From: Carallia brachiata
Taxonomy: Eukaryota > Streptophyta > Magnoliopsida > Malpighiales > Rhizophoraceae
Direction: 5' to 3'
NCBI GenBank assembly: GCA_021464245.1
Contig: JADCRB010000118.1
Coordinates: forward strand, 498,056-562,055
Length of the DNA stretch: 64,000 nt
The notes below the pieces were generated by a model. The model was given only the letters and a program-made list of their open reading frames with translations. It did no database searches and was not told where the DNA came from. Both the position numbers and the translations under genes were made by a program. This document shows, piece after piece, positions 1 to 64,000 of this stretch. The stretch's first letter is position 1. Each line of letters opens with the position of its first letter.

Positions 1-99
1 GAATCTTCTAAAAATAAAATTTTAGATGAAATGCCAGTTACACCACTGCTGAGGCAACTTGATTATAGTGGGCTAATGAACCAATGTTTAGGCATCTGA
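1..99 (+). CDS. 3' end of an unrecognised gene (partial)
   Basis: An open frame runs in from the window edge and stops at TGA 97-99. The 32 visible residues contain MPVTPLLRQLDYSGLMNQCL. The following stretch to about 330 is free of long repeats and could be its 3' UTR. I do not recognise the family and no upstream exon is visible. A chance open frame of this length is possible, so support is weak. Confidence 0.3.
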   Translation, partial: ESSKNKILDEMPVTPLLRQLDYSGLMNQCLGI

Positions 100-2335
100 A
101 CGGCCGCTGAATGGTTGTGGATCAATTTGAATTTATTTTCGGGGATCTCATTTTGGTTCTTTTTGTGAGGAGAGAATTTTCATTCTAACTGGAAAGGTTT
201 AGCCGGGGTATATATTTGCTTGGTTTTTAATGCATCCTCCCCAAGCAGCAATTACTTGCCTGCGAAAATTCCATGGTGAATTCCTGTTTATCTAAGTGCT
301 AAAAAAAGTGGGGAAAGGATAAGTGAATTGCCTTTTACCTGAGCTGAAAAGATGAACGGGAACCTTTTTTTTTTTTTTTTTTGGGTTTTTGAACAAGCAT
401 TCTTATTAGTATACTAAAAACAAATTTCTAAGTACCAAAAAAAAAAAAAAAAATTCTTAGTAATCATCTTTTAGTTTTCCGTAGACTTTATGAGTCTCAA
501 AGACTGTGAGCGGTGTGTATGTTGAGATTTCTAAGCGTGTGAAGTTAAATTTCATATTAAAAGAGAGGTGGAAAAATAGCATATAAGTGAGAATGACTTG
601 TAAACATAATATATCAAAATTTTTGGTTGAGATAAGTGAAATATAAGTATTACTTATTTGGATTCTTTGTAATTTTGGGCTCTCAAATCTTCCAACGAGT
701 GATATTAGTATTAGAGTCAAACGTTTGCCAGGAATGAGTATGGACAATGCTACGTTACTTATGGTTGTTGCCCCATGGGAAGAAAGAAAAATATTAAAAC
801 TCTCAACGAAAAAGCCAAAGTGGATTGGTAAGGTGTGATTTTAGCAAAAAGAGCATGAACATGTGTTGTCCCCACTTGTCCCTTTGAGAATTAGCAGACG
901 CACTTTCCGATATCTAATGGAGCAGGATTAGCTCGTAAACAAACTTGGTTGGTGGGCTCTTTGTGCATTCAAGGAGAGCAAATCCTTATAGAAGAGACTC
1001 ACGCTTGGGTTAGAATGTTGCAGATTTCAAGTGTGAGGACGTAGTTTAGAAATTCTGCATTGAAAGAGAGAGAAAGAAGTAGCAAATAAGTAGAAATAAG
1101 TCATAAATTATTGTCTTAAGACTTTGAGTTGATATATGATGTCAAGTACATGAGTTTGTTACATATTTAGATCTAGCTTGACAATTTGGAAATTTTCTAA
1201 ATTCAAAACAAATTATTTTATTTTATATTTCAATGCTAGCCTCACATAAAATAGATAAACAATATGTATATAATAGAATTATAATAATAGTATAATCAAT
1301 ATCTATATAAGAGGATTTACCAATAGTTAAGATAGTTGTACACAGTGAGAAAATTGAGATTCAAACTTTACTTCCTCCCTCATCCTCTCCAATACCCAAT
1401 TACTGAGCTACTAGCTCCAAAGAATCGAAAAAAAAAGTCTATAATAAAATTTGTAATCTCATAACACAAACAGTTTGAATTTTGATATAAAAGATATTAT
1501 TTCAAGATACAAGTAAATAGCATATATTACAGAATTATGGTTTTGATCGATTTAAAACGTAAACTATAATTTGTAAATGTTCAAATCAAACTAAATGTTT
1601 CAACCATTAAACCAAACTAAATTACCAACTAAATATGGTATGGCTTGGCGAATGTATGGTTCAAACAAAATAATGAACAACCCTGAGTCTCCCTACTGAG
1701 TAAAATAAGGCGACGTTGATATCCTAATTATTGTAGATCACCAAATCTGAGTTCGAAAGAGCTACTTTAATTTTCAAATAACAAGTACCATGTATACCCA
1801 AATCAATGCGAAAGATCTTGTACGACAGGTCGGTTCCTCAAACCGAGCAGCCACACTAACGACACTGAGGCTTAGCGCAGATTCCACCAAAGGCCTTGTG
1901 GAACACCCATAAAGGCCTCTTTTAATTTGCAATGTTATCTAGGTATTCACGTTTGTATGGTCAAAATCAGCACTTGCTCACTTCCCATTGATACTAGCAT
2001 TAAGAGCTAGCCTGTCTTTCCTAACAAGCTCAATGCTCTTTTATTAAAAATAGAACAATTTAGTACACGAGTCTTTCCACACTGTGAGATATGGAAAATA
2101 ATCTACATGCAACCCTATTGCTTTTGAAGAACAGGATATTTTGAATCCGTGACCTCCAGATAGAGTAATCTCTTCCCAAGATATTTAGTGCTCCCTTACT
2201 CAAGATACGTAATTTTACACCATAATGTTCCGACTTTGCGTTAAGTATCCCTATTTACGCCAGACAACCTGGAGCAAGGGTTTTTTTTTTTTTTAGTTGG
2301 CAAAAATAGGAAGATTGTCCACAATCCACTTTCCG
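100..2335. other. intergenic DNA, no gene recognised
   Basis: AT-rich sequence with several poly-A/T runs (about 366-382, 437-453 and 2280-2294). Open frames are short, with no recognisable motif. I see no RNA gene or delimited transposon here. Confidence 0.5.
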
Positions 2336-2560
2336 AATCTACTTGATGCCAATGCCGAAAAACAGAGGAAAAAAAAAGTGTTCTTGCCATGATTCTGATG
2401 GATAGGCCTGCTTCATTCTGCCTAGTGGACCAGGAGAATTGACAATGATGGAAGTAAACTAATCACCGCAGACACATTGGAGCACATATAATTGTGTCGT
2501 GTAATATTCCTGTCTCATTTTGTTGTGTTCCCGTTCTCTCACCATCATCACCCTTTTATT
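2336..2560. repeat. copy A of a dispersed repeat pair (copy B at 8496-8700)
   Basis: This block aligns to 8496-8700. Shared words in the same order are acttgatgcc, gttctt, ttcattctgcct, gtggacc, ataattgtgt and cttgtctcatt-like. Similarity is moderate with small gaps, so the duplication is old. No coding frame is shared. With the 3420-3960 and 7241-8445 pair it suggests an old duplication of the 2.3-4 kb interval. Confidence 0.55.
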
Positions 2561-2929
2561 CTTTCCTTTTTATCCTTTTTTTCGACCCAATGTTCACGTT
2601 CACTTGCTTGTGCTTAGAGGAACATTGTTTTAATTGTTCAGATTTGGTTGTTTTGTTCATTATCCACTCCATTATCAACACTTATTATTAGGGTAGGATA
2701 CAATTAATAAATGCGATGAAAACAACAAAATTAATATATATGCAGCTAAACTTATTGATATACGAAGAATTGTTGCATGTGCCAGATGATTTTGTTAATT
2801 TGAACTTGAATTTGCGTTGAGACCGCTTCAATGCCATGACTGGTTGGTCGACAACCCGGGGTTGATGCATTTTAGGCATACACTAAGGTCTCGTCTCGAG
2901 TTTGATTATCAGTATTCATAAGTTATGCT

Positions 2930-3260
2930 GGTAAAAGGAAATGTGACACCTTTCTCACATCGGAAAGGAAGGGAGAGACGGCAGGAGATGGTTTATAAGT
3001 TAAATAGAGATAGAGAAGGTACTCCAATTGAATACCTTTTGGGCTGTGGTCACTCAAATTGGCATATTGGTGACCCAAATTAGCGTGAAAATCTCGTCCG
3101 TCTTACTAACAAGTGATGATGTGTGGATCCATCTATGTGAAGGATTAAATCGATACAGGAAATTTAATCCGTCCAAATTTATTTTCTTAGTGCTACCAAA
3201 TTGGCATATTGGTGCACAACTTAACTACCCCTTTAAGGGTTGCAAATAATTTTTCACTGC
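2930..3260 (+). other. possible LTR or promoter fragment
   Basis: A CTCACATCGG motif near 2956 is followed by TTTATAAG near 2992, an arrangement often seen in U3 regions of plant LTRs. The 18-base word caaattggcatattggtg occurs twice, at about 3056 and 3198. No LTR partner, primer site or coding domain is visible, so the assignment is a guess from composition and motifs. Confidence 0.25.
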
Positions 3261-3419
3261 AACAGTGGTGATTCCAGTGAGTTGGCCATCGACCCCATCC
3301 TTTTTTTACTTTTTTTTTTTTTTTTTGGTTTTCTAAAAAACCTTATAAAGCCAAGATTTTTGGTGAAGGTAGCAACAGTTTGCTGGAAAATAATCAACAA
3401 AATATATATATATATGATG

Positions 3420-3960
3420 AAATACAATATAAATTATATAATATTGTAACAAAAATAAATTGATAAGAAAAAAATATTACATTTAAAGTGTGCAAATGCA
3501 TAGCCCTTAAAGATAGATTTGTGCATCTACAAACAAATAGTCGCAATGTATCAGGTTCTAGCGACTGTCCTCCTAAAATACGACAGATCTTTCCACTAAT
3601 GTGTATTTCACGAGTGAAGTCTCAGAAACAGTTTGATCTTGCGATTAATTCAGCATCATGACCTTTCTAAAAAGAGTGATGATGTGACTTCGACCTTCAT
3701 AGTTCTTCCTTTATAAGATGTAAGGATATGTTCATATACTGTATCTAGCTTAATTACTCATAAGTATGAGTAAAATCTCATAAATAAAAATAATGAGTCA
3801 TAACAACTAGTTAATGGATATAAAACGGTTAATCTAATGGTCATAAAACAACTAGTTTGACCAAATCTATAATGTAATAATTAGTCTTTTTAAAATATAA
3901 TAATAATTTATAACAATCTCCTGTTATTTTAAAAGACTAATACTACTGAATTAATTAACG
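3420..3960. repeat. dispersed repeat copy with empty MITE site
   Basis: This is the paralogue of 7241-8445 without the transposon. Both copies share tataatattgtaacaaaa near the left end, then cgacagatctt, ttaattcagcatc, gacctttct and aaacggttaat in the same order. At about 3509 it carries one ccttaaag. The other copy has ctttaaag on each side of a 649-bp insertion at the matching place. The identity of the repeat itself is unknown; an old retroelement fragment is likely. Confidence 0.7.
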
Positions 3961-5919
3961 AGAATATAATACATCATTTTTAGTACTTTTTAAGCAATGA
4001 ACCAATGATTTAGTATGTATAAGTTTCGATATTCAGAAGTATTGTGAAATAAAAATTTTTATAAATCATAACTTTTTTATAAATAACAATGAACTTGTTA
4101 CCATGTTATATTCTTTAAGACCTGCTGTTTAATACGGTTGGACGTTGTTAGGCCTTGAACTCATTTAGTTTATTTTCATGAGAGTTATAGAGATTTTTCT
4201 TAAGACCTCATAGAAGTAGCTCCACTCCACTCTCATATAGTTGATTATATTAAGTGTGCATTCTAGTTACACACCACCTATAAACCTTATAAAATTCAAT
4301 AAGAATATAACTCAATTTCGAACATTGGAATTCTCACACTATCTACATAGGAAGAGACTTGAAATTTGATAGTGCACACAAAGAACACAAAGTCAATTAG
4401 TGACTTGTTATTACCCATATGAATCTCCTATCACAAAAGTTGGGTTCTCATCACTTTTGACCATTCTCTAAGCATTAGTTTCATTCCTTTGATGCATTTT
4501 TTTTTTACTAGTCTTTTGCTTAGTAGCTTAGTCAGAAGATCAATCAATTTCATCTTTGACCACAAAATCAAATGATCAATTTATTATTCATAGCTCATTC
4601 AGCTATCTCATAATTTAAACAAATATTCCTACTCAACTTGCTTTTGATATGAGTAATATAGACTTAACTTATATAAATCATCGACATTTAAATGTTGGTT
4701 TTACACAAAATGGATATTTATTCTTAACTAATTTGCCTCTATACTAACCATCTTTAAGGCTATATACTTGAAACTCATGGTAGACCAAGTAATAAACATT
4801 TATTTATTAAACTTTCAAGCCGCTACTCCACTTTTACAAGTGAACTCAAATCCTTTTGATAAATTTAGTCTCATCTGAATAAAAATTCAGTTTTTATCGC
4901 TATATACTTATCATATAACAGATCATTCAAATATAAATGGTCTACAAGATCATATCTTTGTTTTTTTTTTTTTTTTTGTTCCCTTAAGGCTGCAACAATT
5001 TTTCTTTTGAAGTATTGCCTGCACACCATAAGATTAGTACAATAATATAGTAAATAATAATCATAAAGCTCAAAATTATTAAACCTCAGTTTAGGATCTG
5101 ATTACTTTCCATATAAACATTATGTAGTGGTAAAACTGCCAACAGGTACAGAACATCCCGCCAAGATTATAATCTTTGATCTAACTCCTGATTGTACCTC
5201 TCTTTGTGCTTGAAAAGGCTTTTATTTTCCCCTTAATAGTTGCCAACTGATCCCAACACGATAAAATCCCAAAGACAAATGCTTCATAAAGACCACCAAT
5301 CTTTAATCCCATATATTGCAAGACAATTTTAACCGGCCTTCGCATAATTAGAATATAAAGCATACTCAGATGGGACATAATTGGGTAACAAAATAACAAG
5401 AAAATCTCCAAGGAAACAATATTACTAGGATTTGAGTTGATTAATTTTGTCAGACAATGTTCATTGAAATTACATATAAACATCACAGCGACTCTATTTG
5501 CTTCAAACAACGTGCGATTTCTAACTTTATATACCTAAGCACTAACCGAAAGAACATATGATTTACAGACACATAATTTATACCCAGTGAGTTAGCCAGC
5601 AATACAAGACACCTTGCCCAAATTTCATTTAACTTGATCCACTATCAATTGACAACATGTAGCATTCTTAGAGGCATCAAAATTGCACCAAAGACATTAT
5701 TGGAGATAACTTCAATGATATAGAAAATGTGTTTATTAGTCACTTAAAGAATTAATTGTGACCAATAGCTGTGGAAGCACCACCATGGTTTTCGCTACCA
5801 TAAAACCGTGGTATTAAAGGTGATGGTTTTGATGATCAAAAACTATTACAATAAACCGGTGGCATGATTTTATAGTCACATATAATCAGAATTAGAAATA
5901 CGAGGGCAATAATTCTTGT
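3961..5919. other. intergenic, possibly old retroelement sequence
   Basis: AT-rich stretch without a convincing coding frame. The part from about 4080 to 4950 has the texture of decayed retroelement sequence, but I could not place any domain. A poly-T run lies at about 4962-4977. The 109-codon minus-strand frame at 5181-5510 matches nothing I recognise. Confidence 0.35.
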
Positions 5920-5927
5920 GTTTAAAG

Positions 5928-6580
5928 TAAGGTTGTCAGAACCTAACTGGTCATTGAACTGAAAAGTTGAGAGGTCCAAGATTTAACCGGCTCGACCAGT
6001 AAAACCGCAGTTAAACCGGTAAAATCGGTATTTAATATTAAATATATAAAAATTAAATTTTTATATAACTTATATAATTATATAAAATGTTATATTATAT
6101 AAGAATGATAATAAATATTTAAAATAAAGTATATTTTAAGAATTATATTAATATTTACATACATTAGGGATATTACAATTAGTATATTTAATAAAATATA
6201 ATTTATAAAAATTAATTGAAAAAATAATATTTATAAATAGTGATTAAATATTAATTTTTAAATTTTAAAGATTAAATTGAAAATTTTAATCAATTGATGA
6301 CTAAATTAAAATTTTTAGTTAAAATTAAAGTTTTAATTATAATTTAGATAAAATTTTGGGTCAAATTATAATTTAAAATTTTTTGGTTTAAATTAAACCG
6401 GTTCAATCGGTCCGATTTTTTACCGATTTTCCCAATTTTTGATCGATTTTTTCGATTTTTGACCGATTTTTTTCAGTTCAGTCCAAATTCTATTTTTAAA
6501 CTTGAACCGCACCGGACTTAGGACCGATTTTCGATTTTTTTGGTTGAATCGGTCTGTCCGGTCCGGTTCTTACTTCATTG
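5928..6580. mobile_element. hAT-type MITE, family M1, copy 1
   Basis: A 653-bp non-autonomous element. It is flanked by the perfect 8-bp TSD gtttaaag (5920-5927 and 6581-6588). It starts TAAGGTTGTCAGAACC and ends GTCCGGTTCTTACTTCATTG. The subterminal regions are rich in ACCGGTT/CCGGTCCG words and the core is very AT-rich. It has no coding capacity. The 8-bp TSD and short imperfect terminal inverted repeats place it in the hAT superfamily. It is nearly identical in its core to copy 2. Confidence 0.85.
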
Positions 6581-6588
6581 GTTTAAAG

Positions 6589-7240
6589 ATGGTGTGCAAC
6601 ACAAGCTCAAAAAGATATGACCAAGGAAAAAGGTTAGATATCTAGTATACTGACCTGTAGCATAAGCAAGATAGAGAAAAACTTAAGAAATATGTCATTC
6701 CTCTTTTTATTCAGATATTTTATCGAAGTAAAATACAAACTGATGATAATGTATCCATGAGATAACATCATGTCATACTCAATTAGTTGTTGGAAGAGAT
6801 TATTTCAAATTTTCACTACACATAAGTCGAGGAGATTGAAAACCATCCATGTAATAGTTTTATGTATAAGATTGCCATAAATAAATGAAGATACCTCATA
6901 ATATGTAGTATTTGTGCTATAAGTTTCCAGTTTCCTTTTTTGTAATAACTTCATGAGAAGTTTATGCAAGAACATTAACTTATATTCTTCATTTGGGACA
7001 TAAATATAAACCTATGTCCATCCTGATGTCCATTATGTGTAGTGTGCTTACCTTGATATATATAAATTACCTTTGGTCTCATAATCAATATCACTGCTGC
7101 TGATGTTGCCAACTAAGGCACAAAATCTTAGACGTGTGGCCCACAACAACTTAATATCAAACGAAGGAGCATCACATGAAGTGCTACAATTGAATGATAA
7201 TTATCATTAGTCTATCCTTAAAATTGTTAGAAAATGATCA
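6589..7240. other. intergenic DNA, no gene recognised
   Basis: AT-rich sequence between two MITE-bearing blocks. No coding frame, repeat or RNA gene could be supported. Confidence 0.45.
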
Positions 7241-8445
7241 GTAAAATATATACATAATATCATATATGATATTAATTATTTATAATATTGTAACAAAAAT
7301 AAATTAAAGAGGAAAAGATATCATATCTGAAGCGTGTAAATGCATTGTCTTTAAAGTAAGGTTCTCAGAACCGAACCGGTTATTGAACCAGAAAGTTAAG
7401 GGGTTTAAGATTCAACCGGTTCGATCGGTAAAACTGCGGTTAAATCAATATTTAATATTAAATATATAAAAATTAAATTTTTATATAACTTATATAATTA
7501 TATAAAATGTTATATTATATAAGAATGATAATAAATATTTAAAATAAAGTGTATTTTAAGAATTATATTAATATTTACATACATTAAAGATATTACAATT
7601 AGTATATTTAACAAAATATAATTTATAAAAATTAATTAAAAAAATAATATTTATAAATAGTGATTAAATATTAATTTTTAAATTTTAAAGATTAAATTAA
7701 AAATTTTAATCAATTGAGAACTAAATTAAAATTTTTAGTTAAAATTAGAGTCTTAATTATAATTTAGATAAAGTTTTGGATCAAATTATAATTTAAAATT
7801 TTTTGGTTTAAATTGAACCGATTCAACCGGTCCGATTTTTTGCCGGTTTTCTCGGTTTTTGACCGATTTTTCCGGTTTTTTACTAGTTTTTTCCTGTTCG
7901 GTCCGAATTCCATTTTTAGACTTGAACTGAACCGGACCGGACCTAGGACCGGTTCCCGATTTTTTCGGTTGAACCGGTCGGTCCGGTCCGGTTCTTAATT
8001 TATTGCTTTAAAGATAGATTCGCACCCTTACAGATAAATAATCATAGTGCATCAGGCTCTAATGGATGTCTTCCCAAAATACGACAGATCTTTTTACCAG
8101 TGTGCACTTTATGAGTGACGTAATAGAAATAATTTGATCTTATGATTAATTCAGCATCTTGACCTTTCTCAAACAAAGTGAAGGTATGAACTCAATCTTC
8201 ATAATTCTTCATTTAGAAGACGTAAGGATATGTCTAGCTTAATTACTCATGAGTAGGAGTAAAAGCTCATAAGAAAAAAAAATGAGTCATAACGGTTAGT
8301 AGAGGTTATATAACGACTAATAACAATTATATAACGACTAATTAATACATATAAAACGGTTAATCCAATAATCATAAAATGATTAATTTGATCAAGTCTA
8401 TCATACAATAATTAACCTTTTTGAAATGTAATAATAATTTACAAC
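7241..8445. repeat. dispersed repeat copy, split by a MITE
   Basis: The segments 7241-7356 and 8006-8445 are together the paralogue of 3420-3960, interrupted at one point by the M1 MITE. The pairing holds on both sides of the insertion, which confirms the element ends independently of its own sequence. Confidence 0.7.
7357..8005. mobile_element. hAT-type MITE, family M1, copy 2
   Basis: A 649-bp element flanked by the perfect 8-bp TSD ctttaaag (7349-7356 and 8006-8013). It starts TAAGGTTCTCAGAACCG and ends GGTTCTTAATTTATTG. An empty paralogous site exists at about 3506-3513 with a single ccttaaag. The AT-rich core is almost the same as copy 1, so the two share a recent ancestor. The 61-codon frame at 7813-7998 is only the translated CCGGT-rich terminus. 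Confidence 0.9.
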
Positions 8446-8495
8446 ACAGTTAAACGAAAGAAGATATAGTCCACAGACACAGTTTGCTATCTGAA

Positions 8496-8700
8496 GCTAC
8501 TTGATGCCGAGACAATATAAAGCTGTGTTCTTTTCAAGAGTTTGACAGATAGACATGCATTGGTCCTTGATTCTTTCATTCTGCCTCGTGGACCCATGGA
8601 AATGAGACTGATGGAATCAAATTGCTCGGCAGCACATCTGCCCATAATTGTGTAGTGTAATTCTTGTCTCATTTGTTATGTTCATGCCACTTGCACCGCC
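8496..8700. repeat. copy B of the dispersed repeat pair (copy A at 2336-2560)
   Basis: Paralogous block as described for 2336-2560. It lies directly after the 3' part of the split repeat, as copy A lies before the empty one, so the order of the two blocks differs between the two places. Confidence 0.5.
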
Positions 8701-11700
8701 TTTTTTTTTTTTTTTCAATTTTTTGGTTAAATGGATAAAAAAAAGAGAGTTATATATACACAAAATAACTACGAATGCAGAAATCATTTCAGCAAATTGC
8801 ACTGTTCTGCTAGTCAGTAATTAGAGTTTTGGCCGCTAGGAAGACGGTTTAACTTATCCACTTTTATCTTGTTAATATGTAATGGTCTATTTTGCCAAAT
8901 CTCAAAATCAGGTCATGGCTCTTTTTTTTTTTTTTTTTCTTGGGGAGGGTTAAACCCATATAAAGGGAAAGGAGAAGGAAATTCCCAACTATACTATTAA
9001 TTAATAAGATTAATGACCACATGATTTAATACTTAGAGTCAAAAATCAGGTCATGGTTCTATTATCTACATATGGCGAAACGGGCTATTATGAGCATAAG
9101 GGCTGCCATCAAACTTTATATCTTTTACCTTCTTATCATGGCTTTCCCAAACTTCTCATAGAGGCGATAATTTAAAGCAGAACAATTGAGTTTTTTTTTT
9201 TTTTTTTGTTAATTAGTTCTGACTAAGACGTGAGATTTTTAATCTCGAATATGACCCCAGTAATTATATAATTGAGTTGTTTTGTTGGCATTGTCGATCT
9301 CATTGGGCAAAACAAGTTTCACGATGAGTTAGAGGGTCTAAATTAATAAACTAGGCTAATCTAGTTACTTGGAAGCCCCATAACATGATAAATTCAATTT
9401 TGAGCTAAAACTTAACTCATTCATGTAAGGCACTAATTAGTCATTTGGATAATCTCCCCATGTCCGGTCAATAAAATAAAAAATTAACATGGTACGTATT
9501 AGAGCATAGGCTTAACCGCCAAGGTCCGTGCCTAACAAGAATAAACTAGTGGGATATATATAAATTCCATTGGATACGAGTTAACGGGCATAAACCTATA
9601 AACTAACTTAACCTAGCTTACTTTGGAAACCCAGAAACTTAATAAACTAAGTTTCAAGCTAACACTTAACTCATTAATATAAGGGCCAATCATTAATTAT
9701 TAATCAATCATTTTGGTAACTCCCTCCCACAAGGTTATTAAAAATAAACAAGCTAAGATGTTTGGTGTTGTATGCTACTTGACAGGATTGTATATTCATT
9801 AAGAAAAAAATTTTGTGGTTTCATTTAAATAGTTTCAAAATAGTTATAAAATAATATAAACTGTTAAATGATTAAATTTATATTAAAAAAACTAATAAAT
9901 TGTTACAACTATTAGATAAAACTGTGTAATTACTTATTGCTCCCTATCTAAAGTCACATAGTGTTACTCATTAATTAATTACCTTTTCAAGGAAACAAAT
10001 AATTTTCGAAGCAATCACGATGTTGACAAGCCATCATTTTTGCATGTGCTTGTAAGCAAAAAACACTTGTAATGTTTGATATATCTATGAAGCAAGTAGG
10101 CAGCTCACAGTTAATGGAAGTTACCAAATCTTCTTGTTAAAACCTACTATATCTGAGTCCTCCATAATATATTTATTTTCTAACTCCCCTTCCGAGAGTT
10201 AAATTTAATAAATATCAAATGTGAGGGAGAAGAAAAAATAAATTTAAGTGAGATTTGGTTTAAAAAAAAAATTAAGTGAAATCTAGTTCTACGAGACATA
10301 AAACAAAGAGAGTCCCTATAACACTAAAAAAAAAAAAAAGAATAAAAATAACAAGTACTACCTGTTAAGCCTTCTGGTCAACTTAAGTACATAAATATGT
10401 ATCTTCATATCTGTTATGTGTAAACACAAGGGAAGAAGAAGAAGAAGGAATTACAACTGATACTTTCGTAATTTGATTCCTGCTTTCTTTTTACAGTGCA
10501 ATTGGATTTCATCGAAATTGCAGAAACGACAAACTAGGAGAAGACTACCTGTTCCTGCAATAAATTACAATACCATTGACTTGAGGGGTTTAATTATATG
10601 GTTATGCATGTCACTGCCTTTTTTTTAAAAAAATTGCTATTTTCAATAAATGGTAGCTTGGAAAACTAAAGTTGCACATGCAATAATCAGTAGCTGAGGT
10701 GTCATTTCTTCACCAGGCAGCTAATTAAAATATGAGAGGATTTTGGGGAGTGAAGAAAATGAAAGGAAAGCAGAAGGAAAGGTTTTAATTAAGTAGAAGG
10801 TTTTTAAATTTTTCTTTGGGATCATAACTAACATATATATATATATATATATACACTAATGATTGTTGGGGTTGGAAAGCAATTGAATAACAAGCCAGAA
10901 TTGATAATTTATTTGCTTGGGGAACAACCCCTTAATACAAGGGAATGGTCTGCAGTTGAGAGGTGTAGTCAACCATCATTAGCCCATGTTTTTGATCTTT
11001 AATCTTGCCTCCAATTTTCAATTAATCTTATGCCTAGTTTTAGCACTTTGAGGAAAAAGTCCACCAATAATTGCAATAATTCCAAGGTCAAAAACTACGT
11101 GTCCCTTGGTGATCCTCGAATCCCATTTAGCATTAGATCCAAACATATGCTTTTGCAACTGAAAATCATTAGTGAACCATGAATGGCACAACCCAAGCTT
11201 GTGATTCTCCTCTATCTCGTTAATTTGTTCAGAATTTGTGGCATCCATGTTTACTAATAATAATCCATGCTTCCAGTATGAGGCTGAAAACTCATTTATT
11301 GATTGATACCAGACTTATTTATTTTTTTTTTATATATTATTACTTTTTACGGGAGTATACTATGGTAAAAAAAATGGTGTCATTTAGTATAACAAAAATG
11401 TTATTTTATTATAATTTAATAGTAACGGGTTAATTTAAGGTAAAATTATTTTCATCTGACTCTTATATTGTTTTTTTTAAGAAATGAAATTTGAATAAAC
11501 CAAATTGCGTATGCTCTATACCATTCTATGCTCTGCGGTCTAGGATTGAATCAGCATGAATCACTTTTCCTATTTTACACTTTCGCTTCCTATGTTTTAT
11601 GCACTTAAGCTCTTGTCTCGTAATTACATGGTGCCTTCTGAACAAGAATGTATTCTTGTCCGGTAAAGGCATTACCAAGACAAGGATAAGCATATGTGCT

Positions 11701-11793
11701 GAAATGGCTAAAGGTTGCAATTCAGTGTTTCTCTTTGAAGGTTTTAAAAAGGATAATCCAATATTAAAGCCTTAGTGGCATGTGAAAATGAAC
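8701..11793. other. intergenic DNA, no gene recognised
   Basis: AT-rich, with poly-T runs near 8701-8715, 8920-8938 and 9191-9207 and a TA microsatellite at about 10833-10853. The 76-codon minus-strand frame at 11018-11248 has ordinary amino-acid composition but no recognisable motif. I do not call it a gene. A ~260-bp tandem duplication is annotated separately. Confidence 0.4.
9334..9727. repeat. old tandem duplication, ~262-bp period
   Basis: Unit 1 (9334-9465) and unit 2 (9596-9727) share, in order, aataaact, aacctag/aatctag, ggaa-cccca, ttaactcattaatata-like, aagg, aattagtcatttgg-like and aactccc-like words. Similarity is moderate. No known element was recognised. Confidence 0.5.
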
Positions 11794-12261
11794 CAAGATT
11801 GTCAGAACCGGACCGGTTATTGAACCGGAAACATTAGTGGGTCAAGGTTCAATCGGTTAAATCGGTGGTTGAACCGGTATTTAATAATATATATATATTT
11901 ATAAATGTAATTAAAAGAATAATATTTATAAATAATGATTAAATATTCATTTTTTTAGTTTTAAGGATTAAATTGAAAAATTTGATTAAATTTTGGACTA
12001 AATTGAAATTTTAAGTATAGTTAAAGGTCAAATTATAATTTAAGTAAACAATGGGGTCAAATTATAATTTATAAATTTTTGATTCAATTCTAAACCGGTC
12101 CGACTGGTCTGATTTTTGACCGATTTTTACCGGTTTTGACCGATTTTTGACCGGTTTTGACCGGTCCGGTCAACCCTCTCTTTTTATGCCTAAACCGGAC
12201 CAGACCTGTCACCGGTCCAACCGGTTGAACCGGCCAGTCCGGTCCAGTTTTGATTACACTG
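11794..12261. mobile_element. hAT-type MITE, family M1, copy 3
   Basis: A 468-bp element starting CAAGATTGTCAGAACCGGACC and ending CCAGTTTTGATTACACTG. The flanking 8-bp TSD is aaatgaac (11786-11793) versus aaatgagc (12262-12269), one mismatch. The core is shorter than in copies 1 and 2, while the ends keep the CCGGT-rich subterminal blocks. The open frame at 12147-12464 is composed partly of this terminus and is not a gene. Confidence 0.82.
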
Positions 12262-12472
12262 AAATGAGCTTATGGGATTGTTTGTGCATTGGGAAGGAAC
12301 TAATAGTTTACATGTCAGGGAAAGATGCCAAAAGGTCTGCTGAGAATTTCTTGGATTCATGTAAAGCCAAAAGTGAAGGATTTCACTTCAGTGGGATTCC
12401 CTTTCTTTATTATTGTTGTCCTCAGGTTTGGTTGTGCTTCCGGTACTTTGGAATTAACTTTTAAATATTATT

Positions 12473-12500
12473 CTGCTTCATCTTAACTATGATGAAGCAG
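12473..12500. repeat. perfect 10-bp hairpin
   Basis: ctgcttcatc and gatgaagcag are perfect reverse complements separated by 8 bases. The right arm ends where the TIR element at 12500 begins. It may be a terminator-like or target-site hairpin, or chance. Confidence 0.5.
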
Positions 12501-12994
12501 ATAAGGATTTTTTTAGTCCTAAACTTTAGATTTTTTTACGTTTGAGTCCTAAACCTTTTTGACATTTCATTTGAGTCTTAAACTTTTTGATTTTCTACCA
12601 AATTAGTCCCTCTGTTTAACAAAAGTGATCAATCTATTAAAAAATAATTTTAACTTTACAAAAAATTATTTAAAAAAGATTAAATATATGAATTGAATGT
12701 CTTTTTTATAAAAAAATATACATGTTGCCTATTTAATTCGTATATTTGTTGATTAAAAAAATATTTAATATGCATATTTTGTTAATGAAAAAAATATTTA
12801 ACTCATGTATTTAAGCTTTTTTAAATGATTTTTATTAAATTAAACTCACTTATTAATAGATTGACTACTTTTCGTAATTTAAAGGACTGATATAGTAAAA
12901 AATTAAAAGATTTAGGACTCAAATGAAATGTTAAAAAGGTTTAGGACTCAAACGTAAAAAAATCTAAAGGTTTAGGACTTTAAAAATATTTATC
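12500..12994. mobile_element. long-TIR MITE, family M2, copy 1
   Basis: The ends are long inverted repeats of over 100 bp built on AGTCCTAAAC, TTTTTTTACGTTTGAGTCCTAAACCTTTTT and ACATTTCATTTGAGTC-type words. The outermost aligned bases are GATAAGGATTTTTTTAGTCC on the left and, reverse-complemented, GATAAATATTTTTAAAGTCC on the right. No coding capacity. I could not find a clean TSD. A second copy is at 46363-46848. The long arms suggest a Mutator-type MITE. Confidence 0.7.
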
Positions 12995-13000
12995 CCCATT

Positions 13001-14501
13001 GGTATAAAAAAAAAACAGGATTTAGAATCCATATTCAACTTGAACCATTACAAAGAATGAAAAAATTGTCGCACATTGTTGGCTAATTATGAAAAATTGA
13101 TTAATATTCTGTACTAATCAATCACCAAGCCTTTTTATTATTATTATTTTTTTTGGGAACATAAAATGGAGCTATATTGTCCATTAAGAGGTTTTGTCTC
13201 TTCTTTTTCTCTGGCTTTTGTGTTGATAAATGAGAACTTTTTGTCAACTAGTTTTCCTCCATCAAGGAGTTGTAGTTAATGACAGTTCTGTGTTTAAAGA
13301 ATGGTTCAAAATATGCATGGTGAAAATTACAAACCAAGTGTTAAAATGGTTAAATTATAGAACTGTGCTAAAACACCACAATTATAAGAACAATAGAAAA
13401 TATTATGGGTGGGATGCAAGTATACTAATCAAAACTCTGCTCTTTTCTGACAATATTGTATGAGCAGATTTAGTCCCCTTTAACAATTGCTCAGAAATGG
13501 TGGCAACATGAAATTACAGTATTGGTAGGACCCAGCCCATTCTGGGTACAGAACAAAAAAAATATGCCCTGATCTTCTAATACGTAAAGAGGAATAATGA
13601 TGACCAACTAGAATTGCTTTTTTCTAAGTTTTCACGACAGATATCCCATGCCCAGTTAGAGCTTAACTCAAAAGTTTCCTCTCTCTCTCTCCAGTCACAG
13701 TTTTATTGCATTAACAGCTATGTGTGCTTATCAACAAGAGCTTGTTATTTTGCTCTGATTTTTATTCTTTTGAGGGTCACTAGCTCTTTTCTTTTCCTTA
13801 ATTTTATGCCAATGCAACTTCAATGCCAGTTACTACCTACTCCAATTTGTCCTTATTTGCGCGATAACATAGTCTTGCTCTTTTACATTTTAACTTGATG
13901 ATGCTGCATTCATTTTCAAAAGGTCCTAAATTTGAGTGTGAGTTAGAGCTCATTAATAAAAAAAATTTATTACGTATAATTATCTTTATTGGGAATCGAA
14001 TGAGGGAGAAAGTAGGGACTACTGAATGTAGTGATGTTTGTAAACCTTGCTAATGAGAATAACATTGTCCTAAAATGATTCATGAGACTTGAGTCCATTC
14101 TTGCCAACTGCAACCACATGCTCATATTAATTATTAAAGGACGCAACATGTAGACCATCACCAACTATAAAATCCCAATCCAGCGGTTGTTAACATAGAT
14201 CATAATATGCCTTGGTTTAACTATAGGGGCTGTTGGAAGTAGGAGTTTGGTGGGTCTACAGAATAAATTTATTTTGTGGGGAAACATTCACTATCATAAT
14301 CATGCCACAGCCCATGTACCATCTCCAGTGCCAATTCACCACAATAATTTCTATCTCATAATGCAAAGAATCTTTCCATTTCTTCTTTACTTTAACTGCC
14401 CTCAAACTCAAAGAACTTGCCCAAGCCTAACCTTTTCCTTTTTACTATGCCCATTAATTAGTTCTACTTTCTATACTTAAAAAAGGCTTTAACCAACAGA
14501 A
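13001..14501. other. intergenic DNA, no gene recognised
   Basis: Several short open frames on both strands (for example 13230-13463 and 13614-13898) show no recognisable domain. A TC-rich run lies near 13679-13692. Nothing further can be supported. Confidence 0.4.
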
Positions 14502-14587
14502 AACCCCCACTAAAAGGTCTTCAATACATTTCATTATTTTAGTTAACCCCCACTAGAAGGTCTTCAATAGATTTCATTATTTTAGTT
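14502..14587. repeat. 43-bp tandem duplication
   Basis: Two adjacent 43-bp units, 14502-14544 and 14545-14587, begin aacccccacta and end attttagtt, differing at about two or three positions. They lie about 530 bp upstream of the DUF868 start. Confidence 0.85.
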
Positions 14588-15118
14588 GAGTCTTGCAACT
14601 AAGAACAAACCATGAACATGTCACCACTTAGACCAGGTCCAAACTCTTTTTATGCTTTTGCTTTCTTTTCTTTTCCTTTTTTCAATATTATCTCATGTGA
14701 ACTGGCAGAGGTGACTAAGGAAAGAAACTGAAGATTTGTGACTCAATCCTCCTCCTCTATCTTTTTATTGCTTAAACTTTTTCTTTGTAGGGGTAATGTC
14801 AGTCTTCTATTTTTTACCTTCTTATGAGAATGAGATGCAGAATTTTGGGTGAGAGAGAGAATACGCTATTAAATGGCCTGTCAGAACCTGAACTCCCTTG
14901 CCCTCCTTTCTATTTAACTCTCCATGTTATGATTTATGGGTCAAGAATGTAATGAAGAGGCAGTGCAAATGCAACTACCTTAGCGTTAAGCTCTCAATAT
15001 ATTGATTTTCTTCCTGGTATAAGCCAAAACAGAAACACCCATCTCTCAAGACCTGCAGATCTCCTCTCTCTCCACCCCTCTCCATATTGAAGAATCCAAT
15101 TTGATTTAGAGATCAACA

Positions 15119-16014
15119 ATGAGAGATATAGTTTCTTGTTTTAGTGAAAATGCTATAGATGTCTCTCATTCTTCATGTTCTTCTTATTCAAACAATGCTT
15201 GCATCTCACCAACTCTAATCCCATCGGCAAAATGCAGTCACTTGCTTGTATAAAATCACCCTCTCTACTCAAAAGCAAATCTTGGTCTCAGTCACCTGGT
15301 CAAAAGCCAGACTTCGCAAGGCCTTAGCATAAACATGGGCAATGACCCTTCAACATCTTTCAAGCTCAACACCAGTGCCAGGCTATTCAGGAAGATGAAA
15401 GGCAACAAAGTGATTGACTTTGATAAATTGAAGGTGGAAATCTTCTGGGATCTCACTTCTGCTAAATATGACAGAGGACCTGAACCTGTTGACGGGTTTT
15501 ATGTTCTGGTCATGGTTGATTCAGAAATAGGCCTTATAATGGGTGATACAGGGACGAAGCAATCACCAAGAGGTTCAAAACTAGCACCCCAGTTGCCAAG
15601 GCCACTCTCATTTCAAGGCAAGAGCATTGTTCAGGCAATACTTTATATGTCACCAAGGCAAGGTTTTGTGATGCTGGGGTTCAACATGACATCCTGATTA
15701 CATGTAGTGGAGAAAATGAAGGCCTAAAGCATCCGGTTTTATCCGTTTGTATCGATAAGAAGACAGTGATTCGAGTAAAGAGGCTGCAATGGAATTTTAG
15801 AGGCAACCAGTCCATTTTTGTTGATGGGTTGCTTGTTGATCTGATGTGGGATGTCCATGACTGGTTCTTCAATCCTGCTTCTGGTTATGCTGTGTTCATG
15901 TTCAGGACAAGAAGTGGAATGGATAGCAGGCTGTGGTTGGAGGAAAAGGTGGTGCAGAAAGAGCAAGAGAGGGTTGAATTCTCTTTGTTGATCTATGCCT
16001 GTAAGAGCCCTTGA
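15119..16014 (+). CDS. DUF868 family protein gene, frame broken three times in this sequence
   Basis: The translation over three frames follows the plant DUF868 family from end to end. The N-terminus MRDIVSCFSENA starts at ATG 15119. The middle frame gives LSTQKQILVSVTWSK. Then come MGNDPSTSFKLNTSARLFRK from about 15335, the WNFRGNQ and DLMWDVHDWFF blocks from about 15790, and a TGA stop at 16012-16014. Frame changes are needed near 15231 (beside an A run), near 15308 (A run) and near 15550 (GGG). About 298 codons is the usual family length and no intron is needed. Function is unknown; plant DUF868 proteins are uncharacterised. Codons outside the three points are undamaged, so either the gene died very recently or the breaks are base-run errors in the assembly. 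The C-terminal frame 15553-16014 is fully open. Confidence 0.8.
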
Positions 16015-18361
16015 AGAAAAAACTGACCTTTTGTTTTTTTGGCTTTTTACTTATTGGTTCTTGTCAGTTTTTCTCTTTTTCTCTTTGAATTTTTAGAATT
16101 TTTTTTCTTCTCTTTTTGGGTTTTCCTTTCTTCTTGAAAGGCATAGATACTCAGATTCTTTCTGTTATATGAAAAATAATTTTAGCTGTGAAATGCAGGA
16201 ATGCGAATGGTGACGTAACTGTTACTTGGCTATTAAATCTGACATGTCTGTTTTTTCTCTGCTTCTTTAAACCAATAGCTCTGTTTCTATAAAACAGCTG
16301 ATATTAATTTTGAGACACTCCTGATTTATGTATGGAAATGAAAAAGATACCCAAAAGGAGATTCATGGGATTTTGGAAAAATGTCGATGGAGATTTGTAA
16401 AATGGGTACTGGGGGCTGGTGATTTGTTGAAAGATATGAATTGGACATTCTTTAGTCTTTGAAAGAGATGCATCGATTTTTCTCTTTTACTCTTGTGGGA
16501 GTATTTTCCTGGAAATTATTGTTGATATATTAGTGCAAATCAATGCAATTTAACTTGTTGGTATCTTAGGATATCTTCCTTACATACCATTTTTAAGCAG
16601 CAGCAGATACAGCAATAACGCTTGGTTGCTTGAAACTGGCATAGGAATGTCTACTTTTTTCCTTTTTCTTTTTGGATCAAATAGAAAAATCTACTTGGAT
16701 TAGCACGTTTTAGAAGGCCTATCTACATGGGGAGGGCTTTCAAGATTGTGGTTATTTGTACATGTTCCTCGGCTTCACTTGCATTACTCTCCTTGTATGG
16801 CCATGGTCCCCCAGGTGCTCAATTATCCTTTGGCCTACAATTAAACCAGTAGCTAAAACATTCATTCACACGACCGTAGATTCTCACAATCCAATGGTCA
16901 AAAGCTATGGATAAATTACCCTTCACTTCCAACAAGAACCGGTTATTTGGATTGTTCTGTACAATTGGCTATTGTGACTTCCTCTGTGAGATCCCATTTT
17001 GGCTTTAGCAAACCCAAGTGTCATTGTCTTGCCACCAAGCTAAGTCATCACTGACTTAGTAGAGTGAATGATGGAACCTAGAATCTGCAACAAGCCAATA
17101 TTGTCAATGGGGTTCCACTTCAAAAAGGATTTCGGTAGAGGGTAACGGAACTTCCTTTCTGTTGCTTCTAAATAATTCCCCCACCACCCAAGGTGGCAGT
17201 CGGGTTCGTGATCCGACATGTTGTTCCTATTCACGACGCAGGCTTGAGTCCTAGTTGCTGCAGATGAGGATGAATTCTCCTCTTAGGTCCTTTGGGCTTA
17301 CTGTGCTCTCGTCAATACTGTGATCAGTTTGAAAGAAATTAGTTCGAACTAACAGTAGGGTAATAAGTCATCTTTATAAGAATTGGTTAAACGAAAATAA
17401 TAACAGTGACCTCAATATTAATGTATATGTATGATAATTTATATACTCACAATGCACCTTTTTTTTTTGTTGTTAAAAATAAAAAAATAATACCTCCCCA
17501 TTATGAAATTTCTTAGCATGATCAAAATCCAGTGGGGCAATGAATTCGCTGAATTAAAAATATTCTGAAAAGTTGGTCATCCTCTTTTAAGGTCAGTAAC
17601 CGCTAATCATCTCAATTACTCAGATAGTCTTCTCAAGACACGCAAATTTTCCTCCATGCCATGGTTGCAGTGGACTAGTGGGTGGGTATTGAATATGACA
17701 CTTATAATAATCAAAGGGTTCAATAGAATGCATCAACAATTCTTGGAGTCCACCTTCTTTTTAGTCTTCCCTGTCATGCTTGTCAAAAGTTGTCATTATA
17801 TATTTCTAGGTCCTGCACCACTAGGAGAATGTGAAGGGCAGTCCCCTCTCGAACTGTCTTTCCTTGTTGTCTGACTTGGACAAGCAAATGAAATTCATCA
17901 TGGGTGCGGGAACATGTTCAAAAATTTGTGTCTAATTTTTTATTCTATTAACACGTTAAATTATAATAAATTTTTAATTTTTTGTAACTATATTAATAAA
18001 ATTAAAATAAAAAAATATATCTTATCACTTCATTTTTGTTGTTATACAAAAGATCAATATAATTACAAAATATTAAAAACTCGTTGTACTTCGATGCTGT
18101 AGTGAGATAAAAATTCGGACAAACTCTTAATGCATACTTTTTCGTTTAATCATAAAGACTACTGAAAATGGCAAGAGTAAACCTAAAATGTACCTGATTT
18201 TTACCGGAGAAAGATGGGGGTGTATAACTTTGAATTCGTTGCAGGATGCATGACTTTAACCACTGTGAAAAATTCAAAACCTGAACCAGCGCCAGTCAAT
18301 CTATGGCATTACACGTTATGGTCTCGAGCCCTTCTTCAGTTGGCTTTTCTCTTTAGGGCCA
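16015..18361. other. 3' flank of DUF868 gene and intergenic DNA
   Basis: The first few hundred bases are T-rich and probably hold the 3' UTR. The rest has only short frames without recognised domains, including 17040-17234 on the minus strand and 17656-17874 on the plus strand. No repeat pair was found within it. Confidence 0.4.
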
Positions 18362-18369
18362 CCATAAAA

Positions 18370-18911
18370 CACTAGTGTCAGAACTAGACTAAATTGATCA
18401 GTTTGATCGGTTGAATTATAGACTGATCAAGTTATTGATTAGGTTCATGATCGAGTTTCAACATAAAATTGGATCGGTCAGAAACTGGACAAATTTGGTT
18501 AAACTAGTTCGATTGGATCGATCAACCCAAATTAACAAATTTCAGAAATTCTAATTTTACCCCAAAGTTTATTTAACTTATAGTTAAGTGCTAAATTTAA
18601 TTAAAACTTTCAATTTAGTTCTAAATTGATCTAAACATTCAATTTAATCATTAAAACTAAGAAACTAATATCCAATCAAATCTTTTTATAATTTTTTTTG
18701 TTAAAAACTTTTGAATTTAACTATTAAAAATTATTTTTATGATAATATATCACATATAATAATTATTTTTTTTCAATTGCTTTTATAAATATTTATTACT
18801 TATTAAATATCAATTTTAACAGTTTAAATTTTGGTTCAACTGATTGAACTGATCATATCTTGAACTACTAATTTATACTGTTTGATGATCGGTACAGTCC
18901 TGAAAACATTG
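18370..18911. mobile_element. hAT-type MITE, family M1, copy 4
   Basis: A 542-bp element starting CACTAGTGTCAGAACTAGAC and ending CAGTCCTGAAAACATTG. The flanking 8-bp TSD is ccataaaa (18362-18369) versus ccataaag (18912-18919). The GGTT/CCGG subterminal words have decayed to GATCGGTT and TGATCA forms, so this is an older copy than copies 1-3. Confidence 0.78.
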
Positions 18912-18919
18912 CCATAAAG

Positions 18920-21027
18920 CCACTATGATTTAGATATCCCTTGAAAACACTAGGAATTATGGAAACATGCATGGTCTGGTTGGCCTGGTGGGAAGCATAC
19001 CATTGATGTTACCTCTTCTAGCATCCTGCCCCTTCATTGTCATTCTTAGATTATTTTTCCTTACCTAACCTTATTCCATCATCTCGTTATTAATTTTGGA
19101 CACCTAGTTGGACACAACACTCTTGAACGTAAAAATTAAAAATATATATATATATATTAACAGCATTAGAAATTGGTGTTTCGCTTAATGGGCAGTTAAT
19201 AGTTTCAATTTTTAATGCAATTCTAATTTTTTTTTTTTTTTTATTGTCTCCACTCCTGATGTCATATACTGAACCTCATGATCTAATCACAAGTCTATAT
19301 AAATTTTTTAAAAAACTTAGTAGCTTCATAAATTTAAATAATGGCTACGTGCAGTTGGCCTTTCTTTATTTGTTTGGCATCAAGTTGACAATTAGCAAAA
19401 TGTAGGTTTTAGACAACTGAGTTAGGCAAAACCGAAATGCACGGGGATAGAATTAGGTTTACTTGTAATGCCACCGGTTTCTTGTCTTCGATGCAACTCA
19501 AAAGCCATTTAAATGACATCACATGCTGAGTTTTAAAACATGACAAGAGTTATGGCATTGAGTGCAATATATTTTTGGTCACTAAATATTATTATTATTA
19601 TTATTATTTTGTCTGATGTTTGCATCAGAACCCAAGGAGTGTCACCAAACCATGACCTAGCAGAATTTAATTATATTTAACTCCATTTGGCTCTAGTGAA
19701 ATTCGAATCCATGATTTCTTACATAGCTCCAAGTCCCTCAACTATTTGAACGACATAAATAGTAATATAATAATAATTATTAATAGTAGTTGACTAAACA
19801 TATAACTTGGTCCTTTTACCAGACTAATAAACTTTTTTTTTTAAAACGACTGATTAACCCTTACTAGGGAAACCAAAATTAACCAACTTTGAGGGCAACT
19901 GCAAAAATCTAGAATATATATTGCCTGGTTTGAGATAAAAAAACGTAGAACCAGTAGAAAAAAATCTTTTTATTATTTATAAGTTACTTTATTAAATTAT
20001 ATTTCTTTTGATTGCTGGTTAAACAATAAATATTTATATAACTTGACATGATATGCACCTAAAACAATTTACTAAATTATATTTATTTTCATAACTGGAT
20101 TAAAAGGATTGGTTGATTATTTTCTTCCGGTATATTACTATTCTAGTATTATAGAATGAGCATCCATATTGATAAAGGTTAAAAAATTTTACCAATCTTT
20201 CATTTTAAGGGGCTTAGATATTGGGACTAACCATCCTTACTAAATTAATATCCGTATATTTAAAAAGTTTTATTCTATAGTCACAAGAGTTCTAACTATT
20301 ATGTAATAAGTATAGTCTAATGGCCACTAAACTTAGAATTTAGGGGTGAAATTAGAAATTCAATCTCCAGACATCACTCATATAATATAACCCTCTCCCC
20401 AATCCAACTAAACTTAAAAAAAAAAAAAAAAAAAAAAACCATTCAGAAACAAAGGAAGACCATTTATTATTCATGATACATCCCCTTATTTTCCATTTTA
20501 TTTCTTCCATATCTTTTCTGTCGTTTTACTAATTCGCCACTTTTTATCTCGAATCTGCACTTCTCTGCCTTTTCATCTCACTTTTTTTTTTTTTTTTTCC
20601 ATTTTTTGTGGTCCTAAGGGGGCTTAAAGGCAATTGAAAACAAAACTAAATACGTTGATAAAACGTGGTGTTCGTTCAGATTTCTACAACTAATAGCTCT
20701 GTGTGGCTTGTTTGCTTTCTCTCTTATAAGGGTTTAATGCGCTGGTTTGGTCGTACTTCGTTCAGATCGAGTTAGGCCTTTCGTTTTTGATGTTGTTGAT
20801 TGTCATAATTGTTGGGATGTTTTGCTGGGATGTGTTGTTGGTTAGCCTTTGTAAGTACTTCGTGGGATGTGGCCTTGGTTTGCGCTGTTATTATTTGTCC
20901 AAATTGTGGGATGTTTTCATTGGACATACTTGTGTTGGTGAGCTTTTGCCTTTGTCTGTGATGGTTAGGCTTCCAGTAATTGTGTTTTTATTGGGTGCTC
21001 TTTATTTAAGAGTGGTATGAATAAGAT
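18920..21027. other. intergenic DNA, no gene recognised
   Basis: AT-rich with a TA microsatellite at about 19142-19157, an ATT repeat at about 19590-19607 and poly-A/T runs near 19230, 20420 and 20583. The 77-codon frame at 20787-21020 is hydrophobic and Val/Leu/Cys-rich. It has no supporting signal and is not called. Confidence 0.4.
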
Positions 21028-21476
21028 TAAGGTTATTAAAATCAGATTGGTTATTAAATTAAAAATATTAGTGATTTAAGATTTACCTGGTTAAACCGAT
21101 ATTTAAATTAGTATTAAATAATACATATGTATAAAAGTAATTAAAAAAATAATATTTATAAATAGTCATTAAATATTAATTTTTTCTATTTTTAAAGACT
21201 AAATTAAAAGTTTTGGTCAAATTTAAGATTAAATTGAAATTTTTAATTAAATTTAGAGTTTAAATTATAATTTAAATAAATTTGAGATTAAATTATAATT
21301 TATGAATTTTTTGGCCTGATTTGGACTAGTCCAACAAGTCTGATTTTTACTAATTTTAACTAATTTTGATCAGTCTGAGATTTTGTTAAAATTAGCCGTA
21401 AACCAGATCGGACTCCTAACTAATTATTGGTTGAATCAGTTCGACCAGTTGATCCGCTCTGATTTTTATAACCATG
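21028..21476. mobile_element. hAT-type MITE, family M1, copy 5
   Basis: A 449-bp element starting TAAGGTTATTAAAATCAG and ending TTTTTATAACCATG. The 8-bp TSD is aataagat (21020-21027) versus aataagac (21477-21484). It is the most diverged member: CCGG words are mostly lost, consistent with methyl-CpG decay. The internal order, AT-rich core then a tctgatttttac terminal block, matches copies 1-3. Confidence 0.75.
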
Positions 21477-21484
21477 AATAAGAC

Positions 21485-22566
21485 TTTTGCGGTTCAAAAA
21501 AAAAAAAAAAAGAAAACTAAACTAAATACAGACTATGGGGGCCTCGTCCTCGGCCATTGGACACCAAACTTACCTTGATCCAATAGAGTTCTGCAATTTG
21601 CTAGAGGCCTTGATAATAGATTTCATCTCACTTTTCTTTGGAGTTTTTTTTTTTTGGTCTAAACTTTTCTTTGTAGTTTTATTGTATACAAGTGACTGAT
21701 GGGTCATCAGCCCATGATCCATATGTTCTATTAACTTCCATTTATCTTTGTCTATCCACGAACCGTCTCTTTTAACGATAGATCTGAAGCCCATACGCCA
21801 AAATAAAATTTGCACTCATTTCCTCACCGTCTATATCAAATGGAGGACAGACTAAAGCTACATATCTGAGAGAATATGAGACGTTCATGATTGAGGCTAA
21901 GCTAATGTTTTAATTGAGGCTGACTTCCTCTGCAGTTGGAGCCGCATGTGTACTGTAACATTTGTTTTTTAATGTTTCAATTGAAGCATGCAAAGTAGCT
22001 TTCATGGGACTTCCATGATTATAGCTAATCTAACATTTGTGGATCATGCCCAAGTGCATAAAATGCGATTGAGCAACAATGTTGTAGAGTAAATTTTACT
22101 GCTTTTTGACACTATAAATTTTCTTGGGAAAATGTTGTTGTACAGGTTTTTATCTGGTGCACATGTTTCATTGGGCAAACGTGGGGTTATCAAAAGAGAA
22201 AGATTATATAACTATATTTAAGTAACAACGTAATTTTATCTAATTATCTTTGATATTTTTCACGAAGAATTTCATCATCTAATAACCCATATTATTTTGT
22301 TAGTATTTTGAAACTAGTTCCATCATTTGATGACTTATATTATTTTGTTAATATTTTGTAACCAATCTTGTGAAGCTAAAATTTTTTTTTCCTCAACAAA
22401 AAGCAAACTGGCCAAAAAAATTATCCATGACATAAAAGTGAAATTGCTTGGAAAGCTACGGGCAATAGCTACGAACACTTCCACAAATAAAACACATAAT
22501 GATACATACCATCATCGCACAGATACAATACCATTTTCTTTCTTTATTGCAATGAGATATTTTGGT
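21485..22566. other. intergenic DNA downstream of the Dabb gene
   Basis: Short frames only. The ~100 bp directly before 22567 may include the 3' UTR of the minus-strand Dabb gene. Nothing else could be supported. Confidence 0.4.
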
Positions 22567-23432
22567 TCATATAGTAGTAGGTGGCTTAATCTGGACGGTT
22601 GGGAAATTAAGCACCACAAATTTCTCAATAGCTCCTGAAAATGTAGCAGAGTATTCCACATGATTAGGATGAGTCTGAAATGCAGAGAAATCTTCCTTCT
22701 TTTCAAATGTCATGGAGAAGGCATGAGTATAGCCTTGTGTAAGCATCTCTAGGCCTTCCACTTCCTGTCCCCTGTCAAACACATAATATGCAACATATTC
22801 AGTAGAGGGAATCATACTTTCAAAATTGATAAGGAAAAAATCTCTAGGCCTTTTTGCTTTAAGTTGCCCCCGTATTTCAGGAAGCAGCTTGCTCGAGCGG
22901 CAGGCTACAGGGAAAAAAAAGTGTCTTGCCGGTTTCCGGTTTGCCTTTCCGTCCACGCAGCCAAACCCAAATCGATATGCCACTAACTTTTCATCAAAAT
23001 AGAGATTAGCTTAAGCAATGGACACATCTTAGCAAAAGTCTTACAAACAAAGGCAAAACAACCTAAGACTACCAATTTGGCACAGATTTACAACTTATGG
23101 GGCATGATCAGATTATTCTTCTTATCACATTCAGCGCATGTAAGATATAATACCAAATAGCAGTATTAAACTACACCATTGTTTTGTTGCTCCTAAAACT
23201 CCTGTACATTTCTGTAATCTCCTAGTCCTAAGGAAAACAAGAAAATATACATGTACCATATTCATAGTTAGAACCATAGAGCTTGAATAAGGACTCACCA
23301 TTCAAAGGACTTTATAAGATCAACTTCAGAAGCCAGCTTCTCCATTCCTTTGATAATCTCCTCCAACACAACACCTTCCTTAAACTTTACAATCACCAAG
23401 TGCTTGAACTCTTCCATTTCTATTGCGCCCAT
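22567..23432 (-). CDS. stress-response A/B barrel (Dabb) domain protein, two exons
   Basis: Exon 1 is 23432-23299 and begins MGAIEMEEFKHLVIVKFKEG. A GTGAGT donor follows. A 527-bp intron ends in GACAG, and exon 2 is 22771-22567, ending PPTTI then TGA. The junction restores SFEWGQEVEGLEML. The product is 112 residues, the normal length of this family, and resembles the product of Arabidopsis At5g22580. Family hallmarks visible are the KHLVIVKFKE strand, the QGYTHAFSMTF block and HPNHVEYSATF. Dabb proteins are small dimeric ferredoxin-like barrels implicated in stress or defence; the biochemical role of this one is not shown. A second in-frame ATG lies five codons in. All splice sites and the frame are intact, so the gene looks functional. 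Confidence 0.9.
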
Positions 23433-23461
23433 ACCACAAAATTATATCACTCAAAGCCTAG

Positions 23462-23469
23462 TATTTATA
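23462..23469 (-). promoter_or_regulatory. TATA box of the Dabb gene
   Basis: Reads TATAAATA on the minus strand, 30 bp upstream of the first ATG codon. This implies a very short 5' UTR, or use of the second ATG at 23417. Confidence 0.55.
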
Positions 23470-24212
23470 CACAGAACCAACCACACATTTATTATTCATT
23501 TGTCAAATTCCACTTGTCTATTTGTCCACTGCACACTCACCCCATGACACATTTTAACCCATTGGGTGAGAATTAGCAAAGTTTCACTCTCTTCCTTGGA
23601 CAGAATCTGCAGCTTAATGGGAAGGTACAATTATGGGTGACTGGGCTATAGATAGACTAGCCAACAACTCCTTTTCTCCATCTTACGGTAAAAAATTGTG
23701 CAGTCCTAGCTAGTTTGTCCGACCTTTGGCTTTTGCACATGAATGGGGTCCTTAGTAGCTACTGCCATATATGAGTCCGGGTACGGACCCAGGGAAATAA
23801 GGGCATAAATTTTTACCCGTATGAAACAAGAGGTCCTTTTTTTTAAATTATGATTATATATTTTACAACAAAAATAAAATAATATGATATAATTATTTTT
23901 TTTTGTTATAAAAAGTTTTATAATTATTTCAAAAAATTACCTCTCCGTTTCATTATGACGATAATTTGGACAACAACACTTCCAGATTTGTAACTTTTCC
24001 CTATATTTTATTAAAACTTGAATTTTGATGTCATCTTTATTTCCATCCGCATTATCATTACATGGAAAGGCCTTTGTTTTGCCTTTTCCCTTTTTTTTTT
24101 TTTTTTAACAGTAATACTAATTTTATTCATAACGTCTTTAAATAATATGAACACCTAATAAAATATCTGAACAAAAAATTATGTCCTTACACCATCTTCC
24201 AACAAAGAGTAG
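23470..24212. other. upstream region of the Dabb gene
   Basis: Intergenic sequence with poly-T runs near 23828 and 24089. No coding frame or transposon recognised. Confidence 0.4.
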
Positions 24213-24221
24213 AACTCAAAA

Positions 24222-24476
24222 GGATTACTATCAAAAAATAACATCACTTTTACATTTTTTTATAAATCTAACATAATTTTTAAAACAGTTTAATTATTTT
24301 CTTATAAATTTAGTACAACCTTTAACAATTAACAAATCTAGTACAGTTCAACTATTTTTTAACAAATCTAGTAAACTGTCAATTAAAAATAATCAAATCT
24401 TCAGCATGCACATTTGGACATTTTCACATGTGAAATTTAAGAGTTTTAAACTGTACTAAATTTAGACGTAAATGTG

Positions 24477-24518
<42 letters not shown>

Positions 24519-24728
24519 GGATTTAGTTACTTTTAATTGATTATTTTTAATTGACAGTATACTGGATTTGTTAGAAAATAATTGAAATGTGCTAAATTTG
24601 TTAATTGTTAAATGTTGTACTAGATTTATAAGAAAATAATTAAATTATACTAAATTTATTAATTTTTAAAAATGATGTTAGATTTATAAAAAAAACACAA
24701 ATATAGTGTTATTTTTTGATAATAACCC
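24222..24728. mobile_element. Mutator-type MITE with long palindromic arms
   Basis: A 507-bp foldback element. Arms of about 220 bp are reverse complements, with outer ends GGATTACTATCAAAAAATAA and, reverse-complemented, GGGTTATTATCAAAAAATAA. Arm words such as TTATAAATCTAACAT, AACAATTAACAAAT and TGTCAATTAAAAATAATCAA pair across the element. The 9-bp TSD is aactcaaaa (24213-24221) versus aactcaaat (24729-24737). A TA microsatellite at about 24480-24513 sits to the right of the centre. The 9-bp TSD and long TIRs indicate Mutator-like ancestry. No coding capacity. Confidence 0.85.
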
Positions 24729-24737
24729 AACTCAAAT

Positions 24738-27700
24738 CCTACTAATCTTAGCTAAACACCTTTTCCTTTGGCATGTGGGAATGAAATGGAGAGTACTTTT
24801 GGGTGTAACAATAATGATTTTCCTCTGAATTTCAAAGTGCAGTGCTTTAGTTAGCTGGACTCTTCTCCATGTCCTTCACATGTGCCCTAAAGGGTTTCAT
24901 TATTTGACTTTAGGTGAGGACATACCTAGTGGTTATGTTTAAAGAATCTTTATTCAAGCCTTTTTTGACAAAAGGAGGGAAGTTCTGAGGTTATTATCAT
25001 CATCAAGATCAAATTGTATTGGTTGCTTTTGATTTTTCTTCCACTTTCTAAGTGTGGTTTTATGTGTCAATATCATGTTAGGGCAGATGAATCATATTCA
25101 GATAGGGTACTGGATGATGAAGCTGTTGCAAAGAAGAAGATCGAGAATGGGAGTGCGACCCCTTAAAATCTGCAAGTATTTATATTTTATTATGCGGGGC
25201 ATGACGGAGTTTTCAAGTTTTATTGCATTATGGAACATGGATATATGAGAGTAGGTATAATTACATTTTAAATGTGAAATTTTCAGAAATTATAAAAAAA
25301 AATAACACTATTAGCGGTTAGTTAGCGGAAGGTTTTTTTTTTTTTTACCTTTCATAAAAGTTATTATGTTGTTTTTGTCATTTAAAAAAAAAAACACGAT
25401 AAAAAAATGTAATTATTTTTACCATAAATTTAAAATGCAAACTGTAATTTCCCGGTTGAGAATTCTATGAACATAAATGGAGTGGAAGAATATATGAATT
25501 TGGTGTTTTTGTTCTTTTCTTTCCTTTGTATTTATTTGACCACAATCTGTAACTACTAAGATATTTACTTTTGCCTTTTGAACTGCTGTTGTTATTGCTA
25601 TTTTAGAAGGTATAAAATTAGAGTATTTGATTAAATCTAAAATCAACAATTGATTGTTAACAGAGTCCTCCAACAATAATTGATACAAAAATAAAATCAA
25701 ACTTACTTTATTTTTTTTATCAGCAGTAAATGATAAATAACATAATTATCAAATTGAACTTCGCTGCAACAGCGCGTTACGTTTTGGGTGCTGATACCGT
25801 GTGGTGCTTGTACAGCGCTAACACTGTGGCATATATTAAAATATTATTTTACTTATAAATAGCAACATATGTTTTTTTTTTTTTTTAGTGTGTAAACCAT
25901 AATCTACATAGTAAAAATAATAATTATTTTTTGAACACATTAATTTGTATAGTAAAAATAATAGTATTTATTATAAAATGTAGTTAATATTCTAGTCACA
26001 TATTTAATTAATTTTTATATATAAATATATAAGATATATTTTTATAAGACTAGTTTATATTAATTAGAGATAAGAAAATTTTCTATTAAAATAAAATAGA
26101 AATAAAATATTTAAAGTTATTATTTTATTATTTAATTAACAACAGCTGATGTTAATTTAACCAAATAATATAATTTTATTAATTTAACCAAATAATATAA
26201 TATAATTTTATTTATTAGAGACAACAATCAACAATCAGTAACAAATAAATCAAACACCGCTTAAGCGTACTTAAGAACAATACCAACAAACAATGGCCCT
26301 ACAAAAGCTTAAACAACATGATTAAAAATCAAAATTTGGAAAATATTGTCTGGCTAAGACTAGATTCAATAATTATTCAAAGGATGATTCCAAGGATTTG
26401 CTTAGATCATAAACTAAAATGCCAATAAGCTAGAGTTAATTTTCAACACTATTAAAGTTTGCATTCCAATGTCCCTTATTCACCATGAACATAAACATGT
26501 ACAATTAGGAAACAACTACTCCATTTTTGTGGTCTAAGTTTTTCAATTTTGATTGAATTTCTAATTTGACTTATGTAAATAGTTGATCAAGTTGATTTAA
26601 TTTTAAATGTGAGTGAAAAAAAAATTTAAATGATATAAATTAAAATAAAAAATAATAAAATAAATTTTTGTGGACAAATGAGTGTGTTATATTCAAAAAA
26701 ATAATAATAATAATGGAGATTTAAAAAACAAATAAGTAAAAATAACAAGTTTAAAATACATATCTTATATGGCAAAGCATAATGGAGGTGAGTGCCAGAT
26801 GGGACCAATTGTCTCCTAGTACCTAGGAAGCATAAACATGACAATTTTGCTGCAGAGATGGATACACGTTAGATACAATACAAATAAACGTTAAACATGC
26901 TACAATTAGAAGTGTTAAATTACAATCCGACTTAATCGGTCGATCTTAAACCCTTTTAAAAAATACAATTTAAATCTGAGTCATAGTATACTAATTTAAA
27001 AACATTTAAATTTAAATTAATTTAAAAATTTCAAAACATTTTAGATTGAGTCACGGATGACCTGTTAAGTTATTTATTTTTTAATAAAATAAATTGAGCC
27101 TGAAACGACGACCCTCAGAATCAGTTTTCTCCAACGTCTTTCCTTTAATCGGTTTCGGCAGCGCCACATGTCCTCTGCGTCTCCTCACTAGCGACACCTC
27201 CCCCCGTTCTTTGTCCACCACCAGCCACTCCTACTCCGACCATTCTCTCTCACTAGCTAGTCCTCTTATTTCTTCCTCCTCTCCTTCTTGAGGTAAGAAT
27301 AATTGCATTTTATTTTTTGATCCTCTTCTTTTGTCTTCTTGTTTTGTTGGTTTTGGAGGGTCTTCAAAAACCTTGGAGTGTTGAATGTTGGACTTCCTCT
27401 ATTGGCAAAGATTTAGTTGTGGAACCACCACTTGTTAGTTGAAATGCCATCACTTGTTCGATGAAATGCCACAGTGAATGGTCTTCTTGAAGAGCCATTG
27501 TTGGTTTTTAAGACTTGATGTCTGTTTGAAATTTGAAATTGTGGCTAAGCCAACAGTTATCGTGTTGTGATGACTGGCTAGACAGATGGGAGAAGGTGAA
27601 AGCGGTTATTGTGTGATGGACCTGTTGTTCTACAACCTTCTTTTTTTTTTCCTAAAAGTAATAATGACTTGACTGATGAGTTGACTCAAATTCGGTCCAA

Positions 27701-29687
27701 CTTAAAACGACTTAACTTAAAATGATCCAACTAAAAAAATAACATAAAATGTTTCAATTTAAAATGATTCAAATTTGTAACGACCTAATCAGAATCTGAC
27801 CTAACAACTTATCTTGACACTGCCCAGTTAAAAGTATGTCCGCTAAAAATTTATGTTATATGTTTTCTCAAGTTGTTTATGCTTTACGTCAATTCCACTT
27901 TCATCCAAAACCTTTTTACAGTCCAGCATGGGCAGCCCCTCGTGCAAGGAACAATCTACTCAGGATGCGTCTTATCTGACAGTGGGAATGTGTGGTGCGC
28001 AGGATTTTAGGAAGAAAAAAAAAAAGGTAATAATATTTAAATAATATTAAAAATAAATTAATAATAAAATAATATAAATTATTAAATAATTAAAATTAAA
28101 AATTAAAAAATAAATTATTAAATATTATTAAATAAATTATATACGTAATTATTTTATTATTATATAAAATTAAACTGTATAATAAAATTTAAAAAAAATA
28201 ACGTAAAAGTATAGGGGGCTGCATCATTGAGCTGGCTAGGCCCGTTGCTTGCAGCCTCATTTGGGACCGAATGGGAACACTATGATTATGGGGTAAGAAA
28301 TTAGAGGACAATATATTGGTCAATGTAGTGGCATAACCGGCAAGCCCACGATTTGAGCTCTCCCACTTCTAGGTTAGTAAATTTGTATTTGATCTGCTGC
28401 AACGTGGAAAATTTTGATAGTTTTTGCCCCAGTTTATGCCTCCTTCAGTCAAACTTCTTCACTTAATTTTTAGATGTAAAGTTTTTGATTTTTTTTAGTT
28501 AATTGACGGCGACGACTACTTAGAAATCATAGTTGAAGTTAGTAGATGAAAGTGACTTAAAATCTATACGTTGAATTCAGTTGGTAAATGAGATGAGAAT
28601 TTACAAGATATGAAATTGTTTTCTCAGGTGTATAATCTACGAGTTTATGGGTCTATGAATGAATAGAAAGGGTATTAAAAAAAAAAAAAAGGTACAACCG
28701 TTGTGTGGAGAATAAAAAAAAGACCTTCTGCAAATGATGTTACATGAAAACTCCAAAATATCGAGAAAGATATCTCATTTCAGTATTATATTGCAAAAAT
28801 AACTCACTCATTCGAGAGGAAAAATGTGAAAAAAAAAAAAAAAGAGAGTGAAGAAAAGTGCAATATCTAGTTATAAACGCTAGAGAATAATTACTAATTA
28901 ATTATTAAATAATGATATGTATTACAAAAATCGTATCATAAAATATCACGATTCTCATTATTATGAAAAAAGTTAATCAATATTTTTAATACTGTTAAAT
29001 TAAAAAAAAAAGATAAATCATATATTTAATAGTTGAGATATTTTATAATATAGTTTTTTTGATATATATAATTACTCTTAATTATTAGCTACATTGGAAG
29101 CACAAGAATTGATAACCACCGAAAATCAAGCTGAGAACATATTATAGGAGTCGGAGAGATTAGTACCAATTTATTGACAAGTGAAAACTGATAGTAAAAA
29201 ATAATAAAACTGATAATAAAAAATAATAAATTACAAGTTTATGAATATAACCAGTGACTAAAAATTAAATTTAGCCGTTGATAAAATCAGCGATCTTTTA
29301 TACAGATAGTTTGTGACTACTGTTGAACAATTTTTCACGCTTCAATAACTAAATTAAATCTACTCTCTTAAGCTCAAGAGCTAAACCGAAAAAACTAGAA
29401 AGAGTACATAGAGTTGTATAATCCGCAACTTCTATATTAGTAGAACTTTGCATGTTTTGGAAGAGTAAAAGCATATCGTTAAATTAGTTGGCATCCATGC
29501 ATAAAACAAAACTTAAATCAACTAGTGTAGAAAATTAACGCTTTGTTTGGACCTGAAGAAAAGAAACAGAGGAAAATGAGAGAAATAAATGTAAAAGGAA
29601 TGAATATTAGAAGAGAGAAAATTTTTTTTATCTTTTTTGTATTTGAAAAAGTAATATGAGAGAAGAAAGTTAAAAATATTTTTTTTA
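24738..29687. other. intergenic DNA, no gene recognised
   Basis: A long AT-rich stretch. A less AT-rich island at about 27090-27295 has an open Ser/Thr-rich frame followed by AGGTAAGAAT. That could be a first exon with a splice donor, but no downstream exon was found. Poly-A/T runs are frequent. A TTTGTTTGG word at about 29542 resembles a MITE end. No known domain could be placed. Confidence 0.4.
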
Positions 29688-29692
29688 AAAAT

Positions 29693-31156
29693 TGTTGGTC
29701 CCTAGGGTGAAGCCTAGAGGGGGGGTGAATAGGCTTTACCAATGAAATCCTCAAATATAAATTTCTACAAATGAATGTAAACAAGAGATTGAAAGAAATA
29801 CAATACCGATTTTTACAAGGTTCACCAAATGGCTACGTCCTTGGTCTTCTCAACAATCCCTCTATTGGAGATTCTTGAGAGTTCAACTATAAGGGTGCCT
29901 TTGGGCGCACCAATCACCACGTACAGTTTACAAGAAGACTGCGCAAACACTCTTGCGTCCGCCTTCAAAACGCTTGTTGCACAAGTCCCACTTGCCAACA
30001 CCACTTTCCCTTTTCTTTTAGGTTTTCCTTCTTGGAGTTCAACCCTAACTCCTTACAAGATGATCCTCACAAGTTCCCACTTGAGAGCTCTCACCTATTC
30101 TCACAATGTATTACAACAATGAAACTTACTGGCTTGAATACTAGTTTTACAATAAAAGCACTTAGAGTAAAGAAAGCCTTTTTGCCTTGAGAGAGATTGT
30201 ACATGGTTGAATAAACTTTCTTCACAAGTAAAACATCTTCAAGTGATGTTTAAAAGCTGCAAGATAGGTTAGCAGCATATTAGAGCCGTTGCCATGAGTG
30301 CACATGCATACATGTTGTTTCCCTCTTGACAGCTTGCATGATTCTCTTGTTTGACACCTTCTGGTTGAACGGCTATAACTTGATACAGACAGCTTGAAAA
30401 ATTGAGATTCCTTTTTTTTTATTTATTATACTGTCAGATCTCTCTACCCACCAAATTTGACTATTTTTAAATGAGTATAGCATAGTCAAATAAATGTTTG
30501 AATACAGACGTTAAAGTTCCGTTAGACAGTCTGCACACGTTTAGTAGAACGGTAATATCTTGCAGATGGCTTTGAATTTTGATGTGATTCTTTTTGCATT
30601 GATTAATAGACAGAACAAAGAATCTACACACAAAATTTCACATTCAAATTCGTCGTGTGCTCTTCTAGGAAGCCGTTGCAATTCACTCCATGTGCACTGA
30701 AAGTTCCTGACAGCTTGCACCCTCTTGGTATAAAATTCATACGTTTTTCTCTAGGGCTCCAAAAATTGCACGACCAAACTCATTTGAAACTAGACTTATA
30801 GTCCTGCCAAAATATATATATTTTAGGCCCAAAATATATCTCAAGTGAGTGAGTTTAGTACCTGAAATCTGTCCAAACAGATTTGCTCTTATGCTGTCTT
30901 TATAAGATAGTAGCTTAATAAGGCCCAATGTGATATTTATCTTCCATGCACTTCCATGCACGTGTAAGATGGCATATGTGTACCTCTTTGGACTTCTTGA
31001 ACCTGAATTGTATACTTGAAGAACATACAAATGAAATTCACTCGTACTTATGTTAGATTGGTTCATAGCTCATTATCAAAACACTCATCATCAAAACATG
31101 AATTCACACTTAGTAACAATTTTATAATGTATGCATGGGGTGTGAATTTTCCAACA
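29693..31156 (-). repeat. 3' LTR of the WOX-carrying element
   Basis: 1,464 bp, in direct repetition with 35404-36868. Differences are mainly one- to three-base indels with a few substitutions. It contains TATAAAG on the minus strand near 30899, a possible promoter. Around 30368 and 30548 there is an internal ~180-bp periodicity. The frames at 29829-30122 and 29822-30004 recur in the other LTR and are not genes. Confidence 0.92.
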
Positions 31157-31172
31157 ATCTCCCCCTTTTTGA
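31157..31172 (-). promoter_or_regulatory. polypurine tract of the element
   Basis: AAAAAGGGGGAGAT on the minus strand, directly adjoining the 3' LTR. This is the expected primer site for plus-strand DNA synthesis. Three more AAGGGGGAG-like runs follow at about 31199, 31259 and 31332. Confidence 0.8.
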
Positions 31173-31740
31173 TGATGACAAAACCTTTAAAATAGATGCT
31201 CCCCCTTAATCTAAGCTTCCTCTAGAAATGCTCTTTCTTGATGACACGCTCTTAATTTTCTCCCCCTTTTTGTCATCAATAAAAATGGTTGAAACAAAAA
31301 ATGTGAATGCTAACTAGGTTAAGAGATTAAGACTCCCCCTTAATGTATGCATGTATCACAAGTTCACATTTACAATTTAGCATATAAGTTATAGTAACTT
31401 TGAAATGCAGGCCTTGTAGAGTTCAAATACAATCATTAAATTAAGGAAATGAAGACAATCAAGCCTATGCTAATGCATGGGGTGTGACATGCCCAATTTT
31501 CTTCTTAAAAAAATGATCTATCAAAAGGTCTTTATTCAAAATTTGGTCACTATGTTACCAAAAAATACAATGTAGATCATTACCTTCAATAATAGTTCAT
31601 GAGTAGGTCAAAAATATTACCGCAGTCAAATTGCTTACGTGGAAGTCCATCTCAGTAGTCAATTGCTTACGTGGAAGCTGACATGGCATACCTAGTCAAA
31701 AAAAGTTGCTGTCATGGCACACAATCAGAAAAGTTGTTGA
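31173..31740. other. spacer between 3' LTR and WOX cargo
   Basis: Non-coding on the element strand. It holds the extra CTCCCCCTT runs and a short duplication of tcaattgcttacgtggaag (about 31627 and 31659) just before the 21-bp repeats. It is the probable upstream region of the plus-strand WOX gene. Confidence 0.5.
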
Positions 31741-31748
31741 CGTGCCGC

Positions 31749-31877
31749 ACAGTCAGACGTAAATCGCAGACAGTCAGACGCAAGTTTCTGACAGTTAAGC
31801 GAAAGTTGAGGACAGCCAGGCAATTATTACCGCTGACAGTCAGGCGTAAATTGCGGATCGTCAGACATAAATGGAGA
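31749..31877 (+). repeat. six ~21-bp tandem repeats upstream of the WOX gene
   Basis: Units start at 31749, 31770, 31791, 31812, 31836 and 31857 (spacing 21, 21, 21, 24, 21). Each begins with a version of acagtcagacgtaaa. The words GACAGTCAG and TGACAG recur. Because all spacings are multiples of three, a plus-strand frame from 31671 reads through as basic heptads of the type TVRRKLR. The array could be a cluster of protein-binding sites or a short coding repeat. It ends 71 bp before the WOX start codon. Confidence 0.85.
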
Positions 31878-31947
31878 TATGCATTATCTCAATTTCTCTT
31901 CATCATCCAGAGTCTCAAAATTTTCACTCACCTTTCTGTTCAACAAA

Positions 31948-32534
31948 ATGAGACCACCATCAAGCCATCAGAACCTGGAAACTGGAGACTCTTCCAATTC
32001 CAGATGGAGACCGGTGCCGGAGCAATTACAAATCTTGGAAAATATTTTTCATGGCATTGAAGAAGCTCGTCCGACATCAAGCCAACTTACTCAACTTGTC
32101 TCACTGTTGAGACCATATGGTCCAATTCAGCCAAGTAACATTAGACTCTGGATCCAGAACCGAAGGCGCAGTGTGAGAATAGGCAGAGCACCTCCTGTTA
32201 TTCATTCCACCAACACAACAATTGTTTCTCAAGGAAATCCCAACCAGCATCGCCAGCCACCAGGTATTTCCCATTTATCATTTGAAATCTTGATGTGGGT
32301 CAGAGATCAAATTCCCATGAATATTTTCACTTAGTAGGAAGCATTACTCCAGTGAGAAGCAGATCGGTCAACTCTTCTCGTGAGGGAGAAAGAGAAACAC
32401 TCAGTCTCTTTCCTGTTCATCTAGGCGATCTCAATCAGCAAGAAAATGCTGGTACTATTGATATTGCCAACCTGCCGAACAATGAGGGCTTTATGGATCT
32501 AGAGCTACGCCTTAGGCCCCCTAGGAGCGACTGA
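31948..32534 (+). CDS. WUSCHEL-clade homeobox (WOX-like) protein, retrotransposon cargo, two exons
   Basis: Exon 1 is 31948-32263. The intron is 32264-32334 (71 bp, GTATTT...TTCACTTAG) and exon 2 is 32335-32534. The product is 171 residues. Residues 19-77 form a WOX-type homeodomain: RWRPVPEQLQILENIF, then the loop and helix with YGPI, then NIRLWIQNRRR as the recognition helix. It has the spacing of the WUS homeodomain with no gap. Residues 127-134 are TLSLFPVH, matching the WUS box TLxLFPxx. Residues 161-165 are LELRL, an EAR-like repressor motif near the C-terminus. WUS-clade proteins are nuclear regulators of stem-cell and organ-margin fate; this copy's role is unknown. It is antisense to the host retrotransposon, which explains why an intron survives. 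Oddity: the near-invariant WFQN is WIQN. An upstream in-frame ATG at 31879 would add 23 residues but looks less natural. Confidence 0.85.
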
Positions 32535-32880
32535 CAGGGGTAAGATCTGAAGACATTTTCTGGCGTTGGAATATGGATTCCAACATACAAAGCTTTACTG
32601 GAATGTATGTATGCGCAGGGATGTTGTCTTGTAGTGCATAGTACATGGATGAGTCATGGTTGGTGTACTCTAATATGTATGAATAAGTGGTTGGTGTTAT
32701 TTGTCTTGTAATTGTGTACTTATCAATTTTGGTAAGTCTGCATGTACTACTGAGATAAAGACGTGGGGAAAAATGTAAAACCTTGTGAAAGTGTGTGAGA
32801 CGTTGTTCTTGGGATCTTGCCCTGAAAATGAAGTATGTATTTGTTTTAATCTAAGCATGCATCACACAACCCAATTTAAG
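32535..32880 (+). other. probable 3' flank of the WOX cargo gene
   Basis: No open frame on either strand. AATAAG-like signals occur near 32680 and GATAAAG near 32755. It probably contains the 3' UTR and may mark how much of the donor locus was captured. Confidence 0.4.
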
Positions 32881-33440
32881 CTAGTTTCCTTTCTCAATTG
32901 GACAGCTCTGGCACTTCTTAAAGAATCAATCATAAGTCTACCTGTATAACTCCAAATCATATCCTGTTTCTTCCATTTGAAAGTAGACTCATAGAGCTTT
33001 TCATACATGTATAGATCATGGTCTGATTCCACTCCAGCTAGCCGTAGTGTCTTCTGGAAGTTGACTGATCCTGCTGGACGGGACAGGCTGTACATCCTTT
33101 AGTATTTTGGCAATATCTCCTTCTACAGAACTCCAATTTGCGTGATTCTGGTCAATTTAGAAACTAGACAGAATTATATTTGTATGAATATAAAACTCAA
33201 CAGCTAGTTCCTTCCCATTTGGTTGCAATCATCTCTTAAAGTGGACTGATCCTGTCTGCCTTGACAGATTGAGCACCTTTCAGTTCATAGACTATAACTT
33301 CCTCCAAAAATATCCAATTGAGATGATTCTTGAGAATTCAGAAACTAGACAGAATTATCTTTCTAACCGTATATAGCACATTATCTAGTTCATCTCCATG
33401 TGAGCAAACGAGCCTTTTAAAGTTGACCATACTGGATAGT
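32880..33440. repeat. ~181-bp degenerate tandem repeats inside the element
   Basis: gactgatcctg recurs at about 33063 and 33244. aaactagacagaattat recurs at 33161 and 33342. aaagttgacc/aaagtggact mark unit starts at about 33238 and 33419. Each pair is 181 bp apart. The same kind of sequence with a 180-bp period occurs within both LTRs (aacgg...atct at 30368 and 30548). A third, weaker unit lies at 32890-33060. No coding role. Confidence 0.65.
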
Positions 33441-33560
33441 ACTTACACTGAATGTGACCAATATCAATAGTTGCCTTATGCTAGCATTGCTTCCATTTCA
33501 ATTGATGTTTATTTGATTAAATCATTTAACTACACACTTAAATAAACATATTAGTAACTC

Positions 33561-33926
33561 TCAGTGTTTAGCAATCATCAAAACCAAAAAAAAACGAAAC
33601 CTTAGGGTCTTAACAAGCACATGCATTACACAACTTATTCTTTTTCCTACAAATCTCAATGCTTTAGTATGGGGATCATATAATTCACAAGTCATGGGTT
33701 TGAATAATATCTTAAAACCTTTATCACACATTTGGATAATGCTAATTAAGTTGTGCTTTAAACCACTTACCAAAGCAACATCCTCAATAAAACTCGATAC
33801 ATTGTTACCTATAGTGCCAACTCCAATGATTTTGCCTTTTCCATTGTCTCCAAATGTGACACATCCACTATCAAGATACCAAATGGCATCTTCTTTAAAA
33901 TATGTTGCCTTCAAGTACTTTTCCAC
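33561..33926 (-). pseudogene. retrotransposon protease remnant (start of pol)
   Basis: The frame contains WYLDSGC, the aspartic protease region of copia Pol, joined directly to VTFGDNGKGKIIGVG. The stretch that normally separates the two is missing, so there is an internal deletion. The text then continues LKHNLISI, also typical of copia Pol, and stops at 33561. Nothing of integrase or reverse transcriptase follows. The frame overlaps the end of gag in another phase. Confidence 0.8.
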
Positions 33927-35348
33927 CTACAAAACAAGATGTAGAATATTTTGGTACCCATATCTTTTTGGGTCCTTCAATGTTACAACAATCATTCTTC
34001 TTCATTGAATCTTTAACCATCCATACTTGTTTGAATTTATTAGATTTTGCCCAAACTTTAGAAGATGACACATACTTGTTAGGATCACTAGGTCTTCTAA
34101 GTCTACAATCATGAAATTTGTGTCCTTCTTTATGACAATAAAAACATGATACAACATTTTTCTTCTCTTTTATGAGATTAGTCTTGTTTTTAGTGAGGTA
34201 TCCCAAACCGGATTTGTTAAAAAATTTCTTTTGACAAGATAACATCTCATCTAACTTATTGCTACCTAATGTGAATTTTGAAAAGGACTTTTCTAAATTT
34301 AAATTCTTTTCTTTAAGGTCCTCAACTTCTTTTTCCAAAGCATGATGTAAATTGTCTTTGATGTTAGGAGCCTCTTTAGATATTGCAAGCTCTTGTTTAA
34401 CAAAATTTAACTCACTACAAGTTGATTTATGATCTAATTTAGCCTTTTCAAGTTCTTCTTTTAAAAGACTATTTTCCAATACAATTTCATCTTTCTCTAA
34501 CAAAAGTTTTTCACATGCTTTCTTTTGCTCTTTATATTGTTTACATTTCCTTTTAAAAGTGATCAATAAATCATCAAAAGCTTCTCTAAGTTCTTCATAA
34601 GAGGGAAGATCCATTACCTCATTGTCACTTTCATCGTCGTCATCTAGGGCCATGAGTGCTACATTTTTTGAGGATGGTTCTACTTGTGGTAATGCACTTC
34701 TCCTTTTGAGTTTGATCTCATGAGTTATCAAGGACCCAAGTAACTCTTCCATGGTTAGCTCCTCCACGTTGTGAGTTTCTTCAATGGCATTAATCTTCAT
34801 TTCGTATTCCTCATTCATCGAATTCATTAATTTCTGCACAAGTTCACCCTTTCCAAACACTTTGCCAAGATCGGTTAGTCCATTAGCAATAATCATGAGT
34901 CTATCATACACACTTTTAACCGATTCATTTGGTCTCATAGTGAAAAGTTCAAAGTCTTTCATAAGCATGCCAAGTTTAACTTTCCTAACTTTTAATGTCC
35001 CTTCATTTGAGAGACACAATGTATTCCAAATTTCCTTAGCATTTTTACAATGTTTGATGGTGTTATATTCACTTCTAGCTATGGACGTTTTCAAATAATA
35101 ATATGCTATTTCATCTATTTGGTTTTTCTTATAGTCCTCTTCATCCCATTTTCTATTGGTTTTACTCTCAAGGTTTTTACTCCCTTATCATCAACAACTT
35201 CTTCCTTAGGAACATATGGTCCCTCTTCTACACTTTGCCAAACTTTCATCCCCTTAAATTTAAGATAACTTTCCATATGATCTTTATAGTATTGAAAATC
35301 ACTACCATCAAAGAAAGGTCTCTTGTTTTCATTAAATGAGGATTCCAT
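33895..35348 (-). pseudogene. copia-type gag, one frameshift
   Basis: The N-terminus starts at 35348 (MESSFNENKRPFFDGSDFQY) and has the usual WQSVEEGPYVP block. The frame is lost near 35150 in an AAAA run and is recovered as a 399-codon frame from 35094 to 33895. In order, this second part holds the UBN2-type gag domain (KEIWNTLCL, NESVKSVYDRL), a charged coiled coil, and a CCHC zinc knuckle, CFYCHKEGHKFHDC. One missing base explains the break. Gag forms the virus-like particle of the element. Whether the break is biological or an assembly error cannot be told here. Confidence 0.85.
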
Positions 35349-35389
35349 GGGGATCCCTCAAGGATGTTAAGCCTTACAAGTGAGGTTAA

Positions 35390-35401
35390 GCTCTGATACC
35401 A
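35390..35401 (-). promoter_or_regulatory. primer binding site, tRNA-iMet type
   Basis: TGGTATCAGAGC on the minus strand, two bases inside the 5' LTR. This is the classical complement of the initiator methionine tRNA 3' end and fixes the element's orientation. Confidence 0.92.
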
Positions 35402-35403
35402 AA

Positions 35404-36868
35404 TGTTGGTCCCTAGGGTGAAGCCTAGAGGGGGGTGAATAGGCTTTACCAATGAAATCCTCAAATATAAATTTCTACAAATGAATGTAAACAAGAGATT
35501 GAAAGAAATACAATACCGATTTTTACAAGGTTCACCAAATGGCTACGTCCTTGGTCTTCTCAACAATCCCTCTATTGGAGATTCTTGAGAGTTCAACTAT
35601 AAGGGTGCCTTTGGGCGCACCAATCACCACGTACAGTTTACAAGAAGACTCCGCAAACACCCTTGCGTCCGCCTTCAAAACGCTTGTTGCACAAGTCCCA
35701 CTTGCCAACACCACTTTCCCTTTTCTTTTAGGTTTTCCTTCTTGGAGTTCAACCCTAACTCCTTACAAGATGATCCTCACAAGTCCCACTTGAGAGCTCT
35801 CACCTATTCTCACAATGTATTACAATACAAATGAAACTTACTAGCTTGAATGCTAGTTTTACAATAAAAGCACTTAGAGTAAAGAAAGCCTTTTTGCCTT
35901 GAGAGAGATTGTACAGTGGTTGAATATAACTTTCTTCACAAGTAAAACATCTTCAAGTGATGTTTAAATAGCTGCAAGATAGGTTAGCAGCATATTAGAG
36001 CCGTTGCCATGAGTTGCACATGCATACCTTGTTGTTTCCCTCTTGACAGCTTTGCATTGATTCTCTTGTTTGACACCTTCTGGTTGAACGGCTATAACTT
36101 GATACAGACAGCTTGAAAAATTGCGATTCCTTTTTTTTATTTATTATACTGTCAGCTCTCTACCCACCAAATTTGACTATTTTTAATGAGTATAGCATAG
36201 TCAAATAAATGTTTGAATACAGACGTTAAAGTTCCGTTAGACAGTCTGCACACGTTTAGTAGAACGGTAATATCTTGCAGATGGCTTTGAATTTTGATGT
36301 GATTCTTTTTGCATTGATTAATAGACAGAACAAAGAATCTACACACAAAATTTCACATTCAAATTCGTCGTGTGCTCTTCTAGGCAGCCGTTGCAATTCA
36401 CTCCATGTGCACTGAAAGTTCCTGACAGCTTGCACCCTCTTGGTATAAAATTCATAAGTTTTTCTCTAGGGCTCCAAAAATTGCACGACCAAGCATTTGA
36501 AACTAGACTTATAGTCCTGCCAAAATATATATATTTTAGGCCCAAAATATATCTCAAGTGAGTGAGTTTAGTACCTGAATCTGTCCAAACAGATTTGCTC
36601 TTATGCTGTCTTTATAAGATAGTAGCTTAATAAGGCCCAATATGATATTTATCTTCCATGCACTTCCATGCACGTGTAAGATGACATATGTGTACCTCTT
36701 TGGACTTCTTGAACCTGAATTGTTTACTTGAAGAACATACAAATGAAATTCACTCGTACTTATGTTAGATTGGTTCATAGCTCATTATCAAAACACTCAT
36801 CATCAAAACATGAATTCACACTTAGTAACAATTTTATAATGTATGCATGAGGTGTGAATTTTCCAACA
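35404..36868 (-). repeat. 5' LTR of the WOX-carrying element
   Basis: 1,465 bp, in direct repetition with 29693-31156. It has the same terminal TGTTGG...CCAACA and the same TATAAAG on the minus strand near 36611. It often retains single bases missing from the other LTR, so indels dominate the divergence. Confidence 0.92.
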
Positions 36869-36873
36869 AAAAT

Positions 36874-37605
36874 AATTGAAAACTAAAGATAAAAAAATAA
36901 TATATGTTATAATATTAATTTTACCTCTAAAAGTAAAAATAAAAAAATTAAAGATAAGGACATAAGAAGTTTAATTAATGGATAATTTCAAAGCTGAAAA
37001 CCTAAAAAAAAAAAAAAAAACTAAAAGGAGGCTTTCACTGGGACATCACTATAAAAGAGTAACTTTTTGGTGGGGTTGAAGGAATTTTCCTCGAGGCCCA
37101 ATTTTTTTTTTTTCTTTTTCTCCCTCCATTCCAAACGCCAATCATGTCTCCTGTTCTACTCAAATTCTTTCCTCCTCCTCCTTTTTCATACGATTGTAAA
37201 TAAGTCAAGTTGTGTTAAATTTTGGTCTATTTAACCTTAATTCGTTTAGTAACGAGTCCAATCAAGTCGAGCCTATCTTTTATCGAGCCGAATTTCAATT
37301 TTTTTCATAAATGTATTGTTTAGTATTATACTATTAATAAAAATAATTAAAATTGTACAATATATATTTATAAATAGAATTAACGTATAAAAATGTTTAC
37401 TTTAATAAGATTAACTAATTAAAAAATAAAAATTTATTTTTACAAAATGCATAATTGAGTATTTCAACACACAATGTGTCAGGATTTATAAAGAGTTAAA
37501 TGTGCAAAATCTTATCATTATTCTCACAACAAAGATTTAAATAAACTTATCAAATATATTCTAATGATATACTAAATAAATTTGTTAACAAATTTTAGAT
37601 AAGCC
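36874..37605. other. intergenic DNA right of the retrotransposon
   Basis: AT-rich with poly-A and poly-T runs near 37004 and 37101. A CCAAACGCC word at about 37131 mirrors GCTTTGTTTGG at 29540 on the other side of the retrotransposon, so it may have landed in a MITE. Words such as cgagtcgagtc near 37900 and caagtcgagcc near 37264 suggest another degraded hAT-like element spanning 37190-38031. Confidence 0.35.
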
Positions 37606-37609
37606 CTAA

Positions 37610-37860
37610 AAATGTGTTTGGATTGATAGAAAGTTGTGAGAAAATATAATTATTTAGATTGATAGAAAATTGTGAGAAACAATGATTAGAAAGTTGTGAG
37701 AAAGAAAATGAATAGTAATTTGTGAGAGAGAAAGTAAAAATTAGTTATTTGAATTGACAGAAAATTGTGAGAAAAAAAAGTTGTAAGAAAATAGTAAAAT
37801 AATGATGTTATTTTTTAACTTTTAATTTTCAATTCATTTTCCATCAAACCAAACACACTA
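37610..37860. mobile_element. Tourist-like MITE, family M3, copy 1
   Basis: 251 bp. Left end AAATGTGTTTGGATTGATAG; right end, reverse-complemented, TAGTGTGTTTGGTTTGATGG. TSD taa on both sides (37607-37609 and 37861-37863). The interior repeats AGAAAGTTGTGAGAAA. The 3-bp TAA target suggests PIF/Harbinger ancestry. A relative is at 63657-63918. Confidence 0.6.
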
Positions 37861-37863
37861 TAA

Positions 37864-39339
37864 ATGATTTTAAACGAACTGTTTATGAATTTTATCGAGT
37901 CGAGTCGAGTCTATCTTTACTCAAACTTGGTTTGTCTATTAAACGAGTTTTGAAATCAGGTTTCGAACGAGTTTTTATCTAGTCGAGTTACTGAAATTTT
38001 AATGAATATATTAGTTTATTTATAACCCTACTTCTACATAAGGCTAAGGAAACCGCTACCTTATCTCTTATCGAGAATTTAAATTTCTCTTGAAGAACTT
38101 TTAAAATTAAATGTTTCAATTAGACATCCGTGATTGAAAGTTTAAACTTTTATTTTAAAACTTTTTGGATTTTAATTCTAGAGAAGACATGAATTTAATG
38201 AAAACATAAAAAGATACAATTATGTAGTTGAGAGTTTTACGTGCCTTTTGGTGGAGTGCTTGGTCGAGGAAATGGTTTGCCCGCGGGCCCAATGACATCA
38301 TCTTAAAAGGTTATACTTTGTCTATGGTCAGGAACTCAGGTGTCAAATGTATCGCTGCCACAAAATCGGACACTATGTTGGGTAAATATTGATCTTTTTT
38401 TTTTTTTTTTTAAGAAGTTGGTCAATATGGAACTCGAAAGCCCAAACATGTATATCCAAGCCCATCATTCTTCGAAGCTTCGATTGTTCAAGGGCCTGTA
38501 GGCCCTCTCCCCAGTTTCGCAATGTTTTGCTGCTAGTAGGTGAATTTGCAGAGGACAAACCTACTGGGTGAGTTAATCTGTGCTTATGTTCCTCGAGCTT
38601 TTTTCAAGAAGGGCCTATCACTGGTTGAGCCCACCTATATTTAAACGTGGCCAGTGAACTTGCGTCGGTGAGGGCTCAATTTTGGTCCTTTCATTCATGA
38701 ACGAACTCCACTGGCTTATAGCAACCAGAAAAGTGTTCCTTTCATTCATGAAAGAACTCCACTGGCTTTGTTTTTTTTTTTTTTTTTGGGTAAACAAAAA
38801 GTTAGAATTTGAACTGTTATTCTAAAAGTTTCAGGTTTTAATTCTCAAAAGAGTGTGAAATTTAAAAGAATAAGAAAAGTTATCCTCAACCAACATGAGT
38901 TGGCTAGTTGGTAATTGGACTGGTTCTAAGCAAACTACAGCTACAATATCAAGAGTTCAAAATCTAAAGAATTTCCATGTTGGGAAGGATTTTAAACTTT
39001 TGGCATGGTTATACACATCATTACTCTTATATTATGTATTGTATATTGTCCAAGCAGAGAGAAAACTCAGTTGTTTTCTTTGTTAGCAATTATCTATTGT
39101 AATAATTGTAATTAGAAACTTAATTTACTCAATTATTCGAACATGTATTGTAATTTACTTAATTCATTTTAACAATTATTTACATACATTTAATATTCAT
39201 ACAACATAAATATGCATAATTAAGGAGAAAAAAGAAAATAATTTCTAAAGGAAAGCATAAAAAAACTACTCTTAAAAATTTCTTTAAATTCATAAATTAA
39301 GGATATTAAAATATCAATATAAATTTAATTGTAATCAAA
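37864..39339. other. intergenic DNA with a 51-bp-spaced direct repeat
   Basis: No gene recognised. The 32-base word beginning tcctttcattcatgaa and ending ccactggctt occurs at 38686-38717 and 38737-38768, differing at one base. Poly-T runs lie at 38395-38411 and 38770-38787. Confidence 0.45.
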
Positions 39340-39596
39340 TATTAATTCTCCTAATTCATAAAATCCTACTTTTATTTTAATTAAATCTCTATAATTGTAA
39401 AATTTTTTGACAGAGGAAAATAAAAGAAAATAGAACAAAAAATAACTTTTAAATCCTCCTTTATAAGAAAGAAAAAAAATCACTTTAATTCACCTATTTT
39501 TTGGAAAAAGAAAAAGAAATACTCTCCAATCCTATTTTTTATTCGTTTTCTTTAAAAAAAAAAAAGCTAAAGTTTTATTAGCTAACTGTTTTTCCA

Positions 39597-39631
<35 letters not shown>

Positions 39632-40444
39632 AAATTACGTAAGTATAAATAATATTTAAGTGCTTACGTGACAGTTTTTAATACTTTGATTCTCAAAAGT
39701 TTAATTTATGGATTTTTAAATTTTTAATTCAATAATTTTTCAACATTTAATAAATTCTCAATAATTGCAGTATTACAATAGAATTAGGATTTTAATAATT
39801 GTAATCTTTCTTAACATTTTATTAATATTAAAATTTTAACTTCAATAGAATTTAGAATTATGATATTTATGGAGTCTTCTTTTTTATATTGTAAAAGCAC
39901 AAGCATCATTTGCTTCCATTATTATTCTTTTGTTTTCTTAATATTTTCAAAATAAATAATTTAATGAAAAAAGAAAAAATTAATCTTAAATTCCTTTTTG
40001 TTAAAATAGAAAATGAACACATTTTTTTTTTCAAATTTATATTTTTTTCTTAAAAGGTCCTTTTTGTTTTTAAAAAAGAAAAAATATTCTCAAATTCATT
40101 TTAAAAAAAAATAAAAAATCATAATTCAATTATATGTTTATTTTCTTCAGTTAAATAAAACATAAGAAAAATGCACATGTGCAGATCAAATACTAATTCT
40201 ATTTAACTATAAAATCTAATTTAGCTTGAACCAGATTTAGAGAAGGGAAAACTATATATTTCTATATTTTTTTAAGGAAATACTTGACATTTAAGTGTCG
40301 TTTTATTTTCTTTTCTTTTATATAAAGTAAAAGTAAAATTGAATTTATTTATCAATAAATATGAATAACTTTCACATACCATAACCAGACTGACACACTT
40401 ACTCTTAATATCTTAAAATTTGACGCTCAAGTTTAAGGATGGGT
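39340..40444. repeat. 3' flank of lectin copy 1, paralogous to 49680-50420
   Basis: Blocks such as taatcaaatatt, attaaatctctataatt, gaggaaaataaaag, ataagaaagaaaaaaa and agctaactgtttttc occur in the same order near 49680-50230. The duplication therefore included about 1 kb of 3' flank as well as the gene. Relative to the other copy, 39597-40190 is extra sequence that includes an AC microsatellite at about 39608-39630. Confidence 0.65.
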
Positions 40445-41895
40445 TTATGATGATACCGGCTCGATATAAAATCCAATGTGATCATTATAGTTGTCAACGT
40501 ATCCATAGAAACCGACGATTTTAGCACTCTCTAGTGGTCCCATAGCCACCCTCGTAATCATAGCCAGAGGCTCCATATGTATTTTCTCCAAGAGAACGAT
40601 CATATGGATATAAATCGAGAAGATAAAAATAAATATATAATTCATTCAAAAATATTTAATATTTTTTTATTTTAATATTTTTAATTTAATTATTCAACGA
40701 TTTATATTATTTTAATATCACGTTGATCTTATTTAACTTAAGCCGATCAAGTATTTTCCTTTCTCAAATTCGTGAAAAATTGATAGAGATGTGACAAAAG
40801 CGGCACCAATCCACGTTCAATACGCTCCGGCAAAGGATGTTAAATTTTCGTTGAAAGCATTCTCTAGTGGAACAGAGACATGACAATGTTAGAAATGTGA
40901 AAAAATTAATGTTAGAGCTATATGTGACGATGACATAAACGGCATCCTTTCCATATCCCTTGGCGACCTGAACAGTAACTGGACCGCCTGGACCCTCGGG
41001 ACCGCCATATTTTAGCGTCTCGTATGCTGCCGCTTGCAGCTTGGATGGTGAGCTGAAGACAAGCGAATCAACAACAGCCCCCGTAGTGATTGCTATTATT
41101 GTCGTAATATGCCAGCCCGTTGGAATCTGGAAAAGGTTGATGGCAGCTTCCACATTAGCCCTGCACCTGCAGTATCATCACATCATCACCGCATCAGCAA
41201 CATTTTTGTAATAAAGATCTCTCTTTCGAAAGAGGAAAAAAAAAAAAAAAAAGGCTTACTGGCACACAAGGCTCGTTTGTTATAGAAAAATAGTTTTTTG
41301 TTTTTTTCATTTTTCACTATTTGGCAAAGGAAAAAAATGAAGGTCAACGTAAAAATTTTAGTTCAGTCAACAAAAAATAAGACTATTTTTAAGAAAAATA
41401 ATTTATATTTTAAATAACTTACACTCTTCAAAAGCGTAAGTTATTTTCTAGACAAAACTCAATCAACAGAAAGCATGAGAGCGAGACAATAATTCCAACC
41501 AACCACTCCACCACCATCACGACTTTCCATCAGCGTCTTGCACTAGCCCGTTGCCGGATCCTTTACCTCATTCGCAATGATATTGGGTAATGTTTTTTTT
41601 TCTATTTTCTCAAAATTTTCACGCTTTTTTCTATTTATTTATTTTTAACAAAAATGATGGAATTTCTGATCCCCGCTCCATTTTTTTGTTTGACTCTTTC
41701 ACATTTTTTCAGTTTTATCCAAACGTGCACCAAACATAGAAAATATTTTTTAATAAATTTCAACATCACAGCCATTATTAGAAAATAATTTACTTTCTCT
41801 ATTTTTTTTTCAGCAAATATTTTATACACAACAGTTATTTTCCAACAAATAAACCTACCTTAGAGTTAAAGACAAGATCGCACCTTAATTCCCAT
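40445..41895 (-). pseudogene. jacalin-related lectin pseudogene, copy 1
   Basis: Exon 1 is 41895-41884 (MGIK, then a GTGCGA donor). The second exon begins after CAG near 41163. It keeps FQIPTGWHITTIIAITTGAV and VDSLVF, but lacks the GPWG segment expected between them. A shifted frame follows before YGGPEGPGGPV. The last exon reads AKIVGFYGYVDNYNDHIGFY and ends at 40445, after a deletion that removed the strand normally reading VVKFS. Frame breaks occur between the remaining parts. The promoter TATA box is still present at 41983. Compared with the intact gene at 55303-56720 only one jacalin domain is recognisable. Its intron 1 holds a 590-bp insertion. Confidence 0.8.
41270..41859. mobile_element. 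MITE-like insertion in lectin copy 1, intron 1
   Basis: 590 bp absent from the matching place in lectin copy 2, where acatcaa joins ttaagagttaaagac. The ends are roughly inverted: GGCTCGTTTGTTATAGAAAA and, reverse-complemented, GGTAGGTTTATTTGTTGGAA. No clear TSD. It is probably a decayed MITE related to the one at 59151. Confidence 0.5.
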
Positions 41896-41982
41896 ATGAA
41901 ATGCGTCAGCCTCTCTCGTGTGAGTGCATGAGATGCAAAGGTATATGTTAATGAAGATAAAGATCCCTAACCCAAGGAACGG

Positions 41983-41990
41983 AATTTATA
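41983..41990 (-). promoter_or_regulatory. TATA box of lectin copy 1
   Basis: TATAAATT on the minus strand, 88 bp from the ATG, within a block (about 41940-41996) conserved in all three lectin loci. Confidence 0.6.
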
Positions 41991-42059
41991 GATGAAAGAA
42001 TTTAAACTAAACTGGACCACCAACAAATTATTAAACTGAGCTGAAGACTTAATTACATC

Positions 42060-42483
42060 TAGCCATATTGATATCTTGACTGCAATCTCACGATGAACAA
42101 AAAAACAAACAGGAAAACAAAGAATTTTAGGTAGTAGTAACTAAGCCTTCTAGCCTATAACCAAAAACTTTCAGAAGTGTACATTGATAGTTTCAGGTTT
42201 CTCTTTATATAAGTTAGGTTAAGGACTTTGTCAATTATTGATCCTTATCCAACTTTATGTAGGTTAGGCTAAAGACCTCATCAGTTATTAATCTTTATCC
42301 AACTTCCTTCCATGAAGGATAGTGGCTGTAATCGATTTAAACTCAAATTACCTTTAAGGACAGAGATAAGTGAATAGTTATTCCCTTTATTTATTAGTAA
42401 TTATCATCTTACAAAATAAATAATTCGTATTCATCTCTTAATTAATCTTTTATCATGTGGGTTACCTTAAAAATAATTCAACA
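42060..42483 (-). repeat. 3' LTR of decayed copia element
   Basis: On the minus strand the LTR starts TGTTGAATTATTTTTAAGG at 42483, next to the purine-rich AAGTGAGAGAT. A TATATAAAG lies at about 42203-42211. The far end is not fixed. It includes a 50-bp tandem duplication: 42206-42255 and 42256-42305, both ending atccaactt. Confidence 0.5.
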
Positions 42484-43563
42484 ATCTCTCACTTGGTCTG
42501 CGAAATTCCGAATAGGTGATACCTGTGTCTATGGTCATGACTTGAACTACCCATACAAGCTAACTTGTAACTGTAATTTGTTTAACTATAAATCTCTATT
42601 CATGGATCATAATAGTTATGTAACACTTTTGGAAACATTTCATTCCACGTATCACTATGCTAGTAAATTCATAATCAAACACTTTAATAAGGCAAAATTT
42701 TATTAAATAAAAAAACTTTAGGCCTCAATGTAAAAAATAATTGTTTATTTTGCCAATAACCAAAAGGTCTTCAAAATACTGAAACATCAGAGAGCATAGT
42801 TTGAAGTAAAACTTAAGTAGAGCTAACAAGACCTATATACTCAACATAATCCTTGTATGATTTAGCCAATAATCTTTTAGTTATAGGATCAACAACCATA
42901 AGTTGAGTATTGATATACTCTATTACAATTGCTTGCTCTTTAATATTACCTCTGACAACCAAAAACTTTATATTGATATACTTGTTTTGGCTTCTGCTTT
43001 TATTATTCTTTGAAAAGAACACCACAACTGAATTACTATAATATACTTTTAGTGGTCTAGAAATATAATCTACAATCTGTAGTCCTGTGATAAATTCTTT
43101 GACCATAGAGCCTGTGCTATAAGTCTTTTGATGTGCTATGAATTCCGCTTCCGTGGTAGAAGAAGCAATAATAGTTTACTTGATGCTTCTTTAGGACACA
43201 ACACCTTCAGCAAGCATGAAAATGTATATAGTAGTAGACTTTCTGCTGTCTATGCGAAATCAACATCTGCATACCTGACCACCTCCAAACGGTCAATATG
43301 TTTGCATGTAAGCCTGTAGTTCTTGGTTAGTTCCTAGTTCCTTATAGATACCTCATAACATTTTCGACAGATTTCCAATGCTCTTGCCAAAAATTACTTT
43401 GGTAACTACACAACATTCCTATTGCAAATGCAATGTCAAGTCCAATGAAAACCTGTGCATACATAAGTCTACCAACTGTTGATGCATATGGTATCTTTTG
43501 GAGTATGATGGCCCAAATCCTTTTCAACGTAGCCAGAAGTGCTTGCGGTGTGACATAATATGA

Positions 43564-45285
43564 ATTTTCGATATGGACCTGTTATGTTTTGGGCTTTCGA
43601 GTTTACTGTACGCACATATATGTTGTTCTTTTTAGTTAGGCTTGTAAACTTTTTTCATGTTGCTACTTCCCTGAGCTCTCCATTGTACTTTTCTTTGATT
43701 TAGTGGGTTTTCTTTTATTTGTTCATGATTTTTTTTTTTAGGGTTTTCCATGTGAAATCTGTGTGTTCTTGTTTTTCATTTTTTTTGTCTATCATGTTAT
43801 TTTTTGCAACAGTATTTGGTTAATCTCTGCTCATTCCAAACCATTATGAGGACATTGTGTAAGACTAAAATTGTCCCTTTTGATTATAGGTGTTACAGTA
43901 GACCTTCTAAATGATCATTTAACCTTTCATCTTGAATCTCTCTAAAATCTTTTCAATATAGACCTTCTGAGATAATCATAATATTCATTAGTGTTAGAAT
44001 TTTTTGAGCATTGGTTTTGATATTTGACCTCCATTATTGATTAATGATCATTTATGATAATTATATATTCTTGTATAATAATTGATTGATGACCGTTGGT
44101 ACTTATTGTATTACCTTATTTGTGTCAGTTGATTAGTTGGATGATCCAAAAGCTTATATGGTATATATATTTGTTTATAGTGATTGATTGAGCTATCATA
44201 TATATGTTTGTGTATATGGCAAGATCTTTATATTTAAATTTAAATGAGTTGACCTTGAATGCAAGGTCTTGTAGTTGTCTATCATATCTTCATATTATAG
44301 AAAGTGTTTAATGTGATTTGGTGAGATCACGTCCAAAAAAGGAAGTTTTCGTGTGTTGAAAGATATTGCAAGGCAAGGCTGGTCGACCAGACGAGGTCTA
44401 GGATCGAATGGGTGATTAAAAAGACAAGTGTGAAAAGTTACAGAAAGTCTAGACTGGTCGACTGATGAGTCGCTTTGGTCGATCGAATATGAAGGAAGCA
44501 AAAAGTGAGAACTTATAGAAAGTTTAGGTCAGCCGACCTAAAGGTGGCCTTAGTCGATCGATATAGCTGATAGTTAAAATGCATGTATTCTAAAAAAGTT
44601 TTGATTAGTCGACTAGACGAGGTTTGCGGTTGATGATGCAACTAGAAGCCTGAAGTCCAGAGTTACAAAAATTTGAGTGAGTTGACTAAACGAAGTTTGT
44701 GGTCAATTGATGCCTCATCGGACAGAGAGTTGACTTTTTTTTTTTAAAAAATGATCTACTTGTTTTGAGAAAGAATCAAGGTCCAATTATTAGGTGTAAC
44801 CTAGCCGCTTATAAAAAGGCAGAAAGCCTCCTTGCTTGGGATGGCTTTTTGAGATTGAATATCTTTGGGAAAACTTTATAAAGGGTGTGTGAAAAAGAAA
44901 GAGAAAATAGTGAGAGCGTGTGCTCAAGTGAAAGCAAAAAAAAAAAAAAAAAAGAGTGTTTTTGAGGTCAAAAGCTTTGCGGAAGCTTGTAAATTGTGTG
45001 TTCAAGTGATTATAAGAGGTTGTTCTTCACCTATGAAAAGAAAAAAAAGTTAGTAGATTGAACTCTCAAGGAAAAGTCTTTGAAGAGTGGACATAAGTTC
45101 CTAATTAAAGCCAAACCACTATAAATCGTGGTGTCATTTTTTCTCTCTTTATCTCTTTTTTTTACTTTAGTTGCATTTGCATCATTTATTTATTTTTGAT
45201 TATCGATTGTTATTACGACTAATCGTTTGGAGTTGATTTGAGTGAACCATAAGTAAACGAAATCGAAAACACCCAATGCACCTCC
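43564..45285 (+). mobile_element. probable solo LTR nested in the copia reverse transcriptase
   Basis: Copia reverse-transcriptase sequence stops on one side near 43560 and resumes near 45290. Between them is non-coding DNA starting TGTTATGTTTTGGGC and ending AAAACA, with a plus-strand TTATAAAAAGG at about 44811-44821. That is the layout of one LTR. No TSD was found and the edges are approximate. It holds a five-unit ~74-bp repeat array. A strongly decayed DNA transposon is the alternative. Confidence 0.45.
44378..44735. repeat. five ~74-bp tandem repeats with TCGA palindromes
   Basis: Units start at about 44378, 44452, 44528, 44602 and 44675. Each opens with a GGTCGACC-type palindrome, followed 15-20 bp later by a GGTCGATCGA-type palindrome. 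The copies decay from left to right. They sit just upstream of the TATA box at 44811, so they could act as U3 enhancer repeats. Confidence 0.7.
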
Positions 45286-46362
45286 TCTTGGGCTATATCA
45301 AGACTAACAATTAGGATCTATCTTTACGAATTTCTATGCAAACGACATAAAAAGCTTCACCCATATCCTTCATTGCAAAGTTAAGAGATATTTTTTAGTC
45401 TTATGTAGCAACCCCAAATTATTGCAAGTAAGTAGAATAATATCTACATGTAGGACTAAAATAATGTATTGGCTTTTACTGACCTTAAGGTATATACATT
45501 AATCCACAATATTTTCTGTAAAGCCACATAAGACAACGATATTGTGAAATTTTATATACCAACTTACTTGAGTCTATACATGCATTTCTTGAACTTGTAT
45601 ATCAAGTGACTTTCTTTATCAGTAATGAAACCTTTATGTTGACTCATGTATACCTCTTTCTCAAGATTCCCCTTTAAGAAAGCAGTATTCACATCTACTT
45701 GATGCAGCTCTACATCGAAATGAGCTACTAAAGTTACGATAATCCTAAACGAATCTTTTTTATAAGTGGAGAGAATGTTTCATGATAGTCAATGCACTTT
45801 TTCTAAGTGAAACCTTTGGCTATAAGTCTAAACTTGTATTTGCAGCTAATGGTTACGACTCCTTCTAGTAATTCAACAAGATCTTAAACTTGATTGTTAG
45901 CCAGAGATTCTATCTCTTCATTTATGGAATTGTACCATAACTCTGACTTTTCACTTTATATGGCTTGTGAAAACATGTACGAATCATCCTTATGACTGAT
46001 ATTAGTCTTATGGAGGTATGCAAGATAGTCATCAAGAATTACAAATTTCCTTACTCTTGAGGATCTCCTTAGCCTTTATTTTGAAGATTTTTAGTATATG
46101 GTTCATGTGCCATTGGTTCTCCATCCATTTATACTGTATTAGGCACTTGATCTTGAATTTGTCATTCTTTAATATTACCATGTGAATTTTCTTAAACAAC
46201 AAACGAGCTTGCAGAGTTTATGAGACTTTTAGTGGAGTCTTTACTTTCTTCAAATTACACATTTTGAGGAAACCTGCTCCCACAAAACTCAAGATCCTGA
46301 AGAAACTTTGCATTCCTATCTTCAACAATTCTATGTGTACTTGAACGATAGTAAAATCTGTA

Positions 46363-46848
46363 GGGATATGTATATTTTTAGTCCTCAACTTTTATATTTT
46401 TTGACATTTGAGTCCTAAACCCTTTTCAATTGCATTTGATTTCTAAACTTTTTAATTTCATGCCAAAATTAATACATTTGTTTTCGGAAAGTGGTTAATC
46501 CGTTAATAAATAAGTTTGACCAAACAGAAATCATTAAAATTAAATACACAAATTAGATATTTTTTCCATCAATAAATACACATGTTAATTTGTGTATTTT
46601 TTGATAAAAAAAATTTAATTTGTGTGTTTGTTGATAAAAAAAAATATTTGATACATGAATTTAACCTTTTGAAAATAATTTATGTTAGGTCAAACTCGTT
46701 GACTAACGAATTGACTACTTTCCGTCAATGAGTGGACTAATTTGCTGAGAAATTAAAAGGTTTAAGAATCAAATAAAATATAAAAAAATATTCAGGACTC
46801 GAATGTAAATAAGTATAAAGATTTAGGATTAGAAAAAAGCATAATCAC
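46363..46848. mobile_element. long-TIR MITE, family M2, copy 2
   Basis: 486 bp inserted in the decayed copia element. The left end is GGGATATGTATATTTTTAGTC, followed by TTTTGACATTTGAGTCCTAAAC. The right arm is the inverted form with AGGACTCGAATGTAAA. The candidate 10-bp TSD is aaaatctgta (46353-46362) versus aaaacctata (46849-46858). The arms match the element at 12500-12994. Confidence 0.65.
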
Positions 46849-48840
46849 AAAACCTATATCCCTTGGAGTTTACCGCATAGCCTATAAAAACCATTTGTTG
46901 TCTAATTTCTTTAATTGAGGATTATAAGTCCTTACTCTAGTAGGACAACCCCATCCAAATATATGTTTTAGATTAGATTTCCATTCATTTCATAACTCAA
47001 AAGAAGTTTTAAGAACAACCTTCAATGAAACTCTATTTAAGACAACAATGAAAATTTGAAGGTTTCACTATATAAATTTAATGGGATACTAAAATTATTG
47101 ATCATACTCCTCATATTGTCCATAAGTGTTCAGTTTCTCTTTAAAGAACTTATCAAATAAAGCTTTCATTAGTCCCATATCTATATACCTCCCATAACTA
47201 TTTTGATTTTTTATCCTTTTATTTCTTTACTTCAGCTTTGTATATTTAAAAAACATCAAATGCTTTAAGTTTATCAAACAATAAGTAAAGATACATAAAT
47301 CTTGTATAGTCATCAATAAATGAGATAAAATATCTTTGACCATGGAAACCAGGAAGTGGGAAATGGCCCACAAATGTCTATGTGCACAATCTCAAGAATT
47401 TCTAAAATTTTGTTGGCGCTTTTAGCATTCTTGTTGGTTTGCTTGGCTATTATGCAATCCACACAAGTACAAAATCTGTAAAATTAAGAGTTGTTAAAAC
47501 TTCATCATTTATTAGCCTTTTTATTCTCTTTAAAAAGATGTGGCCTAACCTTTTGTGTCATAATCGAGAAGATTACTCATTAATAATACATCTCTTTGTG
47601 CTCTACATTCCCAAGTGAGACCCAAATCGAATTTATATTACAAATTACTAGAACCAATATTATTTTTATTATGTAAAATACTGAAACTTTTGTATTCAAA
47701 AACAAATTAGTAACTAAACTGGGTTAATCTAGAAATTAAAACTAAATTCTTAGAGAATGATGGAACATAAAAAAATATTTTGAAGGTCTAAAACAAATCC
47801 AGATTTTAAAATTAAATAATAAGTCCCCACAGTCTCAAAATGAAAATGCATCCAATTTCCCAGATATATGTTTTGCTCTTTTTTTTTTTTTTTTTTTTTG
47901 CTTCCTTAGCTCCAAAAAACCCTGCAGAGTATTGGCCATATTGATTGTAAAACTATAATCAATCCACCAAGTATTATTTGGAACATCAACTAAAAAAATT
48001 GATGACACACTAAAGATATAAGAATATCTTTCTTTTCAAGCAATGCCTTATACTTCAGGCAAGCTTTTTTCAAGTACCTGGTCTCCTATAGAAGAAGCGC
48101 ATTGCCTTATTGCGAAATATTTTCATTGGCACATTTACATCTTTCTTTTAGTATGAAGCACCTTTATCATTTTTTACTTTCACCTTCTTTTTAATCACAA
48201 GATTAGCACTTTCTAAATTCTCGTGCTTTATTTTTTCCTCCTATTGAACACACATAGTCAAAAGCTCATTGATTGACCTTTTTTCCTTATGTGTGTTATA
48301 TGAAATCTTAAAAGTGTATATGCAAGAAGAAGAGAATTTAGGATAAATTATGCTAGAAAGGTATGAAATATATCAACTTCAAGGGACTTAAGTTTAGTAG
48401 CAATGTCCCTCATTTCTATAATATGCTCACGCATACCTGTAGAACTGTCAACGTTCTTTCCCAAAAGTTTTTTCACAAGAGTGTTGGCCAATGCCTTATC
48501 AAATATCACAAATTGTTCTTTAATAGCTTTCATGAAATCTTTGATCTTTTAATACTTTTATTGATGTGGGATTTAATGAGCATTAAACTTAGGTGATTAG
48601 ATCACTCTCACTTATCAAAAGCAATTCTTTTAGTTGACATACTTAATTTTGTAGGAATAGATGAATGATCCACACGAAAGGCCAAATCCATATTCATGCA
48701 TCCTAAAGTCAAAAGAACTTTTTCTTTCCAATCCACAAAATTGTCATCTGACAACAATAGAATATAGGAAAGATTATCAAAATAAGCAATAAAAACAACC
48801 ACATTAACTAAGAAATATACATACATTAATTCCATAAGAA

Positions 48841-49679
48841 TAAACTATTACAATATTTAAATTCAAACCATTTTGTGGGTAGAGGTCACTACACGCATTA
48901 AATTTATATATACTTTATAATAAGACTAATAAATTAAACATGAAAACTGAAAATTTTCATAACTATGGACATAGGAAAAACAAAATTTTAATATCTAATT
49001 CAAATTTTATTCTGATTAATTTAACAAAATAAATACCTCCTTGTGAGGTCAAATAATTATTTTAAGGAATTAATTGCAATTTTTACGTATCATTTATAAT
49101 CTAATGACTATATCTTTACGTGATTTTGTTTTAAATCACTAATATTATATAATTTAAGATGTTGTGGCTACTTTTAAATTGCCATGATATTTCTTAAAGA
49201 GCTCCATTACACTTTTAGAAACCTTTTTTACTTGACATTTTGCCCGATTGTGATGAGATTTTGATTTTTTATAACCATAGAACAATTTTTACTACCAAAA
49301 AAAAAACAATAAATATGTTTTTTTGTTGTTGCGAAAAATATGACTGTAGTTCCAAAAAATAAAATTTTGTTGCAATTGGACAAAATTTTGAGACAAAAAC
49401 ATTTTGGAAGTCTAATTTGTTTTCTTTCTTAGATGACATTTATATGACCAATTAAGATCACCTCGCAGCACGTGCTCTGTATGTGTGTGACAAAACATGC
49501 AGTATATATACATCCAGGAACATGCAGTAGAAAGTTCTTATAAAAGGCATTAGTGATTAAAATGTGACCTTAAAAAGAATATGAATCAGTTTGATGAATG
49601 ACATCATATATCATCAACTTTTTATAATCATTTGATGAAAATTCGATTACAACTAAACTAGGATTCTATAAATATATTG
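48841..49679. other. intergenic or old retroelement leader
   Basis: AT-rich DNA between the copia gag and the lectin copy 2 flank. The element's 5' LTR should lie here, but I could not fix it. No gene recognised. Confidence 0.35.
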
Positions 49680-50420
49680 TAATCAAATATTGATTCAATT
49701 TTTATTTAAAATTTTATAATTAAATCTCTATAATTATAAAATTTGTAGGCAAAGGAAAATAAAAGATAGAACTGAAGAACAAATCAATTTCAAATCTTCC
49801 TTTTTAAGAAAGAAAAAAAAACTCTAAAATTCACCAATTTTTTTGAGAGTCCTATTACGTGGATGTAAGAAAAAAAGACACAAGATAGACGCATGGTAAT
49901 CAAGTGATTGTTTTGTATAATTAGACGATTAATAGTTGTAAGAAAAAATTAATGAAAAATACGTTTATTTTGGTTAAAAATATCAATCGTCTAGTAGCCC
50001 AAAACATTCAACAATACATCTATTCCGCATCAACTTTTTCTTGTGTCCATTCAATTTTTTTCTTGCGTCCATGTACATTTTTTTCTTTTCTTAAAAAAGG
50101 AAAGAACAGCTCTCAAGTTTCTCAAAGTTAACAAAAGAAAAAGAAATACTTCCCAATCTTTTTTTTTGAATTTTCTTTAAAAACAAGTGAAATATTTCTG
50201 CTAAAACCAATTTAATTTAGCTAACTGTTTTTCTAAATCTAATTAACTATAAAAGCTAAATTAACTTGAACCAAATTTAGATGGGAAAAAACGAATTTTA
50301 AATTTCTTATTTGAAAAAAAAATAATTAATTTTAAGTGCCTTTTTATTTTTTTCTTTGAAATAAAACATAAGTAAAATTGAATTTATCAATAAATGTGAA
50401 TAACCTTGGCATCTTGCAGG
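49680..50420. repeat. 3' flank of lectin copy 2, paralogous to 39340-40444
   Basis: Co-linear with the 3' flank of lectin copy 1 and lacking the 39597-40190 extra sequence. It provides the left arm of the inverted repeat described separately. Confidence 0.65.
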
Positions 50421-50690
50421 TATACTCCCCACTAAATTTGGTTCAAGTTGAATTAGCTTTTATGGTAATTAGAATTGGAAAAATAGTTAGCTAAATTAAA
50501 TTAATTTTAGTAGAAATTTTTTACTTTTTTTTTAAGAAAACAAAAAAAAAAGGGAAGTATTTCTTTTTCTTTTATTTCCTTTGAGAAACTTCGGAGTTGT
50601 TCTTTTTCTTTTCTTAATTGTGTAGTTACACAAAATAATCGATTAATTATTATATATCTGTTTTGCTTCAACCTTTTTCCTACATCTATG
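49862..50690. repeat. large imperfect inverted repeat
   Basis: The best-matched arms are about 50090-50290 and 50425-50640. Words such as tttctcaaag, agaaaaagaaatacttccc, tttaatttagctaact and ttgaaccaaatttag on the left pair with their reverse complements on the right. Weaker pairing extends to 49862-49935 and 50641-50690. The spacer is about 140 bp. Since the left arm belongs to the duplicated lectin flank, the right arm is an inverted secondary copy. Confidence 0.75.
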
Positions 50691-50734
50691 TACATTTTTC
50701 CTTTTAAAATGTTGAGGCTCGAGTTTAAGGATGG

Positions 50735-52203
50735 GTTTCTGATGATACCGGCTAGATATACAACCCAATATCATCATCATAGTTGTCAACATATCCATAG
50801 AAACCAACGATTTTTTAGCTCTCTCTAGTGGACAGAGAACTTGACAACGCCAGTGCTACTGTCACCTCTATCGTAGTCATGGCCACAAGTATAGGTGTCA
50901 AAACGGGTCATCGGGTTGGGTTCGGGTTGGGTCATTTCGGGTTTGGGTCACTTCGGGTCGGGTTACTTACGGGTCAAGTTATCTTCGGGTCATTTTGGGT
51001 TGGGTCACTTCGGGTTCGGGTCGGGTTCGAGTCAACCCACGGGTTGGCCACGTCATCAAAAATAATGACGTGACATTTTTTATTAAAAATTTTAAAATTT
51101 CAAAAATTTTACTAAAAATTCTTAAAAATCAAAGAAAATCATATGATTGAAAAATAATTGAAAATTTTTCTTCTAAAATATTTTTAAAAATTAAAATAAA
51201 ATTTAAAACTGTATAAAAAATCTCAAATATTCTAAAAAAATTTATAATTAAGATTTATTGAAAATAGTATAATCTTATACTTTTTATAATATAAAATATG
51301 CTAAATTTTTTCATTTTATTTTTTGTTCCCTTAAGAAAAAAAAAAGTTCGGGTCAACGGGTCGGGTTAGGGTTGGGTCGGGTTTGACCCAAAAATTTTCG
51401 GGTCATTCGGGTTCGGGTCATTTCGAGTTAGGTCATCCTTCGGGGTCGGGTTCGGGTCGTATTTTTTCGGGCGGGTTCGGGTCAACCCATCGGGTCGGGT
51501 CAGTTTTTGACACCTCTAGCCACAAGCTCCATATTTTCTCAAAGATTATAAGTTATAAAGGCTTAGGTGAGTACACAACTCATACAAAGGTATCTAATAT
51601 TTTTTTTTTTGATTTTTTAAAGTTAATTATCTAATTATCTATATTATTTTAATTTCATTTTGATGTCATCTAATATATACTCACCAAATATTGTCCATTC
51701 TCAAATTCGTCAAAAATGTTAGTTTTGATATGAACAGCATCATTCCACTTCCCATATGCTCTAGCAATGGTTGCTAAAATATTCGTTTCCAGCATTTTCT
51801 AGTGGCGCAGAGACATGAGTCACATGGCAACGTTAGAAATGTGAAAAATCGATAGAGATGCGACAGAAACGGCATCTTTCCAATATGCCTTGATGACCTG
51901 AGCAGTAACAGGACCGCCGGGACCGTCGGGACCGCCATTTTTTAGGCTCTCGTATCGTATGCTGCCACTTGCAGCTTGGATGGTGATGAGCTGAAGACAA
52001 GTGAATCCACAACAGCCTCTCTAGTAATTGCTATATTGCCTTAAATATGGCAGCTTTCACAGCACCCCTGCACCTGCAGTATAACCCATCATCACCACAT
52101 TAGCAATCTTTATTGTAATTAAGATCTCTCTTTCGAAAAAAAGGAAAAAGCTTATTAGGACATCAATTAAGAGTTAAAGACAAGATTGCACGTTAATTCC
52201 CAT
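50735..52203 (-). pseudogene. jacalin-related lectin pseudogene, copy 2
   Basis: Exon 1 is MGIN from ATG 52203, with a GTGCAA donor. The second exon, near 52060-51890, is heavily decayed; a stretch equivalent to TGAVVDSLVFS is readable, followed by GGPDGPGGPV. A third exon, around 51780-51665, has a readable AYGKWNDAV block. The next piece reads YGACGHDYDRGDSSTGVVKF, and GFYGYVDNYDDD lies near 50800-50770. Several stops and frame changes are present. The coding region is cut by a 629-bp hAT MITE (50890-51518), and its promoter is displaced by a 2.07-kb insertion (52257-54327). Clearly non-functional. Confidence 0.85.
50890..51518. mobile_element. hAT-type MITE in an exon of lectin copy 2
   Basis: 629 bp with terminal repeats TATAGGTGTCAAAAC and, reverse-complemented, TAGAGGTGTCAAAAAC. 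The perfect 8-bp TSD is gccacaag (50882-50889 and 51519-51526). The subterminal regions are arrays of CGGGTTCGGGTC words, inverted at the other end. The core is AT-rich with no coding capacity. Removing one TSD and the element restores the lectin exon sequence at the junction, which proves the boundaries. Confidence 0.93.
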
Positions 52204-52256
52204 ATTAAATGTATCTGCCTCTCTTGTGTGAGTGTATAAGATGCTGGTATATCTAT

Positions 52257-54327
52257 ATCTATATCTATATTATAAATACATACATACACACATAAATAAA
52301 TATATATATATATATATAAAGTCAAAACTGAGAGAAAGTTTTCAACTTTTCTCTTTCTGGCACGTGTCAAATTGTCGAGTTAAAGGAAATAAAAGGAAAA
52401 AAATCTCAAATTTCTATCTATGCTTCAATTCTATTTATATTTTTCCCTTTTTTGCTTCAGTAAAATAAAAAGAATGGAAAAAAAAAACTTAAAATACTCT
52501 ACATTAAAATCCTATATTTGCTATATAGTAGAAAAGGAAACAAATTAACAAATACAATTTCTTTAAAACCTAATTGAAATTGAAATTTGGCTTTCATATT
52601 CATTATTTTAAAAATCTATAATCAGTTTTTTTTTTCTCTCAAATTGGACCTTAAGAAAAATCTCCTCTTTATTCTCTTGAGAACAGAAATTAGTAAACAC
52701 CAAAGACAGACTGTATATAAAAGAGAGAAAAAAAAGAAACAAATTGGTTGAAGAGAAAAAAAAAAACCAAATTAGTAATCAGTTTTTATAGGCAAAAACA
52801 ATATCAACCACATATTACACACGAGATTATTTATTAAGCTTGCGTATTGAATTGACATAAAATATTTTCTCCAAAGTTGTGAAAAAGTCTCTTCAAGAGT
52901 ATATGAATGTTAGAATAAGGTAATTACACTAACTAGTACGTCAAAGAATTTAATTATCTTATGATCATTGTTAAATTTAAGGAGATTTCTATTTTGATTC
53001 CTTTTTTTAAGTGAGTGTAAATTACTCATAATTTTACACCACATATTAAGTGGGATTCATTTAAATAAAAAAATTAAAGATAATATTTAAATAATATTAG
53101 ATTATGAGTTAATTTTATTAAAAAAAATTAATATCTTTTACACTTAATGAAGCTTCAAAGCTCAAAAATACTAGAATGGAAATAGACTCGATACCATTGT
53201 TAAACAAACTACTGATAAACAATTTACATGGAAAAAAAAATATTTGAAAGAAATGACACATGATAACAACAAGGAGGCTTGCTATATACTAGCAGTTGGT
53301 TGCTTCTTTCACCGCAGACAGTATAACAAAGGCTTACGGTATTTCGGTAAAGCTGCAAAAACATTGTCACCTTGCCACCTATATGCAACAGGTATGGTAC
53401 TAATAAGTCATAAGGAAATAAGTGGAGCCAACTTTTTGCAGATAATTCTTGAGATGCAAAGCTCCAGATCATCAACTTACGAAATCAATTTCGAGAAATG
53501 ATTTGTCCCACCCCCACTATAGCTCCAAAGATCAAGCAATTTGTAATGTGCAAAAAGATAGGAAAACATCTTCGGAAGAAGAACTATTATGAAATTGAAG
53601 GCATGAGAGAGGCACAATTTACCTGTATCAAACGTTCTATTGAAATAGAGCTCTATAAGCTTCGATTTTCTTTCGATAGAACACACTCAATATTCTGTTC
53701 GTGATAAACATTTATGTGCTATTCTTCTAACTTTTAACTACTTTTGTTTTTCAGAGGAGAAGAATAGGGGGTTACAATGTAATAATTTTTCCACTTCTAA
53801 ATTCTTAACTTTTTTCATATATTCTTTCATTCTCTCTTTATCTCTCTATTTATGATAATATATTCTTTTGCTATTTTAAAAATTTAAATCATGTCTCCAT
53901 TATTACACATATTTGAAGTCCTTTATTTTTTGAAAAAAAGAGTTTTGTCAAATGCAAAGATGGAAAAGCTCTTACAACTACTCAATGATTATCTTAAATA
54001 TATTCTTTAGTTTGATAGTGATAACATTTCCAATGTAGTACATCTTTATTTGTGCAAAAATTAATAGGGCTTATAAAATTTTTAAAAAAACATAATGGTA
54101 CCCAAATTAGCATTTTATCAAACAAATAATCAAAAACATGTAACCACAAAACAAATGGAATAGTATAGTATAAAAAAAATAAAATTTCCTTAAAGATCAG
54201 TATCGATTTTCACATATATAATTATAATATTGCTACATTATTTACAATAACAAAAATATTACATGACATCTCAATATCTAATTGAACATTTATTAATATT
54301 TTTCAAAAATGCGCGGGTCTGACCTTA
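52257..54327. mobile_element. 2.07-kb insertion in the lectin copy 2 leader, carries an F-box-like gene fragment
   Basis: The lectin 5' leader reads gtgtgagtg...ctggtatatctat up to 52256 and resumes as gtatatctatgttaatgaag at 54328. The 10-bp word gtatatctat is present on both sides (52247-52256 and 54328-54337). The matching place in lectin copy 1 is uninterrupted (ggtatatgttaatgaag). The insert starts in a TATCTA microsatellite and ends gcgcgggtctgacctta. A 10-bp TSD would fit a Mutator-type element, while the GCGCGGGTC...CTTAG end resembles a Helitron 3' end. No TIRs or hairpin were seen, so the class is open. Confidence 0.65.
53244..53701 (+). pseudogene. F-box-like (At1g67623/At2g35280-type) gene fragment
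   Basis: A first frame reads NNKEACYILAVGCFF and YFGKAAKTLSPCHLYATGMV. It resembles the repeat-like C-terminal part of this plant F-box-like family, where an EA-Y--G----F segment is followed by a KAA---H--A-Y--G-I segment. A second frame, 53498-53704, continues with FREMICPTP, and the two are joined by a one-base frame change. The F-box domain is missing. It is a captured fragment inside the 52257-54327 insertion. Confidence 0.55.
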
Positions 54328-54392
54328 GTATATCTATGTTAATGAAGATGAAGACCCCTCCCCTGAGGAGTGGAATTTATAGATCGGTCGTA
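54328..54392 (-). promoter_or_regulatory. displaced promoter of lectin copy 2
   Basis: The block gttaatgaagatgaagac...gtggaatttataga matches the leader and TATA region of the intact lectin gene (56770-56820) and of copy 1 (41945-41996). The TATA box is at 54374-54381. It is now about 2.1 kb from its ATG. Confidence 0.7.
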
Positions 54393-55302
54393 GAGGCATA
54401 CATTGTAACAGATTAGGACATATGACATTCGAAAAATCACATTTGTAATTAACGGACATTTTTTATATCTTTTTTTTTTCAGTAACCACACTCATAATTC
54501 TTTTTTTTTTTTTAAATTTCAACTGCAATTAAGTCCCATTTAAAATTTTTGTTGTTTTCTAGCATACGATATCGACTTTACTTAATTCATCTAACTGGTG
54601 AGTTAAATTTAAAATTGTTTTTACTTCTCATAAAAATTTATTAAATATAATATTAAAATAATATTTGATTAACGTGTAGACAACAAAAAATTTATTCAAT
54701 TTTTATAAATTTTTATTCATGTTTCTTTGAATGTCTCTATTTTAATCTCATTGTGTTGAACTCTAGTATTTTTGTGTACTATTCTTTTTTTATTTGATTA
54801 TTATATCTTCTAAAAAAAGTTAACATACTAATTCAGAAAAGTACATATTTAGCCCTTTATATGTCTTGAATATTCAACGCTTCGCGCAATATTGGATTTC
54901 TCTGTACCTTGAAACTCCTTATTTATGTCATTCCTTTTTTGTTGCATATCATAATCTTCTTATTTTGATTGGACATTGTGTTAATTAGATTGGGGTTTTT
55001 TTTTTGTTTGTTATAGAAGTTTAAAATTGTCATCAGGGAGCAACAGGCACCTAAGATACAAAGTTAATAATAAGGAACAATAGATAACTTAAAATAGATA
55101 GTCTTACCTTTTAGCACAAACCACTTTTATTAAAACACATAATAACAAGAGAACACAAGTACACTCTCATCAATTTTTATTATATTAGAGTCCTTAATTA
55201 GTAGTATATATGTAAACATATCAAACCAACAGTACTTATTGACATGGACTCTTGTTCTACTTTAATTTAGCACCATCGATCGACTTCTTCAAGCATGAAT
55301 GT
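54393..55302. other. intergenic DNA between lectin loci
   Basis: AT-rich sequence, poly-T runs near 54470 and 54499. The ~100 bp before 55303 probably hold the 3' UTR of the intact lectin gene. Confidence 0.45.
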
Positions 55303-56252
55303 TCATGCCATGGGCTTGATGTAAATCCCTATATTCTGAATGAAATTATCAGAAAATACAAAAAACCCTGAGATTTGTGCATTCTCCAATGGAGGGCTAG
55401 AAAATTTCACCGTGTCTGTAGTGACCCCATCTGGATTATCTTCCTCGTGTCCATAAGGTCCATAAGTATTTCCCGAGTTTGTGGTAAATGATATGGCTGT
55501 GACATAAATGCCCTCTCGATTAGTCCAATTCGCATATGCTCCAGCAATTGATGTTATATATTCAACCAAAGTAAATTCCACCTGGCCATCGATACATACA
55601 GTTTGCACTCAGATTGATAAGTAATGATTGTACACCATATGATAGAACAAAAACATCCGCCACAAATAAATAAATAAAAAAATGCCTACTGACATTAGCG
55701 GGACTGCCGCCGTTGCCGCCAAACTTTACAGAGTACTCCTCCTGCCCACTTTCGTCTTGGGCGGTGATGGCAAGGGAATCAATGACAGTACCATGACCTA
55801 CTATTATCTCCGTAATGTAGCCATCCTTAGGAGTCTGGAAGGACCCACTGCTCGCCGAAGTTTCTCTGCCCCAAGGTCCTACACTGATAACACCCCCGGC
55901 CTCCACCTACAATATATATATATAGGTTGGTACTGACTCTTAAAAATAAACGAATTAAAATTAATGATATTGAAATACAATACCGGCTTTGAAAAAAATC
56001 CAATTTTCACAATATAGATGTCAGCAAATCCATAAAAGCCAGCGACTTTAGCATTCTTCAGCGTTGGAAGAGAGAACTTGACAACGCCAGTGGCCCCAGA
56101 TGGTCTGTCGTAGTCATAGCCATAAGGTCCATATGTTTTCAAATTTGTGATAAACGTCAGAGATGTGACATAAACTTCCCCCAAGTATGTCCCATATGCT
56201 CCAGCAATTGATGTTAAATATTCATTGGAACCCAACTCCACCTGCAATATGC

Positions 56253-56291
<39 letters not shown>

Positions 56292-56720
56292 CACATTAAA
56301 ATTATGCCAAATTTGAGTATATAATTTAATATTGCATAGTAATTAATGTCATGGTCACCGTAGAAGTATCAACGCCGCCCGGACCGCCATATGCTAGGAT
56401 CTCGCTGGCCCCACTTGCATCTTGGACGGTGAAGACAAGTGAATCAAGAACAGCCCCTGTAGCAATTGTTATTTCCTTAATGTCCCCTCCTGTTGGAATC
56501 CGGAAGCTCCAATTATCGACGGCTTGTTCTCTGCCCCATGGACCAGCCTTGATAACAGGTTCCACATCCGCCTGCCCCATTACATTACATTAAATACAGG
56601 TGCAAGCAGTTGCACCACATTAGCAATCTCACAGGAATCTCGAGAGAGGGAAAAGAAGGAAAAAAAAATGCATAGCAAAGTGATTATTAGTGAAAGAAAA
56701 GATTGTACCTTAATTGCCAT
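55303..56720 (-). CDS. two-domain jacalin-related lectin, five exons
   Basis: Exons are 56720-56709, 56571-56359, 56241-55984, 55906-55694 and 55581-55303. All introns are GT..AG and phase 0. The product is 324 residues. Domain 1 covers about residues 7-161 (AGPWGRE at 13, then TGAVLDSLVF, AYGGPGGVD, NEYLTSIAGAYG, TYGPYGYDYD and KVAGFYGF). Domain 2 covers 162-324 (VGPWGRE at 170, VEYITSIAGAYANW, NTYGPYGHEEDNPDG, ISGFFVF). Exons 2 and 4 are both 213 bp, so the second domain arose by duplication of an exon pair. Jacalin-related lectins bind sugars through loops around GPWG and a C-terminal GxxxD. Here GxxxD is replaced by DIYIV and DNFIQ, so mannose binding may be lost or changed. No signal peptide is visible, which suits the cytosolic/nuclear branch. 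Codes without a break. Confidence 0.92.
56242..56358 (-). other. lectin intron 2 with TA microsatellite
   Basis: The 117-bp intron holds an uninterrupted TA run at about 56253-56290, close to the acceptor. Length variation here could affect splicing. Confidence 0.7.
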
Positions 56721-56808
56721 AGGTAATGTAATGTAATGTAATGTCTGCCTCTTTTGTGTGAGTGTGTGCTATGTTGATGAAGATGAAGATCCCTGACCCC
56801 AGTGGTGG

Positions 56809-56816
56809 AATTTATA
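56809..56816 (-). promoter_or_regulatory. TATA box of the intact lectin gene
   Basis: TATAAATT on the minus strand, 89 bp upstream of the ATG, at the same distance as in copy 1 (88 bp). Confidence 0.65.
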
Positions 56817-56820
56817 GGCG

Positions 56821-57720
56821 ATTATGGGAGGCGTTGCGGCATGCTGCTGCCTATAGCACTAAAATAGATACAAACATACAACATGTGAAAATCAAATTCG
56901 TAATGAAGCACCGGACAAAAGAATTTTTTTTTTTCCATTAAAAAACCTATTAAGTCACGAGCTACATAATATTGAAATAATTCTCCAATTCCCATTAATC
57001 TCACACGATCCTTTTCTATGATCAAAACGCAAAACTTCCATAATAGAAGGCTAAGTTCAAATCACTGGTGATAATAACATGCTGATTATAATAGAGTACC
57101 ATATATAGGTATATTTTTATGGTCATATTCAATCTATACTCTTTTTTTAAAATTTTTTTATTAAAAACTAATTTTAAATGTAGTTCATATTATCTTAAAT
57201 ATACTAAAATTACCTTAACCTTTGATTTAAAAAAAAATCATTTTTTTTCTTTTTTGTTCATGTAGTATGGCTAGAGTGTGACCATGAAGTATACTCATAT
57301 ATTTTTTCCCAATATTTTATTACAAAACATTAGCTAACTATAAAATTATTAAATGGTCCCATTTTCCTTGCCTCCTCTACTTTGAGCGCATACATTATAT
57401 GTGTATGTAATATTTTAAATGAATTTAGTATTTTTCAACATAGAATTTATGAAAAATCACTATGTTACTCCATTTTATGTTGTAATTAGTATTTTTGTTA
57501 AGAACTTCCAAAGCATATATTATTATATCTATTTTATCTACATGTAACATGATATTTTAACACACACACACACGCACACACATATATATAGTATCCAATA
57601 TAATTACTTGAGTAAATGATATTTATTGATTATTATTTTTTATCACCAAATTATTCATTCTTATGTTTATTGGAAAACAAAAACAATATATGGATGACCT
57701 TTAAGACACATTAATTAAAA
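56821..57720. other. upstream region of the lectin gene
   Basis: AT-rich, no gene recognised. A CA/CACG microsatellite lies at about 57561-57582. A minus-strand frame at 56822-57025 has no recognisable domain. Confidence 0.4.
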
Positions 57721-57721
57721 G

Positions 57722-58925
57722 TGTTTGACAAGTTCATTAGAAATGTCTAGGTCATGTATTATAATTGTCATGCCTTGGAGTGATTTTCATCACGCCTTGT
57801 CAACTACACCTTATAAAAGATTTAAATTCACTTTTAGAAACTACATTTTAAACCTGCCACTAAAATTATGTTGCAAAGGAGATTTAGCTTTTTAATGAAG
57901 AACTTTGCTTTCATTAAAGGCCTTCTTTTTTGATAAATCACATCGATTTTATTAAGGAAATAAAAGAATAGGAAACAAGGACTGTCGTCAGGAAATGAGA
58001 GAGTACTTGTTTTGGTAAATTAACCGAAACAAAATTGGAAATCCTGTTATTGTGCATAAAGTACCAACTAGTGCTAATATATAAGAAGAGCTTTACTACG
58101 TAGGTTATTTTAGGTATAAACATAGTAATTAAGCAGTTTATCTATCGACATCTAATAAATTATCTATTCTTTTTTTAAAATTTCAATCATCTAAAGGTTC
58201 ATTTCACTTTATTACCATCTTTTTCACATAAAAATTCAGAAGCTTGATTAAGAACAGCTCTCAATCTCTGGGGCCTTTTCTCTTCTGATACGTCTTTCCA
58301 ACTTTTCTAAAATAAGTGAAAACACTTCTTAAAACATTTATGGGGACATCCAAATTATCGCAACGCAAAAATGACAGACACAAGCGGAGAAAAGATCAAA
58401 ATTTTCTCTTTTGTTTTTTTTTTTTTACAACGTGTTTCTCAAATTCTCTCTTTACATTATCTATGTATTATTATTTAGTTTATATAGGACACAAATATGA
58501 CAAGTCCCTTATTCCCATTTAACTCATGGCTCAAAATATGACAAAATTTGACGGACCAAAAGCAAAATTATCTTAATTTTATTTGCGGCGTTTATATCTA
58601 CAAATCTTTCGGATGATATATTGTTACATAACATCAAGCTGGATGACAACGCATGGATCATTCATTAAGATAATTTTCCATGTCTTTGGACGTGGATGGG
58701 CTTGCGTTATTATTCATTGGGAGTTGTCATTTGACTCACTTTTTTTTTTTTTTGTAATTATAACTTATTATGATTTTATATTACGCAATAAGTGAAGTCT
58801 ATTTAAAATAAGAAAATGAAAATATGGATTTAGGTGATATAAGATTATAAATGAGTTATAATAAAAAAATAATAAAAATAGCAAGTGTCTTTATTAATTA
58901 GCCGAACACACTAGTTTATAAGTTA
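57722..58925. repeat. tandem duplication, unit A
   Basis: Co-linear with 59086-60720. Long shared words include attatgttgcaaaggagatttagcttttta (about 57866), gacaacgcatggatcattcatt (58647) and ggacatccaaatta (58344). No coding frame is conserved, so it is an intergenic duplication. This unit lacks the two MITEs found in unit B. Confidence 0.85.
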
Positions 58926-59150
58926 ATTCCATTCACTAGTTTGTGTAGCTGGGTTTTTTAAGAAGATGTATAATAACTTTAAGGTTTGTTTTGTCCGAGA
59001 TGTTAAGTTGTGCAAATGGACTTGGATAACTACGTTAAATGTCCAAATGCAATGAATATAACTAGGTTGGGTGTGTCCAAATGCCACTTTCACTAGAAAT
59101 GTCTACCACGTGTATTATAATTGTCATGCCTTAAAATGATTTTTATCTTA

Positions 59151-59305
59151 GAGTTCATTTGTTTTATGTAAATTTTTTTCTTAAAAAATATTTTGTTCAT
59201 TTTTCAGTGTTTGATACAACAGAAAATAATTTATTTTATCTATAAAAATTTTACTCAAAAAATATTTTACACAAATAAATTATTTTTAGCAAATAAACGG
59301 ACCTT
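59151..59305. mobile_element. small hAT-like MITE in unit B
   Basis: 155 bp absent from unit A, where gattttcatcacgccttg is continuous. Ends are GAGTTCATTTGTTTTATG and, reverse-complemented, AAGGTCCGTTTATTTGC. Candidate 8-bp TSD ttatctta (59143-59150) versus taatctta (59306-59313). Confidence 0.65.
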
Positions 59306-59983
59306 TAATCTTATGCACGTTTGTCATGCCTTGTCAACTACACCTTATAAAAAATTCAAATTCACTTGAAGAAACTACGTACATTTTAAACCCGTTGCTA
59401 AAATTATGTTGCAAAGGAGATTTAGCTTTTTAACGAAGAACTTTGCTTTTCATTAAAGGCCCTCTTTTTCGATAAATTTTATCGATTTTATGAAGGAAAT
59501 AAAAGAACAGGAAAGAAGGACTGTCGCCAGATTGTTTTCCGCGTAGTACTTGTTTTGCTAAATTAACCGCAGAAAAATTGGAAATCCTGTTAATATGCAT
59601 AAAATACAACTAGTGCTAAAATTTAAGAAGAGTTTCACTATACAACAAAACTTTAGGTAGTGGCCTAGTACATCTAATAACAATTAATATATTATTCATT
59701 TTTTTGTTTTTAAATTTTAATTATTTAATAACGTATATTTTATCACTATTTTATTGATATATAAATATTCTTATATAGTATTTCTCGTATAAGAATTCAG
59801 AAGCTTTGTTAAGAAGAACTCTCAATCTCCAGGGCCTTTTCTCTTGTGGTATTTCTTTCAAACTTTTTCGAAAACAAGTGAAAACACATCTTAAAAAATT
59901 TCTTTTTTTTTAATCAATTCTTAAAAATTTTATGGGGACATCCAAATTAGCACAACGCACAAATGACAGACACAAATGGAGAA

Positions 59984-60163
59984 GAGGTTGATTATATAGA
60001 CACACATTGTTAGGTATGTTAGGTATGCAGAAGACACGCAGTTAATTCAACAGTTTATCTGTTTTTAATTTTTCCAAATTCAATACATTTTTCACGATTA
60101 AATGCTCTATATCACTGCGTGCTTGCCGTGTTCCTACTCATGCGTGTCCACTTAGATTTCCTG
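59984..60163. mobile_element. 180-bp MITE with 9-bp TSD in unit B
   Basis: Flanked by the perfect 9-bp TSD aatggagaa (59975-59983 and 60164-60172). Unit A has a single gcggagaaaagatc at this place. The ends GAGGTTGATTATATAGACAC and, reverse-complemented, CAGGAAATCTAAGTGGACAC form an imperfect TIR. The 9-bp TSD points to a Mutator-type element. Confidence 0.75.
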
Positions 60164-60720
60164 AATGGAGAAACGATCAAAATTTTCTCTTTTTTTTTTT
60201 TTTTTGACAACGTGTTTCCCAATTTCTCCCTTCACATTATCTACATATTGTTATGTAGTTTATATAGGATACAAATGTGATAAGTCCCTTATCCACATTT
60301 AGACTATGATCCAAATGGAAAAAAAAGACAAACTTTGATGGACCAGAAACAAAATTATCTTAATTTTATTTGTGGTGTTTATATCTACAAATCTTTCGGA
60401 CGATATATTGTTACATAACATCAAGCTGGATGACAACGCATGGATCATTCATTGCGAACATTTTCCATGTCTTTCGACCGATCGGCTTACGATTATTAGT
60501 GAAGGAAAGTTCTAATTTAACTTATGTTTTTTTTTTTAAAGTATAATCTATTTATTATTTTATATTATACAATGAATGAAGTCTATATAAAATAAAAAAA
60601 ATAAATTTATTTATAATAAAATTATGAATAAATTATATTTTAAAAGATAAATAAAAATATCAAGTACAATTATTGATTAGCCTAACACACTAGTAGTTGA
60701 TTTGTCAATTCACCATTTTG

Positions 60721-60999
60721 TGTGGTCAATTCCATGGCTGTGTCCAAATGCCACGTTTACTATCTCTTTGGTACCACCAGTGGTCCAGTACTGAAAGATT
60801 CTCTGGAAATTTTGGCTCGAGTTAATTAACTTCAAAGGCCTCTTTCACGTGTGAAATTCATAACCTAATGCCGTTTCACTTGAGTTATCTATCCCATATC
60901 CAAACATCCCTTATCGTCAAGTTACATAACAGTTTTGGAGAAACGCTCAAAAAAAAAAAAAATATATATATATATATATATAGGAAAATATGATAGATA
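60721..60999. other. intergenic DNA with microsatellite
   Basis: Contains an A run and TA microsatellite at about 60949-60982. No gene seen. Confidence 0.4.
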
Positions 61000-61330
61000 T
61001 TTCATTTATCTAACAATAAGATATCTCTATCAATCAAGGAAGAAACAGACTGGATACAAAATTTATCCCATAGCGCCTCCCCTGGATATGACAATGCAAA
61101 TTTAGCTAACTCATGAGCAACTTCATTAACTTGCCGGGCACATATGTAACTTGAAAAAAGTCAAAACTGGCCGAAAGAACTTTAACATCCTCCGCAAGAC
61201 GCCCTGCATAGGAAGACACCTGTGCATCTGACATTAAGACTTGAACCGCAGTAAGATAGTCCAAATCAACTTGAACAGCAAGCATGGACTGCAGTATAGC
61301 TCGGTTCAGGGCTTGTTTCTTGAGGGTTAT
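61000..61330 (-). pseudogene. plant RNase H-like (RVT_3) domain fragment
   Basis: The minus strand reads VQVDLDYLTAVQVLMSD, then LAEDVKVLSASFDFFQVTYV. After a frame change it reads VNEVAHELAKFALSYPGEAL and ends near 61010. This is the layout of the RVT_3 domain found at the end of plant non-LTR retrotransposon proteins and in related stand-alone genes. It has no intact start and at least one frame break. Confidence 0.65.
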
Positions 61331-61989
61331 GCATTGGTAATGGTTGTGATTTTAGAATAAAAAAGAAAAAAGGTTTTTAATCATGCTGAGGAATGTTAAT
61401 CAAATTCTACTTAGTACCCTCTTAATATATTGTCATAAGGAGGGAACCTCATTATTATGAAGAAGTCGTTGATAATGAGTGCAAGAACCAGTGAATTGAT
61501 GTCATAAACGATGAAATGAAATTCTTACATAACAATTCTATTTAAAAGAAATTTAAAACAACAATGGTTAACAAGTTAAAGCAAAAGGTGAATTCTTTGC
61601 ATTCAAGATACGAATCTAGATTAGTTGTCGAGGAGTTTAGCGAAAAAAAAAAAAAAAAACGAACAAAGGAGTGTTTTTGAAAACATTGCTCAAGTTTGCG
61701 AGCTCTAAGCGTCCTCTCTGCGCAGGTTTTCAAGCTGCCTATCTGAACTACCTTCGGGGTTTTCTTCTGTGCTATTTATGTACCCAAGCTTTTGAGCTAA
61801 ATATTCGGGAGCAGAATTCAGAGTGTAAGAGCAAAGAAATATCTTATGCATCTTTTGACACCACTTCTTATCTAAAATCTTAAATAATTAGGTCATAGAT
61901 TTGCATCTTTATATGTTACTTTGCTACTCCCTTTCTTTTCCGTGTGAAATTTTTGGCATTCTTCCTTTTTAACTCTAACTCATCACTTG
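61331..61989. other. intergenic DNA, no gene recognised
   Basis: Short frames without motifs and a poly-A run near 61646. Nothing could be supported. Confidence 0.4.
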
Positions 61990-63210
61990 ATCTCCAACAA
62001 AAATCTTATCCATAGCAAACATGCCTTCTATCATAGTTATGCAAAAGTTAGTTGTAAGCTAGGACTTGAAGATTGAGCAAAAGGATGTTAAAATGACTTT
62101 TCTTCAAGGTGATTAAAACAAGTAATGTGCATGTATGTGTTGACGTATGGTGATCTGAATCCGGTTCAGTTTGACCCAAAAAGTTTACCGTGCAACCTAA
62201 TATGAATCTCCGATAGGGATCTCTGGTAGAAGTAGAGGGACCGGGCTGAAGGCCAGAGATACTTGGCATTGAGATTCTGAGAGACAGGAAGACATCAAAG
62301 TTGTACCTGAATCAAAAAGGGTACATTGAGAAAGTTCTTCACATGTTCAATATGCAGAATACCAAACTTATTAACATTTCATTAGCTGCACATTTTAGAC
62401 TTTCATTTGCTTTATCTCCTTAGTCAGACGTTGAGATTGATTATATGTCGTGGGTTGCATATTCCATTGTAGTTAGATGTCTCATGTATACAATAGTTTG
62501 TACACGTCTACATTTATTATATGTTGTTAGTGTTGTCAGTAGGTACATGGCCAATTTTGGTAAAAAGTATTGGGGAGCAGTATTTCAATGAATTTTCAAA
62601 TACTTGCGTGGTTCTACTGATGTTTGTTTGTAGTTTCAGAGATCTAGATATGAGATCCTTGGATTTGTTGACTATGATTATGCTGAAGATCTTGATAAAA
62701 GAAGATCACTTACAGGATATGTTTTCACTATTGGTGATTGTGCTGTTAGTTGGAAAACTACATTGTAGGTTACAGTTGCATTGTCTACTATTGAGTTAGA
62801 ATACATAGCTATTACTGAGGTTTTTAAGGAAGTGGGTTGAGAGGACTATTTCCTTAGTTCAATAGAGATTTGCATATTACCACCGTTTATTGTGATAGTC
62901 AAAGTGTTATATTTCTCACTAACAATAAGATGTTTCATGAAAGGGCAAAGCACGTTGATGTGTGGTATTATTTTGTATATGAGTGGTGATATTGTGGTGA
63001 GTAAAATTAGTTCTCATGATAATGATATGATGAATAAGTTATTACCGTGTGTCAAATTTGAATACTGTTTGGACTTGATTGGTACTTATCATTGGTACTT
63101 CTCATTGATTGGTACTTCTCATGATAATGGTTTCTGGTGGAAGAGATGCAGAGATTTTGTCGGAGATTAGAGTTTTATTGTTTGGTTTACATTCATGTCA
63201 AGGTGGAGAT
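61990..63210 (+). mobile_element. decayed Ty1/copia fragment (RT to RNase H)
   Basis: Plus-strand pieces in order: reverse transcriptase near 62065-62105 (EQKDVKMTFLQGD) and 62280-62520 (LYLNQKGYIEKVLHMFNMQN). RNase H follows from about 62535 to 63090 ([50 protein letters not shown]). Stops and frame changes are many. The purine tract aaggtggagat precedes the LTR start at 63211. The N-terminal half of the element is outside or lost. Confidence 0.85.
62138..62275 (+). repeat. LTR-start fragment inside the copia RT region
   Basis: TGTTGACGTATGGTGATCTGAATCC and the following 130 bp match the LTR start at 63211 (TGTTGAAGTATGG..., gcaacctaatatg, ggggatttgtgg). It sits in the middle of reverse-transcriptase sequence, in the same orientation. 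A recombination scar or a nested insertion could explain it. Confidence 0.65.
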
Positions 63211-63350
63211 TGTTGAAGTATGGTAACCCGAATCTTGTTCAGCTTGATCAGAAAAACTCGTGATGCAACCTAATATGGATTTCCAATGGGGATTTGTGGT
63301 GGAAGCGAAGAGATTGGGTTGAAAGCCCGAGACCATAGAAGAATGTATGG
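63211..63350 (+). repeat. start of the 3' LTR of the copia fragment
   Basis: TGTTGAAGTATGG directly follows the purine tract. The right limit is unclear; a similar sequence (gtgtgttcttgttttt) near 43757 suggests it may extend to about 63410. Confidence 0.55.
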
Positions 63351-63656
63351 ATTGTGTGTTCTTGTTTTCTTTTTTTGTTGTCTATGCATTTATTTTTGCA
63401 GTAGTATGAAACAATTACAAGTCTTTGAGATAAAGGAAAAGAGAACTATGTTTTAGATAGAAGAAGGTATTGTGTGGCTTAAACAAGTACTGAAACAATT
63501 ACGAAGCTGGAGCCTATTGTGGAAGCGTAAAGTAACAAGAAGACTACTTCTAACTTTGGCGTTTTTGTGCAATTTATCAATAAAAATAGGAGCTATGCAA
63601 GTCCCTTGCAATGAAAGATTTGCGGCCAGCAGAAAAGATTCTTATTCAGTCATTTA

Positions 63657-63918
63657 AGCCTGTTTGGTTTGTAAGAAATAGGAAGGAAAGAGAAATATTG
63701 GAAAGAAAATTATTATTCATCTTGTTTCTTATCATTTTGTTTTTTCATATATTTCTTATCTAACTAAATAATCTTTTTTCCTCATAATTTTCTCTCTTTT
63801 TTTTTGTCATCATTTTTTTTGTCATCTATTTCTCATCTATCAAAACTACTTTTTTTCTCACAACTTTCTTTTTACATAACTTTGTTTCTCATCAATTTCT
63901 CATAATCCAAACACACTA
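63657..63918. mobile_element. Tourist-like MITE, family M3, copy 2
   Basis: 262 bp starting AGCCTGTTTGGTTTGTAAG and ending ATAATCCAAACACACTA, with TSD tta on both sides (63654-63656 and 63919-63921). The interior is rich in TTTCTCATC words. The end sequence TAGTGTGTTTGG is shared with 37610-37860. Confidence 0.6.
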
Positions 63919-64000
63919 TTATGATTTGATGAATAAGAAAATATGTTTGCCCCATGAGCAATATATTGAAAAGTGCTTCAAAAATTTAATATCAGGCGAT

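Follow-up and report, generated by a model that had tools for sequence, protein, structure and literature searches.

The WOX gene of the window and its Ty1/copia carrier

The window, a stretch of 64,000 nucleotides from the genome of Carallia brachiata, encodes a WUSCHEL (WUS)-type homeobox protein of the WOX family on its plus strand. The gene and its parts are as follows.

31600..31947, plus strand: 5' flank of WOX with the presumed promoter; varies more between copies than any other part of the element
31948..32534, plus strand: WUS-type WOX gene, ATG at 31948 and TGA at 32534, antisense to gag
31999..32169, plus strand: homeodomain, residues 18-74 (Pfam PF00046, predicted helices, fold match)
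32264..32334, plus strand: segment with GT-AG ends, either intron or coding; 33 of 40 copies have it at 72 nt, in frame
32397..32420, plus strand: WUS box TLSLFPVH, by direct sequence reading (TLPLFPIH in the host WUS)
32499..32513, plus strand: EAR-like motif LELRL, by direct sequence reading (SLELSLN in the host WUS)

The homeodomain was recognized by Pfam (PF00046) with an E-value of 2.8e-06, better than the curated cut-off. Among 177,635 distinct PDB sequences, STENOFOLIA (1.2e-08) and WUSCHEL (1.7e-08) were the sole matches with E < 1. A single-sequence structure model of residues 1-105, of modest mean pLDDT (60), placed three helices at the homeodomain positions; Foldseek ranked the DNA-bound WUS homeodomain first among 31 matches to it (probability 1.00, E 0.07), none of which reached an E-value of 0.001 or better. 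The WUS box is defined as TL.LFP.. and the EAR-like tail as LEL.L. Along the protein the homeodomain is followed by TLSLFPVH and then by LELRL, and three features of modern-clade WOX proteins—WOX-type homeodomain, WUS box and EAR-like tail—are present. The initial annotation had named all three from the letters alone and proposed a comparison with WOX proteins and a tree; both motifs lie where they were read, the comparison returned WOX proteins and the homeodomain groups with WOX in the tree described below. Against 5.8 billion predicted proteins, the 171-residue product gave 78 candidates and none with E ≤ 1, a null result that is not evidence of absence, since WOX genes like those of the host are widespread in plants and the collection apparently holds few or no plant proteins.

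The initial annotation had also described a two-exon gene on the plus strand. The strand is confirmed, while the two exons are doubtful: the segment 32264-32334 has GT-AG ends, yet its length in 33 of 40 copies is 72 nt, a multiple of three that keeps the frame. Counted as coding, it leaves the open reading frame uninterrupted in 15 of the 40 copies, with 195 codons in all except L075, which is 9 nt shorter; counted as spliced out, it leaves 20 of the 40 open, among them the window copy, whose frame is open only in this way. Both readings of the segment appear possible. The 40 copies are the best-scoring among 114 candidates, and the intact fractions are therefore skewed upwards.

The gene lies within a Ty1/copia element of 7,176 bp with the following parts.

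29688..29692, no strand: left copy of the target site duplication (TSD) AAAAT, identical to the 5 bp at 36869-36873
29693..31156, minus strand: 3' LTR, 1,464 bp, TG..CA, pairs with 35404-36868
31157..31170, minus strand: polypurine tract (PPT) AAAAAGGGGGAGAT (minus strand), by direct reading, adjoins the 3' LTR
33561..33926, minus strand: protease-region remnant (Pol_BBD, E 2.5e-07)
33895..35357, minus strand: copia-type gag, frame interrupted in the window copy (Retrotran_gag_2, E 7.6e-26)
35390..35401, minus strand: primer-binding site (PBS) TGGTATCAGAGC
35404..36868, minus strand: 5' LTR, 1,465 bp, pairs with 29693-31156
36869..36873, no strand: right copy of the TSD AAAAT, matches 29688-29692

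LTRs, TSD, PBS and PPT together indicate one single element on the minus strand, in which the WOX gene is antisense to gag and on the side of the 3' LTR. The two LTRs differ by 17 substitutions (eight transitions and nine transversions) in 1,455 aligned bases, and the TSD, perfect although weak taken alone because AAAAT is an AT-rich word, flanks them on both sides. We take the PBS to be of the Met-tRNA type. The PBSs of most Ty1/copia elements are stated to match tRNA-Met (PMC6317226). Reverse transcriptase (RT), RNase H and integrase were not found in the window element, none of them following the protease remnant, and the carrier is hence non-autonomous.

Elsewhere in the window, 24279-24396 and 24537-24654 form an inverted repeat with 118-nt arms that are 89% complementary and 140 nt apart; it looks like a hairpin or else a small element of the inverted-repeat type. 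The minus-strand ORFs at 40764-41174 and 55562-56253 resemble exons of jacalin-type lectins, and the minus-strand ORF at 42813-43175, which resembles the end of a copia RNase H, is probably a relic of another element.

Copies in the genome and a second carrier of the Ty3/gypsy superfamily

The searched genome (337.5 Mb, 164 contigs) is the one holding the window. A DNA search with the WOX gene yielded 114 first-look candidates; 40 were scored, and each of the 40 matched at least 585 of the 587 bases of the gene with an identity of 98-100%. Twenty copies were obtained with their flanks and 19 more as the gene only, which with the window copy makes 40. Of these 20 copies with flanks plus the window copy, 17 have two LTRs in view; these elements measure 6.8-7.6 kb and have LTR-to-LTR distances (K2P) of 0.002-0.030. 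A perfect 5-bp TSD borders 11 of the 17, and all 11 TSDs are different. Of the other six, L010 and L012 have one TSD mismatch, L019 and L020 stand in an array with shared LTRs, L022 is ragged at one end, and L023 has an LTR that is truncated. Among 28 flanks of up to 1.1 kb, taken from 14 copies, there was no similarity between copies at an E-value of 1e-10. Full copies at unrelated sites with different perfect TSDs and dissimilar flanks show that the whole element moves together with its cargo.

The initial annotation had placed the gene wholly between the LTRs of one element with a perfect 5-bp TSD and concluded that it had become mobile. The origin of the LTRs from two different elements, its own counter-case, does not apply, and mobility is well supported, with the additions that the carrier is non-autonomous, the gene antisense and the intron doubtful. 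In a search with gag, 40 of 127 candidates were scored, and 25 of these have a scored WOX gene 1.2-1.8 kb downstream. L077, the single copy examined of the 15 without a scored WOX gene, does carry WOX, in an interrupted frame. A copia partner with pol was sought by the same search, and none was met in L077, which is co-linear with the window element and leaves no room for pol. Three WOX copies (L025, L027 and L028) have other sequence upstream, and L025 adjoins gypsy-like coding sequence. L019 (contig C128) and L020 (contig C49) are tandem arrays of WOX elements sharing LTRs and are nearly identical, possibly as uncollapsed haplotypes or by duplication.

A genome search with the homeodomain of Arabidopsis WUS yielded 1,402 candidates, of which 150 were scored. 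Nine of these are host-like loci (65-85% identity), and the other 141 match at 52-56%. All 19 of the 141 that were read are copies of one ORF family. One of them, L037, whose upstream part is supplied by L057, belongs to a Ty3/gypsy element that has RT (2.9e-30), RNase H, RVT_3 (3.2e-24; the additional RNase H, aRNH) and integrase (7.8e-11) domains in interrupted frames. The WOX ORF of L037 comprises 207 codons, is uninterrupted, lies in sense orientation before the 3' LTR and encodes a homeodomain (2.7e-12), TLPLFPEY and LDLELHL; a PPT and a 968-bp LTR follow. With its 5' LTR, L037 measures 9,756 bp (LTR K2P 0.024), and comparison of its ends gave no matching TSD. A copy on contig C101 has the perfect TSD CTTAT, a length of 10,036 bp and an LTR K2P of 0.0215, a third copy has LTR starts and different flanks but no TSD, and a copy on contig C88 has LTR matches of about 680 bp at both ends. 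The TSD is thus perfect in one of three copies with compared ends, and the LTR pair was measured in two copies. As two of the three lack a TSD and the pol frame of L037 is interrupted, the family is not to be called autonomous. A DNA search with the gypsy WOX ORF gave 1,229 candidates; the 40 scored matched at 99-100%, and 19 of them, L037 included and spread over many contigs, have the full score, the one that 690 identical bp would give. The domains of L037 follow the order RT-RH-aRH-IN, and RH-aRH-IN is the order given for Ogre/Retand elements (PMC6317226); by this order the second carrier would be a Tat-type (Ogre/Retand) gypsy element. Long A-rich, lysine-coding tracts flank the gypsy pol on both sides (L037 3846-4148 and L057 at about 7400-7800).

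The two element-borne proteins are homologous along their length. In a BLASTP comparison, the spliced window product and the gypsy ORF shared 33% identity over 206 columns (E 2e-23, a two-sequence E-value); the alignment begins at the first residue and reaches the LEL tail, and the proteins are co-linear. A homeodomain tree was calculated with eight of the nine host loci (L029-L036), Arabidopsis WUS (AtWUS), STENOFOLIA (STF), five intact gypsy ORFs and ten different copia variants, a few of which may stem from copies with a break in another place; the intermediate and ancient WOX clades of the host and the ninth locus were left out. Gypsy and copia WOX formed one clade apart from the sampled host WOX (SH-aLRT 93.3, UFBoot 95; UFBoot 93 in a smaller tree). 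A homeodomain loop longer by one residue is common to gypsy, copia and WUS and absent from the six other sampled host WOX and from STF. Identities to host WOX homeodomains are 28-38% for copia and 41-52% for gypsy, and 45% between copia and gypsy. Strong divergence marks the copia homeodomain, in which residues that other WOX conserve have been lost, e.g. the F in WFQN; its recognition helix reads SNIRLWIQNRR as against GKNVFYWFQNHK or GKNVFYWFQNRR. Long-branch attraction between the two divergent branches is a possible source of the clade and a caveat to it, against which the full-length co-linearity argues. Given the length of the copia branch, the simpler guess is that the gene passed from gypsy to copia; this direction and the exact parent gene are conjectural.

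The host WUS has the homeodomain, the WUS box, the LEL-type tail and the longer loop. Its homeodomain and TLPLFPIH lie in the same frame with many stops between, presumably in different exons. The element-borne genes resemble host WUS and modern-clade WOX in the homeodomain, and WUS also in WUS box, LEL-type tail and loop length; they differ in being multi-copy, LTR-flanked and divergent, and in a reading frame that is uninterrupted (gypsy) or of doubtful exon structure (copia). Two host loci are WUS-like (C90:2365921 and C65:261066) and two WOX1-like (C40:2417599 and C77:316052), which suggests a past duplication of the host genome.

Constraint, decay and rival explanations

The reading we prefer, and consider rather probable, is that a non-autonomous copia element multiplies a WUS-type gene which likely forms one branch of a WOX gene permanently resident in retrotransposons, with the other branch in the larger gypsy family, and that the ORF is kept for helping the element. 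The two carriers with their LTRs, the numbers of candidates (the best 40 of each scored), the homology of the two cargo proteins and the open frames of part of the copies are shown; the history of the gene and the action of its protein, beyond its being a WUS-type protein encoded in an LTR element, we infer.

Selection was followed in 19 gypsy ORFs, namely L037 and 18 of the 140 others, 14 from the upper rows of the matches and four hand-picked from equal-scoring rows. Five are intact. Nine distant intact pairs (one very close pair left out) have dS values of 0.08-0.16 and dN/dS ratios of 0.31-0.42, and Fisher tests of three of them gave p-values of 0.0014, 0.0073 and 0.0009. The pattern would be that of a constrained lineage with single copies decaying, as judged from non-independent pairs in a set picked for open frames. 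The constraint speaks against the strongest rival, a WOX gene captured by chance and copied passively as a neutral hitch-hiker, its protein useless to the element. So do the full-length homology between proteins of two superfamilies, which takes in WUS box and LEL tail, and the 19 copies with full score to the open-frame L037 among the best 40 of 1,229. This rival, which we regard as unlikely but the most serious one, draws on the decay: 14 of the 19 gypsy copies are broken, pN/pS over all 19, broken ones included, is 0.69, the closest intact gypsy pair (one synonymous and five nonsynonymous differences, Fisher p 1.0) is unconstrained, and 20 to 25 of the 40 best-scoring copia copies are broken as well.

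The copia gene itself gave a pN/pS of 0.46 from few variants (eight synonymous and 12 nonsynonymous in 21 copies), and 0.42 when summed over pairs of the ten copies uninterrupted among these first 21. In 15 full copia elements, pairwise diversity amounted to 0.33-0.45% in the WOX exons and 0.44% in the 71-nt segment. Gag had 0.76%, the LTRs had 1.3-2.1%, the protease remnant 1.9% and the 5' flank of WOX (31600-31947) 5.4%. A 200-bp stretch of gag has a diversity of 0.04%, below that of WOX, and the longest ATG-led gag frames of these elements have 151-362 codons, versus 485 codons from stop to stop in L077; as the gag stretch is lower still and gag frames are mostly short, the low diversity of WOX alone is no proof of selection on the protein. 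It could stem from gene conversion or a recent common source.

Within the 5' flank, BLAST skipped 31734-31906 in 17 of the 20 copies with flanks. Degenerate repeats of the TGACA/TGTCA type lie in the wider flank 31157-31947, and together with the divergent 31600-31947 this region looks as if subfamilies had exchanged promoters. In a scan for WUS sites covering both LTR families and the flanks (42 tests), neither LTR had an enrichment surviving correction for multiple testing. Single exploratory values among the 42 were 34 TGAA against 23 expected in the copia LTR (reached in 3 of 200 shuffles) and eight TGACA against 2.6 expected in the WOX 5' flank (0 of 200 shuffles).

A second rival holds that the antisense transcript matters and not the protein, transcription from the WOX promoter regulating copia through antisense or small RNA. 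It would suit the antisense position of WOX relative to gag and the frequently broken frames, and regulation at the RNA level has been proposed for antisense ORFs (aORFs) of other elements (PMC7264820). We rate it as improbable, for the related gypsy gene has the sense orientation and keeps a coding frame in five of the 19 copies read, and no part of the copia element varies more than the presumed promoter. An ordinary host WOX locus lying between the LTRs of two different elements was rejected as next to impossible, with nothing found in its favour, given the matching TSD, the 17 LTR substitutions in 1,455 bases and the same arrangement repeated with dissimilar flanks at many unrelated sites.

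Proposed mechanism, known systems and meaning

Most likely, the WOX gene descends from WUS and is now a resident accessory gene of retrotransposons, presumably retained for a role in the life of its carriers. WUS-type proteins bind TAAT/TGAA-type sites with the homeodomain, recruit TOPLESS co-repressors through the WUS box and the EAR-like motif and maintain shoot stem cells. In plants, germ cells are set aside late, from shoot stem cells; an element able to extend the stem-cell state, or active during it, would therefore gain heritable insertions.

With the gene as a resident accessory gene, the course of events may have begun with a Tat-type gypsy element that once captured a spliced WUS-like transcript; a spliced transcript is suggested by the uninterrupted gypsy ORF and the apparently exon-split host WUS. 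The ORF would have been retained for its benefit to the element and later passed to a copia element which, having no pol, would depend on the enzymes of another element. The protein is predicted to be a repressor that works within stem cells or upon them: it would enter the nucleus and bind WUS-like sites via its homeodomain, and WUS box and LELRL tail would recruit TOPLESS-type co-repressors. As a result, shoot stem cells, the precursors of the germ line, would be held in a state favouring transposition; alternatively, the protein would tune the transcription of the element itself. With its altered recognition helix, the copia protein may recognize different targets or may be a competitor. 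The furthest-reaching version—a long-term resident derived from WUSCHEL and exchanged between gypsy and copia, a stem-cell regulator that gives access to the germ line and has seeded hundreds of WUS-like frames—is put forward tentatively, as a possibility we would not favour outright.

That LTR retrotransposons of plants can carry additional ORFs is known, and two groups of these resemble the present ones in position. The antisense aORF-3R of Grande (gene23), RIRE2, Retand and PvRetro13 lies, like the copia WOX gene, just before the 3' LTR (PMC7264820, PMC11963269), and DNA-binding products have been proposed for those of Retand (PMC7264820, PMC11963269). A 2020 review stated that no aORF-3R had clear similarity to other proteins (PMC7264820); in a 2025 survey of Retand, TRP28 and five other known domains, Smc among them, are reported from antisense ORFs, and the terms homeodomain, "homeo", "WUS" and "WOX" do not occur in its main text (PMC11963269). 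Unlike these, the window product can be recognized as a homeodomain protein of the WUS type, and its carrier is a copia element that lacks pol. The sense eORF-3'F of Tat/Ogre/Retand and SIRE elements lies, like the gypsy WOX ORF, between integrase and 3' LTR, and the RH-aRH-IN order is likewise shared (PMC6317226). The REXdb survey of such ORFs counted those of at least 250 codons only, a minimum that WOX ORFs of 195-207 codons would escape; plant mobile domain, Transposase_28 and Athila ORF-1 are among the domains it names, and it gives some CDD match for 21.4% of the eORFs (PMC6317226).

Host-derived genes carried and kept by LTR retrotransposons are known from gene capture in rice, sorghum and maize (PMC13317346) and from the m6A demethylase domain of orchid Ty3/gypsy elements (PMC9289625). 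In contrast to those captures, the cargo here is a developmental transcription factor, extending from homeodomain to EAR-like tail and present in copia and gypsy elements of one genome. The main text of a 2026 review of gene capture does not contain the terms WOX or homeobox (PMC13317346). The impression recorded with the initial annotation, that no described retrotransposon family is known to have such cargo, agrees with the open-licence papers, in which no WOX or homeobox cargo of an LTR retrotransposon was found; supplements, subscription papers and preprints were outside the scope of that search.

The accessory ORFs of plant retrotransposons are common and mostly without recognizable function, whereas the WOX cargo is of a recognizable master-regulator type. 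As this regulator type has known partners and binding sites, the role of the cargo is directly testable. A gene of the same type as the developmental switch WUS has thereby become a component of jumping genes and likely serves the elements themselves. If the elements do use WOX, they would offer an analogue of the capture of growth regulators by viruses, a parasite carrying the stem-cell switch of its host. In genomes with such elements, WOX gene counts can be inflated by mobile copies, and domestication of element copies could yield new WOX genes.
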